Assembly: GCF_003054225.1 (NCBI RefSeq)
Contig: NZ_QBKQ01000004.1
Coordinates: 62,001-126,000, forward strand
Length of the DNA: 64,000 nucleotides
Direction: 5' to 3'
DNA from: Christiangramia gaetbulicola
GTDB lineage: Bacteria; Bacteroidota; Bacteroidia; Flavobacteriales; Flavobacteriaceae
Shown here: positions 1-64,000 of the stretch, in pieces
Position numbering within the stretch: position 1 is the first letter of the stretch
How the letters are laid out: each line of letters begins with the position of its first letter
The notes under the pieces: model-generated
The model's database searches: none
Told to the model about the DNA's origin: nothing
What the model saw: only the letters and a program-made list of their open reading frames with translations
Program-made: the position numbers and the translations under genes

Positions 1-1
1 G

Positions 2-1060
2 GCAGTACTCATTATTGCATGTCCCTGCGCTATTGCTCTGGCTGCGCCTTTTACTTTGGGGAACATGCTACGCATATTTGGTAAAAATCAACTTTATCTT
101 AAGGATACGAATATTATAGAGCAGACCGCTAATATAGATACAGTGGTTTTCGATAAGACGGGAACCATTACCGCGAATGACAAAAGCAGGATCGAATATG
201 AAGGCCTGGAATTGACCGAAGAAGAAAAAAGCCTTCTGGGAGGTAGTCTCCGTGCTTCTAATCATCCATTGAGTAGGTCACTTTACAATATTCTCGATAA
301 GAACAATATTTCTACCCCTGAAGATTTTACCGAGCATACCGGCCTGGGATTGGAAACCAGTTACAGGGATCTTAATTTGAAGATAGGTTCTTCTACTTTT
401 ATGAATAGCTCTGAGATCCTGGTGCCGGAACGGCCTGCAGAGAAAAAGAACGAAAAAACTTCAGTGCATATAAGTTCCAATAATCAGTATAAAGGATGTT
501 TCAGCTTTCATAATTCTTACAGGGAAGGGCTTTCTGAATTATTCAAAGAACTTTCAACAGACAGGCAGTTGATCATACTTTCCGGAGATAATGATGGGGA
601 GCGAGAAAGATTAAGTCGCCTGGTGCCAGAAGGTACCAGGATGTATTTCGATCAAAAACCTGGAGATAAACTTCAGTTCATCAAAGAACTTCAAAAACAA
701 GGGAATAAGGTAATGATGGTTGGTGATGGCCTTAACGATGCTGGGGCCCTGGCGCAAAGCGATGTGGGTATCGTTATTTCTGAAGACATCAATGTGTTTT
801 CTCCTGCCTGTGATGGTATCCTGGATGCAAAACGATTCAGAGACCTGGGAAGCTTTTTCAAACTTTCAGAAAGATCTATCAAGGTGATAAAACTGAGCTT
901 CTTGCTGTCTCTTTGTTATAATCTAATTGGTCTGACATTTGCCGTTTCGGGAAATCTAATGCCGGTAGTAGCGGCGATCCTTATGCCCTTAAGTTCCATT
1001 AGCATCGTGATATTCACCACCCTGGCCACACAATTTCTTTCAAAAAAGCTGAAAAATTAA
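2..1060 (+). CDS. ccoI: cbb3 oxidase-associated heavy-metal P-type ATPase CcoI/FixI, 3' part (5' end outside window)
   Basis: C-terminal part of a P1B-type ATPase that moves copper for assembly of cbb3 cytochrome oxidase. The open frame runs to the window edge, and the first visible codons contain the metal-binding membrane motif CPC (bases 20-28). The phosphorylation motif DKTGT follows, then the hinge motif GDGLNDAGAL and a final pair of hydrophobic helices. The N-terminal metal-binding domain and first helices lie outside the window. It is followed at once by ccoS and the oxidase structural genes, which is the classic FixI/CcoI setting. A TTG at base 56 is not a plausible start because it falls after the CPC motif. 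Family assignment is firm; copper as the substrate is inferred from context. Confidence 0.93.
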   Translation, partial: AVLIIACPCAIALAAPFTLGNMLRIFGKNQLYLKDTNIIEQTANIDTVVFDKTGTITANDKSRIEYEGLELTEEEKSLLGGSLRASNHPLSRSLYNILDKNNISTPEDFTEHTGLGLETSYRDLNLKIGSSTFMNSSEILVPERPAEKKNEKTSVHISSNNQYKGCFSFHNSYREGLSELFKELSTDRQLIILSGDNDGERERLSRLVPEGTRMYFDQKPGDKLQFIKELQKQGNKVMMVGDGLNDAGALAQSDVGIVISEDINVFSPACDGILDAKRFRDLGSFFKLSERSIKVIKLSFLLSLCYNLIGLTFAVSGNLMPVVAAILMPLSSISIVIFTTLATQFLSKKLKN

Positions 1061-1137
1061 AACAAGGTCCTAAATCTGACAATGGTCATTTTTTACATGC
1101 GACCCTCAAAATACTTTTACACCCATAATCGAGCAAA

Positions 1138-1332
1138 ATGAATATTATTTACCTGTTACTGGCCATAAGTGTGATAGTCGCTATCATCTTCTTTATCGCC
1201 TTTATAGTTTCCGTGAAAAAGGGACAGTATGATGATGTTTATACGCCTTCGGTAAGGATGCTCTTCGATGATGAATTGGTGAAAACAGACCCAGAAAACA
1301 AACAACCTCTCAATAAAGTGAAATCTAACTAA
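1138..1332 (+). CDS. ccoS: cbb3-type cytochrome oxidase assembly protein CcoS
   Basis: 64-residue protein with one N-terminal membrane helix (about residues 3-26) followed by the short cytoplasmic segment KKGQYDD typical of CcoS. In other bacteria CcoS is needed for cofactor (heme/copper) insertion into the cbb3 oxidase. It lies between ccoI and ccoNO, with only 2 bases before the ccoNO start, so the two are almost certainly co-transcribed. The 77-bp gap from ccoI is short and AT-rich. Length matches the family. Confidence 0.92.
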   Translation: MNIIYLLLAISVIVAIIFFIAFIVSVKKGQYDDVYTPSVRMLFDDELVKTDPENKQPLNKVKSN

Positions 1333-1334
1333 TT

Positions 1335-3530
1335 ATGGAAGTACAGCAATTTTATTACGATAATAAGATCGTAAAGAAATTTATCATTGCCACTATGTTC
1401 TGGGGCATTATAGGTATGAGCGTGGGACTACTGCTCGCTTTTATGTTCATTTTCCCGGGGATTACCGAAGGTATCTCGTGGCTTAGCTTTGGTCGTCTTC
1501 GTCCTTTGCACACCAACGCCGTTATCTTCGCATTTGTAGGGAATGCTCTTTTTGCTGGTATCTATTATTCCACGCAGCGATTATTAAAGGCTCGTATGTG
1601 GAGCGATGCCCTGAGTAATATTAACTTCTGGGGCTGGCAGCTAATCATTGTAGGGGCTGCGATTACTTTACCGCTGGGCTTCACCTCTTCTAAAGAGTAT
1701 GCAGAATTAGAATGGCCTTTCGATATTGCCATTGCTATCATCTGGGTAGCTTTTGGAGCTAACCTTATCGGGACGATGATCAAGAGAAGACAGCGGCATC
1801 TGTATGTGGCGATCTGGTTCTACCTGGCCACATTCGTAACTGTTGCCGTACTTCATATTGTAAATAACGTCGAAATTCCTGTATCTGCATTTAAGAGTTA
1901 TTCATTTTACTCTGGAGTTCAGGATGCCCTGGTACAATGGTGGTATGGGCATAACGCGGTAGCATTCTTCTTAACCACACCATTCTTAGGGCTTATGTAC
2001 TATTTTGTACCGAAAGCGGCTAACCGTCCTGTTTACTCATACAGGCTTTCTATTATACACTTCTGGTCGCTCATTTTTATCTATATCTGGGCAGGACCAC
2101 ACCACTTATTATATACTTCATTACCAGACTGGGCGCAGAACCTTGGAGTTGCCTTTTCTGTAATGCTACTATTCCCCTCATGGGGAGGAATGATCAACGG
2201 GCTGCTTACACTTCGTGGTGCCTGGGATAAAGTAAGGGTAGATCCTGTGCTTAAATTCATGGTGGTTGCTATTACCGGTTATGGAATGGCAACTTTTGAA
2301 GGACCTATGCTTTCGCTTAAAAATGTGAATGCCATTGCGCACTTTAGTGACTGGATCATTGCTCACGTACATGTGGGAGCTCTTGCCTGGAATGGTTTTA
2401 TGACCTTTGGTATGGTCTACTGGCTGGTTCCAAGGCTGTTCAAAACTAAATTATGGTCTGTAAAATTGGCCAACACCCATTTCTGGATGGGAACCCTGGG
2501 GATCATCATCTATGCGTTGCCTATGTATGTCGCAGGATTCGTTCAGGCGTCTATGTGGAAACAATTTAATCCTGACGGAACTCTTACTTACGGAAACTTC
2601 CTGGAAACAGTATCAGAGATCATCCCAATGTACTGGATGCGTGCCATAGGTGGTAGCCTTTATATTCTTGGTGCATTTGTAATGCTTTATAACATTGTAA
2701 GAACCGCTCGCCAGGGTAGCAGCGTCGAAGACGAATTAGCTGAAGCTGCTGCCTTGCAACCGGTGACTAGAAAAAGAACAGTTGGTGAAGCATACCATAG
2801 CTGGTTAGAAAGAAGACCGGTGAAACTTACCATTTTCGCTACTATTGCCATTTTAATTGGAGGGATGGTACAGATCATTCCGTCTTTAATTGTAGATGAA
2901 TATGTACCGGTTATTTCTAGTGTAAAACCATATACCCCGCTGGAACTGGAAGGTAGGGATATCTACATCAGGGAAGGTTGTGTTTCCTGTCACTCACAAA
3001 TGGTAAGGCCTTTTAGAAGTGAGGTGGAACGCTATGGCGAATATTCCAAAGCCGGAGAATACAGGTATGATTTCCCATTTCTTTGGGGAAGTAAACGAAC
3101 CGGTCCCGACTTACATCGCGTGGGCCAGAAATATTCAGACAACTGGCACTTGAACCATATGTATGATCCGCAGAGTACTTCCTCAGGTTCAATTATGCCT
3201 TCTTATCCCTGGATAGTTCAGGATGAATTAGATAAATCTGATATCGAAAATAAAATGAGGGTGATGCAAACCCTGGGTGTTCCTTATACCGATGAGGAAA
3301 TAGAAAATGCCCAGGCGTTAATGACGCAGCAGGGAACTCAGATCGAGAAGAACCTTTATAACGATCCCGATTTTGTTTCGAGTTATGAGGCAGATAAAAA
3401 ATATGCTGAAGAAAACGGACTCGAATTTACCGAAATGCGGGATCGTGAGATCGTAGCTCTTATCGCTTACCTGCAAAGACTGGGGACAGATATCAAGGCC
3501 GAAGATTTAAAACAAGTATCAACTAACTAA
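1335..3530 (+). CDS. ccoN: cbb3-type cytochrome c oxidase, fused subunits I and II (CcoN-CcoO)
   Basis: 731-residue fusion of the catalytic heme-copper subunit CcoN (about residues 1-485, about a dozen membrane helices) and the membrane-anchored cytochrome c subunit CcoO (helix near 496-518, then a periplasmic domain). CcoN metal-ligand regions are visible as WWYGHNAVAF, GPHHLLYT and HVHVGALAW. CcoO has one heme c site, CVSCH at residues 549-553, followed by the family motif SQMVRPFRSEVERYG. The enzyme reduces O2 to water with high affinity and pumps protons. In many proteobacteria ccoN and ccoO are separate; the fusion is a known arrangement in Bacteroidota. No frameshift or internal restart is seen at the junction. 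Confidence 0.97.
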   Translation: MEVQQFYYDNKIVKKFIIATMFWGIIGMSVGLLLAFMFIFPGITEGISWLSFGRLRPLHTNAVIFAFVGNALFAGIYYSTQRLLKARMWSDALSNINFWGWQLIIVGAAITLPLGFTSSKEYAELEWPFDIAIAIIWVAFGANLIGTMIKRRQRHLYVAIWFYLATFVTVAVLHIVNNVEIPVSAFKSYSFYSGVQDALVQWWYGHNAVAFFLTTPFLGLMYYFVPKAANRPVYSYRLSIIHFWSLIFIYIWAGPHHLLYTSLPDWAQNLGVAFSVMLLFPSWGGMINGLLTLRGAWDKVRVDPVLKFMVVAITGYGMATFEGPMLSLKNVNAIAHFSDWIIAHVHVGALAWNGFMTFGMVYWLVPRLFKTKLWSVKLANTHFWMGTLGIIIYALPMYVAGFVQASMWKQFNPDGTLTYGNFLETVSEIIPMYWMRAIGGSLYILGAFVMLYNIVRTARQGSSVEDELAEAAALQPVTRKRTVGEAYHSWLERRPVKLTIFATIAILIGGMVQIIPSLIVDEYVPVISSVKPYTPLELEGRDIYIREGCVSCHSQMVRPFRSEVERYGEYSKAGEYRYDFPFLWGSKRTGPDLHRVGQKYSDNWHLNHMYDPQSTSSGSIMPSYPWIVQDELDKSDIENKMRVMQTLGVPYTDEEIENAQALMTQQGTQIEKNLYNDPDFVSSYEADKKYAEENGLEFTEMRDREIVALIAYLQRLGTDIKAEDLKQVSTN

Positions 3531-3541
3531 AACCTGAGACC

Positions 3542-3745
3542 ATGCTGAAATTCGTAAAAGGTCCATTAGAAAGTATAGAAGGGGTAGAGATCTACCCCAT
3601 TATCTCCCTGCTGATATTTTTCATCTTTTTCACTGTCCTGTTCTTCTGGGTGTTTACCGCTAAGAAGGACTATATCAAAAAGGTGAGTGATATCCCGTTG
3701 GAACTCGATAATGATATTGAATTGGATCATAATCTAAAAAACTAG
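3542..3745 (+). CDS. ccoQ: cbb3 oxidase small subunit CcoQ-like
   Basis: 67-residue protein with a single membrane helix (about residues 18-40) ending in FWVFTAKKDYI, then an acidic tail rich in Asp/Glu. Size, topology and position between ccoNO and ccoP fit CcoQ, which stabilises the oxidase complex in proteobacteria. Sequence similarity across CcoQ proteins is weak, so the name rests mainly on position. It starts 11 bases after the ccoNO stop. Confidence 0.8.
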   Translation: MLKFVKGPLESIEGVEIYPIISLLIFFIFFTVLFFWVFTAKKDYIKKVSDIPLELDNDIELDHNLKN

Positions 3746-3837
3746 AAGGTCGGGAATAAGCCATTATCACTTTCGAATTAATCGAAATCGACCAGGCAAA
3801 TTACAACTGACCGAACACTAAAAATAAATATAAACAG

Positions 3838-4806
3838 ATGAAAAGATTATTTTCAGCATTAAGAATCGCGGGTCTCCTTGCTCTGGCCATTATCCTCGCT
3901 AATGCCACCCTGGAAACTGGAGATCAGAATATATTCGAAGCCTATCCTATAATTTGGCTCATTCTGGGAGTTGTGCTCCTAATTGGGATCTCAATAGAAG
4001 TCTCTGTAGCTGCGCTGGACAGAACCTTATATATGTCACTTAAGCCAGAAGCCAGGGCAGAGTATGATAAAGAATTAGCTTTAAAAGAGCAGAATCGATT
4101 CGCCTGGTTTAAAAATACCTATGAAAAATTACTGGATAAAAAGCCTTTAGAGAAAGAGGAAGAGATCATCCTGGATCACAATTATGATGGGATCAAAGAG
4201 CTTGATAATAATCTCCCGCCGTGGTGGCTTTATGGGTTCTATGCAACTATCATTTTCGCCGGAATCTACCTGGCCAGATATCACATCTTTGATGGATCTA
4301 CCCAGAAAGAAGAATATCTAATCGAGGTAGCTGAAGCCAAAGCGGCAGTAGAAGAATACAAAAAGAATGCGAAAGGCCTTATAGATGCCAATACCGTTGA
4401 ATTACTTACCGGGGAAGCTGATATCAATTCTGGTAAAGCGATTTTCTCCGGAAACTGTGCGGCCTGCCATAAAATAGACGGTGGTGGAGGTATTGGGCCT
4501 AATCTAACCGATTCTTACTGGATCCTTGGTGGAGGAATTAAAAATGTTTTCAATACAATTTCTGAAGGTGGCCGAGCCGGCAAAGGGATGGTGGCCTGGA
4601 AAACAGATCTTAATCCTGAGGAGATCGCCCAGGTGGCCAGTTATGTGCTTAGCCTGCATGGAACCACTCCTGCTGATGCTAAGGAACCCCAGGGAGAACT
4701 TTGGGTAGATCCTGATGCCCGGGTAGATGAGGTGGAGGTAGAAATGACAGATACCAGCTCGGTAGAGATCGAAATGGATTATAAAGCAGAAAATATCCTG
4801 GAATAG
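3838..4806 (+). CDS. ccoP: cbb3 oxidase cytochrome c subunit CcoP (single heme)
   Basis: 322-residue subunit that passes electrons into the oxidase. Two N-terminal hydrophobic helices (about residues 8-22 and 36-60) are followed by a charged loop, the CcoP-type segment NNLPPWWLYGFYATI with a third helix, and a periplasmic cytochrome c domain. Only one heme site is present, CAACH at residues 207-211, with a likely axial Met in GKGMVAWK. Proteobacterial CcoP carries two CXXCH sites; a second one is not found here. The C-terminal tail after the heme domain is unusually acidic (many D/E/V). It sits directly after ccoQ in the oxidase operon. Confidence 0.93.
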   Translation: MKRLFSALRIAGLLALAIILANATLETGDQNIFEAYPIIWLILGVVLLIGISIEVSVAALDRTLYMSLKPEARAEYDKELALKEQNRFAWFKNTYEKLLDKKPLEKEEEIILDHNYDGIKELDNNLPPWWLYGFYATIIFAGIYLARYHIFDGSTQKEEYLIEVAEAKAAVEEYKKNAKGLIDANTVELLTGEADINSGKAIFSGNCAACHKIDGGGGIGPNLTDSYWILGGGIKNVFNTISEGGRAGKGMVAWKTDLNPEEIAQVASYVLSLHGTTPADAKEPQGELWVDPDARVDEVEVEMTDTSSVEIEMDYKAENILE

Positions 4807-4890
4807 TTGAGAATAATTGAAGATTTATTTCAGCACTGCAAATGTCGGTTGCAGAATAATCAATAGAGGTTAATACGAAAAGATTCGATT

Positions 4891-6309
4891 TTGGAAAAGC
4901 AGGAGAATGAAAGATTCAGGGATAGTATTGGGACGGTAACTTCTGAAGGTAAACGTTCCTGGGTGTACCCTAAAAAACCCGATGGGATATTATATAAATA
5001 TCGCAAATGGATAAGTTATATCCTGCTGGCAATACTTTTTTCGGCTCCTTTCATTAAGATCAACGGGAACCAGTTCTTAATGTTCAATGTGCTGGAACGT
5101 AGGTTCCATATCTTCGGAAAGATCTTCTGGCCACAGGATTTCTACCTGTTCGTGTTAATGATGCTCATCGGTGTTGTATTTGTAGTTCTTTTTACCGTCG
5201 CTTTTGGAAGGATATTTTGTGGCTGGATATGTCCACAAACCATTTTTATGGAAATGGTCTTCCGCCGGATCGAATACTGGATAGAAGGTGACCGGGGGAA
5301 ACAGATAAGGCTGGATAAACAGCCCTGGAATGCCGAAAAGATCAGGAAAAAGGGACTTAAATGGTTCGTATTCTTTGTGATTTCCTTTTTGATCGCCAAC
5401 GTATTCCTGGCTTATCTAATAGGTAGCGACAGGTTGTTGCTATATATACAGGATGGTCCGCTAGCGCACTTTAGTACCCTTATTTCACTTTTGATCTTTA
5501 CTGGTGTATTCTATTTTGTTTTTGCCTGGTTCAGGGAGCAGGTGTGTATTATCGCCTGTCCTTATGGTAGGTTACAGGGAGTTCTGCTGGATACAAAGTC
5601 TATAGTTGTAGCCTATGATCATAAACGGGGAGAGAAAGAAAAGGGTAGAGCAAAATTCAGAAAAAATGAGGATCGCGAGGCTACAGGCAAGGGAGATTGT
5701 ATAGACTGTTTTCAGTGCGTACAGGTCTGTCCTACCGGTATAGACATTAGGAACGGGACCCAGCTGGAATGTGTGAATTGTACCGCCTGTATAGATGCCT
5801 GTAATAATATGATGGATGCGGTAGACCTTCCAAGAGGTCTAATAAGATATGCCAGTGAAGAAAATATTGAGAAGAAGACAAAATTCAGGTTCACGCCAAG
5901 GCTTAAAGGTTACGCCTCGGTACTTTTTATCCTGGTATCGGTGCTTACAGGAATGCTTTTTTTAAGAAGTGATATCGAAGCTAATATTTTGAGATTGCCC
6001 GGGCAGCTGTATGAACACAAGGATAATAACATGATCAGTAATGTTTATACCTATAAGCTCATTAATAAGACCTCTGTGGGGTACGAAGATGTTGAATTCA
6101 GGCTGATTTCTCATAATGGAACCATCAATACGGTAAAGGAACATATTAATGTGCCTCCAAACGGACTTGCTGAAGGAACCCTTTTTATAGAGATCAACAA
6201 GTCGGTTTTAAATGACGATAAGGATAAAGTGAAGATCGCGGTATATAGCGGTGACCGTTTAATTGAAACTACCGGAACTACTTTTTTAGGACCTAGAAGT
6301 TATAATTAG
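4891..6309 (+). CDS. ccoG: cbb3 oxidase accessory ferredoxin-type protein CcoG (FixG/RdxA)
   Basis: 472-residue membrane ferredoxin. It has several membrane helices, the CPYGRLQGVL segment and two 4Fe-4S cysteine clusters: CIDCFQCVQVCP (first Cys at residue 270) and CVNCTACIDAC (first Cys at residue 294). A C-terminal Ig-like periplasmic domain follows the last helix. CcoG has been linked to Cu(II) reduction for oxidase assembly. The start is TTG at 4891: an in-frame stop lies at 4864-4866 and there is no ATG between it and the conserved N-terminus. It lies 84 bases after ccoP and probably belongs to the same operon. Confidence 0.94.
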   Translation: MEKQENERFRDSIGTVTSEGKRSWVYPKKPDGILYKYRKWISYILLAILFSAPFIKINGNQFLMFNVLERRFHIFGKIFWPQDFYLFVLMMLIGVVFVVLFTVAFGRIFCGWICPQTIFMEMVFRRIEYWIEGDRGKQIRLDKQPWNAEKIRKKGLKWFVFFVISFLIANVFLAYLIGSDRLLLYIQDGPLAHFSTLISLLIFTGVFYFVFAWFREQVCIIACPYGRLQGVLLDTKSIVVAYDHKRGEKEKGRAKFRKNEDREATGKGDCIDCFQCVQVCPTGIDIRNGTQLECVNCTACIDACNNMMDAVDLPRGLIRYASEENIEKKTKFRFTPRLKGYASVLFILVSVLTGMLFLRSDIEANILRLPGQLYEHKDNNMISNVYTYKLINKTSVGYEDVEFRLISHNGTINTVKEHINVPPNGLAEGTLFIEINKSVLNDDKDKVKIAVYSGDRLIETTGTTFLGPRSYN

Positions 6310-6367
6310 AGGTTAGTATTTAGTAGTTAGAATTGAGTATTGAGAAATTAAGGGTTTAAGTCTGCCT

Positions 6368-6381
6368 GAGCGCAGTCGAAG
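6368..6381. repeat. 14-bp repeat GAGCGCAGTCGAAG, copy 1
   Basis: Exact match to a second copy at 6581-6594 in the same gap. The flanks differ, so this is a short dispersed word and not a long duplication. Confidence 0.6.
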
Positions 6382-6580
6382 TCCAGTACTGAAGTTAGAA
6401 GCTGGAGGTTAGATTTTTTGAATATGAGAAATAAATGTTCAGTAAGAATTCTAAAACTAGTGTCTCAGCGAAGGAGTGTATAGACTTAAGCAATCTCATG
6501 ATTTAAAACTCCATAAAAGAGATTGCTTCGCTGCATTACATTCCGCTCGCAAAGGCTTTGATAAAACGAATTGTTAGCCG

Positions 6581-6594
6581 GAGCGCAGTCGAAG
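6581..6594. repeat. 14-bp repeat GAGCGCAGTCGAAG, copy 2
   Basis: Second exact copy, in direct orientation and 213 bp downstream of the first, 53 bp before the ccoH start. Confidence 0.6.
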
Positions 6595-6646
6595 GCTTTA
6601 ATAAGCAAAATTGGAAATAGTTTAAAAAGAACTAAAAACAGAAATT

Positions 6647-7096
6647 ATGAAGATCAATTGGGGAACAGGTTTGGTAATAGGGATGCTCGCTTTCATTTCT
6701 TTTATCATGTATTTCGTGGTAACCATGATGAGCAGCAAGGAATTTGATCATGACCTCGTAGTGGAGGATTATTATAAGGCAGAATTGCATTATCAGCAGG
6801 ATATAGACGCAGAGCGCAATGCCCTGGGGATGGGTGAAAAGATCACTCTTGAAAATAACAAAACCGGGATCATTATTCATTTTCCTGAAGAATTGGACCT
6901 GGAAGTTTTGGATGGACAGGTGAATTTTTACAGGCCTTCCAACAAACTACTGGACTTTAGTATACCATTTTCAGAGATCGACTCTAAAACGTTTGCTGTT
7001 CCTTCAGAAAAACTGGTAGGAGGCAGATGGAACGTAAGTGTGAACTGGAAACAAGACGGAAAGGAATTCCTTTTCAAAAAAGAGATCAACCACTAG
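6647..7096 (+). CDS. ccoH: FixH/CcoH family cbb3 oxidase assembly protein
   Basis: 149-residue protein with an N-terminal membrane anchor (about residues 7-28) followed by the conserved FixH segment EFDHDLVVEDYYKAELHYQQDID and a small beta-rich periplasmic domain ending in a Trp-containing strand. FixH proteins help assemble the cbb3 oxidase together with the CcoI copper pump. The stop codon is directly followed by the ATG of the next gene, so the two are co-transcribed. It is separated from ccoG by a repeat-containing gap. Confidence 0.9.
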   Translation: MKINWGTGLVIGMLAFISFIMYFVVTMMSSKEFDHDLVVEDYYKAELHYQQDIDAERNALGMGEKITLENNKTGIIIHFPEELDLEVLDGQVNFYRPSNKLLDFSIPFSEIDSKTFAVPSEKLVGGRWNVSVNWKQDGKEFLFKKEINH

Positions 7097-7819
7097 ATGT
7101 TACTATCGGCGCTCATATTCGGACTTTTAGGAAGTTTCCATTGCATTGGGATGTGCGGGCCTATAGCTTTTTTATTACCGCTGGATAGGGAGCTTAAAAG
7201 TAAAAGACTCTTGCAGATCCTTTTGTATCACGCGGGAAGGATCTTTTCTTATGCCATAATTGGCCTGGCTTTCGGTTTGGTGGGAAAGGGGCTTTCCCTT
7301 TTCGGCTTGCAGCAGCAACTATCCATCATCACCGGAGTGATCATGCTTATTCTGGTCCTGATCCCAAACTCCAAGAATTCCCTGAATTTTTCCAGTTCAG
7401 GTTTTAGAATGATCGGCAAATTAAAGAACAGCCTGGGCCAGGAACTTAGAAAAAAACGTCCCGATACGTTCTTTACCGTGGGATTCTTAAACGGATTTCT
7501 GCCCTGTGGCCTGGTTTACATGGCGGTTTTTGGGGCAATGGCTGCAGGGAATGCTTTTGAAGGCAGTTTGTATATGATGCTTTTTGGCCTGGGAACCATT
7601 CCTTTAATGACCAGCGCCATCTGGATAGGAAATTTTATATCGGTAAATACCCGAAAATATATTCGCAAAGCGATCCCGGTTTTTGTAGGTGTAATTGCCA
7701 TCATGTTCATATTAAGGGGGATGGGCCTCGGTATCCCATATCTGTCTCCAAAGCAACAAACCGAGAAGGTTTCTTCAGAATTCGAATGTCATAATCCAGT
7801 ACTAATATCAAAATCCTAA
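7097..7819 (+). CDS. SafE/TauE-like (DsbD-like) membrane protein of cbb3 clusters
   Basis: 240-residue integral membrane protein with about six helices. The first helix contains FHCIGMCGP, a cysteine-rich motif typical of the sulfite exporter TauE/SafE-like (UreH/DsbD_2) family found beside cbb3 oxidase genes. A second conserved spot, FLPCGLVYMAVFGAM, opens the second three-helix half, so the protein is an internal repeat of three helices. The paired cysteines and the position after ccoH suggest a part in copper or thiol handling during oxidase maturation; that is an inference, and sulfite export is not supported by context. It abuts ccoH with no gap. Confidence 0.85.
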   Translation: MLLSALIFGLLGSFHCIGMCGPIAFLLPLDRELKSKRLLQILLYHAGRIFSYAIIGLAFGLVGKGLSLFGLQQQLSIITGVIMLILVLIPNSKNSLNFSSSGFRMIGKLKNSLGQELRKKRPDTFFTVGFLNGFLPCGLVYMAVFGAMAAGNAFEGSLYMMLFGLGTIPLMTSAIWIGNFISVNTRKYIRKAIPVFVGVIAIMFILRGMGLGIPYLSPKQQTEKVSSEFECHNPVLISKS

Positions 7820-7822
7820 AAC

Positions 7823-7960
7823 ATGCTTTCTCAACTCTTTATTCCTCTTGTAAACTGGACGCTAGGTACGATAATCATAATCGTATTCGGAGTGGTCTGC
7901 CTGGCTTTAATGCTTATTGTAAATAAAATGGTGAATAGTGACCGAAAAAAAGACAATTGA
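7823..7960 (+). CDS. 45-residue single-helix membrane protein at the end of the cco cluster
   Basis: Small ORF with an ATG 3 bases after the preceding stop codon. It encodes 45 residues: a short N-terminus (MLSQLFIPLVNW), one strongly hydrophobic helix (about residues 14-34) and a basic, hydrophilic end (SDRKKDN). The tight spacing, the clean N-out/C-in helix with positive charges on the C-terminal side, and a terminator about 110 bp downstream all favour a real gene ending the cco transcript. I do not recognise a named family. It may be an accessory subunit of the oxidase, like other one-helix respiratory subunits, or unrelated. Confidence 0.65.
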   Translation: MLSQLFIPLVNWTLGTIIIIVFGVVCLALMLIVNKMVNSDRKKDN

Positions 7961-8263
7961 AATTTATGGGGGTTTTCCCGTATTTTTCGTCACGTTTTAA
8001 AAACGTATAGGATTTAAAAAAGAAGCTTCGTAAATTTATATGTTGTTATTCGGTAACACGATAACACGAAGGCTAACTTAGATATGCGTTGGTATATTTT
8101 GGTTAGCCTTTTTTAATATTCGGTCACGAATTCTGTCTGAAAATTCCTTCTTCATTTTGTTAATATCATTTTGATAAATCAGCTCTAAAATTCTATCAAA
8201 CAGATCTTTGTGAAACTCTTATTTCCTAAATTATCAATGTTTTCATAGTTTAAAATTTGAGAT
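7961..8263. other. 303-bp non-coding gap between the cco cluster and the hybrid regulator
   Basis: Contains a 15-nt palindrome at 7992-8006 (ACGTTTTAAAAACGT), a tandem 8-bp repeat TAACACGA at 8054-8061 and 8062-8069, and a terminator hairpin at 8069-8114. The AT-rich remainder (8115-8263) should hold the promoter of the regulator gene, but I see no convincing -33/-7 pair. Confidence 0.6.
8069..8114 (+). terminator. Rho-independent terminator after the cco cluster
   Basis: A 9-bp perfect stem (8069-8077 with 8102-8110, AAGGCTAAC/GTTAGCCTT) with a 24-nt loop, running into a T-tract at 8109-8114. The loop is long, but the pairing is exact and the position suits the end of the cco transcript. 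Confidence 0.6.
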
Positions 8264-11200
8264 TTGGGGTATTTTAAATTCAGGACTCTGCTTTCCTTTA
8301 TGATCATTTTAGGGATTACCGGTAAGCTTATCGGGCAGAATGCAAATTCAGTACAAAGAGTAAAGGCGATAGAAGCATTTTCTAAAGCCGAAGAAGTGCA
8401 AATTCAACAGGACCTGGGGGATAATCTATGGATCACCACAACGGTGAAGGTCATAAAATACAACTCAGTCGAGGTTCAGGATTTTAATAAATTCCGCGGC
8501 GTGCCACGGGAGATCGGCAACGAATACATAGCTACCTATACCGATTCTGAGAATAAGACCTGGCTATCGGGAGCTAGTGGAATCGCCATTTTTCAACCTG
8601 AAAAAGATCAATTTGAATTCGTAAGTGACATCACCGGGCGGGTATATGCCATGAAAGAAGACCATGGAAAGCAATTATGGATCGCTGCAGAAAACGGAGT
8701 TTTTAAGCTGAACATCGATTCAGCTAAAAAAGATTTCGGACTTTCCAGGTTCCTGTCTGAAAATACCCTTGCTACAGATATAGCCTTATTTGATAATAAG
8801 ATCATATTCGCAGGGCCTAATGGTCTCTTGACCATAGACCGCCGCTCTGGAAAATTCAACAAAATAGACATGGGATATCTTCGTGATCTTCAGATAAGCA
8901 GTTTACAGCCGCTGGATGATATCTTACTTATTGGGACCTTAAATAAAGGTCTTTACAAGATCGATGCCGGCCTAAAAAATATGCAGAAGGTATATACTTT
9001 GCCTTATGCTGTATCTCAAAAGGAGATATCAGATATTACAAGATTCGATGATGAGGTTATTATTTCAACCAAAGGCGCTGGCATAGTAAGGTTGGATAAA
9101 GATTTGAATCTGTTAGAAAATGAATCCATCTATCCCGAAAATATCTATCAGATCTTCCTGAACCAACAGAACCTGTTATGGATGGTGACTAAAGAAGGTT
9201 TGTTCCTGAGTAATTTTTCTGGTTCTGCTGTAGAAAAGCTCAAAAATGACCCGGCCAGATATTCGAGCCTGGCTAATGATTTTGTGACCGCGACAGAGAA
9301 AGATACGAACGGGAAAGTCTGGTTTGGAACTGCCAAGGGTTTAAGCATCTGGAATACAGAAACAGATCGCTGGCAACATATTCAGAATCTTAATTATAAA
9401 AAGCATTTAGAGGAACCCGATGAGATCACAGACCTGGCTGCGGTGGGAGAACATATGTGGGTTGCTACTGCCAGCGATGGCATTTACAAGATCAATATTC
9501 ACACCTTACTACGTGCACATTACTCTGAGGAAGCGCTTTATAAGATCAAAGTGAACTCGGCCAGAGCCCTGTTCATAGATGCCGGTAAAAATATCTGGGT
9601 AGGAGGAGAGGATGGCTATGTTTCCAGGATCTCACCAAATAATCAGGTAAAGAATTACCCGGTAAATAATGTTCAGGCCATCGCAGAACTCGGGCCAAGA
9701 AAGATCATTCTGGCTACCGGTTCTGGTGTGCACTCTTTAGACCCAAATACAGGGAGATTAAAAGACCTCGAAAAACTTTCTGCCAGTGCTGGCATGATGT
9801 ATTATGGTATTAATGATGTAAAGATCACTCGCGAAGGGCTGGGATTATTCGCTACTAATGGCGCTGGACTTTTATGTTATGATTTCGAAACTGAAGAGGT
9901 TAAAATTTTAAACGAGGAAAGTGGTCTGCCTTCAAATAACCTGAACGGAATAGAGATAGATTTAGATAGCGGTTACTGGCTATCTTCAGATAAGGGAATG
10001 GTTTATTATGAGCCAGAAGAAGATGCTATTAAGGTTTATTCTGAATTGAATGGCCTTTCAACTACAGAGCTTACTACTGGGTTTGCCAGACTTGAGGATG
10101 GTTCCTTAGTGTTGGGAAGCAGTAAGGGAGTGAACATTTTTAAGCCTAAGACCATGTTGGCTCAACAGGATCTTAAACCTCGTTTAGAGATCAACTCGCT
10201 TTTTCTTCCCAAGGAAAAAGATCAGGGGAAATCTAATATAGATCTTGCTGCAACCGAAAAGGTGGAACTGGATGAAAACACTGGTTTCAGGATCAGTTTT
10301 GCGGGATATTCGCACCTGGCTCCTGAGGCTATTCAATATTCGTGGAAACTGGAGGGGCTTGATAATGAATGGAGCAAACCATCGGCATTGACCTACGCCA
10401 ATTATTCTAATCTTACCCCCGGTCTTTATACATTCAAGGTAAAAGCGAAAGTGGATGGTTCTGCATGGACTAAACCTGAAACCTTGAATATACAGGTGGC
10501 AGCTGTAGGAGGAACCGTGAGCAGCGTGTACCTGTTTATGGGCATTAGTGTGCTGGCTATGATTGGTATCTTCGTGGTGGTTTTCATTAAAAGATCTAAG
10601 AACGCAGAATTGGCTGCAAGAGCAGAATTACGTGATCAGCTTCAAAAGGAATTCAAAAGACCGATAGAAAGCGCTGTGAAATCATTAAGCAAGATCTCTG
10701 CTGAAGCCGAACAGGGTAATACTGAAGATCTTCAGAGATATGCTGCCAGGTTCGACGATCTTTTCAACCAGATACTTAATTTCAATTATCAGGGTTCGGT
10801 TTACGAGATCTCGAAGATCCATTTAAAAACTCATTTCCCTAAGTTGCTGAAGGATATAGAACCGGTCTATAATTTAAAGGATCTTGAGGTGATCGTCAAC
10901 GATCAATGGGGTGAGGCAGATTTCTATTATAACATGGAAATGCTGGATAAGTTAATGCTTAGCCTTATCTCTGGTAGCGCTGGTTACTCTCTCAAGAATG
11001 GTAAGATAATTATCAATCTCATTGAGACCAGCATTGGGGATCTTAAGATGCAGATCACCGATAACGGAAGGGGAATCCCTGAAAGTGATATCAGAATCCT
11101 TGAAAAGAAAAAGACTGTTGGCTCTTCCCCGAGTTTCAGAGATAAAAGCGGACTTAGATATATTTTAAAAGCTAAAGATCTTATAGCGAAAGCAGGAGGG

Positions 11201-12121
11201 AGTTTTAGTTATGAGACTGAGAAGAACGAAGGCTCTACTTTTACGGTCGTGCTAAAGAACAGGAAGGAAGATTACCGCAAAGTTCCGGAAAGAGCAGCAG
11301 CTATCTTTAAGGCTGAAAAAGCAAAACCAAAAGAAAAGTTTGAGATTCCTACCGGGCTAACCCATCTTGGAGAAAGCAAGATACTTATTATAGAAAGCGA
11401 AATCCAAACCAGGAAATTCTTGGTAAAGGGGATAGGCGAATACTGCCAGATCTACCAGGCAACAAGTGCTGAAGAAGGATTGGAGAAAGCCTCTATGATC
11501 TTTCCAGATATTATTATATCTGCGACCATGCTGCCGGAAATGAATGCTTTTCAGCTTTCAAAAATGATTAAGAGGAATATTGGTCTTAATCATATCAATA
11601 TCTTCCTGATTGCAGATGAAGACCAGCAGATAAACGATATGCAGTTAGACGAGATGACCGAAGTAATAAGGAAACCGGTAGATCTTAATACCTTACTGTC
11701 TAAGATCTCTCAGGTGCTTATCTGGCAAAGAGATCTACGAAATTCCTATGTGCAGTCCTATAAGGAGCATAAACAGCCAGAATTCAGGACAGAAAGTGAT
11801 AAGAAATTTATTCAGAGTCTTAATGATGTAATTATTCAGAATATCAAGAATGAGAATTTCACGGTGCATGATCTAAGCGCAGCCCAAGGGATTACCAGCA
11901 ATACTTTATTTATGAAGCTTAAAAGCCTCGTAGATCTTTCACCACAGGATTTTATGGAATTCACCAGGCTTAATTATGCCCGTGATTTGATGGAGCACAC
12001 AGATATGAATGTGATGGAGATAGCCTATAAATCTGGATTCTCCAGTCCCAAGATCTTTGATAGCTCGTTTAAAAAATTCTACGGGATTGGCATTAGTGAA
12101 ACTGTAGAAAAAAGAACTTAG
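8264..12121 (+). CDS. Hybrid two-component-type regulator (beta-propeller sensor, kinase-like, REC-like, AraC HTH) with degenerate phosphorelay residues
   Basis: 1285-residue membrane regulator with the layout of Bacteroidota HTCS proteins. A signal peptide (about 1-24) precedes a periplasmic Reg_prop/WD-like propeller, a Y_Y_Y domain (about 680-745), a helix (about 756-777), a HisKA/HATPase-like region, a receiver-like domain (about 1045-1160) and a C-terminal AraC-type HTH (about 1180-1280). The start is TTG at 8264: an in-frame stop lies at 8258, and starting at the ATG at 8300 would remove the positive N-terminus of the signal peptide. Key residues are missing. The H-box position is Lys795 (QKEFKRPI), the N-box reads LISGSAG with Gly904 where Asn is expected, and the receiver Asp is Ala1087 (ISATMLPEM). 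The DNGRG motif (933-937) is kept. It probably controls carbohydrate genes without a classical phosphorelay; the ligand is unknown. Confidence 0.88.
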   Translation: MGYFKFRTLLSFMIILGITGKLIGQNANSVQRVKAIEAFSKAEEVQIQQDLGDNLWITTTVKVIKYNSVEVQDFNKFRGVPREIGNEYIATYTDSENKTWLSGASGIAIFQPEKDQFEFVSDITGRVYAMKEDHGKQLWIAAENGVFKLNIDSAKKDFGLSRFLSENTLATDIALFDNKIIFAGPNGLLTIDRRSGKFNKIDMGYLRDLQISSLQPLDDILLIGTLNKGLYKIDAGLKNMQKVYTLPYAVSQKEISDITRFDDEVIISTKGAGIVRLDKDLNLLENESIYPENIYQIFLNQQNLLWMVTKEGLFLSNFSGSAVEKLKNDPARYSSLANDFVTATEKDTNGKVWFGTAKGLSIWNTETDRWQHIQNLNYKKHLEEPDEITDLAAVGEHMWVATASDGIYKINIHTLLRAHYSEEALYKIKVNSARALFIDAGKNIWVGGEDGYVSRISPNNQVKNYPVNNVQAIAELGPRKIILATGSGVHSLDPNTGRLKDLEKLSASAGMMYYGINDVKITREGLGLFATNGAGLLCYDFETEEVKILNEESGLPSNNLNGIEIDLDSGYWLSSDKGMVYYEPEEDAIKVYSELNGLSTTELTTGFARLEDGSLVLGSSKGVNIFKPKTMLAQQDLKPRLEINSLFLPKEKDQGKSNIDLAATEKVELDENTGFRISFAGYSHLAPEAIQYSWKLEGLDNEWSKPSALTYANYSNLTPGLYTFKVKAKVDGSAWTKPETLNIQVAAVGGTVSSVYLFMGISVLAMIGIFVVVFIKRSKNAELAARAELRDQLQKEFKRPIESAVKSLSKISAEAEQGNTEDLQRYAARFDDLFNQILNFNYQGSVYEISKIHLKTHFPKLLKDIEPVYNLKDLEVIVNDQWGEADFYYNMEMLDKLMLSLISGSAGYSLKNGKIIINLIETSIGDLKMQITDNGRGIPESDIRILEKKKTVGSSPSFRDKSGLRYILKAKDLIAKAGGSFSYETEKNEGSTFTVVLKNRKEDYRKVPERAAAIFKAEKAKPKEKFEIPTGLTHLGESKILIIESEIQTRKFLVKGIGEYCQIYQATSAEEGLEKASMIFPDIIISATMLPEMNAFQLSKMIKRNIGLNHINIFLIADEDQQINDMQLDEMTEVIRKPVDLNTLLSKISQVLIWQRDLRNSYVQSYKEHKQPEFRTESDKKFIQSLNDVIIQNIKNENFTVHDLSAAQGITSNTLFMKLKSLVDLSPQDFMEFTRLNYARDLMEHTDMNVMEIAYKSGFSSPKIFDSSFKKFYGIGISETVEKRT

Positions 12122-12141
12122 TCAATTTTGCCCTGACAAAA

Positions 12142-12186
12142 ATTAGCCTGTCTGGATAACTCCGGACAGGCTAATAATTTTTAAAA
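12142..12186. terminator. Bidirectional terminator between the convergent regulator and GH31 genes
   Basis: An 11-bp perfect stem (12142-12152 with 12165-12175) extends inward through a G-T pair and three more pairs to a 4-nt loop. The upstream side is A-rich and the downstream side is T-rich, so it can stop transcription from both strands. Confidence 0.8.
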
Positions 12187-12196
12187 AGACTTCAGG

Positions 12197-14596
12197 TTAT
12201 CCCACCAGGTGGAGTTCACTAAATTCTTTATCTATGATCATAGAGTTTTCTTCAGCATTAAAATGAATTTGATCTAGCGGCACTTCTTCGTTCTCATAGA
12301 ACACTTTTTTGATCTCGAAAGGAACCCCGTGTAAATTCAATTTAAAGGAAGTATAAGGTGCCGAATATTTTCCGCTCTTATGTTGTTGTAAAATGATCTC
12401 ATCTTCCTTACCGGTAAGTTTAAAGGTACGCAGGCTGTAAACATTCTGTCTGTACTCATAACCATCATGGGCATCTTCGTAAAACTCTGAATTCTCCTTA
12501 CCAAGTTTATAATAAAGATCCAGCGTCATCTGTTCCATTTTGATCTGGTCTACATATTGCTGAACAGGATACTTCGGAATCACCGCACCTTCTTTAATGT
12601 AGATCGGGATAATATCTAGCGGAGCATCTACCCACATTTCTTTACCTCCAACTACAAGTTTATCTGTCCAGAAGTTATACCATTTTCCGCGTGGAATATA
12701 CATTCTTCTTCCCTGTACATTTGGTTCCTGTACCGGGCAAACCAGGATCTGATTTCCGAAAATAAACTCATCAGACCTGTAATGTGTTTGAACATCTTCC
12801 TGATCAAAATAGACCAGTGGTTTTAATATTGGCATTCCTTCCTGTACATAATTATGGAAAGCGGTGTATAAATATGGTAAAAGCTGATATCTCAATTCAA
12901 CGAATTTTCTTGAAATATCCAGTACTTCCTCACCAAAGAACCATGGCTCCTGTTCCCCGTGATCTCCTGAAGAGTGCACGCGGCAGAAGGGATGGAAGAT
13001 CCCTAATTGCAACCACCTGGTGTAAAGTTCTCCCGAAGGCTGCTCTGCAAAACCTCCAATATCTGATCCTGAAAAACTCATGCCGCTCATACACAGTCTC
13101 TGGATCTGAACGTTGGCCAGCCAAAGGTGTTCCCAGGTAGCTACGTTATCACCGGTCCAGGTAGAAGTGTATCGCTGCCCTCCAGAATAATTTGCCCGTG
13201 TGATTATAAATGGTCTTTTCGGGAAATTGAATTTCTTAACTCCATCATAGGTAGCCCTGGCCATCTGCATTCCGTAGATATTATGAGCTTTACGGTGACT
13301 GCAACGATGCCCGTCGTAATCATGGCGTACATCTAAAGGAAAGGTTTTTCCCGGTACTTCCATTACTGCCGGCTCGTTCATGTCATTCCACACACCTTTT
13401 ACGCCAATATCGCCTATTAATTCACGGTACAGTCCGCTCCACCATTCCCTAACTTCAGGATTTGTAAAGTCGGGGAAGTAACATTCTCCCGGCCATACCT
13501 TTCCGCGCATATATGGGCCGTCTGCTCTTCGGCAGAAATAATTTTTATCAAGAGCTTCCTTGAAAATATCGTAGCTAAGATCTATTTTGATTCCAGGATC
13601 TATAATGGCCACGGTCTTGAAACCATCTGCCTCCAATTCTGAAACCATTCTTTTAGGATCTGGAAAATACTCCTTGTTCCAGGTAAAACATCTGAAACCG
13701 TCCATATAATCTATATCCAGGTAAATTGCATCACATGGGAAGTTCAATTCCCGGAACTTTGAAGTGATCTCCTTTACCTTGCTTTCCGGATAATAACTCC
13801 ATTTACACTGGTGAAAGCCCAGTGCCCACATAGGTGGTAATTCCGGTTTTCCAGTAAGATCTGTATAGGTTGTTAAGACGTCACTCATTTGGGGACCGTA
13901 AATGAAATAATAGTTCATTTCACCTCCGTCTGCCCAGAAACTAGTGACATTTCTTCTCTCACTGCAAAAGTCGAAATGGGTCTTAAACGTATTGTCGAAA
14001 AATATCCCGTAAGACATGTTGCCGTGTAAGCCCATATAAAAAGGCACCGCCTTGTAAAGCTCGGTTGTATCTTTTCCATAAGCATACTGGTCTGTATTCC
14101 AGAGGCTCAGTCTTTTTCCTTTAAGATTGAAATTGGTGGGCTTATCACCAAGGCCGAAGAAATTTTCCTGGTCTTTGGAAGATTTGCTCATTTTTACAAA
14201 ATTGCCTCCAAATTCGAAGCTTTCTTCCCAGTGAAACCCAAGTTCATCTTCCAGGATAGGTTTGCCGCTATGATTGTACATTCCAACTCGAATGTCGTCC
14301 CTCGCAACTTTACAGATCACTTTCTCTGTTGTGATAACGATGTGCGTTTCGGTCTCTGTAATTTGTAGCTGGTTAAACCCATGTGGCTGACTTTCATCTA
14401 CGGCATAAGAAAAATCATGTTCAAATATTCCAGTAGTGGAATACCTTAATCTAAGCATGTTGTCACGAAGCACCTGTATGTGTAAACGAACCCCGTTTTT
14501 AGTGATAAAACTAATGGTGTCCTGGTCGTGTTCGTATGTGATTAATGCGGTGGGATATAAATTCCCTTTATGTTCAAGTTCTGTATTGGTAATCAT
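12197..14596 (-). CDS. Glycoside hydrolase family 31 alpha-glucosidase
   Basis: 799-residue GH31 enzyme, the last gene of the minus-strand glucan operon. An N-terminal beta-sandwich precedes the barrel. The catalytic nucleophile motif WNDMNEP places Asp at residue 405, and the acid/base region TGDNVATWEHL gives Asp483. The substrate-side segment YLDIDYMDGFRCFTW is typical of alpha-glucosidases. No signal peptide is seen, so it is likely cytoplasmic and acts on alpha-linked oligosaccharides or glycogen-derived maltodextrins. It starts 64 bases after the glgB stop. Exact linkage preference cannot be read from the sequence. Confidence 0.93.
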   Translation of the reverse strand: MITNTELEHKGNLYPTALITYEHDQDTISFITKNGVRLHIQVLRDNMLRLRYSTTGIFEHDFSYAVDESQPHGFNQLQITETETHIVITTEKVICKVARDDIRVGMYNHSGKPILEDELGFHWEESFEFGGNFVKMSKSSKDQENFFGLGDKPTNFNLKGKRLSLWNTDQYAYGKDTTELYKAVPFYMGLHGNMSYGIFFDNTFKTHFDFCSERRNVTSFWADGGEMNYYFIYGPQMSDVLTTYTDLTGKPELPPMWALGFHQCKWSYYPESKVKEITSKFRELNFPCDAIYLDIDYMDGFRCFTWNKEYFPDPKRMVSELEADGFKTVAIIDPGIKIDLSYDIFKEALDKNYFCRRADGPYMRGKVWPGECYFPDFTNPEVREWWSGLYRELIGDIGVKGVWNDMNEPAVMEVPGKTFPLDVRHDYDGHRCSHRKAHNIYGMQMARATYDGVKKFNFPKRPFIITRANYSGGQRYTSTWTGDNVATWEHLWLANVQIQRLCMSGMSFSGSDIGGFAEQPSGELYTRWLQLGIFHPFCRVHSSGDHGEQEPWFFGEEVLDISRKFVELRYQLLPYLYTAFHNYVQEGMPILKPLVYFDQEDVQTHYRSDEFIFGNQILVCPVQEPNVQGRRMYIPRGKWYNFWTDKLVVGGKEMWVDAPLDIIPIYIKEGAVIPKYPVQQYVDQIKMEQMTLDLYYKLGKENSEFYEDAHDGYEYRQNVYSLRTFKLTGKEDEIILQQHKSGKYSAPYTSFKLNLHGVPFEIKKVFYENEEVPLDQIHFNAEENSMIIDKEFSELHLVG

Positions 14597-14660
14597 AGCA
14601 TTGCAATCTTTGTTGATAGATACAAAAGAAACTTATTCTCCTGAATTTTTATTTAGTTGT

Positions 14661-16568
14661 TCATAAAATTTCAAAAACAACAGTACCTAATGGTGGAATG
14701 GAAATTTTTGCGGAATGATCTTTTCCATGGGCGGAAACTTCTTCGATCTTAAGTGGTTTGTTCTTTAAGCCCGAGCCCCAGTATTTCTTATCGTCTGAGT
14801 TGAAAACTTCTTTCAGTTTTCCTTTTGAAGGCAAGCCGATAGTATAGTCTTTCAAGACGGTAGGAGTGAAATTACAAACTACTATTAAAGCATCTTTAGG
14901 ATCCTTACCTTTTCTCAAATAGCTCAAAACTGAATTTTGACTATCATCGTAGGCGATCCACTCGAATCCTTCGGCTGAAAATTGCTTTTCATGCAAGGCA
15001 GGCTTCGATCTATAAAGTTTATTAAGATCTGTAAGTAATTTTTTAATTCCCTGGTGAGGTTCATACTCCAGTAAATGCCAGTCCAGGCTAGTGTTGTAAT
15101 TCCATTCTTCATATTGGCCAATTTCAGCGCCCATGAATAGTAATTTCGCTCCCGGGTGGGTGAACATATAAGAATACAACAACCTTAGATTGGCAAATCT
15201 CTGCCATTCATCGCCAGGCATTCTACCGAGCAAGGATTTTTTTCCGTAGACCACCTCATCGTGACTTAGAGGCAGGGTGAAATTCTCGGTAAAAGTATAG
15301 GTCATGCTGAAGCTGATATCATTATGATGATACTGCCTGTAAATAGGGTCTTTCTTGAAATATTCGAGAGTATCGTGCATCCAGCCCATCATCCACTTCA
15401 TACCGAATCCTAGTCCGCCAAGACTTACTGGTCTTGAAACCATGGGGAAAGAAGTTGATTCTTCGGCAATGGTTTGCACCCCTTCAAAGCTTTTATAAAC
15501 TTCGGTGTTTAGATCTCTCACAAAACTTATAGCATCCAGGTTTTCACGTCCTCCATGTTCATTTGGTTCCCATTCGCCATCTTCCCTGGAGTAATCCAGG
15601 TACAACATAGAAGCTACTGCATCTACTCTTAAGCCATCTACGTGGTACTTGTCCAGCCAGAAAACAGCATTGCTTATAAGGAAGGAGCGAACTTCATTTC
15701 TTCCGTAATTAAAGATGAGACTTTTCCAATCTGGGTGGTATCCCTTTCTTGGGTCTGGGTGTTCATACAAGTGGGAGCCGTCGAAAAATCCTAATCCGTG
15801 TTTATCTTCAGGGAAATGTGAAGGTACCCAATCCAGGATTACTCCAATTCCCGCCTTATGAAAAGCATCCATAAGCTCCATGAATTCCTGCGGAGTCCCG
15901 AACCTTGAAGTAGGAGCGAAATATCCGGTTAACTGGTATCCCCAGGAGGGATCGTAAGGATATTCCATGATAGGCATGAATTCAACGTGCGTGAACCCAA
16001 GCTCTTTTACGTAAGAAACCAGCTCGGTTGCCATCTCGGTATAGGTAAGCGATCGGTTTTCGTCCATGTTCTTTCTCCAGGAACCTAAATGCACCTCGTA
16101 GACAGAATATGGACTTTCCAGTGAATTTTTATCTTTTCTCGTGGAGAGATATTTCTTATCCTTCCATTTATAATCCAAGTCCCAGACTATAGAAGCGGTA
16201 TTTGGCGGATGCTCGCATTTTAAAGCATATGGATCTGCCTTTTCCAGCTTCATGTCGTTATTATTCGAATGTATCTTGTATTTATATTTTGCGCCCTTTT
16301 CTACTCCGGGAATAAAACCTTCCCAAATGCCACTTTCGTCCCAGCGCACATTTAAAGGATGTTCCCCCTCGAGCCAGAAGTTGAAATCTCCAATTACCGA
16401 GACGGCTTTTGCTGTAGGAGCCCAGACGGCGAAATAAACGCCTTTCTCACCATTGACCTCCATAATGTGGGCGCCAAATTTTTCGTAAAGCCTGTAATGC
16501 TTCCCTGCTCTGAATAATGATATATCGAAATCTGAAAATAAAGAGTGTACCTGTACTTCTTTTTTCAT
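14661..16568 (-). CDS. glgB: 1,4-alpha-glucan branching enzyme GlgB (GH13)
   Basis: 635-residue branching enzyme that makes alpha-1,6 branches in glycogen. An N-terminal CBM48-like domain is followed by the GH13 barrel. Catalytic residues are visible with the same spacing as in E. coli GlgB (Asp405, Glu458, Asp526): Asp316 in GLRVDAVASM, Glu369 in IAEEST and Asp437 in LSHDEVVYGK. It lacks the extra N-terminal domain of the longer E. coli enzyme. It begins 9 bases after the maltokinase stop codon, within the glgE-mak-glgB-GH31 operon, and so probably works with GlgE to build branched glucan. Confidence 0.96.
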   Translation of the reverse strand: MKKEVQVHSLFSDFDISLFRAGKHYRLYEKFGAHIMEVNGEKGVYFAVWAPTAKAVSVIGDFNFWLEGEHPLNVRWDESGIWEGFIPGVEKGAKYKYKIHSNNNDMKLEKADPYALKCEHPPNTASIVWDLDYKWKDKKYLSTRKDKNSLESPYSVYEVHLGSWRKNMDENRSLTYTEMATELVSYVKELGFTHVEFMPIMEYPYDPSWGYQLTGYFAPTSRFGTPQEFMELMDAFHKAGIGVILDWVPSHFPEDKHGLGFFDGSHLYEHPDPRKGYHPDWKSLIFNYGRNEVRSFLISNAVFWLDKYHVDGLRVDAVASMLYLDYSREDGEWEPNEHGGRENLDAISFVRDLNTEVYKSFEGVQTIAEESTSFPMVSRPVSLGGLGFGMKWMMGWMHDTLEYFKKDPIYRQYHHNDISFSMTYTFTENFTLPLSHDEVVYGKKSLLGRMPGDEWQRFANLRLLYSYMFTHPGAKLLFMGAEIGQYEEWNYNTSLDWHLLEYEPHQGIKKLLTDLNKLYRSKPALHEKQFSAEGFEWIAYDDSQNSVLSYLRKGKDPKDALIVVCNFTPTVLKDYTIGLPSKGKLKEVFNSDDKKYWGSGLKNKPLKIEEVSAHGKDHSAKISIPPLGTVVFEIL

Positions 16569-16577
16569 AGTTGGTTT

Positions 16578-18224
16578 TTAGTTTTTCTTGTTCTTTAAAA
16601 TGCTGGCAATTCCTCTTAAGGGAATTATTGTCCAGCGCGGTCTGGAATTCAATTCATACCCCAATTCATATACTGCCTTTTCCAGAAGACAATAATCCAG
16701 TAAAAATTCTATTTCCTGTTTATAACCAATGTTAAGATTTTCAGTTTGAACCTTATCTACATAGGTTTCCATGAAAACACCGATCATATATTTGTATAAT
16801 ACCTCACCCGCCTTGAACATTTCTTCCTGTGAAGTAGAAAAGCTACCGGCATTATTAAAAATAGTGGAGTAAATGGCGTAATGGAAAGATCTGAACATCC
16901 CGGCAACATCCTTTAACGGTGGTTGCTTCACTTTTCTATCCTGAATGGTGCTTTCCGGTTCACCTTCAAAATCGAGTAAATAAAAATCATCATGATCTAC
17001 CAGTACCTGTCCCAGGTGATAATCTCCATGTATCCTGATGCGTTCACTCTTCATTTTGGTCCAGTCGAAATTCAAGAAATGCTCCCTGATCTCTTTTTTC
17101 TTATCCAGGAATTCATGTGCCAGTTTCAGGGCTTCGCCATCGAGCTTATGCATATTATTTTCAATGGTATTCAGCCTGTTCTGGAACATATAAATAAGCC
17201 TGTTCTTTAGCCAGACCGCATAATCTCCATTGTACTTGGTAGGAGTAAAGGCTGTATCCTGCATGTCGCTGCCCAGGGCTATGTGCATTTCTGCCGTTCT
17301 CAGGGCTAGCTTAGAAACTTTCAGGAAAATATTAAGACCCGCGAAATCGATAATTTCGGGTGGGATGGTATTTATAGGTTGTCTTTGATATAAGCGAATA
17401 TCAGGGAGGCTAGCTACTTTTATTTTCTTCTTTTCAAGATTGGAAAAGACCGATTTTAATTCCTGTAGCATATACTTCCAGGCATCTCCCTCGTTTTCCA
17501 GAAGGTCCTGCATTAGCGAAAGGGTGATGGTGTCTCCATTGTCCAGGGCCAGGTTGATACTTCCCACGTAGGCCGGCGTATTCTTGAAATTGCTTTTTTC
17601 AGTAAGAAAACGGCTAATTTCATAATCCGGATTTTTACTGGTATAGATCCTTCTGAAAAATTTCATCACGAATTTTTCATTGTAGATGATCGAGGTGTTG
17701 CTCTGTTCCCCTCCCATGAATTGAGAGGATTTATATTTTACCGGTTTAACGGTTTCAGACCTGTGAAAGATGACCTTGTCGTCTTCCTGATCTGAGGTGT
17801 AGGCCATGATCTTATCGAATACCAGATGTCGAAAATCCTCTATATGCAGGGCATCTATCAAATATCCTTCTTCCCCTTGAAAAGTTACCGGGGCGATAAT
17901 GGTATTGGTTTCCAGTTTTTCCTTGGAACCGGGAATAAAGCTTAACGGAATAAAATAATCCTGAAAAAAAGCTTCACTAAAGTTGATCTCTATCAAAACG
18001 CCATGAAAGGTATTTTTTTCAGAAATGAGCTTTCCATGATCTACGACATCAATATATTTTAGGGTGCTTGATTTCCCGGCATACCAGCGTTTTTTCAGAA
18101 TATAATCCTCAAGAATTTCTGTGCTGAAAGTTTTGATGAATTCCTGGTCTTCAAACGCATCTTCCCAGGTGCATTTAAATTGAAAGTCTGAAGTATTGAT
18201 CTCTGGTTTGGCCTTCTTGGTCAT
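16578..18224 (-). CDS. Maltokinase (Mak/Pep2-type), makes maltose 1-phosphate
   Basis: 548-residue kinase-fold protein of the aminoglycoside-phosphotransferase type. The N-terminal part contains LKKRWYAGKSS, a hallmark of maltokinases. The catalytic loop IRIHGDYHLGQVLV and the metal-binding motif LLDFEGEPES follow at about residues 395-425. Maltokinase phosphorylates maltose with ATP to give maltose 1-phosphate, the donor used by GlgE, whose gene lies 3 bases upstream. In many genomes this domain is fused to trehalose synthase (TreS); here it stands alone and no treS is in the window. Confidence 0.9.
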   Translation of the reverse strand: MTKKAKPEINTSDFQFKCTWEDAFEDQEFIKTFSTEILEDYILKKRWYAGKSSTLKYIDVVDHGKLISEKNTFHGVLIEINFSEAFFQDYFIPLSFIPGSKEKLETNTIIAPVTFQGEEGYLIDALHIEDFRHLVFDKIMAYTSDQEDDKVIFHRSETVKPVKYKSSQFMGGEQSNTSIIYNEKFVMKFFRRIYTSKNPDYEISRFLTEKSNFKNTPAYVGSINLALDNGDTITLSLMQDLLENEGDAWKYMLQELKSVFSNLEKKKIKVASLPDIRLYQRQPINTIPPEIIDFAGLNIFLKVSKLALRTAEMHIALGSDMQDTAFTPTKYNGDYAVWLKNRLIYMFQNRLNTIENNMHKLDGEALKLAHEFLDKKKEIREHFLNFDWTKMKSERIRIHGDYHLGQVLVDHDDFYLLDFEGEPESTIQDRKVKQPPLKDVAGMFRSFHYAIYSTIFNNAGSFSTSQEEMFKAGEVLYKYMIGVFMETYVDKVQTENLNIGYKQEIEFLLDYCLLEKAVYELGYELNSRPRWTIIPLRGIASILKNKKN

Positions 18225-18227
18225 CTT

Positions 18228-20171
18228 TTAATTTTTGTGAATTCTGAATAGGTGAAATGGCATTCCCGGATGTAATTCCACATAGCACCATTCCTGGTCC
18301 CAGTTGTAAGAATTACCCGTTATAAGGTCTTCTAAGGTAATAGATTGTCCAAAATCAAGTCCCAGTTCATGTCTTGGTACTTTCACCGAAGCTTGCTTGG
18401 AGTTGTATGGATCCAGGCTTAGCACCATTAGAGTATGGTTTTCCCTGGCCTCGTCATATTTGTAATAGGCCATCATGCCGTCATCATGGATCTCGCAGAA
18501 TTGTATATTATTGGTTTGCTGCAGGGAAGGATTGGTTTTCCTGGCCTGGTTGATCCTCGTGATCACCCGCATGAGTTTATTCTCAGCCTTCCAGTCCCAG
18601 TGTCTTACCTGGTATTTTTCTGAATCATAATACTCTTCCTTACCCGGAACCGCGTCTGAGATCATGAATTCGAAAACGGGACCATAGATCCCGGTATTGG
18701 AGCTTAAGGTCGCGGCAAGGAAATATCTGATCATATACATCGACTCATTTGCTCCCTGCAGATGAAATGGATTAATATCTGGAGTATTAGGCCAGAAGTT
18801 AGGCCTAAAATATTCTTTAAGGTCTGTTTTGGTTAGTTCATTTACATATTGGGTAAGTTCATGCTTAGAGTTCCTCCAGGTGAAATAGGTATAAGACTGG
18901 GTGAAGCCCTGTTTGGCCAGTTGTTCCATGATCTTTGGCTTGGTAAAGGCTTCCGAAAGGAACAGCGTATCTGGATGTTTCTTTTTTACTTCAGCAATTA
19001 ACCAGCCCCAGAAATAAAAGGGTTTTGTATGCGGATTGTCTACCCTGAAGATATTGATCCCAACTTCTTCTATCCAGTAGAAAACGATATCCCGAAATTC
19101 ATTCCACATCTTTTTCCATTCCTCAGATTCAAAATAAATGGGAAGTATATCCTGGTATTTCTTCGGCGGATTCTCGGCATACTGAATACTGCCATCGGGC
19201 CGCCATTTGAACCATTTAGGATGCTGCTTTACATAAGGATGATCTGGCGCCGCCTGTAGCGCGAAATCCATGGCTATCTCTATGTCCAGGTCTTTAGCCC
19301 TGTTCACCAGAGATTTGAAATCTTCTAAATTTCCCAGTTCCGGGTGCAGATCTTTATGTCCGCCTTTTTCTGAACCAATACCCCAGGGAGATCCTACATC
19401 TCCGGGTGCGGCATCTGTCGCGTTGTTCTTTCCTTTTCTATTCACTTCCCCAATAGGATGCACCGGCGGGAAGTAAAGAACATCGAATCCCATTTCAGCA
19501 ATACGCGGAAGTATATTTTCGCAATCTTTAAAAGTACCATGTTTGTTCTCTTCAGGAGATGAAGAGCGTGGAAAGAACTCATACCAGGTGCTGAATCTTG
19601 CTTTTTCCCTGTCTACATATACCGGAAATTTTTGAGATTCATAAGGAACCGCCTTGTGAGGATATTTCAGAAAAATATCTTCCAGTTCTTTATTCACGCA
19701 GATAGATACGGCTTCTTCATATTTTTCACTGTCCTGAAAGGATGTGATAGCACGCTTTACCAGTTCGGCTTCAGTTTTCGAGCATTTTTTAAGGATAGGT
19801 TTCAGTAATTCTGCTCCTTCCAGTAATTCAGAATTTACATGTTGACCGTCTTCGATCTTTTTTATAATACCATGCCGCCAGTTCAACCCATGATCTTCCC
19901 AGCCTTGGATGTAATATTCGTAATCTCCCTGTTTCTCAACGCTAAAATGTCCGCTCCAGCTATCATTAACCGTAGGATGCATTCGTGATTCATTCCAGCT
20001 TTTTTGTTTGCTGTGTTTGTAAAAAACTGATGCCTGTATAATATCATGGCCATCGCCAAAAATATCGGCCTCTACATTTACGATCTCATTTACCACTCTT
20101 TTAATGGCATAATCGCCACAATTCACCACAGGTTTTATATTCTCAATAACGATTCTGCTCTTTTCCAGCAT
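18228..20171 (-). CDS. glgE: Alpha-1,4-glucan:maltose-1-phosphate maltosyltransferase GlgE
   Basis: 647-residue GH13_3 enzyme that extends alpha-1,4-glucan with maltosyl units from maltose 1-phosphate. An N-terminal beta-sandwich is followed by a helical insert and the barrel. The nucleophile Asp378 is in FRVDNPHTKP and the general acid Glu407 is in LSEAFTKP, both diagnostic of GlgE. It is the first gene of a four-gene minus-strand operon (glgE, maltokinase, glgB, GH31). The 227-bp AT-rich upstream gap is shared with a divergent lipoprotein gene and should hold its promoter. Confidence 0.95.
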   Translation of the reverse strand: MLEKSRIVIENIKPVVNCGDYAIKRVVNEIVNVEADIFGDGHDIIQASVFYKHSKQKSWNESRMHPTVNDSWSGHFSVEKQGDYEYYIQGWEDHGLNWRHGIIKKIEDGQHVNSELLEGAELLKPILKKCSKTEAELVKRAITSFQDSEKYEEAVSICVNKELEDIFLKYPHKAVPYESQKFPVYVDREKARFSTWYEFFPRSSSPEENKHGTFKDCENILPRIAEMGFDVLYFPPVHPIGEVNRKGKNNATDAAPGDVGSPWGIGSEKGGHKDLHPELGNLEDFKSLVNRAKDLDIEIAMDFALQAAPDHPYVKQHPKWFKWRPDGSIQYAENPPKKYQDILPIYFESEEWKKMWNEFRDIVFYWIEEVGINIFRVDNPHTKPFYFWGWLIAEVKKKHPDTLFLSEAFTKPKIMEQLAKQGFTQSYTYFTWRNSKHELTQYVNELTKTDLKEYFRPNFWPNTPDINPFHLQGANESMYMIRYFLAATLSSNTGIYGPVFEFMISDAVPGKEEYYDSEKYQVRHWDWKAENKLMRVITRINQARKTNPSLQQTNNIQFCEIHDDGMMAYYKYDEARENHTLMVLSLDPYNSKQASVKVPRHELGLDFGQSITLEDLITGNSYNWDQEWCYVELHPGMPFHLFRIHKN

Positions 20172-20398
20172 ATATGTCTTGTTTTATGTAATTCTTGATT
20201 AACCAGAATCTTAAATTTAATAAACTGAAATCTAAATACGCCTGTATTTTGAAACTTGTTTAAATTTTTGACAATTAATTAAGTTTTAAGAGGTTATATC
20301 TTCAATGTTATATTTTAATTCTTGGTGTTCTCATTAAAAATTAAGAATTTAGAGTACTCCCTGCTAATTTTAGAACCTACCAATCAAATTTTATAGAT

Positions 20399-21382
20399 AT
20401 GAAAACCAAGAAATTTATTTCAACGTTTACCCGTCTGTTTTTTCTGTTACTTTTTAGCTCCATGATCCTTGCTTGCCAGGATAAGGAGAAAAAAGATGCA
20501 GAGGAGAAAGATGAGGTTTCAGAGAGCACTGAACAAACAAAGGAAAAAAGCTCAGATGTGATCACCATAGTGACTAATGCTATGGAGTTCAAGACCAAGG
20601 ATGAATGGAAATCTGGATGGAAAACGGTGAAGTACCGTAACAATTCTAACGAGACCCACTTTATCCTTTTCGATAAATATCCTGAAGGCAAGGGACTTGA
20701 AGATGCCGAGAAGGAAGTTGGTCCTCCGTTTCAGGAAGGGATGGATATGATCAACGCGGGTGAATTTGAAAAAGCAAATGTCGCTTTTGGGAAATTACCA
20801 GAGTGGTTCCAGCAAGTTGAATTTACCGGCGGAGTAGGATTAATATCTCCAAAAAGTACGGCGCAGTCAACATTTTACCTTGAACCCGGAACCTATATCA
20901 TCGAGTGCTATGTGAAAATGGCTAATGGCGTTTTTCACAACACCCAGGGAATGGCCAAGGAAATTAAGGTTACCCAGGCTGATAGCTCAGATGTTGGGAT
21001 AACAGCAGATTATACCATCAATATCGCAGCGAACGAAGGTATCGCCTTCGATGAAAGAGTTACACCCGGAGAAAAGATCTTCAAGGTTAATTTTGGAGAG
21101 CAAAAAGTTCATGAGAATTTTGTGATGCATGATGTGCATTTGGTTTGGATAGATGAAGGAGCAGATATTTCAAAACTTAACAGCTGGATGAACTGGGCAG
21201 ATCCTAAAGGATTGCAGACCCCGGCGCCAGAAGGTTTCAGATTCCTGGGAGGTATGCAGGAAATGGCTCAGGGAGGAACCGGTTATTTTACTGCAGAACT
21301 CAGACCAGGGAATTATGCACTTATTGCCGAAATTCCAGATCCACAGAATAAAGGCTTCCTCAAAACCTTTACAGTGAAATAA
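20399..21382 (+). CDS. Lipoprotein with two cupredoxin-like domains, first with plausible copper ligands
   Basis: 327-residue exported lipoprotein. A signal peptide ends in a lipobox (MILAC) and is followed by a long charged Lys/Glu/Asp linker. Two similar beta-sandwich segments follow, each ending in a LxPGxY strand (one at LEPGTYIIECY, one at LRPGNYALIAE). The first has His87 (NETHFILF), Cys170, His180 and Met185 in C-x9-H-x4-M order, resembling a type 1 copper site. The second has His in VMHDVHLVW but lacks the Cys. It faces a cytochrome c lipoprotein gene across a shared terminator. A periplasmic electron-transfer or copper-binding role is inferred; I know no specific name. Confidence 0.75.
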   Translation: MKTKKFISTFTRLFFLLLFSSMILACQDKEKKDAEEKDEVSESTEQTKEKSSDVITIVTNAMEFKTKDEWKSGWKTVKYRNNSNETHFILFDKYPEGKGLEDAEKEVGPPFQEGMDMINAGEFEKANVAFGKLPEWFQQVEFTGGVGLISPKSTAQSTFYLEPGTYIIECYVKMANGVFHNTQGMAKEIKVTQADSSDVGITADYTINIAANEGIAFDERVTPGEKIFKVNFGEQKVHENFVMHDVHLVWIDEGADISKLNSWMNWADPKGLQTPAPEGFRFLGGMQEMAQGGTGYFTAELRPGNYALIAEIPDPQNKGFLKTFTVK

Positions 21383-21387
21383 AAATA

Positions 21388-21416
21388 AATCCCGCTTTTG
21401 CGGGATTCGTTTTTTT
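21388..21416. terminator. Terminator shared by the cupredoxin-like and cytochrome c genes
   Basis: An 8-bp stem (21388-21395 with 21400-21407, AATCCCGC/GCGGGATT) with a 4-nt loop, and a T-run at 21410-21416. The stop codon of the minus-strand cytochrome gene (21415-21417) overlaps the T-run. Strongest in the plus direction. Confidence 0.85.
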
Positions 21417-22044
21417 AAGCAGTTTTTAAACTATCGAGTTTATTAGGTGGAATGGGTGCCGGCACCGCATTTTCTACCGGCGTGGTACTTTGCAGGTATT
21501 TGAACATAGCTTCCAGGTCCTCATCAGATAATTTTCTGAAATTCTGCCAGGGCATAGGTGGTAGCATCATTCGGCCTCCCTTTTCTCCTTTTAATTTGCC
21601 TTCTCTCATGGCAGTTTTAAAACGTTCTACACTCCAGTTCCCAATCCCTGTGTCGTCTGAAGTTATATTGGCTGCAAAGGAAACTCCCCAGGGACCTACC
21701 CCCGCAGTAAAATCGTCATTAAATAACATCCATCCAGATTTAAGTGCTTCTGAATTGATAGGAGGAAGACTATCACCGGCATGATAACCGCTCAAAGCGA
21801 GTTCCGGGATCTCTTCCGGACCTCTTTCACTGAAAGTTTTTGGAGAATGGCAGTCGCGACAACCTATAGTTTCTACCAGGTATTCACCTCTTTTGATACT
21901 GTCATTCAAGGTCATTTTCTTTTGTTCTGGCACTGCCTTGTAATCTTTATGATTACAGGCAACCAGGAAAACAAGGGATAAGGTCAGGCTTAATCTTAAC
22001 ACAGAACTATCCCATGCTGTAATTTTAAATTTAGCGTGTAACAT
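21415..22044 (-). CDS. Cytochrome c family lipoprotein
   Basis: 209-residue exported protein with a lipobox (FLVAC) and one heme c site, CRDCH, in the segment EYLVETIGCRDCHSPKTF. A C-terminal helix contains KYLQSTTPVENAVP, typical of cytochrome c domains, and PPMPWQNFRKLSDED upstream supplies a likely Met axial ligand. With the ATG at 22044 the signal region carries 14 extra residues. A GTG at 22002 would give MLRLSLTLSLVFLVAC, a better lipoprotein signal, so the true start is uncertain. It probably carries electrons in the periplasm; the convergent cupredoxin-like lipoprotein may be a partner, which is inference. Confidence 0.85.
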   Translation of the reverse strand: MLHAKFKITAWDSSVLRLSLTLSLVFLVACNHKDYKAVPEQKKMTLNDSIKRGEYLVETIGCRDCHSPKTFSERGPEEIPELALSGYHAGDSLPPINSEALKSGWMLFNDDFTAGVGPWGVSFAANITSDDTGIGNWSVERFKTAMREGKLKGEKGGRMMLPPMPWQNFRKLSDEDLEAMFKYLQSTTPVENAVPAPIPPNKLDSLKTA

Positions 22045-22185
22045 GTGAAAAATGAATTGGTTGATTGAAAATAAACTTACTTTAAATATTTGAAATTCAG
22101 AAAAATAGCTATCGAATTTCTTCTCTGTAAATAATATTTGAAATACTTGTAAGCAGGTATTTTAGGGATGAATCTTTAAGAATAT

Positions 22186-22193
22186 TATTTTTG
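22186..22193 (+). promoter_or_regulatory. Possible -7 promoter box TATTTTTG
   Basis: Matches the Bacteroidota -7 consensus TAnnTTTG and ends only 4 bases before the ATG at 22198, so the transcript might be nearly leaderless. TTAGG at 22162-22166 lies exactly 19 bp upstream in place of the usual TTTG. Confidence 0.35.
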
Positions 22194-22197
22194 CCAC

Positions 22198-22662
22198 ATG
22201 GAAACAGATAATCTGAAACAGGGATTTTTTGGCATAGGTATTCAGAATGGAAAAACGCCCGAGAACCTGGGAGTGCTATGGAGGTCGGCGCAGAATATGG
22301 GAGCCAGTTTTATATTCACCATTGGGAACCGGTATTCCAAACAGGCTTGCGATACTCATAAGGCTGTGGGAGCAATGCCTTATTTTCATTATAAGACCTT
22401 TGAAGATTTTTATGCACACCTGCCTAAAGGAGCCATGCTGGTTGGGGTAGAGTTAACAGATGATGCCCAGCCGCTTGAAGAATTTAAACATCCAAGACGT
22501 TGTGTGTATCTATTGGGTGCTGAAGATCATGGCTTGTCTAATGCCGCGATAGAAAAAGCTCATTACCTGGTGAAATTCAGATCTAAGTTAAGCCTGAATG
22601 TATCTGTTGCGGGAAGTATAGTGATGTATGATCGGGGAATGAAAACAGAGTTTTCTACCTGA
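22198..22662 (+). CDS. SPOUT-class RNA 2'-O-methyltransferase (TrmH/SpoU family)
   Basis: 154-residue single-domain SPOUT methyltransferase. Motif 1 is NLGVLWRSAQNMG, motif 2 is VYLLGAEDHGLSNAAI, and motif 3 is LSLNVSVAGSIVMYDR, together forming the S-adenosylmethionine-binding knot. The short length resembles TrmL-type tRNA methyltransferases, but the target (tRNA position 34, 18 or rRNA) cannot be told from sequence alone. It is isolated between divergent and convergent neighbours, with only 5 bases between its stop and the stop of the next, convergent gene. Confidence 0.88.
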   Translation: METDNLKQGFFGIGIQNGKTPENLGVLWRSAQNMGASFIFTIGNRYSKQACDTHKAVGAMPYFHYKTFEDFYAHLPKGAMLVGVELTDDAQPLEEFKHPRRCVYLLGAEDHGLSNAAIEKAHYLVKFRSKLSLNVSVAGSIVMYDRGMKTEFST

Positions 22663-22667
22663 TATTA

Positions 22668-24113
22668 TTAGCTGTGAGAAGCCTTCTCTTTTGAGAACAT
22701 ATTCTTCTCCTTGATCATTTTAGCGGTAAGACCCGGAACCATTTTCTCCCATTCATGATTACCCTCGAGGATCATTTCGTAGACCTGTCTTGGATGGATA
22801 TCTAAAGATTTTTCGTCATAATCTTCAATGTCGATAACCTTTCCGTTGTCTACAAAGAACTTGTAAAGTTCCTTCACCCTTGGATGTACTTTTAAAGTTT
22901 TGCTGGTGATGATCTCACCGGTCTTTTCATCTTTTATCGGGTAGAGATAAACCTTCAGACTTTTAAAGAATAATTTACCAAAGGCTTCCAGAATCCCACC
23001 ACTTAAATGGCGGTAATATCTTTCATTGAAGATGTCTATCAGGTTGTCTACCCCCATTACCAGACCCAGTTCTTTTTTGGTATGTTGAGCGAAGTATTCA
23101 ACCACTTTGTAATATTCCTGGAAATTAGAGATCATTACCGTTTGCCCGGAAGCGCATAAAAGATCTGCCCTGTCCAGAAAGTCCTTTTCATTAATTTCAT
23201 TATCTCCTTCAGACTTCAAGTTGTTTAAGGTCATTTCAAAGATGATGACGGTCTTGTCTGGATCTACATTTTCCTGGTTAAGGAAGAGATTTCGAGCACT
23301 CAGGAACATATTCAGGTTAAGATTGGTAACCGGTCTAAAGCTACCTCTTAAAGTAAGTATATGTTTTTTATAAAGAACGTTGGCTGGTAATATGTTGTTA
23401 CCTTCAGGAGAAAACATTACTGCTTCGGTAATTCCATTTTTCACGAGCTCAAGACTCATTAAACGATTGTCAACGTTTTTAAATACCGGTCCCTTAAAAT
23501 TGATAGAATCTATTTCGATCTTATCCTTGCTTAAATGATCGTATAATTTTTTGATTAGTTCCTTAGGATCGTCACTTTGGTAAAAAGCGGCATAGATCAA
23601 ATTAACCCCCATGATTCCCAGGCTTATTTGTTGCTGGGAAGCGTTGTTTTCATGAAACTGTACATGCAGGATGATCTCGCTATATGCCTGTTTTGGTTCC
23701 CGCTGAAATTTAATTCCCAGCCAGCCGTGACCCTTGTATTTTTTAGCCCAATCTATGGTAGCAACGGTATTGGCGTAACTAAAGAATAATTTATCGGGAT
23801 ATTTTTTCCTGGAGAGTCGCTGCTCTATAAGTTCAGCCTCATAGTCTATCATTCTTTTCAAACGTTCCACGGTCACATACCTGTTCTGTGGATCCAGACC
23901 GTAGATGGCATCGCTAAAATCCTTGTCGTAAGCACTAAGTGTTTTTGCTATGGTACCCTTGGGATTGCCAGCCCTGAAGAAATGCCGCACCGTTTCCTGT
24001 CCCGCACCTATTTCTGCGAAGGTTCCGTAAATATTCTCATTCAGATTAAGTCTTGTACATTTATTCTGAATAGATAGAATATTTTCAAATTCATCTTCAT
24101 TTAAGGCACTCAT
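22668..24113 (-). CDS. Conserved protein of unknown function, soluble, 481 residues
   Basis: 481-residue protein with no signal peptide or membrane helix. The N-terminal block (NLNENIYGTFAEIGAGQETV, then FFRAGNPKGTIAKTLSAYDK) looks highly constrained, and a middle block HGWLGIKFQ is followed by alternating helices and strands. A glycine-rich spot (FAEIGAGQE) recalls a nucleotide-binding turn but does not match a full motif. I recognise this as a protein type recurring in flavobacteria and consider database names for it (nucleotidyltransferase, TonB receptor) unsupported: no HxGH motif and no export signal are seen. Function unknown. Confidence 0.75.
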   Translation of the reverse strand: MSALNEDEFENILSIQNKCTRLNLNENIYGTFAEIGAGQETVRHFFRAGNPKGTIAKTLSAYDKDFSDAIYGLDPQNRYVTVERLKRMIDYEAELIEQRLSRKKYPDKLFFSYANTVATIDWAKKYKGHGWLGIKFQREPKQAYSEIILHVQFHENNASQQQISLGIMGVNLIYAAFYQSDDPKELIKKLYDHLSKDKIEIDSINFKGPVFKNVDNRLMSLELVKNGITEAVMFSPEGNNILPANVLYKKHILTLRGSFRPVTNLNLNMFLSARNLFLNQENVDPDKTVIIFEMTLNNLKSEGDNEINEKDFLDRADLLCASGQTVMISNFQEYYKVVEYFAQHTKKELGLVMGVDNLIDIFNERYYRHLSGGILEAFGKLFFKSLKVYLYPIKDEKTGEIITSKTLKVHPRVKELYKFFVDNGKVIDIEDYDEKSLDIHPRQVYEMILEGNHEWEKMVPGLTAKMIKEKNMFSKEKASHS

Positions 24114-24296
24114 ACTCGGGTGATTTTTTTGGTCATTGAAAGTTAGGAATATTAAATGTGCCTGCTATGCATTTTAAGTAATGTTTAAAACAATTTTTGA
24201 AGTTTTTCGGGTAATCCGGAAGATGAAAAATAGTCCTGGAAATCTCATTTTTGTAACAATTTGGCTGTTAGGTCGTTCTAATTTAAAACCATCGAA

Positions 24297-25796
24297 ATGA
24301 AAAACGCATTCATATTTTGCTTCTTCTTTTTTCTAGTATCCACTTCAGGTTTTTCCCAGGAATTTTCAGGGAAAGTTATGGACGAACAAACGCGACAACC
24401 TATTCCTTTTGCTACGGTACAGTTTGCGAAAAACCGCGGTGTAATTACGAACGATGAAGGGTCATTTACGATAAACAGGCCGGTCTCTCAAATTGAGGAG
24501 TTGGAGATATCTTCTGTTGGCTATGAACTGAAAAAAGTAAAACCTTCAGAGGTCAGGGACAATGTGATTTATCTCAAAACACAAGTGATTCAGCTTGACG
24601 ATGTTTTTTTGAGCGACAAAAAACTCACTGGAAGGGAGATCCTGGAGAAAGCTAAGGAGAGAGTGGCAGAGAATTATGATATTGGCACTATTCAGAAACG
24701 ATTCTTTTTTAGAGAGTCTAATCTGAATAAGGTAAATAGGTTTGATCTAAAGGTCAAGGAAAGCAGTATTGAAGAGATAGATCAGGAGCTCATGGACAGC
24801 CTTTCTGCTAGTATCCCGAAAATCGTAAACTCATACAAGGAGTCGCTTGGGGACTTTTCAGGAAATTATTCTTCCCAGGAAATAGATCTGATAAAAGGAG
24901 CGAATCTTTATAATCCCCAAAGCACCGCTTCCCTGGATAAACTGCTGGAAAAACTGGACAATCTTTTTAAGGAGAACGTAAAACCCGATTCTTATTTCAA
25001 GATCAAATCTGGCCTGCTGGGGGTTAAAGTTGATGTTGATGAATTCGATATGGAAAATGATGACCCTAAAAAAGAACCTACCGCAAAGGAAATCGCTGAA
25101 ACTGAAGCAAGGCAAAAAACCTCTGTGCTAGGAACAACAAATACTCATCTTAATTCTTTGCTGAATTACAGCTTCTGGAACGAGGATGGCAGCTTCGATC
25201 TTTTTGACAAACTAAGGAAATATGAATATTCCATAAAGGGATATACTTACCTGGATAATAACCTGGTGTATGTGATAAATTTTGAACCTAAAGGGAGCGC
25301 AGATTTTAAGGGACAGATCTATGTGGATACAGAAGATTACGGAATCCACCGGCTGGATTATGAAAATGTAAAACCGCTTAAAAAATTGCGATTATTTGGA
25401 ATTAGCAGTATAGATGATGTCTACCAGGGGAAGATGATCTTTTCTAAAAATGCTTCAGGTAAATATATCCCCAAATACATGGAAAGGGAAGAAGGGGAAA
25501 GTATTGGGATCGACAGGCCATTAAAATTGATCGAAAAGAATAAAAATGTGGTTGGAAAGAGAAAACAGAATGAGCTGGACATGGATATTCTTATAAAAGT
25601 TAGTCAGCGGGATAAATATCAGCTTATCGTTTTTGAAGATTCCGAAGAAAGTTCAACTTCTGTTTCCGTTAAGAAATCTAAGGAGGATTTCGAATACCAG
25701 ACCTTGAAAAAATACGACCCTGAATTCTGGGACGGTTATAATATCATGGAACCTAATTCGGCCATCAAGGAGTTTACCGCGATAAATGCAGAGTAA
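24297..25796 (+). CDS. Exported CarboxypepD_reg-like domain protein, function unknown
   Basis: 499-residue protein. A signal peptide (about 1-20, ending GFSQ) is followed by a CarboxypepD_reg-like beta-sandwich (residues about 21-100, with GKVMDEQTRQPIPFATVQF and ISSVGYE). The remaining 400 residues are mixed helix/strand with a beta-rich C-terminal region (YVINFEPKGSADFKGQIYVD). This organisation is common in Bacteroidota envelope proteins of unknown role. There is no TonB plug or barrel pattern, so it is not a transporter itself. Its transcript may continue into the VOC protein gene 53 bases downstream. Confidence 0.8.
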   Translation: MKNAFIFCFFFFLVSTSGFSQEFSGKVMDEQTRQPIPFATVQFAKNRGVITNDEGSFTINRPVSQIEELEISSVGYELKKVKPSEVRDNVIYLKTQVIQLDDVFLSDKKLTGREILEKAKERVAENYDIGTIQKRFFFRESNLNKVNRFDLKVKESSIEEIDQELMDSLSASIPKIVNSYKESLGDFSGNYSSQEIDLIKGANLYNPQSTASLDKLLEKLDNLFKENVKPDSYFKIKSGLLGVKVDVDEFDMENDDPKKEPTAKEIAETEARQKTSVLGTTNTHLNSLLNYSFWNEDGSFDLFDKLRKYEYSIKGYTYLDNNLVYVINFEPKGSADFKGQIYVDTEDYGIHRLDYENVKPLKKLRLFGISSIDDVYQGKMIFSKNASGKYIPKYMEREEGESIGIDRPLKLIEKNKNVVGKRKQNELDMDILIKVSQRDKYQLIVFEDSEESSTSVSVKKSKEDFEYQTLKKYDPEFWDGYNIMEPNSAIKEFTAINAE

Positions 25797-25849
25797 TTGT
25801 CTGGACTTCAGAAAAAAGAGCTAATTTAAACGGGTATAATATACCTGTT

Positions 25850-26299
25850 ATGAAACTACGTTATTTCGCTGTTTTTCTAATTTTCGGCTTTACTGCTGCT
25901 AAAGCACAAACCAATCCTTTCGAATTCAGGAAAGATCACGACGCTATCCTGGTAAAGGATATGGATGCTTCCGTAAAATTCTATAAGGAGGTATTAGGTC
26001 TTGAAGAGATCCCAATTAATGGCCTTCCCGATTATATCAGGTGGTTTCGCCTTGGTGATAAAGTTCAGATTCACTTAATAGAAAGCGAAGATATTCCTGA
26101 AACCATTAAAGGAGCTCATATGAGTTTAAGCACTGCGAAGCTCGGTGAACTCATGGCTTTCCTTGAAACTAACAGTATCCCCTTTGAGAACTGGCCGGGC
26201 GAGGCCAATACTACGAATACCCGCCCGGATGGTGTTAAACAAATCTACCTGCAGGACCCTGATGGATACTGGATAGAGATCAATAATAACAGTCTCTAG
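25850..26299 (+). CDS. Exported VOC (glyoxalase/dioxygenase) superfamily protein
   Basis: 149-residue protein. A signal peptide (MKLRYFAVFLIFGFTAAKAQ) precedes one VOC fold: DHDAILVKDMDASVKFYKEVLGL, then QIHLIE, GAHMSLS and the final PDGYWIEINNN. Potential metal ligands are His in DHD, His in QIHLI or AHMS, and Glu in YWIEI. VOC proteins are usually cytoplasmic, so the signal peptide is notable. Substrate unknown. Its TAG stop overlaps the stop of the convergent sulfate-type transporter within the four bases CTAG. Confidence 0.85.
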   Translation: MKLRYFAVFLIFGFTAAKAQTNPFEFRKDHDAILVKDMDASVKFYKEVLGLEEIPINGLPDYIRWFRLGDKVQIHLIESEDIPETIKGAHMSLSTAKLGELMAFLETNSIPFENWPGEANTTNTRPDGVKQIYLQDPDGYWIEINNNSL

Positions 26300-27834
26300 A
26301 TCTTATCGGTCGCAACTTTATAGGTTGGATCTTCCAGGATATTCACCTCGATTAGGGCGTCTGCATTCTGTAGTAATCGTCTGCAGTCATTGCTTAAATG
26401 TCTTAAATGCACTTTTTTACCAACCTTGCTGTAACGTTGAGTTACATTATTAAGAGCTTCAATGGCAGACATATCGGCTACACGGCTATCCTTAAAATCG
26501 ATGATGATCTCTTCAGGATCGTTTATTACATCAAATTTTTCCAGGAAGTTAGTGGTAGAGGCAAAGAATAGGGGGCCATATATTTCATAGTGCTTCACGC
26601 CATTCTCATCAATAGACTTTCGTGCTCTAATTCTCTTGGCGCTTTCCCAGGCAAAGAATAATGCCGAAAGGATCACTCCAACCAGAACTGCTAAGGCTAA
26701 ATTATGCAGGATGACGGTTATTAACGCAACTATAATTACCAGGAAAATATCCTTCTTAGGAACTTTATTAAAGATCTTTAAGCTAGCCCACTCAAAAGTT
26801 CCAATTGCCACCATGATCATCACTCCTACAAGCGCAGCCATTGGTACCTGTTCTATGATTGGTGCACCAAAAAGTACGATTGCTAGAATGGTAAAAGCTG
26901 CAATTATTCCAGACAATCGGGCTCTGGAGCCAGCAGATAAGTTTACCAGGGTTTGAGCGATCATCGGGCAACCGCCCATTCCGAAGAAGAATCCGTTAAG
27001 TACATTCGCACCTCCCTGAGCAACGCATTCGCGGTTCCCATTGCCTTTGGTTTCGGTGATTTCATCTACCAGGTTTAAAGTAAGCAAGCCCTCGGTTAAT
27101 CCAACAGCAGCCATGATCATTGAATATGGTGCAATGGTTTCTAAAGTTTCCCAGGTTAAAGGGATATTTGGAATATGAAAAGGTGGAAATCCTCCACTTA
27201 CAGACGCGATGTCTTCTACTGTTTTAGTGTCTATTCCCAGGAAGTATACCAGTATAAATACTACGATAATTGCAACCAGAGAAGAAGGTACTGCTTTGGT
27301 TAGTTTAGGCAATAACACAACAATCGCTATAGTTAATGCGACCAGGCCTGCCATGATGTATAGTGAAGTTCCGGAAAGCCATACAATATCACCGTTTACC
27401 ACAGTTTTAAACTGATCTAACTGCGACATAAAGATTATGATAGCCAACCCGTTCACGAACCCAAACATAACGGGATGAGGTACCAGCCGTATAAATTTTC
27501 CAAGCCTGAAGACGCCAATTACGATCTGAATTACACCGGCCAGGGCAACCGCGGCAAGTACATATTCTAAACCATTAGACTTCATCAAGGCAATTAATAC
27601 AATTACGGTTGCCCCGGCACCACCGGAGATCATCCCAGGTCTTCCTCCGAAGATTGCCGTTATGAGACCCATGATAAACGAAGCATATAATCCCATTAGA
27701 GGAGGGAAGCCTGCTAAAATAGCGAACGATAGTGATTCAGGGATCATGGTCATCGCCACGGTTAACCCGGCAAGCACTTCCGTTTTGTAATTTACCTCTT
27801 GTTTAAAGTCGAATAAGTTCAAAACTTTTTTCAT
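26296..27834 (-). CDS. SulP family inorganic anion transporter with STAS domain
   Basis: 512-residue membrane transporter. About 12 hydrophobic segments include the SulP signatures GLYASFIMGLITAIFGGRPG and GMGGCPMIAQTLVNLSAGSRARLSG. A cytoplasmic STAS domain follows at about residues 410-505 (EIIIDFKDSRVADMSAIEAL). SulP proteins exchange sulfate, bicarbonate or other anions; the substrate is not set by sequence. There is no carbonic anhydrase neighbour. A good promoter match lies just upstream. Confidence 0.92.
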   Translation of the reverse strand: MKKVLNLFDFKQEVNYKTEVLAGLTVAMTMIPESLSFAILAGFPPLMGLYASFIMGLITAIFGGRPGMISGGAGATVIVLIALMKSNGLEYVLAAVALAGVIQIVIGVFRLGKFIRLVPHPVMFGFVNGLAIIIFMSQLDQFKTVVNGDIVWLSGTSLYIMAGLVALTIAIVVLLPKLTKAVPSSLVAIIVVFILVYFLGIDTKTVEDIASVSGGFPPFHIPNIPLTWETLETIAPYSMIMAAVGLTEGLLTLNLVDEITETKGNGNRECVAQGGANVLNGFFFGMGGCPMIAQTLVNLSAGSRARLSGIIAAFTILAIVLFGAPIIEQVPMAALVGVMIMVAIGTFEWASLKIFNKVPKKDIFLVIIVALITVILHNLALAVLVGVILSALFFAWESAKRIRARKSIDENGVKHYEIYGPLFFASTTNFLEKFDVINDPEEIIIDFKDSRVADMSAIEALNNVTQRYSKVGKKVHLRHLSNDCRRLLQNADALIEVNILEDPTYKVATDKI

Positions 27835-27868
27835 AATCAGTCTTTTTCAGCTTGATTTTAAGAAGCGG

Positions 27869-27898
27869 CAAAAATAGTTATTAAAAATAGAAGCGCAA
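27869..27898 (-). promoter_or_regulatory. Bacteroidota-type promoter for the SulP gene
   Basis: Reading the minus strand: TTG (27898-27896), 19 bp spacer, then TATTTTTG (27876-27869). This matches the -33 TTG / -7 TAnnTTTG arrangement with the preferred spacing and gives a leader of about 28 nt. Confidence 0.55.
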
Positions 27899-28059
27899 CC
27901 CGATTGGAATATAGATTGAAAAATTTATTAAATTATGATTTTCAGCTACTTATAATTTGTTATTTGGCAATAATGCCGATAAAAAGTTCAGTTTTGGAAG
28001 TGGCTGAGCCTCAATTGTTAGAAATTCAATAAAGATTAGGTAACAGAATCCAAATGAAA

Positions 28060-28067
28060 TACCTTTG
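28060..28067 (+). promoter_or_regulatory. Possible -7 promoter box TACCTTTG upstream of era
   Basis: Exact TAnnTTTG match ending 14 bases before the era ATG. TTAGG at 28036-28040 lies exactly 19 bp upstream in place of TTTG, the same combination as before the methyltransferase gene at 22198. Confidence 0.4.
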
Positions 28068-28081
28068 CAAAAATTATCATT

Positions 28082-28969
28082 ATGGCGCATAAGGCCGGAT
28101 TTGTAAATATTATTGGTAATCCCAACGTGGGAAAATCAACTTTGATGAACGCTTTTGTGGGTGAGAGACTTTCTATTATCACTTCAAAAGCACAAACTAC
28201 CCGTCACCGTATCCTTGGGATCGTGAACGGGGAAGATTTCCAGGTGATCTTAAGTGATACCCCGGGAATCATCAAGCCTGCATATGAGTTACAGGCTTCT
28301 ATGATGGATTTCGTGAAATCTGCTTTTGAAGACGCAGATGTTCTTATCTATATCGTGGAAATTGGAGAGCAGGGATTAAAAGATGAGGCATTTTTTAATA
28401 AGATCGCTCATTCTGAAGTGCCAGTTCTTTTATTACTGAACAAGATCGATAAATCTAACCAGGAGCAACTGGAAGAGCAGGTAAAATACTGGTCAGAAAA
28501 AGTTCCTACCGCAGAAATTCATCCAATATCGGCTTTAGAAGGCTTTAATGTTTCTGAAGTTTTCAACCGGATCATAGAATTGTTGCCAGAATCGCCGGCG
28601 TTCTATCCAAAAGATACGCTTACAGATAAACCGGAAAGATTCTTTGTAAATGAGATCATTCGGGAAAAGATCCTTATTCATTATAAAAAGGAGATCCCTT
28701 ACAGTGTAGAGATCGAGACCAGTGAGTTTTTTGAAGAAGATGAGATCATCAGGATGCGAAGTGTGATCATGGTGGAACGTGAAACTCAGAAAGGTATCAT
28801 AATTGGCCATAAAGGTTCAGCTCTAAAAAGAGTAGGAGTGGAAGCCAGAAAGGACCTGGAGAAATTCTTCGGAAAACAGGTTCATCTTGAATTGTACGTA
28901 AAAGTGAACAAAAACTGGCGTAGCGATTCAAAACAGCTCCGTAGATTCGGATACAACGATAAAAAATAA
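28082..28969 (+). CDS. era: GTPase Era, ribosome assembly factor
   Basis: 295-residue GTPase that binds 16S rRNA during 30S maturation. G motifs are clear: GNPNVGKST (G1), DTPG (G3) and NKID (G4). A C-terminal KH domain contains GIIIGHKGSALKRVG. Length is typical. It precedes der by 77 bp on the same strand; the two paralogous GTPases are neighbours here. Confidence 0.97.
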   Translation: MAHKAGFVNIIGNPNVGKSTLMNAFVGERLSIITSKAQTTRHRILGIVNGEDFQVILSDTPGIIKPAYELQASMMDFVKSAFEDADVLIYIVEIGEQGLKDEAFFNKIAHSEVPVLLLLNKIDKSNQEQLEEQVKYWSEKVPTAEIHPISALEGFNVSEVFNRIIELLPESPAFYPKDTLTDKPERFFVNEIIREKILIHYKKEIPYSVEIETSEFFEEDEIIRMRSVIMVERETQKGIIIGHKGSALKRVGVEARKDLEKFFGKQVHLELYVKVNKNWRSDSKQLRRFGYNDKK

Positions 28970-29015
28970 ACTTTTCAGCATAATACAGGAGTAAAGCTAA
29001 TTGGTTAAAAACCAC

Positions 29016-29023
29016 TATTTTTG
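29016..29023 (+). promoter_or_regulatory. Possible -7 promoter box TATTTTTG upstream of der
   Basis: Exact TAnnTTTG match ending 23 bases before the der ATG. No -33 element is seen at the expected distance, so der may instead be read through from era. Confidence 0.3.
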
Positions 29024-29046
29024 CTGCCTGAAATTAATATATAGTT

Positions 29047-30351
29047 ATGGGCAATATTGTCGCCATTGTGGGTAGGCCTAACGTAGGTAAATCAACTTTT
29101 TTCAACCGACTTATACAGCGTCGTGAAGCCATTATTGATTCTGTGAGCGGGGTAACTCGTGACAGGCATTATGGGAAGTCTGACTGGAATGGAAAGAAAT
29201 TTTCATTGATAGATACCGGTGGATATGTAAAGGGGAGTGATGATGTATTTGAAGCTGAAATCGACAAGCAAGTAGAACTTGCTATTGATGAAGCAGATGC
29301 CATCATTTTTATGGTAGATGTTGAAGACGGAGTAACTTCAATGGATGAAGAGGTTGCCAATTTGCTTAGAAAAGTGAATAAGCCTGTTTTGCTTGCAGTG
29401 AATAAGGTTGACAATAATAAACGCCTTGCTAATGCGGTAGAATTCTATGCCCTTGGTTTAGGTGAATATTTCCCAATCGCCAGTACCAATGGTAGTGGAA
29501 CGGGAGATCTTCTGGATGCGCTTATTGAAGCCTTGCCAGAGATCGAAGAAGAGGAAGAATCTGAATTACCAAGATTTGCCGTGGTTGGGAGACCAAACGC
29601 CGGGAAATCTTCATTCATAAATGCCCTTATCGGGGAGGATAGATATATCGTAACCGATATCGCGGGAACAACCAGGGATTCTATAGATACCAGGTATAAC
29701 CGTTTCGGTTTTGAATTTAACCTTGTAGATACTGCCGGGATTAGGAGAAAATCCAAGGTGAAGGAAAACCTTGAGTTCTATTCGGTGATGCGTTCTGTTA
29801 GGGCTATCGAGAACTGTGATGTTTGTTTGGTGGTTCTGGATGCAACCCGTGGATTTGATGGTCAGGTTCAGAATATTTTCTGGCTTGCCCAGAGAAACCA
29901 TAAAGGGATCGTGATCCTGGTGAATAAATGGGACCTTGTAGATAAGGAGACCAATACCATGAAGGAATACGAGGCGATGATTCGTCGTGAGATCGAGCCT
30001 TTCACCGATGTGCCGATCGTATTTATTTCTGTATTAACCAAGCAAAGGGTTTTTAAGGCAATTGAGACGGCTGTTAAGGTCTTTGAGAATAGAAGCAAGA
30101 AGATCAAAACTCGTGAGTTTAATGATATCATGCTTCCTATTATCGAGAAAAATCCGCCGCCAGCTTATAAAGGGAAGTATGTGAAGATCAAATTCTGTAT
30201 GCAGTTACCTACCCCGCATCCACAATTTGCTTTTTTCTGTAATCTTCCGCAATATGTGAGAGATCCTTATAAGAGATTCTTAGAGAACAAGTTGAGGCAG
30301 GAATTCGATTTTGAAGGAGTGCCAATTTCTATTTTCTTCAGAAAAAAATAA
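29047..30351 (+). CDS. der: GTPase Der (EngA), 50S ribosome assembly
   Basis: 434-residue protein with two tandem GTPase domains, GRPNVGKST near residue 8 and GRPNAGKSS near residue 182, each followed by DTGG/DTAG and NKVD/NKWD motifs. A C-terminal KH-like domain contains [17 protein letters not shown]. Der acts in maturation of the large ribosomal subunit. Standard length, intact motifs, and a strong terminator downstream. Confidence 0.97.
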
Positions 30352-30386
30352 AGGAAGCTTAAACCTTTAACTAGATTTATAGTCAT

Positions 30387-30432
30387 AAAGGCAGCCAATA
30401 ATTTGCACGGTGAATTATTGGCTGCCTTTTTT
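30387..30432 (+). terminator. Strong terminator after der
   Basis: A 17-bp perfect stem (30387-30403 with 30413-30429), 9-nt loop and T-run to 30433. The A-rich left side means it could also work on the minus strand. Confidence 0.93.
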
Positions 30433-30452
30433 TAATCTAACATGACTACTTA

Positions 30453-33221
30453 ATGCGTTTTTACCTAAGCCTGCTGGGGATGCTTATCTCTGGTTTAACT
30501 TTCTCACAGGAATTTCAAATTACCGGGAAGGTTGTTGACGACTCTTCGAATCCCCTTGAATCTGCCACTATATATACCGAAAAGCCTACAGATAGTAGTT
30601 TGGTAAGCTATACCATTTCTGAAAAAGATGGCAGCTTCCTGCTGCAAGGAGTTACCAAATCACCGAAATTGAACCTTATTATTAGCTATAATGGTTATGC
30701 TCCGCATCAACAGGTTTTGACCGTTGAGAAAAACATGACTCTGGAGGATATCAGGTTAAAAATAGCAGATAATTCCCTGGATGAAATCACGCTAACGGCA
30801 ACCCGGGCTCCTATTACCATCAAGAAAGATACACTGGAATTCAATGCTGGTTCCTTCAACACCAGGCAGGATGCAAACCTTGAGGACCTTATGAAAAAAC
30901 TTCCAGGTGTTGAGGTAGACTCAGATGGTAATATCACCGTAAACGGAAAGCCAGTTTCAAGGATCCTGGTGAACGGAAAGGAGTTCTTTGGCGATGATCC
31001 AAAGATCGCTACTAAAAACCTTCCGAAGGAGATCATAGATAAGGTGCAGGTAACCGATACCAAAACCAAAAGCGAAGAATTTACCGGCAAAGCGGGAGAT
31101 CCTGATAATAAGACCATCAATATTGAACTTAAGGAAGATAAGAATAAGGGATATTTCTCCAGGGTAACTGCCGGTGGAGGTACAGATGACCGTTATGAAC
31201 TTAGTGGTATCGGGAATTATTTTAAAGATGATCTGCGGGTAAGCGTTTTGGCCAGTTCTAATAACATCAACAGCTCTGGGTTTAGTTTTGATGAGGTTTT
31301 TGATATGATGGGCGGGAATGCCCGTAGTGTAAGATTTAACAGCAATGGATCTTTCAGTATCAATGGGAATGGATTTGGGAGTAGCGGTGGCATCACCAAA
31401 TCTGAAACCGCTGGGTTTAATTTCGTGAACGAATGGGATAACGATATGGAGTTGAGTGCCGATTATTTCTATGGAAAGAACGATACCGAAACCAGGACCA
31501 GGGTGGAACGGGAAAATATATTACCAGATTCACGTTATTTCGTGAATTCTGAAAGCTCCAGTAACCTGGTGAATGATAGTCACCGAGCAAACCTTCGTTA
31601 CGAGGTAGAATTTGATACACTTACAAAGTTATCTGTGAGCCCAAGGATCAATGCCAATATTGGATTTTCGGTTCGTGACCGGGAAGAAGAGACCCTGGAC
31701 GAGAATAAGGATCTTCGGAATGCTTCTTTTACTAACGAAATGGAAGATCTATCCAGTGCCGACTTTAGCAACAGAATAGATTTTATCAAGAGATTTGGAG
31801 CTGAAGGTTCCTATCTGCAAATTGATCTGGACCATTCCCATAGAAGGCAGGAGAATGATAATTTTTACTTTTCTGAAAGTATTTTCATCGCCGATGGAGG
31901 TGAGCAAAATGAGATCCAGGATCAATACATAGATCAGGACGAGAAGGAGAATTCTTTTGGAGTTGGATTTTCTAAGAGAAGTGTTCTCGCAGATAAATTA
32001 TTCTTTGATCTCAATTATAGATTTTCTACTTCCAGTTCGAGGAATACCAGGAATGTTTTCGATGCGGTTGATGGCGAATATTCCAGTTTTAATGAATTGC
32101 TGAGCAACGATTTTAAGGTTAATAATTATAAACACACTCCAAATGCCGGTATAAATTATGAAGGAGAAAAATGGCGTGTAAATACTGAAATCGGGCTGTT
32201 AAGCACTACCCTTAAAACCGATAATTATATTGAAGCGATATCCTTTGATAATACCTTCAATAATATTTTTGTTGATGCTGATGTACGTTATTCTCTTGAA
32301 AGATCTAAAAGTGTGAGTGTGGGTTATAGCACCAGTGCAGATGTGCCATCGGTAAGGCAACTACAGCCGGTAATAGACCGAACCAATCCGCTAAATATCA
32401 TCGTGGGAAATCCTTCCCTGGAGCCAACCTTTAACCAGAGACTGAGTCTTAATTTCAGGAATTTTGATTTCGCAACCCGAAGCGGATTCTTTACCTACCT
32501 GTATTTCAATTTTACCGATAACCAAATTGCCGCGACCAGCAGTGTTGATGATAATTTTGTAAGGCGAACCACGTATACCAATGTAGACGGGGTCATCAAT
32601 GGAAACCTTGGTGGTTCTTATAGCAAAAGCTTTAAAAAGGATGAGCGCGAGCTTCGTATGAGGCTTAGAATGAATGCTGGTTATAATCACAATGTTGGTT
32701 TTATAAACGCTGTGGAGTATAATTCAGATCAATGGACCTTAAGTCCAGGTTTTCAACTAACCTACGCTATTGATGAATTGTTTGAGATCAATCCCGGATA
32801 TGGCTTGACCTATAATGATATAAAATATGATATCAATAGTGGAAGAGATCAGAGTTATGTGAATCATAGTCTTTCCCTTGAAGCGACTACTTATTGGCCA
32901 AAAAATGTGGTTTTTGGAAATGATATCTCTTACAATGAATATGGTAATGTAGCTCCAGGTTTCGATAACACCTCCTTATTATGGAATATGAGCCTCGGTT
33001 ACCAGTTTTTAAAAGAGAAGGCGACCTTGAAATTCAAGATTTATGATCTTTTAGACCAGAATGTTGATACCCGAAGATTAGTGGGTGATGATTATATTCA
33101 GGATGTGAATAATCTCATCTTGCGCCGTTATGGAATGTTAAGCTTCACCTATAAATTCAGCAGTTTTGGAGGTGCCGAATCCAAGGGTCGAAGAGGTGGC
33201 AACAGGATTATCAGGATGTAA
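30453..33221 (+). CDS. TonB-dependent receptor-like outer-membrane beta-barrel protein
   Basis: 922-residue outer-membrane protein. A signal peptide (ending LTFSQ) is followed by a CarboxypepD_reg-like domain (ITGKVVDDSSNPLESATIY), a plug-like domain (LEDLMKKLPGVEVDSDGNIT, then KEFFGDDPKIATKNLP) and a long beta-barrel ending in Arg/Lys-rich residues rather than a terminal aromatic. This is the OMP_b-brl_3 type, related to TonB-dependent receptors. No SusD partner is adjacent, so it is not a polysaccharide utilisation locus pair. Substrate unknown. It abuts the convergent nhaA gene with no gap. Confidence 0.88.
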   Translation: MRFYLSLLGMLISGLTFSQEFQITGKVVDDSSNPLESATIYTEKPTDSSLVSYTISEKDGSFLLQGVTKSPKLNLIISYNGYAPHQQVLTVEKNMTLEDIRLKIADNSLDEITLTATRAPITIKKDTLEFNAGSFNTRQDANLEDLMKKLPGVEVDSDGNITVNGKPVSRILVNGKEFFGDDPKIATKNLPKEIIDKVQVTDTKTKSEEFTGKAGDPDNKTINIELKEDKNKGYFSRVTAGGGTDDRYELSGIGNYFKDDLRVSVLASSNNINSSGFSFDEVFDMMGGNARSVRFNSNGSFSINGNGFGSSGGITKSETAGFNFVNEWDNDMELSADYFYGKNDTETRTRVERENILPDSRYFVNSESSSNLVNDSHRANLRYEVEFDTLTKLSVSPRINANIGFSVRDREEETLDENKDLRNASFTNEMEDLSSADFSNRIDFIKRFGAEGSYLQIDLDHSHRRQENDNFYFSESIFIADGGEQNEIQDQYIDQDEKENSFGVGFSKRSVLADKLFFDLNYRFSTSSSRNTRNVFDAVDGEYSSFNELLSNDFKVNNYKHTPNAGINYEGEKWRVNTEIGLLSTTLKTDNYIEAISFDNTFNNIFVDADVRYSLERSKSVSVGYSTSADVPSVRQLQPVIDRTNPLNIIVGNPSLEPTFNQRLSLNFRNFDFATRSGFFTYLYFNFTDNQIAATSSVDDNFVRRTTYTNVDGVINGNLGGSYSKSFKKDERELRMRLRMNAGYNHNVGFINAVEYNSDQWTLSPGFQLTYAIDELFEINPGYGLTYNDIKYDINSGRDQSYVNHSLSLEATTYWPKNVVFGNDISYNEYGNVAPGFDNTSLLWNMSLGYQFLKEKATLKFKIYDLLDQNVDTRRLVGDDYIQDVNNLILRRYGMLSFTYKFSSFGGAESKGRRGGNRIIRM

Positions 33222-34544
33222 TTATTTAATTTGAATAATTCTCAAATAAAAATAACCTATGATTCCACCTAGCAAGGAAGCGAGGAAAACGCCTGCTTTA
33301 GCCTGGTTAAGATAGGTTTCTGAATCAAAGGCTAACTCTGTAATGAAGAGGGACATGGTAAAGCCTATAGACCCCAATATCCCGACTCCGTAAATATGTT
33401 TCCATGCTACCTCTCCGGGTAATTTTGAGACCTTAAAGAATACCATAAGCCTGGTGAAAAATACGATACCGATGAATTTTCCGAGGATCAATCCCAAAAC
33501 GATCCCAAGGCTAATCGGTTTTAGGAAATAGGATAGGGAGTCTGAAGTAAAACTGACTCCCGCATTGGCAAATGCGAAGAGGGGCAGGACAACGAAGCTT
33601 ACAAAAGGCTGCAGGTTGTGTTCGATCCTTTGAAGTGGCGGTGTAGCGTCCTGGGTAAGCAAGGTGTATTTTTCAATAATGTTGGAGACCTCCTCCTGGT
33701 TCTTTTCCGGAGACCGATCTGTTTTCCTGAACTGATTTTTGATCTGGTAAGACAACAATTTTGCCTTCCTCAAAAATAAAGGGGTGTTGATCTTCTTATT
33801 ATTCGGGATGGCAAAAGCGGCCAGCACTGCGGCAATGGTAGCGTGAATTCCAGAAAGCATGGTAGCTAGCCAAAGTCCGCCAATACCCATTACCGCATAA
33901 AAAAGCATGTTCCTTATGTCTATGTAATTTGCCAGGATAAGAATCAGAAGAAAAAATAAACCTATTCCCAGGCTTTGCATGGATATCTGTTCCGTATAAA
34001 AGAATGCGATGACCAGTACGGCACCCATGTCATCTGCAATGGCAATTGCTGTAAGAAAAATTTTGAGCGAAACAGGTACTTTATCACCCAGGAGATAAAG
34101 GATGCCCAGGGCAAAAGCGATATCGGTGGCCATGGGAATACCCCAGCCTGAAATAGATTCTGTCCCAAAATTGAAAAATGTATAAATAAGCGCGGGAAAG
34201 AGCATTCCTCCTATAGCTGCAGCCACCGGTAAAATGGCTTCCCTGGGACTGGAAAGTTCGCCATACATGATCTCTTTTTTAAGTTCAAGACCAACCAGAA
34301 AGAAGAACATAGACATGAGTCCGTCATTTATCCAGTGTAACAGACTTTTGTTGATCACAAATTCATTTATACCAATATAGATTTGCTGCTCCCAGAATTC
34401 GTGATAATGATCTGCTAAAGGGGAATTTGCCATGCCTAATGCCAGCAAAGTGGAAATAATAAGGCTTATACCTACCGAGGTCTGCTTTTCTATGAAATTT
34501 TTGATGGGCAGGAGCAGGTAAACATCAATATTAGACTTTTTCAT
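33222..34544 (-). CDS. nhaA: Na+/H+ antiporter NhaA
   Basis: 440-residue antiporter with about 12 membrane helices. The ion-binding signature AIADDMGAVLVIAFFY contains the paired aspartates equivalent to Asp163/Asp164 of E. coli NhaA. Conserved regions GMANSPLADHYHEFW and PMATDIAFALGIL are present. It exports Na+ in exchange for protons, fitting a marine lifestyle. A polar loop of about 50 residues (around 255-310) divides the helix bundle, longer than in E. coli. Its stop codon directly adjoins the stop of the convergent outer-membrane protein gene. Confidence 0.95.
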   Translation of the reverse strand: MKKSNIDVYLLLPIKNFIEKQTSVGISLIISTLLALGMANSPLADHYHEFWEQQIYIGINEFVINKSLLHWINDGLMSMFFFLVGLELKKEIMYGELSSPREAILPVAAAIGGMLFPALIYTFFNFGTESISGWGIPMATDIAFALGILYLLGDKVPVSLKIFLTAIAIADDMGAVLVIAFFYTEQISMQSLGIGLFFLLILILANYIDIRNMLFYAVMGIGGLWLATMLSGIHATIAAVLAAFAIPNNKKINTPLFLRKAKLLSYQIKNQFRKTDRSPEKNQEEVSNIIEKYTLLTQDATPPLQRIEHNLQPFVSFVVLPLFAFANAGVSFTSDSLSYFLKPISLGIVLGLILGKFIGIVFFTRLMVFFKVSKLPGEVAWKHIYGVGILGSIGFTMSLFITELAFDSETYLNQAKAGVFLASLLGGIIGYFYLRIIQIK

Positions 34545-34836
34545 AACGCTGAATTATAGGTGGCCGAGATCGAAAAAATCTTAAGCGACCTTTAAAGTAG
34601 CTTATAAATTCTGTGTGTAATATGATAGAAATCATGATTATCTGTTAAGTCCTAATTGTCTGATATTTAATACCAAAGTGCGCTTTTTTCAGAATTTTTT
34701 ATGAATTCTTTAGTGTTTAGGGGTTTATGCGATGTCCTACACCTATTATATCGTTAGTTCAACGAATTGTTTTTTAAAAACGCCTGTAACTCCTTATATT
34801 TAAGTGAATTGAGTATTAATATTAAAGCGGAAGATT
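34545..34836. other. 292-bp AT-rich gap upstream of nhaA and of the 49-codon ORF
   Basis: No ORF is supported. A TATATTTA box (34795-34802) could be a weak -7 element for the small ORF at 34837, but its TTG at 34767-34769 is 25 bp away, wider than usual. Nothing else stands out. Confidence 0.5.
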
Positions 34837-34986
34837 ATGGAAATTTTTACTGATTTTATTCACAATTACAATAACACCTTAAGAGGTCTTAGTATTTGGG
34901 GAAAGATCCTAGTTACTTTGGCTTTGGCGATGATTTTTGTTGCTATTATAGGAGCGATCGTAAATGTGATCTTGCTGAATGTCTAA
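34837..34986 (+). CDS. 49-residue small membrane protein
   Basis: Short ORF, ATG preceded by the purine-rich AAAGCGGAAG. It encodes a soluble N-terminal stretch (MEIFTDFIHNYNNTLRGLSI) with one Trp-Gly-Lys hinge, then a strongly hydrophobic helix (about residues 24-48) ending LLNV. Codon use looks like that of neighbouring genes. It has its own gap on both sides. I recognise no family. It could be a small membrane peptide or the holding part of a short transcript before the flavoprotein gene 197 bp downstream. Confidence 0.55.
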   Translation: MEIFTDFIHNYNNTLRGLSIWGKILVTLALAMIFVAIIGAIVNVILLNV

Positions 34987-35183
34987 TATAACAATAGACT
35001 ATTGAATACTTACCTTCATCCCCCGTTGACCATCTCGTTATATCTTCAATAGACGAGCAAATTTCTTTTTGGTCAATTTCAAATTAATAAATTTTTACAT
35101 CTAAATTTTTATCCTGCTATGTAACCATGGTTACTGTGCAAATTCTCTTCGTGGCGTAAATTCATAGTATAAAATTCGAAGCC
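34987..35183. other. 197-bp gap upstream of the SQR-like gene with palindromic sites
   Basis: Holds a 13-nt near-palindrome CAATAGACTATTG at 34992-35004, an extra CAATAGAC at 35047-35054 and a perfect 14-bp palindrome at 35121-35134. These are candidate operator sites for the gene at 35184. No -33/-7 pair is clear. Confidence 0.5.
35121..35134. promoter_or_regulatory. Perfect 14-bp palindrome GTAACCATGGTTAC, candidate operator
   Basis: Identical to its reverse complement and located 49 bases before the ATG of the SQR-like flavoprotein. Size and symmetry suit a dimeric regulator. No terminator-like T-run follows it, so it is unlikely to be a transcription stop. Confidence 0.45.
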
Positions 35184-36383
35184 ATGAAAACTGTAGTAAT
35201 TGGAGGGAATTTCGCAGGTTTAACAGCCGCATTGGAATTAAAGAGAAAAGGAAAAAAAGAGCAGGAAGTTGTTGTAATAGACAAATCTACTGCCTTCCTT
35301 TTTATTCCGTCCCTGATATGGGTTCCATTTGGAAGAAGAGAGATCAAGGATATTTCGTTCCGCAAGGATGAACTTTTGAGAAAGAAAGGAGTCGAGTTCA
35401 TAAATGCTGAAGCAATTAAGGTAGTCCCTGCAGAAAATCTCGTGGTTACCAGTAAAGGCGAAGTAAATTATGATCAACTGGTGATCGCTACCGGACCAAA
35501 GGTGAAATATGATGTTGCGCCTGGGATTAAGGAATATGCCCATTATATAGGTACTCCTAAAGGAGCCATGGAAACACGAAAAGCTCTGGAGAAATTCAAA
35601 AAAGATCCAGGTCCTGTAGTGATTGGGGCAACTCAGAATGCTGGTTGTATGGGTGCGGCCTATGAATTCTTGTTTAATGTTGAAAAATGGCTTCGTGAAC
35701 AGAAGATCCGTGAAAAAGTGGATTTGTACTGGATCACTCCCGAAACCTTTTTAGGCCACTTTGGAATTGATGGAATAACAGGAGGGGAAACCATGTTGAA
35801 ATCTTTTATGAAGATGTTCCATATTCATTACAGAACAGAAGTGGGAGTGAAGGAAGTATTTAAAGACAGGGTAGAACTGACTACCGGTGAAATTCTGCCT
35901 AGCAAGTTCACCATGCTGATGCCTCCATTTGTGGGAGTTGATTTTGTAACTAATTCTCCTGCTCTTCATGCTACCGAGGCAGGATACATTCCGGTAACTA
36001 ATGGTTACAGGCACGTGGATCACCCCAACATCTGGGCGGCGGGAATCGCGGTAGATGTGAAATTGCCCTTCAAACCCGGTAAGATTCCGTTCTCTGGTCC
36101 TAAAACCGGTTATCCGTCAGATGAGACAGGAAAGATCGTGGCCGAGAATATTATCAGGTTGTCCAGAGGTAATACGAAACTAAAAGAAAAGGCGTGGGGT
36201 AAAATTCCCGGGATCTGCGTTATGGATGCGGGCAAAAAAGAAGTCATCATATTATCTGATACACTCTTTAAACCCAGAAAATTTGCGGTGATGATCCCAA
36301 ACGTACTTTACGATTTTTCTAAAGTGCTCTTCGAAAAATACTTTATGTGGAAAACAAAACGAGGATTGTCTTATTTACCTTGA
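35184..36383 (+). CDS. Sulfide:quinone oxidoreductase-like FAD flavoprotein
   Basis: 399-residue pyridine-nucleotide-disulfide-type flavoprotein. The N-terminal FAD-binding motif is GGNFAGLTAALEL, the second FAD contact is IWAAGIAV, and a C-terminal hydrophobic, basic region suits peripheral membrane attachment. Cys155 (QNAGCMGAAYEF) and Cys345 (PGICVMDAG) correspond to the redox cysteine pair of sulfide:quinone reductases; a third, accessory cysteine is absent. It would oxidise sulfide and reduce quinone, perhaps for detoxification. NDH-2-type activity is a less likely alternative given the cysteine pattern. It is a lone gene with a palindrome upstream. Confidence 0.82.
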   Translation: MKTVVIGGNFAGLTAALELKRKGKKEQEVVVIDKSTAFLFIPSLIWVPFGRREIKDISFRKDELLRKKGVEFINAEAIKVVPAENLVVTSKGEVNYDQLVIATGPKVKYDVAPGIKEYAHYIGTPKGAMETRKALEKFKKDPGPVVIGATQNAGCMGAAYEFLFNVEKWLREQKIREKVDLYWITPETFLGHFGIDGITGGETMLKSFMKMFHIHYRTEVGVKEVFKDRVELTTGEILPSKFTMLMPPFVGVDFVTNSPALHATEAGYIPVTNGYRHVDHPNIWAAGIAVDVKLPFKPGKIPFSGPKTGYPSDETGKIVAENIIRLSRGNTKLKEKAWGKIPGICVMDAGKKEVIILSDTLFKPRKFAVMIPNVLYDFSKVLFEKYFMWKTKRGLSYLP

Positions 36384-36411
36384 TCATCGGTTAGATTTTT
36401 AAATCGAGGTA

Positions 36412-36462
36412 TTAAAAAACCCCGAACTAAAAAAGTTCGGGGTTCTAAGGTGGTGCCTCCAG
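36412..36462 (-). repeat. 51-bp repeat, copy 1: tRNA-Phe 3' end plus terminator
   Basis: Identical to the copies at 36783-36833 and 37153-37203. On the minus strand it reads as the last 11 bases of tRNA-Phe (CTGGAGGCACC), a 9-nt linker, a 9-bp terminator stem (CCCCGAACT/AGTTCGGGG, 36420-36442) and a T-run. Here it follows GIY-YIG copy A, and beyond it the sequence is unique. Confidence 0.92.
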
Positions 36463-36487
36463 CCCCGAAGCATCGGGGGAACCAGGT

Positions 36488-36772
36488 TCAGGCTCTTTTT
36501 TCTAATATTTGATTTAAAATGGAGGGGTTGTTTATTACCTTTTCAATAAACGTCTTGCTTTTCATTCGTTTTATAAAACTCTCCAGATACAAAGCATTTT
36601 CCTTTGAATCTGTATTGAATGTCAATTTGATGGTCCAGTCATCAGCTGCATTCGTAAAGGCATTTTTAAAATGATGCTTATTATGGAGATCCAGACGAAT
36701 ATCGGCATCCGGTGTTTCTCCTGTATAATACTTATCTAGCCTTTCAGAATAGAGAATGTATAGGAAGTGCAT
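36488..36772 (-). CDS. GIY-YIG nuclease-domain protein, copy A
   Basis: 94-residue single-domain protein of the GIY-YIG superfamily (UPF0213/UvrC-N type). Motif positions: LYILYS near residues 4-9 and YYTGET at 15-20 (the GIY and YIG elements), Arg26 in DIRLDLHN, and Glu64 in YLESFIKR, so the usual catalytic residues appear present. No extra DNA-binding domain. It lies between two 51-bp tRNA-derived repeats, transcribed in the same direction as tRNA-Phe. It differs from copy B at 15 of 94 residues, without any frameshift, so both genes appear intact. Confidence 0.85.
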   Translation of the reverse strand: MHFLYILYSERLDKYYTGETPDADIRLDLHNKHHFKNAFTNAADDWTIKLTFNTDSKENALYLESFIKRMKSKTFIEKVINNPSILNQILEKRA

Positions 36773-36782
36773 AACTATAAAA

Positions 36783-36833
36783 TTAAAAAACCCCGAACTA
36801 AAAAAGTTCGGGGTTCTAAGGTGGTGCCTCCAG
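36783..36833 (-). repeat. 51-bp repeat, copy 2: tRNA-Phe 3' end plus terminator
   Basis: Identical to copies 1 and 3; terminator stem at 36791-36813. It lies between GIY-YIG copy B (upstream on the minus strand) and copy A. Next to it at 36834-36849 is a cassette-specific hairpin (CCCCGA/TCGGGG), also found beside copy 1. Confidence 0.92.
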
Positions 36834-36857
36834 CCCCGAAGCCTCGGGGGAACCAGT

Positions 36858-37142
36858 TCAGGCTCTTTTTTCTAATACTTGATTTAAAATTGAGGGATCG
36901 TTTATGACCTTTTCAATAAACTTTTTGCTTTTCATTCGTTTTATAAAAATTTCCAGAAAGACAGCATTTTCCTTTGAATCTGTTTGAAATTTCAATTTTA
37001 TGCTCCAGTCGTCAGCTGCATTCGTAAAGGCATTTTTAAAATGATGCTTATTATGGAGGTTCAGCCGAATATCTGGATCAGGTGTTTCTCCTGTGTAATA
37101 CCTATTTAATTTTTGGGAATAGAGAATGTAGAGGAAGTGCAT
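36858..37142 (-). CDS. GIY-YIG nuclease-domain protein, copy B
   Basis: 94-residue paralogue of copy A with the same motifs (LYILYS, YYTGET, Arg26, Glu64). The start is ATG at 37142. A longer frame reaches 37223 but would read through the terminator and into the tRNA antisense region, so it is rejected. It follows the intact tRNA-Phe gene and its terminator on the same strand. Small GIY-YIG proteins of this kind are common and mostly uncharacterised; the repeated tRNA setting hints at nuclease-driven insertion at the tRNA end, which is inference. Confidence 0.85.
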   Translation of the reverse strand: MHFLYILYSQKLNRYYTGETPDPDIRLNLHNKHHFKNAFTNAADDWSIKLKFQTDSKENAVFLEIFIKRMKSKKFIEKVINDPSILNQVLEKRA

Positions 37143-37152
37143 TGCTATAAAA

Positions 37153-37203
37153 TTAAAAAACCCCGAACTAAAAAAGTTCGGGGTTCTAAGGTGGTGCCTC
37201 CAG
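37153..37203 (-). repeat. 51-bp repeat, copy 3: real 3' end and terminator of tRNA-Phe
   Basis: The copy attached to the complete tRNA gene. The terminator stem is 37161-37183 with its T-run at 37155-37160 (minus strand). Being contiguous with the full tRNA it is probably the original, with copies 1 and 2 derived. Spacing between copies is 371 and 370 bp. Confidence 0.93.
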
Positions 37204-37264
37204 GAATCGAACCAGGGACACAAGGATTTTCAGTCCTTTGCTCTACCAACTGAGCTAAGGCACC
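37192..37264 (-). tRNA. tRNA-Phe (anticodon GAA)
   Basis: 73-nt cloverleaf on the minus strand. Acceptor stem GGTGCCT/AGGCACC is fully paired. The D-arm contains AGCTCAGTTGGTAGAGC, the anticodon loop is CTGAAAA (GAA, Phe) in the stem AAGGA/TCCTT, and the T-loop is TTCGATT. The T-stem CCTGG/CCTGG has a central U-U mismatch. The discriminator base is A. CCA is not fully encoded (genome reads CCT). Its last 11 bases are repeated twice downstream with its terminator. Confidence 0.96.
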
Positions 37265-37368
37265 AGTTGCTTTGTTAAGCGGTGGCAAATATAATTTCAT
37301 TTTTAGGAACTCACAAAGGAAATTTTAAAAAAATGCTTTTGTATTTTAGCTTTTCTAAGAAAATCTGA

Positions 37369-38100
37369 ATGAATTTAGTCATCGATGCCGGAAATACTTC
37401 AGTAAAGACTGCTGTTTTTCAAAACAATAGCTTGCTGGAAAAGCAGAATTTCCAGAAAGAAAATTTTTCAGAAGAATTTCAAAAGATTCTAAAAAAGTAT
37501 CCTCAAATCAACAAATCCATCATTTCAAGTGTTACTTCCGGGGAAAATGAAATGATTTCTGAGGTCAAAAAAGCATTTCCTGTGCTGGAATTGAATAATT
37601 CTACCCCGGTCCCTTTTGAAAATCGATACGCTTCGCCTGAAACTTTAGGAAAAGACAGGATCGCTTTAGTCGCTGCGGCGGTAAATTCCTTTCCCGGTAA
37701 AAACGCTTTGATCATCGATGCCGGTACCTGTATAACTTACGACATTAAAACCGCAGAAGAAATTTACTTAGGTGGGGCGATTTCTCCTGGTTTGAACATG
37801 AGATTTAAAAGTCTGCACAAGTTTACAGCGAATTTGCCGTTAGTTATTCCGAAGCCGGAAGCCGAATTAATAGGTAATACTACTCAAACCAGCATCTTAT
37901 CCGGAATTATTAATGGAATTAAAATGGAATTAAAAGGAACAGTAGAATCCTACAGCGCTCAATTTGAAGATTTAACAGTAATTTTTACAGGTGGGGATAG
38001 TCAAATTTTGTCTATACCATTAAAAAATAGCATATTTGCCAACTCAAATTTTTTGTTAGAAGGACTTAATTTCATTCTAGAATTTAACAATACTCAATGA
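37369..38100 (+). CDS. coaX: Type III pantothenate kinase
   Basis: 243-residue ASKHA-fold kinase for the first step of coenzyme A synthesis. Phosphate-binding motifs are VIDAGNTSVKTAVF at the N-terminus and IDAGTCITYD near residue 117. GKDRIALVAA and GGAISPGLNMR are also conserved in CoaX. The ATG at 37369 gives the expected N-terminus. Its stop overlaps the start of the next gene by 4 bases (ATGA), so it heads an operon with envelope genes. Confidence 0.95.
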   Translation: MNLVIDAGNTSVKTAVFQNNSLLEKQNFQKENFSEEFQKILKKYPQINKSIISSVTSGENEMISEVKKAFPVLELNNSTPVPFENRYASPETLGKDRIALVAAAVNSFPGKNALIIDAGTCITYDIKTAEEIYLGGAISPGLNMRFKSLHKFTANLPLVIPKPEAELIGNTTQTSILSGIINGIKMELKGTVESYSAQFEDLTVIFTGGDSQILSIPLKNSIFANSNFLLEGLNFILEFNNTQ

Positions 38101-39341
38101 TAAAACGATTTATAGTAATCGTAGCTTTATTTTCAGGTTTTATAGCCGAAGCACAGGAAAACGTTTCTTCGCCTTATTCATATTACGGCATTGGTTTAAC
38201 TAATTTTAAGGGTACCGTAGAGAATAGATCTATGGGAGGATTAAGTATCTTTGCAGATAGCATCCATATAAATATGCAGAATCCTGCTGCTTACGGAAGG
38301 TTAAAACTTACAAATTATGCGGTAGGAGCCAGTCATGATAGGATCAAATTGGAAACCGAAAGCGCCAGTGATAACGCTAAGATCACTTCGCTAGATTATC
38401 TTTCGTTAGCTTTTCCGGTTAGCGATAAGGTAGGAATAGGTTTGGGTGTTTTGCCTTATACCTCTGTAGGTTACCGCATCCTTGATATGGAAGAAGGTTC
38501 TGCTAGTTTACTAAATGGTAGAGGAGGTATGAACAGGGTTTTCCTTTCTGCCGGATGGGCTGTGACCAAGGATTTAAGTATTGGTGTGGATGCCGATTAT
38601 AACTTCGGGAATTTTCAGAATTCTCAAAGTATAAATCGTGAAGACTTGCAATATGGGACTACAGATGTAAATAGGTCTGATATTAAAGGATTTACCTTTA
38701 CCTTTGGAGCTAATTACCAGAAGGACCTTTCTGAGAAGTTGAGATTGCATGTTTCTTCTACATATGCGCCGGCAATGGACCTGGATTCTGAGAATTCCAG
38801 GGCTATTTCTACCGTTGATTTTTCTAATGGTGGCGGGCGTGTGATAGATTTTAGAGAACTGGATCTCAGCGATACCCAGTTTGAGTTTCCTTCAAAACTT
38901 AGCATAGGAGCAGGTCTTGGAGAGCTGAATAAGTGGTTTGTTGGGGCAGAATATGCCAGTGTAGGATCTTCTTCTTATGAAGATAGTTTTAGTTTTAGAG
39001 GGGATAATGGGGAATATGAAGATGCTTCACAATTATCTATTGGAGGATTTTATATTCCACAATATAATTCATTCTCAAGTTACTTTGAGAGAGTTGTTTA
39101 CAGGGCTGGATTCAGATATGATCAGACCGGTCTAATAGTAAATGAAGAATCGATAAATGAGTTTGGCATGTCTTTTGGATTAGGTTTGCCAGTTGGATCG
39201 AACTTCTCTAACATTAACCTCGGAATCGAGCTTGGACAAAGAGGAACCAAGGATTCGGGATTAATTCAGGAGAACTTTTTAAGACTGTCAATAGGACTTT
39301 CTTTAAATGACAAATGGTTCACGAAAAGAAAATTTGATTAA
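38097..39341 (+). CDS. Outer-membrane beta-barrel protein (OmpP1/FadL-like), function unknown
   Basis: 414-residue exported protein. The signal peptide (ending AEAQ) is followed by NVSSPYSYYGIGL, typical of a flavobacterial FadL/OmpP1-like porin family, then repeated amphipathic strands with many Gly/Ser-rich turns to the C-terminus. It overlaps coaX by 4 bases and precedes a TPR protein gene by 20 bases. An envelope role is likely given LptC downstream. Substrate unknown. Confidence 0.8.
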   Translation: MIKRFIVIVALFSGFIAEAQENVSSPYSYYGIGLTNFKGTVENRSMGGLSIFADSIHINMQNPAAYGRLKLTNYAVGASHDRIKLETESASDNAKITSLDYLSLAFPVSDKVGIGLGVLPYTSVGYRILDMEEGSASLLNGRGGMNRVFLSAGWAVTKDLSIGVDADYNFGNFQNSQSINREDLQYGTTDVNRSDIKGFTFTFGANYQKDLSEKLRLHVSSTYAPAMDLDSENSRAISTVDFSNGGGRVIDFRELDLSDTQFEFPSKLSIGAGLGELNKWFVGAEYASVGSSSYEDSFSFRGDNGEYEDASQLSIGGFYIPQYNSFSSYFERVVYRAGFRYDQTGLIVNEESINEFGMSFGLGLPVGSNFSNINLGIELGQRGTKDSGLIQENFLRLSIGLSLNDKWFTKRKFD

Positions 39342-39361
39342 CCACTTCAATAAACAATAAA

Positions 39362-40735
39362 ATGAAAAAAAGATTTATAGCACTACTTACAATTGCTTTG
39401 TCAGGTCTTGGATCAGTTAACGCTCAATCTGGAGATTGTGCAACAATGGCTGCCCTGGCCTATGATGATGCAAAAGCGAAAAATTACGAAGCGGCATATC
39501 CTGCTTTAACAAAAGTAAAGGAAGAGTGCCCTAAATATAGTCTTGCAACTTATCAATACCTGGAAAGAGCATTAGAATATAAGATTGAAAATGCTGAGCA
39601 GGGAGATAAAAAAGAATTAGTAGAGGAATTGATCGACGTTTGGGAAACCAGGCTGGAGCTTTACCCAACTAAAACTTCTAAAGGTAAGATCTATTCAGAT
39701 ATTGCTTTGTTGAAATTCGACAACAAGATCGGAGATAAGAATGAGCAGTATATGGCCTTTGATAAGGCTTATATTGAAGACAAGGATAACTTCAAGAGTC
39801 CAAAAGGTCTGTATGCTTATTTCGATCTAATGGCAGAAATGCAGGATGAAGGAGAGAAAACCCTTCAAGATGTTTTCGATAACTACGATAGAGTATTCGC
39901 TAAAATAGAGGAAGAAGAGAACGAAGCTGCTGAAAATCTTGCTCCGTTGTTGAAGAAGCAGGAAGATGGAGAAGCTCTTACTTCTAAAGAGGAAAAACAA
40001 ATTAAGTATGCAGAGATCAACCTTGCTAACTATAGTAAAGTTAAAGAGGCGATCAACGCTAAGCTTGGTGCGAGAGCAGATTGTGAAAACCTAATTCCTT
40101 TATATAAAAAGGATTTTGAAGCAAAGAAATCTGATGTTGCTTGGTTGAAGAATGCGAATGCCAGACTATCTGCTAAAGATTGTACAGAAGATCCATTGTT
40201 CATCCAGGTATCTGAAGCTCTACACAAATTAGAGCCTTCTGCAAAGTCAGCATACTCTTTAGGTCAGTTAGCTGAATCTGAAGGTAACAGTTCTAAGGCG
40301 CTTCAATATTACAACCAGGCTGCTGAGCTTGAAACTAACACTTCTGATAAAGCGAAGATCTATTACAGAATTGCGAACAACTACAAGGATAAAGGTAGTT
40401 TTGGTCAGGCAAGAAACTTTTACAACAAAGCACTTCAGGCTAAGCCTTCTTTAGGTAGTGCATACCTTCAGATCGCCAGCATGTATGCTCAGAGTGCGAA
40501 CAACTGTGGTGAAGATGCATTTAACAAAAGAGCGGTATACTGGTTAGCGGCAGATTATGCTTCTAAAGCTGCAAGAGTAGATCCATCTATCGCTAGTAAT
40601 GCGAACCAGGCTGCTGCTGCTTACAAAGGTAGAGCTCCGCAGAAGTCAGATGTATTCCAGTCTAGTAAGAATGCTGGAGACCCGATCTCTATTGGATGCT
40701 GGATAGGTGAGACTGTTCGTATCCCGAACCTATAA
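39362..40735 (+). CDS. Exported tetratricopeptide repeat protein
   Basis: 457-residue protein with a signal peptide (ending VNAQ). Helical pairs of TPR type are clearest at about residues 300-375 (SAYSLGQLAESEGNSSKALQ and IYYRIANNYKDKGSFGQARN). A Glu/Lys-rich stretch lies at about 175-215. Cysteines near the N-terminus (GDC) and elsewhere may form disulfides. Its stop is one base before the ATG of lptC, so they are coupled. TPR proteins act as scaffolds; a role in outer-membrane or LPS assembly is inferred from position only. Confidence 0.82.
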   Translation: MKKRFIALLTIALSGLGSVNAQSGDCATMAALAYDDAKAKNYEAAYPALTKVKEECPKYSLATYQYLERALEYKIENAEQGDKKELVEELIDVWETRLELYPTKTSKGKIYSDIALLKFDNKIGDKNEQYMAFDKAYIEDKDNFKSPKGLYAYFDLMAEMQDEGEKTLQDVFDNYDRVFAKIEEEENEAAENLAPLLKKQEDGEALTSKEEKQIKYAEINLANYSKVKEAINAKLGARADCENLIPLYKKDFEAKKSDVAWLKNANARLSAKDCTEDPLFIQVSEALHKLEPSAKSAYSLGQLAESEGNSSKALQYYNQAAELETNTSDKAKIYYRIANNYKDKGSFGQARNFYNKALQAKPSLGSAYLQIASMYAQSANNCGEDAFNKRAVYWLAADYASKAARVDPSIASNANQAAAAYKGRAPQKSDVFQSSKNAGDPISIGCWIGETVRIPNL

Positions 40736-40736
40736 G

Positions 40737-41306
40737 ATGAAACTCACATATAGCAATATAATTTCAGGCATTGTCACGCTCATAGGCGTGACAATGCTTT
40801 TTTCATGCGAAGGTAATCTACAGGAAGTAAGAGCCTTCAGTTTAGAGGAAGATGCTCCTCAATCGATCGCCGAAGGCATCAATTTAAAATTCACAGATTC
40901 GGGAAGGCTGGTTGCTACTCTTAAGAGTCCGAAAATGCTGGATTATACCAATAAATCTTTTCCTTACCGGGAATTTCCAGATGGAGTAGAAGTTGAGTTC
41001 TTTGATGAAGAGAACAAAAAAAATACGGTAACTGCAGATTATGGGATTGTTTACGAAAAGACAAACCTCATAGATCTACAGGGAGATGTAGTGATCCTTA
41101 CTGCAGATAGTACTAAATTAGAGGCCAGCCAGATCTTCTGGGATCAGGAAAGGAACTGGATCTTTACAGATAAACCCAATACCATAAGATTTCCAGACGG
41201 CTCTTATACAGATGATCTTGGTTTTGATTCTAATCAGGATTTCAGTAATTTTCGATCAAGAACCAATACTGGTATACAGATAATAGAAGAAGAAAAGGAT
41301 GAATAA
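40737..41306 (+). CDS. lptC: LPS export periplasmic protein LptC
   Basis: 189-residue protein of the LptC family, which bridges the inner-membrane LptBFG transporter and LptA. The N-terminal hydrophobic segment ends in a lipobox-like sequence (TMLFSC). The body contains the beta-jellyroll motif TVTADYGIVYEKTNLIDLQGDVVI, typical of LptA/LptC folds. I chose ATG 40737; a frame extending to 40707 would overlap the TPR gene. It overlaps the next small gene by 8 bases. LptC in Bacteroidota is often lipoprotein-like, unlike the membrane-anchored E. coli form. Confidence 0.88.
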   Translation: MKLTYSNIISGIVTLIGVTMLFSCEGNLQEVRAFSLEEDAPQSIAEGINLKFTDSGRLVATLKSPKMLDYTNKSFPYREFPDGVEVEFFDEENKKNTVTADYGIVYEKTNLIDLQGDVVILTADSTKLEASQIFWDQERNWIFTDKPNTIRFPDGSYTDDLGFDSNQDFSNFRSRTNTGIQIIEEEKDE

Positions 41307-41490
41307 ATTTTTTAGATATTTTGAATACGCCTACCTGTTCTTTGCAGCGTTCTTTCTGTTTGAAGCTATCAGGATATGGAATACCGAGAGAAACAGGTCT
41401 TATTTGTTCCTGTTTTTCGTCGCTATCGCCATCTTTATGTTCTTCTTTAAAAGACGTTTCAGGCGCAAATATGAAGATCGTAATAAATAG
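41299..41490 (+). CDS. Small membrane protein (63 residues), LptC-linked
   Basis: 63-residue protein with two short hydrophobic helices (about residues 9-26 and 34-52) and a basic C-terminus (KRRFRRKYEDRNK). It starts inside lptC (8-base overlap) and ends 5 bases before the next gene, so it is translationally coupled on both sides. I recognise no named family. Its presence in a run of envelope genes suggests an accessory membrane role. Confidence 0.75.
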   Translation: MNKFFRYFEYAYLFFAAFFLFEAIRIWNTERNRSYLFLFFVAIAIFMFFFKRRFRRKYEDRNK

Positions 41491-41495
41491 CCTAA

Positions 41496-42782
41496 ATGGA
41501 GGTTGATATACTTGTTATAGTTTGTTCATTACTGCTTTCCGCTTTCTTCTCTGGAATGGAGATCGCTTATGTTTCTTCGAATAAGATCTTTATAGAGATT
41601 GAAAAAAGGCAAAATGATTTTCTTGCCAAAGTCCTGAAAAGACTTACCAAAAAACCTTCGAAATTTATCGCGACTATGCTCGTAGGGAATAATATTGCCC
41701 TCGTGGTCTATGGTTTCTTTATGGGTGATCTTTTAATGACCTGGTTAACTGGTATAGATTCTCAAAGCGGATTTGTAAATTATATCATTACAGACCTGAG
41801 TCTACTAACCCAAACGGTGATCTCAACCTTGATCATATTACTTACTGCTGAGTTCCTGCCGAAAGTGATTTTTCAGATCTATGCGAATACGATGCTGAAG
41901 TTCTTTGCGGTGCCGGCCTATATTTTCTATTTGCTTTTCAGTTTTGTGTCTTCCTTCGTTATCTGGATTTCAGATATTATTCTGAAGCGATTCTTTAAGA
42001 CCGATGGAGATGAAGTTCAGCTTGCATTTAGTAAAGTTGAGCTGGGAAATTTCATTAGTGAGCAAATGGAAACCGTGGAGGAGCAGGATGATGTGGATAG
42101 TGAGATACAGATATTCCAGAATGCCCTGCAGTTTTCAGATATCAAAGCCAGGGAAGTGATGATCCCAAGAACAGAGATCATCGCCGTGGACCAGAACCAG
42201 GCGCCAAACGATCTTATCCAGACTTTTACCGAAACCGGGCTTTCTAAATTGCTGGTATATAATGACACTATAGACGATATTATTGGTTATGTGCATTCCT
42301 TTGAACTGTTCAAAAGACCAAAATCCATAAAATCTATCCTGTTGCCGGTCATTTTTGTACCCGAAACTATGTGGATCAAGGATGTGCTTAATATTCTTAT
42401 TAAAAAGAGAAAGAGCATTGCGGTGGTTATAGATGAGTATGGAGGTACGAGTGGAATGATGACCGTGGAAGATATCGTCGAGGAATTGTTCGGTGAAATT
42501 GAAGATGAACATGACTCAGCGGTTCTTATCGAGGAAAAACTGGAGGATGGGTATTTCAGATTTTCTGCCAGGCTGGAGGTAGACTACCTGAACGAAAACT
42601 ATAAAGTAGATATTCCCGTAGGCGAAAATTATGAAACCCTGAGTGGTTTTATTGTGAATCATACCGAAGAAATTCCGCAGCAGGGAGAGGTAATTCGCAT
42701 TGAAGATTTCGAAATAAAAATCATTGAGACTTCCAATACCAAAATCGAATTGGTGGAGCTGAAAATCGATCCTGAAGATTAA
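41496..42782 (+). CDS. CNNM/CorC-type membrane protein with CBS domains (hemolysin family)
   Basis: 428-residue protein. The N-terminal DUF21/CNNM domain has about four hydrophobic segments (ILVIVCSLLLSAFFSGMEIA onward). Two CBS domains follow at about residues 205-330 (VMIPRTEIIAVD and IAVVIDEYGGTSGMMTVEDI), and a C-terminal CorC/HlyC transporter-associated domain ends the protein. This family is implicated in Mg2+ or Co2+ homeostasis; the older hemolysin label is not meaningful. It is coupled to the small membrane gene by a 5-base gap. Confidence 0.9.
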   Translation: MEVDILVIVCSLLLSAFFSGMEIAYVSSNKIFIEIEKRQNDFLAKVLKRLTKKPSKFIATMLVGNNIALVVYGFFMGDLLMTWLTGIDSQSGFVNYIITDLSLLTQTVISTLIILLTAEFLPKVIFQIYANTMLKFFAVPAYIFYLLFSFVSSFVIWISDIILKRFFKTDGDEVQLAFSKVELGNFISEQMETVEEQDDVDSEIQIFQNALQFSDIKAREVMIPRTEIIAVDQNQAPNDLIQTFTETGLSKLLVYNDTIDDIIGYVHSFELFKRPKSIKSILLPVIFVPETMWIKDVLNILIKKRKSIAVVIDEYGGTSGMMTVEDIVEELFGEIEDEHDSAVLIEEKLEDGYFRFSARLEVDYLNENYKVDIPVGENYETLSGFIVNHTEEIPQQGEVIRIEDFEIKIIETSNTKIELVELKIDPED

Positions 42783-42876
42783 AGCTTGAAAGTTAAGAAT
42801 TTGCTAATTTTAAATTTTATTATTAGCCTAAAAACCTTATTTTCGCCCCCTATATTTTGACAAATTATACATTCAA

Positions 42877-44997
42877 ATGGCAGTATTAAACAAAATCAGA
42901 CAAAGGTCTGTTTTCTTGATTATCATCATTGCATTGGCCCTATTTTCTTTCGTATTGGCCGATGTGATTAGAAACGGAGGCTTAAGCTCTCAAAATTCTC
43001 AGAATGTTATCGCTACCGTAAATGGTGACGAAATAAGCAGGGAAGAGTTCGCTCGTGAAGTAGAAGCATTTGAAAGAAATATGGGTAGGAATTTCAGCAC
43101 TACTCAGGCAGTAAACCGTATTTGGGATCAGAAGTTAAGAGAAGTGATCTTAAATGAGCAGGTTGAGGAACTGGGAATAAGAGCCGGTGAAGGGCAGATC
43201 ACAAGTCTTGTGAAATCTCAAATGGCTGGAAATCCTAATTTCACCAACGAAGCTGGTATGTTCGATGAGAACAGACTAAGAGAATATGTGGCCAACTTAA
43301 AAGAGACTTCTCCACAAGCTTATCAGCAGTGGCAGCAGTTCACTTCAGACCTGGCTAAAACTGCCAAGTTGAATACTTACTATAATATGGTAAGTGCTGG
43401 AGTAGGAGCAACCTTACTGGAAGGTGAGCAGGCTTACAGACTTCAGAATGATAATATCAATATGAAGTTTGTTCAGATCCCTTACTCTTCAATTCCAGAT
43501 AGCGAAGTTGAAGTGACTAAATCTGATATCAAATCTTACGTTGAAGATCATAAAACACGTTTTGAAACTGAAGCTTCAAGAAGCATACAGTACGTGATCT
43601 TTAATGAAAGCGCTTCCAGCCAGGATAAAACCGACGCTAAAGCAGCGATCAGTGATCTAAGAGGTGAGCGTGTAGAATACAACGCGGCTATTGGTGCAAA
43701 TGATACTGTTGCCGGGTTTGACAATACAGATGATTATGCTGACTTTATCAGCAATAATTCAGATCTTCCTTACGAGAACAGGTTCAAATTCAGAAATGAT
43801 TTTACCGGAGATAACGCAGAAGCTATCTTCAATCTTAATGAAGGTGAAACTTTTGGTCCTTACGAAGAGAATGGATACTGGAAATTAAGCAAGGTTGTAG
43901 AGACTAAGAATATTCCAGATTCTGTAAAAGCAAGTCATATTCTTATTGCATATGAAGGTACTCAGCTTGGGGCAGGTTCAGGAAGAAATAAAGAAGAAGC
44001 AAAGCAACTTGCCGATAGTATCGCAAGCGTTGCCAGAGCAGATAAAGAAAAATTCGCTGAATTGGCTTTAGAATATTCAGCTGATACTTCTAATAAAGAA
44101 CAGGCTGGAGATTTGGGATATTTCGTTCCTGGAATGATGATCCCTGCTTTCGAAAACTATGTTTTTGAAAATTCAACAGGCGATATTGGGGTTGTGGAAA
44201 CTCCAATAGGTTACCACGTGGTTTCTATAGAAGACCAGACAGATGCTGCCAGAGCAGTTAAAGTTGCAACTCTTGCCAGAGAGATCGAAGCATCAGAGAA
44301 AACAATGAACAACCTTTTCAACGAGGTTACTAAATTCGAGATCTCTGCTTCTGAAGGTGATTTTGCTGGTGTTGCAAAAGAAGGTAATTACGAGGTGCGA
44401 ACTGTAAAGGATATCAAAGCTCTTGAAGAGAATATTCCTGGTGCTGGTGCACAGCGTAGAGTTGTACAGTGGGCTTTCGAAGATGAAGCTAAAGTTGGAG
44501 ATGTTAGAAGATTCGATACCAACGATGGTTATATTGTAGCTCAGTTGACAGCTAAAAAAGATAAAGGATTAATGAGTGTGGAGGAAGCTGCGGCTACCGT
44601 TACACCAATTCTTAAGAAGCAGAAAAAAGCTGAGATCATCAAATCCAGAATTAAGGGGAGTAGCCTTAAAGAGATCTCAGATAACCAGGGCGTAAGCGTT
44701 CAAACTGCAGATGCGGTTAACCTGAGCAGTCCTACTTTAGCAGGTGCTGGCGAAGAGCCGGAAGTTGTTGGAGCTGTTTTCTCTCTTGAAGCAGGAGAAC
44801 TTAGCGAGCCGATCGCTGGTGAAAAAGGTGTTTATGTAGCAGAGCTGGTAAGTAAGTTCGAAGCTCCGGCTATGGACTCTTATAAAGGTTATGCTCAGCA
44901 GGAAAGTGCTGCTCGTAGAGCGCAGGCTGGAATGAGAGTGTTTGAAGCTCTTAAGAAGAAAGCTGATATTGAAGATAACAGAGCTAGATTTTACTAG
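42877..44997 (+). CDS. PpiD-type membrane-anchored peptidyl-prolyl isomerase
   Basis: 706-residue foldase. A single N-terminal membrane anchor (about residues 11-30, VFLIIIIALALFSFVLADVI) precedes a SurA_N_3/chaperone region rich in Gln and Glu helices. One parvulin-type rotamase domain lies at about residues 349-452 (KASHILIAYEG, DLGYFVPGMMIPAFEN, GYHVVSIEDQ). A second parvulin-like segment at about 590-660 is degenerate. It assists outer-membrane protein folding in the periplasm. A clear terminator lies 20 bp after the stop. Confidence 0.9.
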   Translation: MAVLNKIRQRSVFLIIIIALALFSFVLADVIRNGGLSSQNSQNVIATVNGDEISREEFAREVEAFERNMGRNFSTTQAVNRIWDQKLREVILNEQVEELGIRAGEGQITSLVKSQMAGNPNFTNEAGMFDENRLREYVANLKETSPQAYQQWQQFTSDLAKTAKLNTYYNMVSAGVGATLLEGEQAYRLQNDNINMKFVQIPYSSIPDSEVEVTKSDIKSYVEDHKTRFETEASRSIQYVIFNESASSQDKTDAKAAISDLRGERVEYNAAIGANDTVAGFDNTDDYADFISNNSDLPYENRFKFRNDFTGDNAEAIFNLNEGETFGPYEENGYWKLSKVVETKNIPDSVKASHILIAYEGTQLGAGSGRNKEEAKQLADSIASVARADKEKFAELALEYSADTSNKEQAGDLGYFVPGMMIPAFENYVFENSTGDIGVVETPIGYHVVSIEDQTDAARAVKVATLAREIEASEKTMNNLFNEVTKFEISASEGDFAGVAKEGNYEVRTVKDIKALEENIPGAGAQRRVVQWAFEDEAKVGDVRRFDTNDGYIVAQLTAKKDKGLMSVEEAAATVTPILKKQKKAEIIKSRIKGSSLKEISDNQGVSVQTADAVNLSSPTLAGAGEEPEVVGAVFSLEAGELSEPIAGEKGVYVAELVSKFEAPAMDSYKGYAQQESAARRAQAGMRVFEALKKKADIEDNRARFY

Positions 44998-45015
44998 ACC
45001 TCTGAAGCTATAAAT

Positions 45016-45047
45016 AAAAAAGCCTCACCGATTGGTGAGGCTTTTTT
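45016..45047. terminator. Terminator between ppiD-type gene and the GHMP kinase gene
   Basis: A 9-bp stem (45021-45029 with 45034-45042, AGCCTCACC/GGTGAGGCT), 4-nt loop, A-tract before and T-tract after. It can serve both convergent genes. Confidence 0.92.
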
Positions 45048-45970
45048 TATTTAATGAGATCTTTATAACTGAAGATCGTATCGTAGCCTTTCTTTTTGAA
45101 GTATTCTTGTTCTTCTTCGCCACCGGTTGCAAGGATAAAATCGCCTCCCCAGCCACCCAGGCTTTTAATTAAGCCGGGATAATCAGGGAAAAGCTCTTCC
45201 TTTATCCTGGGCGTATTAATAGCCTTGGCTATAAGCATTTCATGTGCTTGCAGCAACATCCTGAATTCTAAGATATTTTCAGAGGTAATGATCTGTTCCG
45301 TGATTCCGGAGATCTTTTCAGTGAGGCCTTGTATGTCCTCTTTAGGGGTATTTCGATAATGTGCGATAGCTTCGCGGCTGTTCTGTTTTCTGTTCAGGTA
45401 AACAAAGAATAGCTGGTCTTTAAATGGAGGGTCGAAATCTGCCGTATAAGCTGCCGGACCATTCGCTGTAAGCTGGTAGGTAATGGGAAGATCACTTTTG
45501 GCTACGGCAATATCGTAACCGCTACCTCCAAAACTTTCCTCAAGTAATTTGTAAGCATCAACCTGAAGCCATTGCGCCAGGTTGTTTACAAGAGTAGAGG
45601 AGGTGCCCAGTCCCCATTTTCTATTGAAATCCAGTTTAGTGGTGATACTATAGCCTTTATCTGAAAAGGCCGCTGGATTCATTCTAAAGCAAGATCTTAA
45701 TAGCTGCTGAAGCCTTTTTGCCGTTTCCTTATCTTCAGGTTTGTCTAAATTAAGCAATGGTTGAAAATCACCCTCATTGATCCTGAAATCAGATTCAAAC
45801 CAAATATTGTCATTTTCATCGAGGCTCTTCCAGGAGATCAGGCCGGTTTCACCTTCTGAAACTTCCAGGCTCTGTCCTTTTGTAGTGGGTACAGCTAAAG
45901 ATTTCGCCCCGTCCAGTACGGCATATTCTCCTGTTATTAATAGTTTTCCATTACTTCTGAATACCTGCAT
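45047..45970 (-). CDS. GYDIA family GHMP kinase, probable mevalonate-pathway kinase
   Basis: 307-residue GHMP-fold kinase. An N-terminal GKLLITGEYAVLDGA motif precedes the phosphate-binding loop GLGTSSTLVNN, and the family-defining GYDIA follows at about residue 150 (GGSGYDIAVAKSD). A C-terminal glycine-rich motif GGWGGDFILA is present. Mevalonate, phosphomevalonate and diphosphomevalonate enzymes share this fold. Its 1-base overlap with the HMG-CoA reductase gene points to a mevalonate-pathway step, but which one is not set by sequence. Confidence 0.9.
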   Translation of the reverse strand: MQVFRSNGKLLITGEYAVLDGAKSLAVPTTKGQSLEVSEGETGLISWKSLDENDNIWFESDFRINEGDFQPLLNLDKPEDKETAKRLQQLLRSCFRMNPAAFSDKGYSITTKLDFNRKWGLGTSSTLVNNLAQWLQVDAYKLLEESFGGSGYDIAVAKSDLPITYQLTANGPAAYTADFDPPFKDQLFFVYLNRKQNSREAIAHYRNTPKEDIQGLTEKISGITEQIITSENILEFRMLLQAHEMLIAKAINTPRIKEELFPDYPGLIKSLGGWGGDFILATGGEEEQEYFKKKGYDTIFSYKDLIK

Positions 45971-47286
45971 TAAGATCTTATTTTTTTCAGTTGCTCCATT
46001 ACACTGCTGTGAGTGATGGTATGGTGAGTAAAGAACTCTACAAGTTCTTCTTTTTCTTTATCGGTCGCTTTGTTCTGATTGAGAATGTTCATCAGGTGCA
46101 TTTTCATATGGCCCTGCTGTATCCCGGTAGTGGTTAAGGATCTTAAAGCGGCAAAGTTTTGAGCCAGGCCGGCTACCGCGGTGATCTCCATTAATTCACT
46201 GGCCGAAGGTCTTTGTAAAATATCTAATGCGAGTTTCACCAGGGGATGTAAACTGGTAAGTCCGCCCACGGTACCAAGGGCCAATGGGATTTCCATCCAG
46301 AACTTAAAGATCCCGTCTTCTATTTTTGCATGGGTTAAACTGGTATATTGTCCATTCCTGGAGGCATAGGCATGAACTCCTGCTTCCACGGCTCTAAAGT
46401 CGTTCCCTGTGGCCAGGACGACCGCGTCTATACCATTCATGACTCCCTTATTATGAGTAACGGCACGGTAAGGTTCGATCTCGGCAATTTTAACGGCCTG
46501 TATGAATTTTTCAGCAAATTCCTCTCCGCTCATGTTCTCGTCTTCAGAAAGCTGATCTACGGGGCAGGATACTTCTGCTCTAACCGTACATTCAGGTACA
46601 TAATTAGAAAGTATGCTCATGATCACCTGAATGTTTTTCTCATCCTCGGTAAAATCAGGATTTTTCCTGGCTTCTTCCTGCAGAACTTCGGCAAATTTCT
46701 CGAGACAGGAGTTGATGAAGTTTGCTCCCATGGAGTCCCGCGTATCGAATTTCACGAACAACTGGTAGTAGTTTTCAAGCTTTTCGGTCTTATCGATCAG
46801 CTCGATATCCAGAATTCCACCACCTCTTTTTTCCATATTGCGGGTGATAGGTTTCACCGCCTCTCTAAGCTTCGGCTTAATATTTGTAACCAATTGGTCG
46901 AGCCTGGAGAAATCTCCGCGGAACAGGAAGTGTACCTGTCCGATCTTTTTTGTATCGATCACGGTGGCTTTAAAACCTCCTCTTTCGTTCCAGAACTTGG
47001 CGGCCTTACTGGCAGCAGCAACGACGGAGCTTTCCTCTATGGCCATTGGCAAAACATGATATTTGCCATTTATTAAAAAGTTTGGCGCGAGACCTAATGG
47101 TAAGTAGAAGTTTGAAACTGTATTTTCAATAAATTCATCATGAAGCTTCTGCAAATCATTATTGTCATTCCAATATTGCTTCAGGACTGAAACGGCGGTA
47201 TCGTTGTTATTTAAATAATTTTCCGCCAGCCAATTTATTTTTTCGGTTTTGTTAAGTTTTGAAAATCCGTTTACGGGCTTTGTCAT
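45970..47286 (-). CDS. mvaA: Class II hydroxymethylglutaryl-CoA reductase
   Basis: 438-residue class II HMG-CoA reductase, which interconverts HMG-CoA and mevalonate with NAD(P)H. The N-terminal substrate loop PMAIEESSVVAAASKAA holds the catalytic Glu. HNKGVMNGIDAVVLATGND contains the catalytic Lys and Asp, and the C-terminal TITHSSVMEQL holds the His. No membrane domain. The class is often labelled degradative, but the coupled GHMP kinase suggests isoprenoid synthesis here. Upstream is a divergent peptidase gene. Confidence 0.95.
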   Translation of the reverse strand: MTKPVNGFSKLNKTEKINWLAENYLNNNDTAVSVLKQYWNDNNDLQKLHDEFIENTVSNFYLPLGLAPNFLINGKYHVLPMAIEESSVVAAASKAAKFWNERGGFKATVIDTKKIGQVHFLFRGDFSRLDQLVTNIKPKLREAVKPITRNMEKRGGGILDIELIDKTEKLENYYQLFVKFDTRDSMGANFINSCLEKFAEVLQEEARKNPDFTEDEKNIQVIMSILSNYVPECTVRAEVSCPVDQLSEDENMSGEEFAEKFIQAVKIAEIEPYRAVTHNKGVMNGIDAVVLATGNDFRAVEAGVHAYASRNGQYTSLTHAKIEDGIFKFWMEIPLALGTVGGLTSLHPLVKLALDILQRPSASELMEITAVAGLAQNFAALRSLTTTGIQQGHMKMHLMNILNQNKATDKEKEELVEFFTHHTITHSSVMEQLKKIRS

Positions 47287-47307
47287 TTTTATGGTATTTC
47301 AGGAGGT

Positions 47308-47315
47308 CAAAGATA
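47308..47315 (-). promoter_or_regulatory. Possible -7 promoter box TATCTTTG for mvaA
   Basis: Minus-strand reading TATCTTTG fits TAnnTTTG and lies 21 bp before the mvaA ATG. No TTG is seen at the preferred distance upstream. Confidence 0.35.
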
Positions 47316-47470
47316 CAAAGCATATTTTTTAAAGGCTTATAAATTAGTCGGGATGAAGCATCTAAAGCTGAACTTTTATTAGCAAATTGTTAGCATTTAA
47401 CAAACCAGCATGGTCATTTTTTGGTTAAATTTTAGTAAACTTGGCCTGCATTAAATATTCTTAAAATTTT

Positions 47471-49687
47471 ATGAAGTTCCCTACAATACTGGTTGCTTTT
47501 ATTTTGGCAGCATCTTCTGTGCTAACGGCACAAAAAAAAGAAGTAAGTCTTGAAGAAATATGGAGTGGTACATTCCGCGAACAAAGACTACAATCCCTAC
47601 AATCATTAAAGAACGGCGAAGAATATGTGATCCTTAACCGGGACCGCCAGACTGGTAATACCAGCATCGATGTCTACAGTTATAAGACCGGCAAGAAAAC
47701 AAGAACTATTGTAAATAGCGCAGATCTTGCTGAGATCAAAGCATTTGATGATTTTAAATTCAGTGAAAAGGAAGATAAAATCCTTTTGTCTACTGAGGTT
47801 GAACCTATTTTCAGAAGGTCTTCAAAAGAGATCTTTTATGTTTATGACGTAAAAACCAAGAGCCTGAAGAAAGTTAGTGATCATAAGATCCAGGAGGCAT
47901 CCTTTTCTCCAGACGCTACGAAGGTAGCTTACGTATTTGAAAATAACATTTACATTCTTGATCTTAAGAATGGGGAAAGAACCCAGGTGACCAAAGATGG
48001 CGAAATGAACAGGATCATAAATGGAGTTACTGATTGGGTTTACGAGGAGGAATTTTCTTTCGTGAAAGCTTTCGAATGGAATCCAACCGGAGAAAAATTG
48101 GCTTATATCAAATTTGATGAATCCAGAGTTCCGGAATTTTCTATGGACATGTTCGGCAAGGACCTTTATCCAAGTCAGCATGTTTTTAAATATCCAAAAG
48201 CAGGTGAGGCAAATTCTGAAGTGAGCCTGCATATGTATGATGTGAAATCTGAAGAATCCAGTGAGATCGATCTTGGCGATAAATATGATGTAGCTTCATC
48301 ATCTTCAGAAATTGAAATTGGAGCAAAGAATGACATCTACATTCCAAGAATTAAATGGACGGCAGATCCAATGTTGTTAAGTGTACAGGTGCTAAATAGA
48401 GCTCAGAACGACCTTGACCTTATTTTTGTAGACGCTGAAGATAATGATACCGAAGTGGTTCTGAATGAAACAGATGATGCCTACGTAGATATTACCGATA
48501 ATCTTACCTTCCTTAAGGATAATAGCTTTATCTGGACCAGTGAGAAGGATGGTTACAACCATATTTATCACTATGATGAAGACGGAGAGCTTTTGGACCA
48601 GGTAACCAGCGGAGATTGGGAAGTGACCAATTATTACGGTTATGATGCTAAAGAAGATAAGATCTACTATCAGAGTACAGAGAATGGAAGTGTGAATCGT
48701 GATGTTTACTCAATAAAGCCAAACGGAAAAAACAAAAAAAGACTTACCGATAAAACAGGTATGAATTCGGCTTCTTTTAGCGCTGACTATACTTACTTTA
48801 TCAATTCTTTTACCAATGTAGCTACCCCGCATGTTTATACCCTGCATAGAGCTAAAGACGGTAAACTTGTTCGTGAAATACTTAATAACAGGGAGCTTTT
48901 AGATAAGGTTGCTAGTTATGAATTTTCTCCAAAGGAGCTTTCAACTATAGAGATCAACGGGAACGATCTTAATATGTGGATGATCAAACCATCAGATTTT
49001 GATGAGAACAAAAAGTATCCATTATTAATGTTCCAGTATTCCGGTCCAGGTTCTCAGTCTGTTTCGAATTCCTATTACAATACCAACGATTACTGGTATC
49101 AGCTACTAGCCGATAAAGGTTATATCGTGGTTTGTGTTGATGGTAGAGGAACAGGGTTTAAAGGAGCAGACTTCAAAAAAGTTACCTATAAGGAACTAGG
49201 AAAATACGAGGTAGAAGATCAGATTTCAGCTGCTCAGAAATTAGGTGAAAGAAATTATATAGATGCAGACAGAATCGGGATCTGGGGATGGAGCTACGGG
49301 GGATATATGTCTTCTAATGCGATCCTTAAAGGGAACGATACTTTCTCTATGGCCATTGCCGTGGCTCCGGTGACCAGCTGGAGATTTTACGATACTGTTT
49401 ATACCGAAAGATACATGGGAACTCCACAGGAGAACCCTTCTGGATATGATGATAATTCTCCTTTGAGCCATGTAGAAAAGCTTAAGGGCGATTACCTGAT
49501 CATTCACGGTGGTGGAGATGATAATGTACATGTTCAGAATACTATGAGAATGGTGGAAGAGCTAATACAAGCGAACAAGCAGTTCGATTGGGCGATCTAT
49601 CCTGATAAAAATCATGGTATCTATGGAGGGAATACCAGATTGCACCTTTATAACCTGATGACAGATTTTATACTTGAAAAACTATAA
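47471..49687 (+). CDS. S9 family prolyl dipeptidyl peptidase (DPP-IV-like), exported
   Basis: 738-residue peptidase. The signal peptide (about 1-20, ending LTAQ) precedes a beta-propeller (about 50-490) with DPP-IV-type repeats, and a C-terminal alpha/beta-hydrolase domain follows. Catalytic triad: Ser608 in GWSYGGY, Asp in GGGDDNVHVQN, and His in KNHGIYGG. DPP-IV enzymes remove Xaa-Pro dipeptides; it would supply di-/tripeptides for the two POT transporters encoded directly downstream (19-base gap), forming a peptide-use module. Confidence 0.93.
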   Translation: MKFPTILVAFILAASSVLTAQKKEVSLEEIWSGTFREQRLQSLQSLKNGEEYVILNRDRQTGNTSIDVYSYKTGKKTRTIVNSADLAEIKAFDDFKFSEKEDKILLSTEVEPIFRRSSKEIFYVYDVKTKSLKKVSDHKIQEASFSPDATKVAYVFENNIYILDLKNGERTQVTKDGEMNRIINGVTDWVYEEEFSFVKAFEWNPTGEKLAYIKFDESRVPEFSMDMFGKDLYPSQHVFKYPKAGEANSEVSLHMYDVKSEESSEIDLGDKYDVASSSSEIEIGAKNDIYIPRIKWTADPMLLSVQVLNRAQNDLDLIFVDAEDNDTEVVLNETDDAYVDITDNLTFLKDNSFIWTSEKDGYNHIYHYDEDGELLDQVTSGDWEVTNYYGYDAKEDKIYYQSTENGSVNRDVYSIKPNGKNKKRLTDKTGMNSASFSADYTYFINSFTNVATPHVYTLHRAKDGKLVREILNNRELLDKVASYEFSPKELSTIEINGNDLNMWMIKPSDFDENKKYPLLMFQYSGPGSQSVSNSYYNTNDYWYQLLADKGYIVVCVDGRGTGFKGADFKKVTYKELGKYEVEDQISAAQKLGERNYIDADRIGIWGWSYGGYMSSNAILKGNDTFSMAIAVAPVTSWRFYDTVYTERYMGTPQENPSGYDDNSPLSHVEKLKGDYLIIHGGGDDNVHVQNTMRMVEELIQANKQFDWAIYPDKNHGIYGGNTRLHLYNLMTDFILEKL

Positions 49688-49706
49688 TTTAATTAACCTA
49701 GAATAA

Positions 49707-51272
49707 ATGGCAACTAGAGACGTACGTGTAAAACAGAAAGAGCTTTTCGGGCATCCGGTAGGGCTTTATATTTTATTTTTTACTGAAATGTGGGAGCGCT
49801 TTTCCTATTACGGGATGCGTGCAATTTTGGTATTATATCTTGTAAGTGCAACAACTGAAGGGAATGCTGGTTTAGGCTGGACCCAGGCTGAAGCTCTTGC
49901 ATTATATGGTTGGTATACAATGCTTGTTTATGTAGCTTCGATTCCCGGTGGAATTCTAGCAGATAAGGTCTTTGGGCAAAAACGTGCAGTCCTCATTGGG
50001 GGTATTGTTCTGGTAGCCGGTCACGGAATTCTAGCTGTTGAACAAATGTGGGCTTTCTATACAGGTTTGGGCTTGATTATTGCCGGTGTAGGTTTCCTTA
50101 AACCAAATATTTCCACGATGGTTGGTGGTCTCTATAAAGAAGGGGACATTAGACGTGATAAAGGATTTACAATTTTCTACATTGGGATTAACCTTGGAGC
50201 ATTCCTTTCCAGTTTAATTGTTGGGTATGTTGGTGAAAATATTGGATGGCATTATGGTTTCGGTCTTGCCGGAATTGCAATGGCTTTAGGATTGATCGTA
50301 TACCTTTTAGGGCAGAAGCATCTTACTAATGTTGGAAACCTTCTTTCTAAAGTAGAGAGAGATGAAGGAGCGTCTTTAGGAAATCTTTTCCAGGATCTTC
50401 TAAAATCACCTGTTCAGCTAGTTATTTCTCTAGTATTATTAGCTGCATCTCTGTATGGTTTTTACGCCATGGGAATTGCTTATGGTTTACTATTCATCTT
50501 TCTTACTATCGTGATTTCAATGATGATGATGGTTTACAAAGACCTTACCACCAAGGTGATGAAAGACAGATATGTGGTAATGTTATTATCATTTATTTTG
50601 GTGATCGTTTTCTGGGGTGCGTTCGAGCAGGCCGGGGGACTAATGAATATTTACGCATTAGATAATACAGATAGAACTTTACCTTTTTCATTACCATTAA
50701 TTGGAAATGAAGTGCCAGCTTCATGGTTTCAGTCCTTAAATGCGATGTTTATTATCATATTTGGAATTATAGTCGCTAATTTCTGGGCTCGAAGAAAATT
50801 AAAGAGCAAGGAAGCTTCATCTATCTTCAAAATGGCAACAGGAGTGATCATTATGGGGCTTGGTTTTGTATTTATGGTTTTCGCGGCATTACAGTTTGAA
50901 GCTAATGGATCATCTGCTATGTACTGGTTGGTATTAGCTTACCTATTCCATACCATTGGAGAGCTTTGTTCGTCTCCAGTAGCTCTTTCTTTTATTACCA
51001 AGCTTGCTCCGGTAAGATATGCTTCCTTAATGATGGGGGTTTATTTTGCTGCGACAGGTTTAGGAAATAAAGTAGCCGGTATTGTTGGGGAATTTGCTTC
51101 AGAAGCTGGTGATATCGCCATTTTCTCTGGAATCACAATTTTCACAGTAGCTTTTGCTACAATTGTACTTATTATGCTGAAACCATTGAAGAGATTAACT
51201 CATGGGGTTGAGGATAATGAAAGACAGTTGGAAGAGCAGGAAGAGTATGAACTTGCTGATATTAAAGAATAA
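49707..51272 (+). CDS. POT family proton-dependent oligopeptide transporter, paralogue 1
   Basis: 521-residue MFS transporter with about 14 hydrophobic segments. The POT signature FTEMWERFSYYGMRAILVLYL is in the first helix, matching the ExxERFxYY proton-coupling motif. The second signature is FYIGINLGAFLSSLIVGY. It imports di-/tripeptides. It starts 19 bases after the DPP-IV-like gene and ends 10 bases before a second, longer paralogue. A C-terminal acidic tail (ERQLEEQEEYELADIKE) is cytoplasmic. Confidence 0.94.
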   Translation: MATRDVRVKQKELFGHPVGLYILFFTEMWERFSYYGMRAILVLYLVSATTEGNAGLGWTQAEALALYGWYTMLVYVASIPGGILADKVFGQKRAVLIGGIVLVAGHGILAVEQMWAFYTGLGLIIAGVGFLKPNISTMVGGLYKEGDIRRDKGFTIFYIGINLGAFLSSLIVGYVGENIGWHYGFGLAGIAMALGLIVYLLGQKHLTNVGNLLSKVERDEGASLGNLFQDLLKSPVQLVISLVLLAASLYGFYAMGIAYGLLFIFLTIVISMMMMVYKDLTTKVMKDRYVVMLLSFILVIVFWGAFEQAGGLMNIYALDNTDRTLPFSLPLIGNEVPASWFQSLNAMFIIIFGIIVANFWARRKLKSKEASSIFKMATGVIIMGLGFVFMVFAALQFEANGSSAMYWLVLAYLFHTIGELCSSPVALSFITKLAPVRYASLMMGVYFAATGLGNKVAGIVGEFASEAGDIAIFSGITIFTVAFATIVLIMLKPLKRLTHGVEDNERQLEEQEEYELADIKE

Positions 51273-51282
51273 TTTTTGAAAC

Positions 51283-53070
51283 ATGAGTGCGCTAAGCTCA
51301 ACACCGGTTCAGGAAGATTTTTTCAAGAGTAAAGTACTTGGCCATCCGGCAGGCTTATTTGTTCTTTTCTTTACTGAAATGTGGGAAAGATTCTCATTCT
51401 ACGGGATGAGGGTTCTTCTGGTTAATTTCCTTACGATGGCTATCGTGGGTGTAGATAATCCCGGTTGGGGCTGGTCTGCCGAAAATGCGGGAGCCTTGTT
51501 TGGTACTTATGCCGGTCTTTTATACCTAACTCCAATTCTTGGAGGTTTAATTGCAGATAAATTCACGGGTTACCGCTGGGCGGTGATCATAGGTGCGGCT
51601 ATAATGACCCTGGGTCATGCCTCCATGGCTTTGGAAACAGAGTTATCTCTTTACTTCGGGCTTGGTCTACTTGTACTGGGTACAGGTTTCTTCAAGCCTA
51701 ATATTACCTCTATCATTTCTGAAATGTATGAGGGTAAACCAGATAAGAAGGATGGTGCATATACCATTTTCTATATGGGAGTTAATGCCGGGGCGTTCTT
51801 TGGGATGATGTTATGCGGTTATCTGGCTGAAAAAATAGGCTGGAGCTGGGGCTTTGGTCTTGCAGGTATCTTTATGCTTTTGGGAACTTTACAGTTCTGG
51901 CTGGCTAAACCACTTTTCGGAAAAATAGGAGGGGTGCCAGATAAGGAACTTGAAGCAAAGCATCTGAAGGAAGAGGAAGAATCTGGAGTTTCTCATAAAC
52001 CGAATCCTTTTACTCTTTTCGATAAGATCCTGGTAATAGCTTCTGCAGGTCTCGGTTTTACGTATCTCATCAATGATCCATTATCCAAGATCGCCAACAT
52101 TAACCTGTTGCCAGTGGTCATGCCTTTCGATTTTGGGAATGAACCTCTTTCGGGTCCTATAGGTATGGCCATAGTAGGCTTAATTCTGTTTTTGATCCTT
52201 GTTATTTCAAGAATTTCCAGGTACACGAAAATTGTGCGTGACCGATTGATCGCGGTGATCATATTTGCTGTGTTTACAGTGTTCTTTTTTATGGCTTTTG
52301 AGCAGGGAGCTTCTTCACTGATCATATTTGCCCGTGACAATGTAGACAGGATATTAACTGGTAATTCGGCTAACATCTTCAATGTTGTAAACGCTCTTTT
52401 AACTGTAGTTCCACTTGCGATAATTACCTGGGTACTTTATTTATTATGGAAACAGACCTTCGCAAGAATACCAGGTTCTAATATTATCCTTGGTATTTGT
52501 TTCGCGGGTATTTGGGGTCTGGTTATCTGGATGCTGGTTCGTGAATTTTCAGCAGATACTACCGAGATCACGGTTTCCTGGTTTAGCATATTGAATTCCT
52601 TTTTCATTATCGTTTTCGCTTCCTTCTTTTCTAAATGGTGGGAAAGTAAATACAATCCATCTGCAGCTTTCAAATATTGCTTTGGGTTGATCCTATTAGG
52701 TCTTGGCTTTGGTTTACTTGCCTGGGGTTCCAGTGGAATCGTAGATGGCGCGAAAGTGAGCATGATATGGTTGATCCTGGCTTATCTTTTACATACCCTT
52801 GGAGAGCTTTGTTTGTCTCCTCTAGGACTTTCCTATGTAAGTAAGTTAGTACCTGCGAGAATGATCGCTTTCATGTTCGGAATGTGGTACCTGGCCATCG
52901 CCATTGGTAATAAACTGGCAGGTTCCCTGGGTGGAATGATCGAAGAGGTAACAAAGCAGTATGATCTATCGACTTTCTTCCTGATCTTTACCGTTGTACC
53001 GATAGCAGGAGGAATTCTGGTAGCTTTATTGAATCCTATCTTAAAGAGATTAATGCACGGAATTAAATAG
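51283..53070 (+). CDS. POT family proton-dependent oligopeptide transporter, paralogue 2
   Basis: 595-residue POT protein with the same signatures (FTEMWERFSFYGMRVLLV and FYMGVNAGAFFGMMLCGY) and about 14 helices. It is about 74 residues longer than its neighbour because of an N-terminal addition and larger central loops near residues 225-300. The tandem arrangement after a DPP-IV-like peptidase suggests the two take different peptides. It is followed by a terminator. Confidence 0.94.
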   Translation: MSALSSTPVQEDFFKSKVLGHPAGLFVLFFTEMWERFSFYGMRVLLVNFLTMAIVGVDNPGWGWSAENAGALFGTYAGLLYLTPILGGLIADKFTGYRWAVIIGAAIMTLGHASMALETELSLYFGLGLLVLGTGFFKPNITSIISEMYEGKPDKKDGAYTIFYMGVNAGAFFGMMLCGYLAEKIGWSWGFGLAGIFMLLGTLQFWLAKPLFGKIGGVPDKELEAKHLKEEEESGVSHKPNPFTLFDKILVIASAGLGFTYLINDPLSKIANINLLPVVMPFDFGNEPLSGPIGMAIVGLILFLILVISRISRYTKIVRDRLIAVIIFAVFTVFFFMAFEQGASSLIIFARDNVDRILTGNSANIFNVVNALLTVVPLAIITWVLYLLWKQTFARIPGSNIILGICFAGIWGLVIWMLVREFSADTTEITVSWFSILNSFFIIVFASFFSKWWESKYNPSAAFKYCFGLILLGLGFGLLAWGSSGIVDGAKVSMIWLILAYLLHTLGELCLSPLGLSYVSKLVPARMIAFMFGMWYLAIAIGNKLAGSLGGMIEEVTKQYDLSTFFLIFTVVPIAGGILVALLNPILKRLMHGIK

Positions 53071-53094
53071 CATTCACTTAAAAAAATATTACAG

Positions 53095-53122
53095 GCGTTC
53101 CTAAATTCTAGGAACGCTTTTT
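53095..53122 (+). terminator. Terminator after the second POT transporter
   Basis: A 9-bp stem (53095-53103 with 53109-53117, GCGTTCCTA/TAGGAACGC), 5-nt loop, T-run at 53118-53122. Confidence 0.88.
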
Positions 53123-53152
53123 GTTTTAATTTGTATTGGTTAAATTTATGTC

Positions 53153-53695
53153 ATGAAAAAAATACTGATTTTCATATTATTTGTTTTTTCTGTTTCAGCT
53201 ATTCAGGCTCAGGAGATCAATTGGATGAGTATGAACGAGGCCTTGAAAGCTCAGAAGAAAAATCCTAAGAAAATATTTGTGGATGCCTATACCGATTGGT
53301 GTGGTCCCTGCAAAATGCTGGATAAAAATACCTTCTCGAATAAAGATGTAGCAGCCTATATCAATAAGCATTACTATGCGGTAAAGTTCAATGCAGAAGG
53401 GAACGAAGTAATAAATTTCAAGGATAAGGTTTTTAAAAATCCGGGTTACGATCCCGAGAAAAAGGGTAGGAATGCCATACACGAATTTACCCAGGCTATG
53501 GGCGTTTCTGCATATCCAACGATGGTTTTCTTCGATGAAAATGCAGGTTTTCTTACTCCGGTAAAAGGTTATTTAACACCTCAGAAACTTGAGATCTTCC
53601 TAAAGATCTTCGCTACAGACGATTATAAAAAAGTGAAAACAGACGAAGACTGGAAGAAATACCAGGAAGAATTTGAAAGTACCTTTTCAAGCTAA
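53153..53695 (+). CDS. Exported thioredoxin-fold protein
   Basis: 180-residue periplasmic protein. A signal peptide (ending IQAQ) precedes a thioredoxin domain with active site WCGPCK (Cys50, Cys53) and a cis-Pro in AYPTMVFF. The segment HYYAVKFNAEGNEVINFKDKV resembles DUF255/thioredoxin_7-like proteins, and the second part (YLTPQKLEIFLKIFA) is a C-terminal helix. It probably reduces or rearranges periplasmic disulfides. It starts 31 bases after a terminator and its stop overlaps the convergent comEC stop by 4 bases. Confidence 0.88.
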   Translation: MKKILIFILFVFSVSAIQAQEINWMSMNEALKAQKKNPKKIFVDAYTDWCGPCKMLDKNTFSNKDVAAYINKHYYAVKFNAEGNEVINFKDKVFKNPGYDPEKKGRNAIHEFTQAMGVSAYPTMVFFDENAGFLTPVKGYLTPQKLEIFLKIFATDDYKKVKTDEDWKKYQEEFESTFSS

Positions 53696-55740
53696 TTCTG
53701 TTTATCCTGTTTTAAAACATAAGCTCCCTTTTCACCAGTATAGTGGAAAGGGATTTTTTTATTTTCAGCCGTTACTTTCCATCTACTAATAAAGCTGAAA
53801 TAATTGCTGCCATCTGCGATGACCTCTTCTGGAGAGATATTATTCAGAAGTCGTTCCAGGTTTATTTTCGGAGAATTCCTGAGAATTAAAAGTTCCGGTT
53901 TTAATTGCTTCAAATTATAATTTCCAGCGGTATCAATTACCAAAATCAGTTTGTTTGAGAACTCCAAGATTTTAGGAATTTGAAAATTTTCCAGTCTCTC
54001 AATATTTCTTTCCCTTAGATAATCAATTAAAAAAGTGGAATCCACCTTGCCTTCGGAATAGACTTTAAGATCACTTGTCTCTTTTATTCCGAATATTGAT
54101 GCTTTCGACCTATGAAAAACTATAGCTTCCCTGGCCGGAATGTTTGCTTTTGCATAGATGGTCACTACCTGAAATAGTAAGATCGAGATCAGGAAAAAGC
54201 TTAATCGTTCAAAATTGATCTTTCTAATCATTAACACCACAGCCAGGATGATCAGGTAAAGGACGATGGTTTGGAGAAGATCTAATTGGATATTGGATAT
54301 TACAAATTGGTCCAGGTCTGCTACTTTTTCAATAAAGAGGTTCAGGCTATTTAAAAGTTTGCCAAATGATTCCTCTATAAAAACAGGAAGTATCTGGATA
54401 GCGGCCAGGATAATGACTAAAATTCCTAAAGCCAAGAGGATTCCCAAAAAGGGAAGCACTACCAGGTTTGTTAACAGGAACAGGCCGGGGAATTGATGGA
54501 AGTAATATATACTTAGGGGAATAACTCCTATTTGCGCAGCAAGGCTTACCGAGCTAAGCTTCCAAATGTAATCTATGACTTTATTATTCGGAGAGAAAAC
54601 CTGGTAGATCATTGGTTGAAAAACTATGATGCTTAAAACAGCCAGGTAACTTAATTGAAATCCAACCTGGAAAATGTAGTAGGAATCCAGGATTAGTAAA
54701 AAGAATAAAGAAAGGAACAGGCTGTTGAGGCTGCTGGTCTTCCTTTTAAGCTGAAGCCCTACCGCTATGAAAGAGAACATAAATACTGCTCTTACGACCG
54801 ACGCGCTTAGACCCGAGAGAATGGCGAAGCTCCAGAGTAAAATGATGACAATTACAGGCTTGATAAACCTACCATATTTTAAGTTTTCAATCGGTTTAAA
54901 AAGGAAATTCAGGAATAACAGGAGTATCCCGATGTGGAGACCAGATATAGCCAGAATATGAATTGCCCCGGCCGCAGCATAATCCCTATAAAGCTCGGTG
55001 CTAATGTCCCTGCGCTGACCTAAAATGAGTGCTTGGAAGACGGCAATCTCATCTTTCCCGAAATTATAATTCTTGAGGTTTTGGATTAAACGTTCTCTTA
55101 AGTTCCAGGCTTTGTCTCTAAAAGAGGGATCGTAACTGCTAATTGAAATTTTTGAAGGATCGAGATTAAGCTGTTGCTCTACCTTTAATTGTTTCATATA
55201 GCGACTGTAGCTGAATTGGAAAGGGTTTAAGGGTGCTTTGATTGCTTCAGGCTTCCATGGCACCATGATGCGCATTCCGGGTCTTAGAAAGTCCTTATTT
55301 GTGGAATCCCTAAAAACATTTACCAGTACCTTTCCATGAATAGACTTTTCAGAATCTCCTGAAATCAAACCTTCGGCTTCCATTATAAATCTTTCAGAAA
55401 ATGCGGTTGGTTTTAATTCTTCAGAGATCTTCCCGGTAATAATCAGGCTATCGGTTAGCTCTATATTTTGCTTAATATAATGGTCAGGTTGATTTTCAGG
55501 AATATTAAAATAAGCGATGAAGAACCCGAGGTAAAAGATCAGTAAAAATGAAGCTATTCCGAAGAGATCATCGGGAAAGAGCAATTTCCCGCTACGGAAG
55601 AAAGAAAAGAGAAAGAAACAAAGTATAACCCCACCGGTAATCATTAAAACTTGCCGGCTGATCTCCATATAAAAAGCCAGCAGTATACCTGCAATGAGGT
55701 AAATGCATAAACGCAGGAAAATAAATCGAAAGTTTTTCAC
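53692..55740 (-). CDS. ComEC/Rec2 family DNA uptake channel protein, without recognisable nuclease motif
   Basis: 682-residue integral membrane protein. An N-terminal membrane pair and an OB-like domain (LIITGKISEELKPTAFSERF) precede the competence domain with about eight helices (HILAISGLHIGILLLFLNFL is diagnostic). The C-terminal soluble region (about 545-682) would hold a metallo-beta-lactamase domain in longer ComEC proteins, but no HxHxDH motif is seen and it looks degenerate. ComEC forms the inner-membrane channel for transforming DNA. It is last in a minus-strand run of unrelated envelope genes. Confidence 0.88.
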   Translation of the reverse strand: MKNFRFIFLRLCIYLIAGILLAFYMEISRQVLMITGGVILCFFLFSFFRSGKLLFPDDLFGIASFLLIFYLGFFIAYFNIPENQPDHYIKQNIELTDSLIITGKISEELKPTAFSERFIMEAEGLISGDSEKSIHGKVLVNVFRDSTNKDFLRPGMRIMVPWKPEAIKAPLNPFQFSYSRYMKQLKVEQQLNLDPSKISISSYDPSFRDKAWNLRERLIQNLKNYNFGKDEIAVFQALILGQRRDISTELYRDYAAAGAIHILAISGLHIGILLLFLNFLFKPIENLKYGRFIKPVIVIILLWSFAILSGLSASVVRAVFMFSFIAVGLQLKRKTSSLNSLFLSLFFLLILDSYYIFQVGFQLSYLAVLSIIVFQPMIYQVFSPNNKVIDYIWKLSSVSLAAQIGVIPLSIYYFHQFPGLFLLTNLVVLPFLGILLALGILVIILAAIQILPVFIEESFGKLLNSLNLFIEKVADLDQFVISNIQLDLLQTIVLYLIILAVVLMIRKINFERLSFFLISILLFQVVTIYAKANIPAREAIVFHRSKASIFGIKETSDLKVYSEGKVDSTFLIDYLRERNIERLENFQIPKILEFSNKLILVIDTAGNYNLKQLKPELLILRNSPKINLERLLNNISPEEVIADGSNYFSFISRWKVTAENKKIPFHYTGEKGAYVLKQDKQN

Positions 55741-55774
55741 CAGAAGTGATTTGCTTTCTGAAGGTAAATAAAAA

Positions 55775-56326
55775 TTAGATGACTCTGCGGGCCATCACGA
55801 AATTATTATACCAGTAAGATTCTGAAAGTGAGGATATAATAACGCCTTTTGAAGTTGAAGAATGAATAAAATAAATACCGTCCTCGTTTACCTCGACCAC
55901 TAGGCCAACATGATTAATGACCTTTCGGTTCTTGTTTGTTTCAAAAAAGAGCAGGTCGCCCACGCTTACTTCTTTTAAGTATAATCGTTCTCCCTGCAGA
56001 GACATGTCTCTGGAAGTTCTGGGTAAGGAGATGCCCTCTTCAAGAAATGAAACATAGATAAGACCGGAGCAGTCCATGCCTTTTTTATCTGTGCCGCCAT
56101 ATTTATAGCGGGTACCTTCAAATTTTTTAGCCGTGCGAACTACTTTGAATGCCTTCTTGTCTTCCGGTTCGGCCTCAGGATCATGCTTGTATACTGGAGC
56201 GGCTTCCTCGGTTTTTTTATATTCTTCCTTGGTGGTAATAACCCTTTTCCTGGAAGAACCACAGGAAGTAAAAAAAGCTGCCGTAAGCAGAAGGATCAAA
56301 AGTTTTAAAAGATTCTGTTTCTTCAT
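55775..56326 (-). CDS. NlpC/P60 (C40) peptidase lipoprotein
   Basis: 183-residue lipoprotein with a lipobox (AFFTSC) and a charged linker. The catalytic domain has Cys86 in MDCSGLIYVSFL, His in NHVGLVVEV, and a third polar residue His in YFIHSSTSKG. It probably cleaves peptide bonds in peptidoglycan stems. An acidic/basic spacer at about residues 38-60 precedes the domain. It lies 34 bases upstream of comEC, on the same strand. Confidence 0.92.
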   Translation of the reverse strand: MKKQNLLKLLILLLTAAFFTSCGSSRKRVITTKEEYKKTEEAAPVYKHDPEAEPEDKKAFKVVRTAKKFEGTRYKYGGTDKKGMDCSGLIYVSFLEEGISLPRTSRDMSLQGERLYLKEVSVGDLLFFETNKNRKVINHVGLVVEVNEDGIYFIHSSTSKGVIISSLSESYWYNNFVMARRVI

Positions 56327-56356
56327 TACAATACTCTAACTCTCTAATTGGTTCTT

Positions 56357-57475
56357 CTATTGTTCAGATATCTTATGGTATATGAGTTCAGCTGTTTTCT
56401 TGCTGGCTCCTTTACCTCCAAGTTTTTGCTCCAGTTCAAAATAATCTCCGAAGATCTTTTTCCTGGTCTTTTCATCGAGGATCTTTTTCAGCTCGATCTT
56501 CAGGTTTTTCGAATTGAATTCATTCTGGATTAGCTCCTTGACCACTTCACGATTCATGATAAGATTCACTAAGGAAATATAATCCAGGTTGATTATGCGT
56601 TTGGCGATATGGTAGGAAATATAACTTCCCTTGTAGCATACAACCTCCGGTACCTTGAACAAAGCGGTCTCTAAAGTGGCAGTTCCCGAAGTTACCAGCG
56701 CAGCATGTGAAATACCAAGTACATCATAGGTCTTATTCATGATAAGTTTGATGTTGGATTTTTTCATGAAGGTCTGGTAGAATTCCTCATCCTGGCTGGG
56801 TGCACCGGCAATGACGAACTGGTAATCTTCATAATCTGAAGTTACACTTAGCATCACCTCCAGCATTTTTTCGATCTCCTGTTTCCGGCTTCCGGGAAGC
56901 AGGGCGATTACCGGTCTTGAATCCAGCCCGTTATTTCGTTTGAAAGATTCAATGTCAACCGGAGGCCTGTTATCTATAGCGTCCAGTAGAGGATGACCTA
57001 CAAAATGGACCGGAAAATCATGCTTTTCGGTATAAAAATCTTTTTCAAATGGGAGGATGACATACATTTCGTCAACATCCCTTTTAATCTTTTTGATCCT
57101 GTTCTCCTTCCAGGCCCAGATCTGCGGGGAAATATAATAATGTGTCCTGAAACCTTCTTTTTTAGCCCATTCAGCAATACGCATATTGAATCCAGGATAA
57201 TCGATAAAAATGATCACATCTGGGTTGAAACTGCTTATATCCTCCTTGCAGAACTTGATGTTCTTAAAAATCGTCCTGAGGTTCATGATCACTTCAGAAA
57301 AGCCCATAAAGGCAAGTTCCTTGTAGTGTTTCACTAAAGTGCCGCCTTGCTGCTGCATTAGATCACCACCCCAAAAGCGAAATTCAGCATTAGCGTCTAC
57401 TTCTTTCAGTGCCTTCATTAGGTTAGAGGCATGCAGATCTCCCGAAGCTTCGCCAGCGATGATGTAATATTTCAT
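56357..57475 (-). CDS. lpxB: Lipid-A-disaccharide synthase LpxB
   Basis: 372-residue GT19 glycosyltransferase that joins UDP-2,3-diacylglucosamine and lipid X to form the lipid A disaccharide. Typical blocks: YYIIAGEASGDLHASNLM at the N-terminus, FIDYPGFNMRIAEWAKK, LLPGSRKQEIEKML, and VTSGTATLETALFKVPEVV. No membrane helix; it is a peripheral membrane enzyme. Its start follows the small membrane gene stop by 1 base. Confidence 0.96.
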   Translation of the reverse strand: MKYYIIAGEASGDLHASNLMKALKEVDANAEFRFWGGDLMQQQGGTLVKHYKELAFMGFSEVIMNLRTIFKNIKFCKEDISSFNPDVIIFIDYPGFNMRIAEWAKKEGFRTHYYISPQIWAWKENRIKKIKRDVDEMYVILPFEKDFYTEKHDFPVHFVGHPLLDAIDNRPPVDIESFKRNNGLDSRPVIALLPGSRKQEIEKMLEVMLSVTSDYEDYQFVIAGAPSQDEEFYQTFMKKSNIKLIMNKTYDVLGISHAALVTSGTATLETALFKVPEVVCYKGSYISYHIAKRIINLDYISLVNLIMNREVVKELIQNEFNSKNLKIELKKILDEKTRKKIFGDYFELEQKLGGKGASKKTAELIYHKISEQ

Positions 57476-57476
57476 G

Positions 57477-57758
57477 TTATATGAATTTATAGATTGCCAC
57501 AGCTATGGCTACAAAAACTGTTGCTAATAGAACTCCCCTCGCATGATAATTTTGCTTCTTTTTCAGAAATACAAAAAAGGGAAGGAAGTTTAAAATAGCT
57601 CCCAGAGCTATGATCTTCCCCAGGTAATCATTGGCCACCGCATTTTGTAGAGTAGTGTCAATATCTGCTTCAGAAAGCAATGCGATATACAACATTACCC
57701 CGGCAATGTTTGCCGCAATTCCGGTTAAAAATCCAGTAAGTAAGTTCTGTTTAATCAT
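57477..57758 (-). CDS. Small three-helix membrane protein between surE and lpxB
   Basis: 93-residue hydrophobic protein with three predicted helices (about 8-27, 47-65 and 75-92), positive loop KKKQNYHARG between the last two. It overlaps surE by 8 bases and abuts lpxB, so translation of the three genes is coupled. I do not recognise a named family. A similar small protein in this spot seems likely in relatives, but that is inference. Confidence 0.8.
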   Translation of the reverse strand: MIKQNLLTGFLTGIAANIAGVMLYIALLSEADIDTTLQNAVANDYLGKIIALGAILNFLPFFVFLKKKQNYHARGVLLATVFVAIAVAIYKFI

Positions 57759-58533
57759 TCAGAGACCAGCTGCTTAAATCCTTGATAAAATGATGAGCGG
57801 TAAGGTCGAATTGTACCGGTACTACCGAAACATATCCTTCTTCAAGCGCTTTTTCATCGGTATCATCTCCTTCGTCCTTATTCACGAAAGTTCCGGTTAA
57901 CCAATAATATTCACGGCCCTGCGGATTCGTTCTTTTATCGAATTCTTCTTCCCAATGCGCATTTGCCTGTCGGCATACTTTTATGCCTTTAATGTCTTCA
58001 GCCTTTAATTTGGGGATGTTAACATTTAGCACCACTCCTTTTGGAAGTCCGTTTTTCAGCACATTTTTAGTGATGGTTTTGATGTATTTCCTGGTTGGTT
58101 CAAAATCGGCATTAAGCGAATAATCCAGCAACGAAAAACCTATGGCAGGAATACCTTCAATACCAGCCTCTACAGCTGCACTCATAGTTCCTGAATAAAT
58201 GACATTAATGGAGGAGTTGGATCCATGATTTATTCCGCTTACACAAAGATCTGGTTTCCGGTGAAGTATCTCCTGGGTGGCGATTTTCACGCAATCTGCC
58301 GGAGTGCCAGAACAGCTATATTCCTTATGCTTGTAGGATTCTTTGATGGTTACCTGTTCGCAAAATAGAGTATCACTAATTGTGATCGCATGTCCCATCC
58401 CGCTTTGAGGGCTATCTGGTGCTACCACGATTACATCTCCAAGCTCTTTCATTACCTCTACCAGTGTCCTGATTCCCGGTGCGGTTATTCCGTCATCATT
58501 GGTAACCAGGATAAGGGGTTTTTTCTTATTCAT
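57751..58533 (-). CDS. surE: 5'-nucleotidase SurE
   Basis: 260-residue nucleotide phosphatase. Metal-binding motif VTNDDGITAPGI near residues 10-21 holds the paired aspartates, then SGMGHAITIS and SGINHGSNSSINVIYSGTM (with Asn/Ser ligands). It removes phosphate from nucleoside monophosphates and is linked to stationary-phase survival. It begins a minus-strand operon surE, small membrane gene, lpxB, possibly also the peptidase and comEC genes. Confidence 0.96.
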   Translation of the reverse strand: MNKKKPLILVTNDDGITAPGIRTLVEVMKELGDVIVVAPDSPQSGMGHAITISDTLFCEQVTIKESYKHKEYSCSGTPADCVKIATQEILHRKPDLCVSGINHGSNSSINVIYSGTMSAAVEAGIEGIPAIGFSLLDYSLNADFEPTRKYIKTITKNVLKNGLPKGVVLNVNIPKLKAEDIKGIKVCRQANAHWEEEFDKRTNPQGREYYWLTGTFVNKDEGDDTDEKALEEGYVSVVPVQFDLTAHHFIKDLSSWSLND

Positions 58534-58660
58534 GCATAATTATTTGGTTCTGCTAAAATAAGAATTTAAATAAGGAAAGCTTATATTAGTGGTATCACAA
58601 ATTAGTGCAGGTTATTTAACTTATTGGCACAGTTTTTACTATAAATAAGGTAACCAAACG

Positions 58661-60835
58661 ATGACGAAATTAAAACGAGTTATGAAAAGGAATATTAAGA
58701 TCTTAGCAGTCGTTCTTCTAATGGCTGCTGCCTCATGTAGTTTTACTACCAAGAAATTCGAAGACCCCAACAAGGATAAACTTCTTATAGATCTCATTAC
58801 GTATGTACTTAACCAGGGACATTACGATGCTAAGGATATAAATGACAGTTTTTCAGAGAATGTATATGTAGATTACCTTGAAGGACTCGATCCTTCCAAG
58901 CGTTTTTTCTATGCTAGTGATATAGAGGAATTTGATGCATATAAGGATAAGATAGATGACCAGATCAAGGGGAAGAATATAGAGTTCTTCAATCTTACCT
59001 ATGGTCGTCTTGGCGAGCGTATGGAAGAAGCTAGATCCATGTATAAGGAAATTCTTTCTAAACCCTTCGATTTTACTGAAAACGAAAAGATAAACACAGA
59101 CTATGATAGTCTGGAATATGTTTCCTCTAAGGAAGAAATGAGAAAAAGGTGGAAAGAACAACTGAAGTTCAATACACTTATTTCTTATTACGATCTAAAG
59201 CAGGATGAGAAAAAGAAAAAAGAGGATTCTACTTCTTACGAGATGAAGACCGATGCTGAATTGGAAAAAGAAGCCAGAGAGACCACTCTTTCTAACATCA
59301 ACAGATACTACGAATTTACCGATGATCTTGAAAGAGAAGATTACTTTTCGGTTTATATCAATGCGATCGTAGAGGAGTTTGATCCGCATACTTTTTATTT
59401 TGCACCTCAGGATAAAGACAGGTTCGATATTGCCATGTCTGGTAAACTTGAAGGGATTGGAGCTAGATTGGTAAAGGATAGTGATAATATTACTATTACC
59501 GAAGTGATCTCGGGTGGTCCGGCCTGGAGAAGTGAAGAGATTGGTGAAGGAGACGTTATCCTGAAAGTTAGACAGGAAGATGAGAAAGAAGCCGTGAGTA
59601 TCGTGGGGATGAGACTTGATGATGCGGTAGATCTTATCAAGGGCCCAAAAGACACTAAAGTAACTCTTACTGTTCGTAAGAAAGTAATGGGGAATATTGA
59701 AGAAGTAACTCTTACCCGCGATGTGATCGAGATTGAAGAGACCTATGCCAAAGCATCTATGGTTAAAAAAGATGGTAGAAAATATGGAGTTATCAATCTT
59801 CCAAAGTTCTATTTCGATATGACCGATTATAATGAACGTAACGCAGCTTCAGATATCAAAGAAGATATTATCAGGCTGAAACAGGAAGGCATGGAAGGTC
59901 TTGTACTTGACCTTAGAAACAACGGCGGAGGTTCTCTTAAAACCGTTGTGGATATCGCCGGAATGTTCATTGAAGAAGGGCCAATCGTACAGGTTAAATC
60001 CAATGGTCAGCGTAAAGAAGTATTAAAAGATGAAGATCCTCAGGTCCTTTGGGATGGTCCGTTAGTGATCCTGGTAAATGAGCTTTCAGCTTCGGCTTCA
60101 GAAATTCTAGCCGCTGCGATGCAGGATTATAAAAGAGCGATCATCATTGGTAGTAAGCAGACTTATGGTAAGGGCACAGTTCAGAATGTAATTGATCTTA
60201 ACAGGTGGCTAAGAAATAACGATATGGGAGACATGGGAGCTCTAAAGATAACTACCCAGAAGTTCTACCGTGTGAATGGTGGTTCCACACAGCTTGAAGG
60301 GGTAAAGAGTGATGTAGTGGTTCCAGACAGGTATAGTTTTGTTGATATTGGTGAAAAAGACCAGGAGAACCCACTACCATGGGATAAAATTGATGCTGCA
60401 GATTATGATATCTGGAATGGTTACGTAGGTTTTGATGAAGCTATTGCGGCCAGTAAAGCCAGAATGGAAACCAATTCCCAGTTAAAGCTTATAGAGGACA
60501 ATGCTAAATGGGTAAAAACTCAGAGTGAAGATAGTAGCTATCCATTAAGTTATGACGATTATGCAAGACAGGCTGAACAGGACCAGGAAATGGCCAAACA
60601 GTTTGATGCTATCAAGGACTACAAGACAGATCTAACTTATACTTCGCTTCCTTATGAAGAAGAACTTTTCGCTACAGATACTATACTGAAAGAGAAAAGA
60701 CAGAGATGGCATGAAAGCCTGAGCAAGGATGTATATATTGAAGAAGCTATCAATGTGCTTTCAGATATTAAAATGAACAACATCACCAAGAACAAACTGG
60801 CAGATGTTGAGAGAAAGAATAAAGTGAAAAACTAA
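58661..60835 (+). CDS. Carboxy-terminal (tail-specific) processing peptidase, Prc/Tsp type
   Basis: 724-residue periplasmic S41 protease. The lipobox MAAASC follows an N-terminal signal. An N-terminal helical region, PDZ domain (about 260-345, EVISGGPAWRSEEIGEGDVIL) and S41 catalytic domain with ELSASASEILAAAMQDYKRA (Ser) and GSKQTYGKGTVQ (Lys) follow, plus a long C-terminal helical extension typical of Prc. The ATG at 58661 or the one at 58682 gives a plausible signal; both are kept as options. It degrades C-terminally tagged or misfolded envelope proteins. Confidence 0.94.
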   Translation: MTKLKRVMKRNIKILAVVLLMAAASCSFTTKKFEDPNKDKLLIDLITYVLNQGHYDAKDINDSFSENVYVDYLEGLDPSKRFFYASDIEEFDAYKDKIDDQIKGKNIEFFNLTYGRLGERMEEARSMYKEILSKPFDFTENEKINTDYDSLEYVSSKEEMRKRWKEQLKFNTLISYYDLKQDEKKKKEDSTSYEMKTDAELEKEARETTLSNINRYYEFTDDLEREDYFSVYINAIVEEFDPHTFYFAPQDKDRFDIAMSGKLEGIGARLVKDSDNITITEVISGGPAWRSEEIGEGDVILKVRQEDEKEAVSIVGMRLDDAVDLIKGPKDTKVTLTVRKKVMGNIEEVTLTRDVIEIEETYAKASMVKKDGRKYGVINLPKFYFDMTDYNERNAASDIKEDIIRLKQEGMEGLVLDLRNNGGGSLKTVVDIAGMFIEEGPIVQVKSNGQRKEVLKDEDPQVLWDGPLVILVNELSASASEILAAAMQDYKRAIIIGSKQTYGKGTVQNVIDLNRWLRNNDMGDMGALKITTQKFYRVNGGSTQLEGVKSDVVVPDRYSFVDIGEKDQENPLPWDKIDAADYDIWNGYVGFDEAIAASKARMETNSQLKLIEDNAKWVKTQSEDSSYPLSYDDYARQAEQDQEMAKQFDAIKDYKTDLTYTSLPYEEELFATDTILKEKRQRWHESLSKDVYIEEAINVLSDIKMNNITKNKLADVERKNKVKN

Positions 60836-60852
60836 GAGTCTATATAAAAGTA

Positions 60853-60883
60853 AAAACCCGGAACTTTGTTTCCGGGTTTTTTT
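60853..60883 (+). terminator. Terminator after the tail-specific protease gene
   Basis: An 11-bp stem (60853-60863 with 60870-60880, AAAACCCGGAA/TTCCGGGTTTT), 6-nt loop, T-run at 60877-60883. Confidence 0.92.
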
Positions 60884-60895
60884 ATGTTTGATATT

Positions 60896-60973
60896 ATGAA
60901 AAGAAAATATATCTATCCGGTGCTTATTCTATTAGTTGCTGCTATTCTTCTAATGGTAGATAAATGCTCTTAA
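60896..60973 (+). CDS. Possible 25-residue hydrophobic peptide ORF
   Basis: ATG 60896 encodes 25 residues: a basic start (MKRKY), a hydrophobic helix of about 16 residues and a Cys-Ser end. It lies between a terminator and the rodA stop, which it overlaps by 4 bases. An in-frame ATG at 60884 would add four residues. Such short frames arise by chance; the basic-then-hydrophobic pattern is the only positive sign. Confidence 0.3.
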   Translation: MKRKYIYPVLILLVAAILLMVDKCS

Positions 60974-62217
60974 TAAGAGAGTCGGTCTGAGTCCAGCTTT
61001 ATAAAGATAAATAGCAATATGGTGAATCCCCATAATCCTGATCCTCCATAACTAAAGAAGGGTAGTGGGATCCCAACGGTTGGGAAGATACCTATAACCA
61101 TTCCTATATTCACGAGGAAGTGGATAAACAATATTCCTATTACCGAATATCCATAAACTCTGTAAAACTGGTTTCTTTGCCTTTCAGCCAGCACAAGAAG
61201 CCTGATCAGTAAAAAGACAAAAAGAAGTACCACCATAGCGCTTCCCAGGAATCCCCATTCTTCACCAACGGTACTAAAAATATAATCTGTATGTTGTTCG
61301 GGTACGAAATGACCTTTGGTCTGGGTACCTTCAGTCCAGCCTTTTCCTAACCAGCCACCACTACCAATTGCGATCTCACTTTGATTGGTGTTATAACCAA
61401 TTCCGCGTGAATCGACTTCCTTGCCAAGAACGATATTAAACCTGTCGCGGTGCCTTTGTTCGAAGACATTTTCAAAAATATAGTTCACAGAAAAGCTAAG
61501 CCCTATAGATACTATCGCAAATAAGGTAATTAATAGGCGTCCTGGTCGTTTTTTTCTTTTTCTGAAGAAGAGTATCAGTCCAATGGTCAGCGCAGCAACA
61601 CTTACCCAAATTGGGCCTACAACAAGTGTTAGAACGAAAACGGCTACTGCGGTTAAACCGGTAACCAGATAAAAACCAGAAAGTCCCTCACGATAAAGAG
61701 GGAAGAAGAAAGCGGCATATACCAGGGCGCTTCCAGGATCGGGCTGAGGGACGATCAGTATCGCCGGAATGGCAATAATGATGAATGCCTTTACCTGATG
61801 GCTCAGCCTCTTTATATTGGTTTGTATGTCACTTAAATACTTGGCCAGGGCAAGCGCTGTAGCGAATTTTGCGAATTCTGAAGGTTGTACTCCAAAACTC
61901 CCAAAAGAATACCAGGATGTGGCCCCGGATATCGTTTTACCAAAGACAAATAATCCCGCGAGGGAGAGGAGTGAGATGATATAGATAACGCTCGAGAAAC
62001 GTTGATAGAATTTAGCCTCGATAGAAAGGATGATCACGATGAGGAAAATACTCAGGGCGATAAAAAGCGCCTGTTTTCCGTAAGGTTGACTCATATCGAA
62101 ATACGAGCCCGAACTTGATCCCAAGGAAGCTGAATAAATATTGGCCCAGCCAAAAAATATCAATGCTAAATAAATGAATATGCTTATCCAGTCAAATCCC
62201 GCGCTGCTTTTACTCAT
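60970..62217 (-). CDS. rodA: Rod shape-determining protein RodA (SEDS peptidoglycan polymerase)
   Basis: 415-residue SEDS-family membrane protein with about ten helices, the glycosyltransferase for lateral-wall peptidoglycan. Signature regions: GSFGVQPSEFAKFATALALAKYL, VPQPDPGSALVY, and the C-terminal VGIPLPFFSYGGSGL. A polar loop of about 80 residues (around 230-310, including EQHTDYIFSTVGEEWG) follows the usual plan. It abuts PBP2, its partner transpeptidase, in the same minus-strand operon. Confidence 0.95.
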   Translation of the reverse strand: MSKSSAGFDWISIFIYLALIFFGWANIYSASLGSSSGSYFDMSQPYGKQALFIALSIFLIVIILSIEAKFYQRFSSVIYIISLLSLAGLFVFGKTISGATSWYSFGSFGVQPSEFAKFATALALAKYLSDIQTNIKRLSHQVKAFIIIAIPAILIVPQPDPGSALVYAAFFFPLYREGLSGFYLVTGLTAVAVFVLTLVVGPIWVSVAALTIGLILFFRKRKKRPGRLLITLFAIVSIGLSFSVNYIFENVFEQRHRDRFNIVLGKEVDSRGIGYNTNQSEIAIGSGGWLGKGWTEGTQTKGHFVPEQHTDYIFSTVGEEWGFLGSAMVVLLFVFLLIRLLVLAERQRNQFYRVYGYSVIGILFIHFLVNIGMVIGIFPTVGIPLPFFSYGGSGLWGFTILLFIFIKLDSDRLSY

Positions 62218-64000
62218 TTACTGATTAATTCTAAAAGGTTCTCCGCTTAATGGTTTTGCATATTCGTCTTCCAGGCTGTGGCTTAAGATCCAGCTTTCCA
62301 TATCGGTTCTGGTGATGGTTCCCTTAAGATATTTTTCGATCATAAGACTCGCCATTCTTCCTGCGTACCTGCTTCCCCAGTACCCGTTTTCCACGAATAC
62401 AGCGATCGCAATTTTAGGATTTTCCACAGGAGCGAAAGCTACAAATATAGAGTGGTCTGTTAACTGAACTCTCTTTCCGTTTACCTTGGCAAAATTTTCT
62501 GCAGTACCTGTTTTACCAGCGATTTCAACTCCTGGAATTCTTAAGGTAGATGCTGTTCCGCTTTTATAAACTTCGTGCATCCCTTCGATCACCGGTTCAA
62601 AATGCCTGGCTTCTATGGTCGTGTAGTTCTTTTTAGTGAATTTCTCCTCTTTAATAGGATCTCCTTCGATCTCTTTAAGGATATGAGGAGTATAATACCA
62701 GCCTTTATTACTTATGGTTGCAGCCATATTCGCAAGCTGAATAGGCGTCATTAGAACCTCTCCCTGGCCTATGGCATTAGAGATGGTTGCTGTAGAGTAC
62801 CATTTATAAGTTGGGTAATCATAGATCTGGTTGTAGTAATCTGAATCCGGGATTTTTCCTGGCTGTCCTGTACTCAGGTCATTCCCCATATACTGTCCCA
62901 AACCAAAACTCTTTAAATGCGCGTTCCAGGCATCCATTCCCTGTTGCGGAGTAGGATACTTCTCGATGATCCTTCTGTATACGTTCGCGAAATAGGCGTT
63001 GCAGGATTGGGCAATTCCAGGAATCATCGATAACGGACTTTTATGAGCATGGCAACCAAGCTTTCGTCCTCTTCCGTAGGAATATCCGTGATTACAGGAA
63101 AAACCATCCTTGATGCCTACAACTCCTTCCTGAAGACCTATAAGTGCATTCAGCGTTTTGAATGGAGATCCCGGAGGATATTGCGCCAGAAGACCACGGT
63201 CATATAGCGGCCTGGCGATAGTGTCATAATATAATTCGGTAAAATTTGGAGAACGCTGGCGTCCTACCAGTTTTGCAGGATCATAAGTTGGAGCCGTGAT
63301 AAGAGCCAGGATTTCTCCTGATTCCGGTTCCAGCGCTACAATACCACCTCTTTTACCCTGCATTAATTTGGTTCCGTAATCCTGAAGGGCAGCATCAATA
63401 GTAAGTGAGATATCCTTGCCTTTTTCCGGTAGGGTATCATAAATACCATCCTTATAAGGGCCTATATCACGATTAAAACGGTCTTTTTGGATATGTTTTA
63501 CCCCTTTAACTCCTCGCAAAAGATTTTCATAGGTTTCCTCGACACCTGCACGACCAATAAGGTCACCAGAAATATAGTACGGATTCTTATTAATGATGCT
63601 CTGGTTTACCTCGGCGATGTATCCGAGTACATTGGCGCTGTGATCTACCTGGTAATCTCTTAATGATCTTTTCTGAATATAGAATCCTTCATATTTCCTC
63701 ATTTTCTCCTGAAGAATAGCATATTCGCTCTTGGTAAGTTGAGGAATAACCACAGAAGGCAACATGGGAGAATAGATCCTGGCCTTATCCAGTTTCTTTT
63801 CCAGGTCTTCTCTTTCAAGATTTAAGATCTGGCAGAACTCTGTAGTATCGAATGGTTTTAGATTTCTCGGGATCACCATCACATCATAAGAAGGCTGGTT
63901 TGAAACCATCAGCTCTCCATTACGATCATAAATATATCCTCGTTGCGGATAATCATACACCACCTTGATCGCATTATCCTGGGATCTAATCGCTAGCGAA
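62218..64000 (-). CDS. mrdA: Penicillin-binding protein 2 (MrdA), C-terminal part (N-terminus outside window)
   Basis: Peptidoglycan transpeptidase that partners RodA in cell elongation. Translation continues into the window edge (residues LAIRSQDNAIKV precede YDYPQRGYIYDRNGE), so the start is not seen; a GTG at 63963 is internal. Transpeptidase motifs are SPFK (SxxK) in YPPGSPFKTLN, SCN (SxN), and KTGTAENF (KTG). An N-terminal pedestal domain is partly present. The C-terminus is Asn-Gln. The stop adjoins the start of rodA. Confidence 0.95.
   Translation of the reverse strand, partial: SLAIRSQDNAIKVVYDYPQRGYIYDRNGELMVSNQPSYDVMVIPRNLKPFDTTEFCQILNLEREDLEKKLDKARIYSPMLPSVVIPQLTKSEYAILQEKMRKYEGFYIQKRSLRDYQVDHSANVLGYIAEVNQSIINKNPYYISGDLIGRAGVEETYENLLRGVKGVKHIQKDRFNRDIGPYKDGIYDTLPEKGKDISLTIDAALQDYGTKLMQGKRGGIVALEPESGEILALITAPTYDPAKLVGRQRSPNFTELYYDTIARPLYDRGLLAQYPPGSPFKTLNALIGLQEGVVGIKDGFSCNHGYSYGRGRKLGCHAHKSPLSMIPGIAQSCNAYFANVYRRIIEKYPTPQQGMDAWNAHLKSFGLGQYMGNDLSTGQPGKIPDSDYYNQIYDYPTYKWYSTATISNAIGQGEVLMTPIQLANMAATISNKGWYYTPHILKEIEGDPIKEEKFTKKNYTTIEARHFEPVIEGMHEVYKSGTASTLRIPGVEIAGKTGTAENFAKVNGKRVQLTDHSIFVAFAPVENPKIAIAVFVENGYWGSRYAGRMASLMIEKYLKGTITRTDMESWILSHSLEDEYAKPLSGEPFRINQ

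Follow-up and report, generated by a model that had tools for sequence, protein, structure and literature searches.

How two small nuclease genes came to lie between identical copies of a tRNA 3′ end is the question raised by a tRNA-Phe locus of Christiangramia gaetbulicola. The locus is part of the window, by which we mean the whole stretch of 64,000 nucleotides that was analyzed. An initial annotation had described it as a tRNA-Phe with two 94-aa GIY-YIG cassettes and three identical 51-bp copies of the tRNA 3′ end and terminator, and this arrangement was confirmed (Table 1). The copies had been interpreted as the outcome of insertions that recreate the tRNA end, in the fashion of integrases, and the two units of the array as successive insertions of different cassettes. 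Comparison with relatives upholds the first part of this interpretation and not the second. The locus is probably best understood as a minimal mobile element of ~370 bp which carries one single-domain GIY-YIG gene, is sited inside a tRNA gene and moves in a homing-like manner.

Organization of the tRNA-Phe locus

The units in the window share one order, namely a terminator, the 94-aa ORF, a few T-arm bases, a 16-nt hairpin, the tRNA 3′ end and a terminator, and their start-to-start spacing is 370 and 371 bp. The T-arm-like sequence and hairpin that had been noted at the cassette end are present as claimed: the T-arm strand CTGGTTC (CCTGGTTC in the distal cassette) is followed by the 16-nt hairpin and then by CTGGAGGCACC. 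The surrounding genes encode a type III pantothenate kinase (PF03309) and an oxidoreductase (PF07992). In an Rfam scan of positions 36000-37700 the tRNA alone passed its cut-off, the other eight matches falling far below theirs, and a known structured RNA was dropped as an explanation; a defense system was likewise dropped, as PADLOC gave no match.

ORFs A and B, of 285 nt each, differ at 34 positions (dS 0.42, dN 0.076). Their dN/dS of 0.18 points to purifying selection on the protein. The noncoding repeats of the window differ at 0 of 48 positions versus 34 of 285 in the ORFs, which is among the extreme cases found.

Table 1. Features of the tRNA-Phe locus, in window coordinates.
Feature	Position	Strand	Basis
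Intact tRNA-Phe (gaa), target gene	37190..37264	minus	ARAGORN; Rfam RF00005, 70.3 bits
Repeat copy 1: intact tRNA 3′ end and terminator hairpin	37153..37203	minus	identical to copies 2 and 3
GIY-YIG ORF A, 94 aa, tRNA-proximal cassette	36858..37142	minus	PF01541, E 2.1e-9
Leftover T-arm 5′ strand CTGGTTC, between ORF A and hairpin A	36850..36856	minus	sequence; same position in relatives
Hairpin A (CCCCGAGGCTTCGGGG), at T-loop position of broken tRNA copy	36834..36849	minus	sequence; pairing conserved in relatives
Repeat copy 2: tRNA 3′ end from T-loop on, and terminator	36783..36833	minus	identical to copy 1
GIY-YIG ORF B, 94 aa, distal cassette	36488..36772	minus	PF01541, E 1.2e-9
Hairpin B (CCCCGATGCTTCGGGG)	36463..36478	minus	sequence; pairing conserved in relatives
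Repeat copy 3: distal tRNA 3′ end and terminator, adjoining native flank	36412..36462	minus	identical to copies 1 and 2

The GIY-YIG protein

Both ORFs belong to the GIY-YIG superfamily, with PF01541 matches above the cut-off and the conserved residues in place. In an alignment of 49 sequences Y5, S9, G18, R26, W46, and K68 are invariant and Y16 and E64 are found in at least 90%; Y5, G18, R26, Y16, and E64 are presumably the catalytic residues of GIY-YIG proteins. An AlphaFold2 model of the 94-aa protein has a single domain (mean pLDDT 88), and no DNA-binding domain beyond GIY-YIG was found. The best Foldseek match of this model in the PDB is weak (UPF0213 protein BH0048, E 9.9e-4, TM 0.53, rmsd 8.0), with Slx1 following at E 0.04 and weaker, and I-TevI weaker still. 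A sequence search of the PDB up to E 1 gave a single weak match, also to UPF0213 (1zg2, E 0.038).

UPF0213 and bacterial Slx1-like proteins resemble the window protein in their single minimal GIY-YIG domain (PDB 1zg2; PMC1564403). They differ in that the 2006 survey of the superfamily, in the sections available, presents minimal bacterial Slx1-like proteins as predicted repair proteins and does not describe tRNA-gene cassettes for them (PMC1564403).

A phage origin was set aside, as no tblastn match at E 1e-3 was found in 50,697 phage records, two peptide patterns retrieved no relative from IMG/VR, and PHROG gave one match at E 0.03 and none better.

Empty and occupied sites

A Maribacter-like genus of eight genomes contains both empty and occupied tRNA-Phe sites. 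At the two empty ones (G177 and G172) a terminator of the CCTTACTC type stands behind the tRNA. Three occupied ones (G152, G174, and G175) share a CCCTGCA..GCAGGG terminator, which stands between the intact tRNA and the ORF, and the terminator type of the empty sites, CCTTACTC, is found beyond their last hairpin, together with a tRNA 3′ end. The distribution of the two terminator types indicates that a tRNA end and a terminator came in with the cassette and displaced the native ones. Judged by this comparison within one genus, insertion of the element took place in the T-loop and left a restored tRNA, in support of the proposal that insertion recreates the tRNA end. Of the other genomes, G178 has kept the cassette terminator with a truncated ORF, and the cassette of G173 and G176 is of another type. 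The same insertion and restoration would have taken place in the window, with its identical copies.

Presence or absence at a fixed site in relatives, as known for homing genes, was found in these eight genomes and, at both tRNA-Phe and tRNA-Pro, in the 24 genomes of the window genus. All 24 tRNA-Phe loci of the latter were found; by eye, 16 have no cassette, six have an ORF (G000, the window genome; G002, decayed; G009, where the contig ends; G012, G014, and G015) and two have remnants (G003 and G020). The tRNA-Pro site, likewise judged by eye, is empty in G018, G005, G023, G010, and G009, has an ORF in G000, G001, and G016, and has ORF-less fragments in G003, G007, and G014. The initial annotation had suggested comparing tRNA-Phe loci of relatives by cassette number, and 0, 1, 2, or at least 3 cassettes occur. 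The closest empty relative of the window is G018, and the flank beyond its terminator resembles, by eye, the flank beyond repeat copy 3. Its terminator differs from that of the window, where the distal terminator is cassette-like, and homogenization or a larger unit must therefore be assumed there.

Association with tRNA genes across Bacteroidota

Free-standing GIY-YIG ORFs adjoin tRNAs more often than expected by chance in the C. gaetbulicola genome. Eleven GIY-YIG matches were found, three in long open frames (462-608 aa) and eight free-standing. Five of these eight lie within 1 kb of a tRNA: two at Phe, two between tRNA-Val genes (L006) and one at tRNA-Pro (L005). With 1.77% of the genome within 1 kb of one of the 41 tRNAs, the chance of this is p 9e-8; counted as separate loci it is three of six (p 1e-4), which includes the window finding itself.

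The enrichment that had been predicted beside tRNA genes was also seen outside this genome. Eighty free-standing family loci were collected from 31 of the 40 best genomes by E-value, leaving aside rows of the window genome, frames of 249 and 274 aa, and adjacent tandem partners, and 17 of them lie within 600 nt of a tRNA. The best 80 of 144 relatives yielded 78 named Phe-type loci in public genomes. A tRNA-Phe precedes the ORF on its own strand at 59 of them, at a distance of up to 1 kb (41-60 nt in 47); for 10 the nearest tRNA is a different one (Met 4, Cys 2, Leu 2, Val 1, Asp 1), and nine lack any, seven of which have less than 450 nt of upstream sequence. Hosts among these best 80 are mostly genera of Flavobacteriaceae, with some Chitinophagaceae and one Balneolaceae. 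Of 341 ORF records, a sample biased by searches favoring this family, 221 have a tRNA within 3 kb, and without exception the nearest one shares the strand of the ORF.

Related GIY-YIG lineages adjoin Val, Pro, Arg, Asn, Met, Leu, Ala, Asp, Cys, and Ser tRNAs, and the window locus is one case of a widespread system. Two layouts occur. In the 3′ layout (Phe, Val, Asn, Met, Arg, Pro) an intact tRNA and terminator are followed by the ORF and then by a broken tRNA 3′ part with a hairpin. The 5′ layout (e.g., Pro, Arg, Leu, Ala, Asp) starts with a hairpin-bearing 5′ part of a broken tRNA, which precedes the ORF and an intact tRNA; some of these ORFs end within the tRNA. In 12 further loci a broken tRNA copy with a palindrome was found at Ala (4 of 4), Leu, Arg-cct, and two Ser loci (L253 and L260). 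A third Ser locus (L251) is ambiguous, the copy at one Cys locus (L327) continues beyond the stretch examined, the other Cys locus (L335) begins at a contig edge, and beside tRNA-His (L268) no tRNA copy follows the ORF in the stretch examined. Of 13 tRNA-Pro loci examined, two (L376 and L384) have no intact tRNA. As a separate observation, L241 (G170:C34:5500-11500) has eight GIY-YIG units in a row behind a 5′-truncated fragment of an initiator-type tRNA-Met, with no intact tRNA within its 6 kb.

The protein lineages were compared with tRNA identity on a tree of 114 proteins, for which rows more than 85% alike and rows with no tRNA within 1.5 kb had been dropped and one Phe row in four retained; the alignment has 94 columns, few for this number of rows, and many forks are unresolved. 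On this tree tRNA identity changes 28 times and layout 15 times. With the catalytic core only, tRNA identity changes 30 times versus 77-90 in 50 shuffles, so that protein lineage predicts the tRNA well, though not perfectly, and layout changes 13 times versus 31-43. Moreover, tRNA-associated and other GIY-YIG proteins (143 and 68 rows) are largely separate, with 14 changes versus 54-64 in 30 shuffles. These trees suggest that each protein lineage is largely tied to one tRNA.

A possible mechanism of insertion

In the proposed mechanism the unit would consist of the tRNA 3′ part from the T-loop on, the terminator, the ORF, the last bases of the T-arm 5′ strand and the hairpin. The nuclease would cut the tRNA gene at the arm now occupied by the hairpin, and insertion would thus be driven by cleavage of tRNA DNA. 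Homing-like repair would then insert the cassette, with another allele or a sister copy as template. The cassette-borne 3′ part would complete the tRNA, and the resident tRNA end and terminator would be pushed behind the hairpin as a dead fragment; the 5′ layout would be the mirror image of this. The hairpin may protect the broken copy. Each protein lineage would recognize one tRNA, and the restored tRNA would again be a target, so that arrays could grow and shrink.

Several points count against this mechanism. Since the intact tRNA and its 3′ flank remain, a nuclease directed at the tRNA gene should attack its own host as well. The tRNA-Phe genes of the window genome and the empty G018 are identical, and no change that might protect the tRNA was found. 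Protection through loss of the recognition site in the cassette allele seems to fail if the site lies in the tRNA, since the hairpin interrupts only the broken copy and the intact tRNA is restored beside the cassette. The ORFs of the window are sisters, and arrays need not be repeated insertions. ORF-less units, the vertical fit of most locus pairs (both below), the tRNA-His locus with no tRNA copy, the unresolved tree forks, the distal terminator of the window, the single domain of the protein and its weak fold match, nearest UPF0213 and Slx1, were counted against it as well. That these units form an undescribed class of autonomous element, with a single-domain GIY-YIG protein as target-specific integration enzyme, a hairpin end set in a particular arm of a particular tRNA gene, a tRNA repair copy and non-autonomous derivatives made of hairpins and tRNA fragments, is a tentative suggestion that falls somewhat short of an even chance.

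Hairpins and dispersed palindromes

In most Phe-type loci with downstream sequence the stop codon is followed by CCTGGTTC, the hairpin and CTGGAGGYACC. A tRNA-end copy is recognizable at 74 of 88 ORFs at tRNA-Phe and not at 14 (five for lack of sequence). Six outer hairpin pairs form in 71-74 of the 74 cases; pair 1 is C-G in 46, T-A in 27 and unpaired in one, and pair 2 is C-G in 67 and T-A in six, these being counts of sequences uncorrected to independent events. On this alignment, the hairpin sits at a fixed point and has undergone paired changes.

The hairpin core was also found at 27 places in the C. gaetbulicola genome, and a reversed-pattern control at none. Eight of these places are within 1 kb of a tRNA (two in the window), versus 0.5 expected. 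About half of 15 contexts examined (8, by eye) are in the loop of another dispersed repeat, which reads CTGT-hairpin-AGTTTCAG and its reverse. At L345 a second dispersed repeat lies inside the loop of the cassette hairpin, a palindrome inside a palindrome, and at L244 several arms of the broken tRNA-Pro copy have been replaced by palindromes.

REP sequences are dispersed short palindromes associated with RAYT, an HUH-type transposase. The cassettes resemble them in having dispersed short palindromes, possible non-autonomous copies and a small nuclease. This raises an alternative in which hairpin DNA, as a single strand or a cruciform, is the substrate of the nuclease and palindromes move into the loops of other hairpins; ORF cassettes would be the autonomous form and bare hairpins the non-autonomous one, and tRNA genes would be hit because they are made of hairpins. 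The hairpin-core places, the nested repeats, and L345 and L244 are in its favor, as is the fold, nearest UPF0213 and Slx1, the latter described as a structure-specific endonuclease (PMC1564403). This alternative is nevertheless unlikely. Repeats beside GIY-YIG ORFs away from tRNAs are not clearly more common than beside control ORFs (29 of 74 versus 36 of 135 flank windows), an unconvincing enrichment that was left as weak, and a lineage that tracks tRNA identity is not expected under pure recognition of structure. Unlike the REP/RAYT system, the unit has a GIY-YIG ORF in place of a Y1 HUH transposase, and its hairpin is found at one point of a tRNA arm. By eye, the three free-standing ORFs away from tRNAs in the C. 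gaetbulicola genome (L001, L002, and L003) are near repeats such as CTTCGACTGCGCTCAG and CCCTGAACTTGTTTCAGGG.

Evidence for movement and for local amplification

ORF and flank identity were compared in 414 locus pairs with comparable flanks. The median difference (ORF minus flank) was 0.2, with the ORF above the flank in 216 pairs, so that most pairs fit vertical descent. In Aequorivita, two loci (L308 and L330) have ORFs 96.9% identical in flanks of 79.2%, and in another pair (L228 and L292) the values are 96.1% and 78.3%. ORFs 96-97% alike in flanks 78-79% alike indicate that some cassettes, a minority in these pairs, moved horizontally and independently of their flanks, as homing genes do. 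The proximal terminator differs between L308 and L330 and the distal copy is identical. L228 and L295 are 89-100% alike in 75-base flank windows, yet their ORFs are 89.9% identical. The tRNA-Pro cassettes of the window genome and G001 have ORFs identical at 226 of 228 positions, with upstream identity of 74-92% and downstream identity of 85-100% from about 200 bases on; this downstream likeness suggests that exchange may exceed the cassette.

ORFs A and B share 84% of their amino acids, whereas the best of 47 other aligned sequences reaches 63%. They are thus each other's closest relatives, which does not bear out successive insertions of different cassettes and favors local amplification of one cassette over two unrelated insertions. 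The array of the window has probably grown by local amplification with homogenized repeats, to judge from these identities. Arrays of 1-8 units were found among the loci examined. In the Phe-type arrays that were compared, ORFs of one array differ from each other at 0 to 50 of about 285 nt, which, with the sister relation of the window pair, speaks for local amplification and against repeated foreign insertion. A general conservation of the noncoding repeats above the ORFs is disfavored by the pooled array comparison, in which 122 of 1049 repeat positions differ versus 209 of 5982 ORF positions, with differing repeat copies or displaced matches at L292, L295, and L299.

A reading without mobility is disfavored and has little probability. 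It holds that an old tandem duplication at tRNA genes is upheld by recombination between repeats, the nuclease being a passenger or a host repair factor. The sister cassettes of the window would suit it, as would the joint divergence of ORF and flanks in many locus pairs and a 30-nt terminator stretch with a mean identity of 0.91 within loci versus 0.56 between them, for which the copy at the same locus is best or tied-best in 32 of 43 loci. It is opposed by the occupied sites, where the terminator after the intact tRNA differs from that after the last hairpin and the latter matches empty sites, by the nearly identical ORFs in divergent flanks, and by the recurrence of the same anatomy at many tRNAs, on either side, with empty sites in relatives. 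A reading at the level of RNA, in which the protein would be a toxin-like, tRNA-specific ribonuclease and the hairpin-bearing fragment an RNA decoy or antitoxin, is very improbable: lineages largely tied to one tRNA each, a fragment on the strand of the tRNA and conserved hairpin pairing agree with it, but the duplicated stretch includes the terminator, which is absent from mature tRNA, the fragments lack much of the tRNA, PADLOC found nothing, and empty sites and horizontal replacement suit a DNA element.

Relation to known systems

The closest known systems to the homing-like element proposed here are integrase islands at tRNA ends and phage SegB. Integrase-borne islands classically land in essential tRNA genes. 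Such islands, and satellites, at tRNA 3′ ends insert into the tRNA gene; a copy carried by the element makes the tRNA whole again, and its original end is displaced. The same three features, insertion within the tRNA gene, a restoring copy and a displaced native end, were found in the Maribacter-like genus. The cassettes differ in being about 370 bp long, with one GIY-YIG ORF per unit, no site-specific recombinase and a hairpin at the junction; they also occur in a 5′-side layout, and the tRNA follows the nuclease lineage.

SegB is a free-standing GIY-YIG homing endonuclease of T-even phages, tied to tRNA genes and implicated in cutting within tRNA-containing sequence (PMC13096335). The growth of arrays through a re-targeted tRNA would resemble the SegB-driven tandem amplification of the tRNA/segB unit in phage T6 (PMC13096335). 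SegB differs in belonging to phage genomes, and the accessible part of its description reports no favored tRNA isotype, no hairpin-ended broken tRNA copy and no restored interrupted tRNA (PMC13096335). The window protein is set apart from SegB by this description and by the searches of phage records, and not by direct sequence comparison. Among the literature matches listed, mostly open-access and with preprints outside their scope, there was no account of chromosomal GIY-YIG cassettes in tRNA genes and none of GIY-YIG together with repetitive extragenic palindromic sequences.

A single-domain nuclease gene, with no recombinase to accompany it, seems here to use tRNA landing sites and to have diverged into lineages that largely keep to one tRNA each. 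If so, these lineages would be natural sets of compact nucleases with matched targets. Their specificity can be tested directly on the many protein/tRNA pairs found here that have sister lineages at other tRNAs. They would also be a bacterial counterpart to phage SegB for the study of nuclease-linked repeat growth at tRNA genes, and would account for tRNA fragments, and for spurious calls of selenocysteine tRNA, in genomes of this kind.

Fragments of tRNA in the host genome

Partial tRNA copies were sought around the 29 tRNA loci of C. gaetbulicola, a same-strand copy being accepted when it scored more than 3 above the best of 20 shuffles. By this rule 12 of 41 tRNAs in 10 loci have such copies (Val, Pro, Arg-cct, Thr, Gly, His, Ala, Asn, Phe, and Met), versus one of 41 in an opposite-strand control under the same loose rule. 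Three of these loci have GIY-YIG ORFs and seven do not. By eye, tRNA-Leu(tag) is an eleventh locus with two ORF-less units, which failed the rule; here (L368, G000:C1:659389-659680) two hairpin-bearing tRNA-Leu(tag) 3′ fragments with terminators stand in tandem. At L372 (G000:C1:944756-944963) two tandem tRNA-Arg(cct) 5′ fragments with hairpins were found, also ORF-less. At the Thr, Gly, His, and Asn loci (L411, L406, L426, and L413) the copied tRNA 3′ end follows a different repeat-like sequence, e.g., GAGCGAAGTCGAAG, which takes the place of the CCCGA hairpin.

Hairpin-bearing tRNA fragments may cause false tRNA annotations. At L132, ARAGORN reads a tRNA-SeC(tca) at 2876-2952, on the GIY-YIG strand, from a hairpin-bearing broken copy of tRNA-Val.
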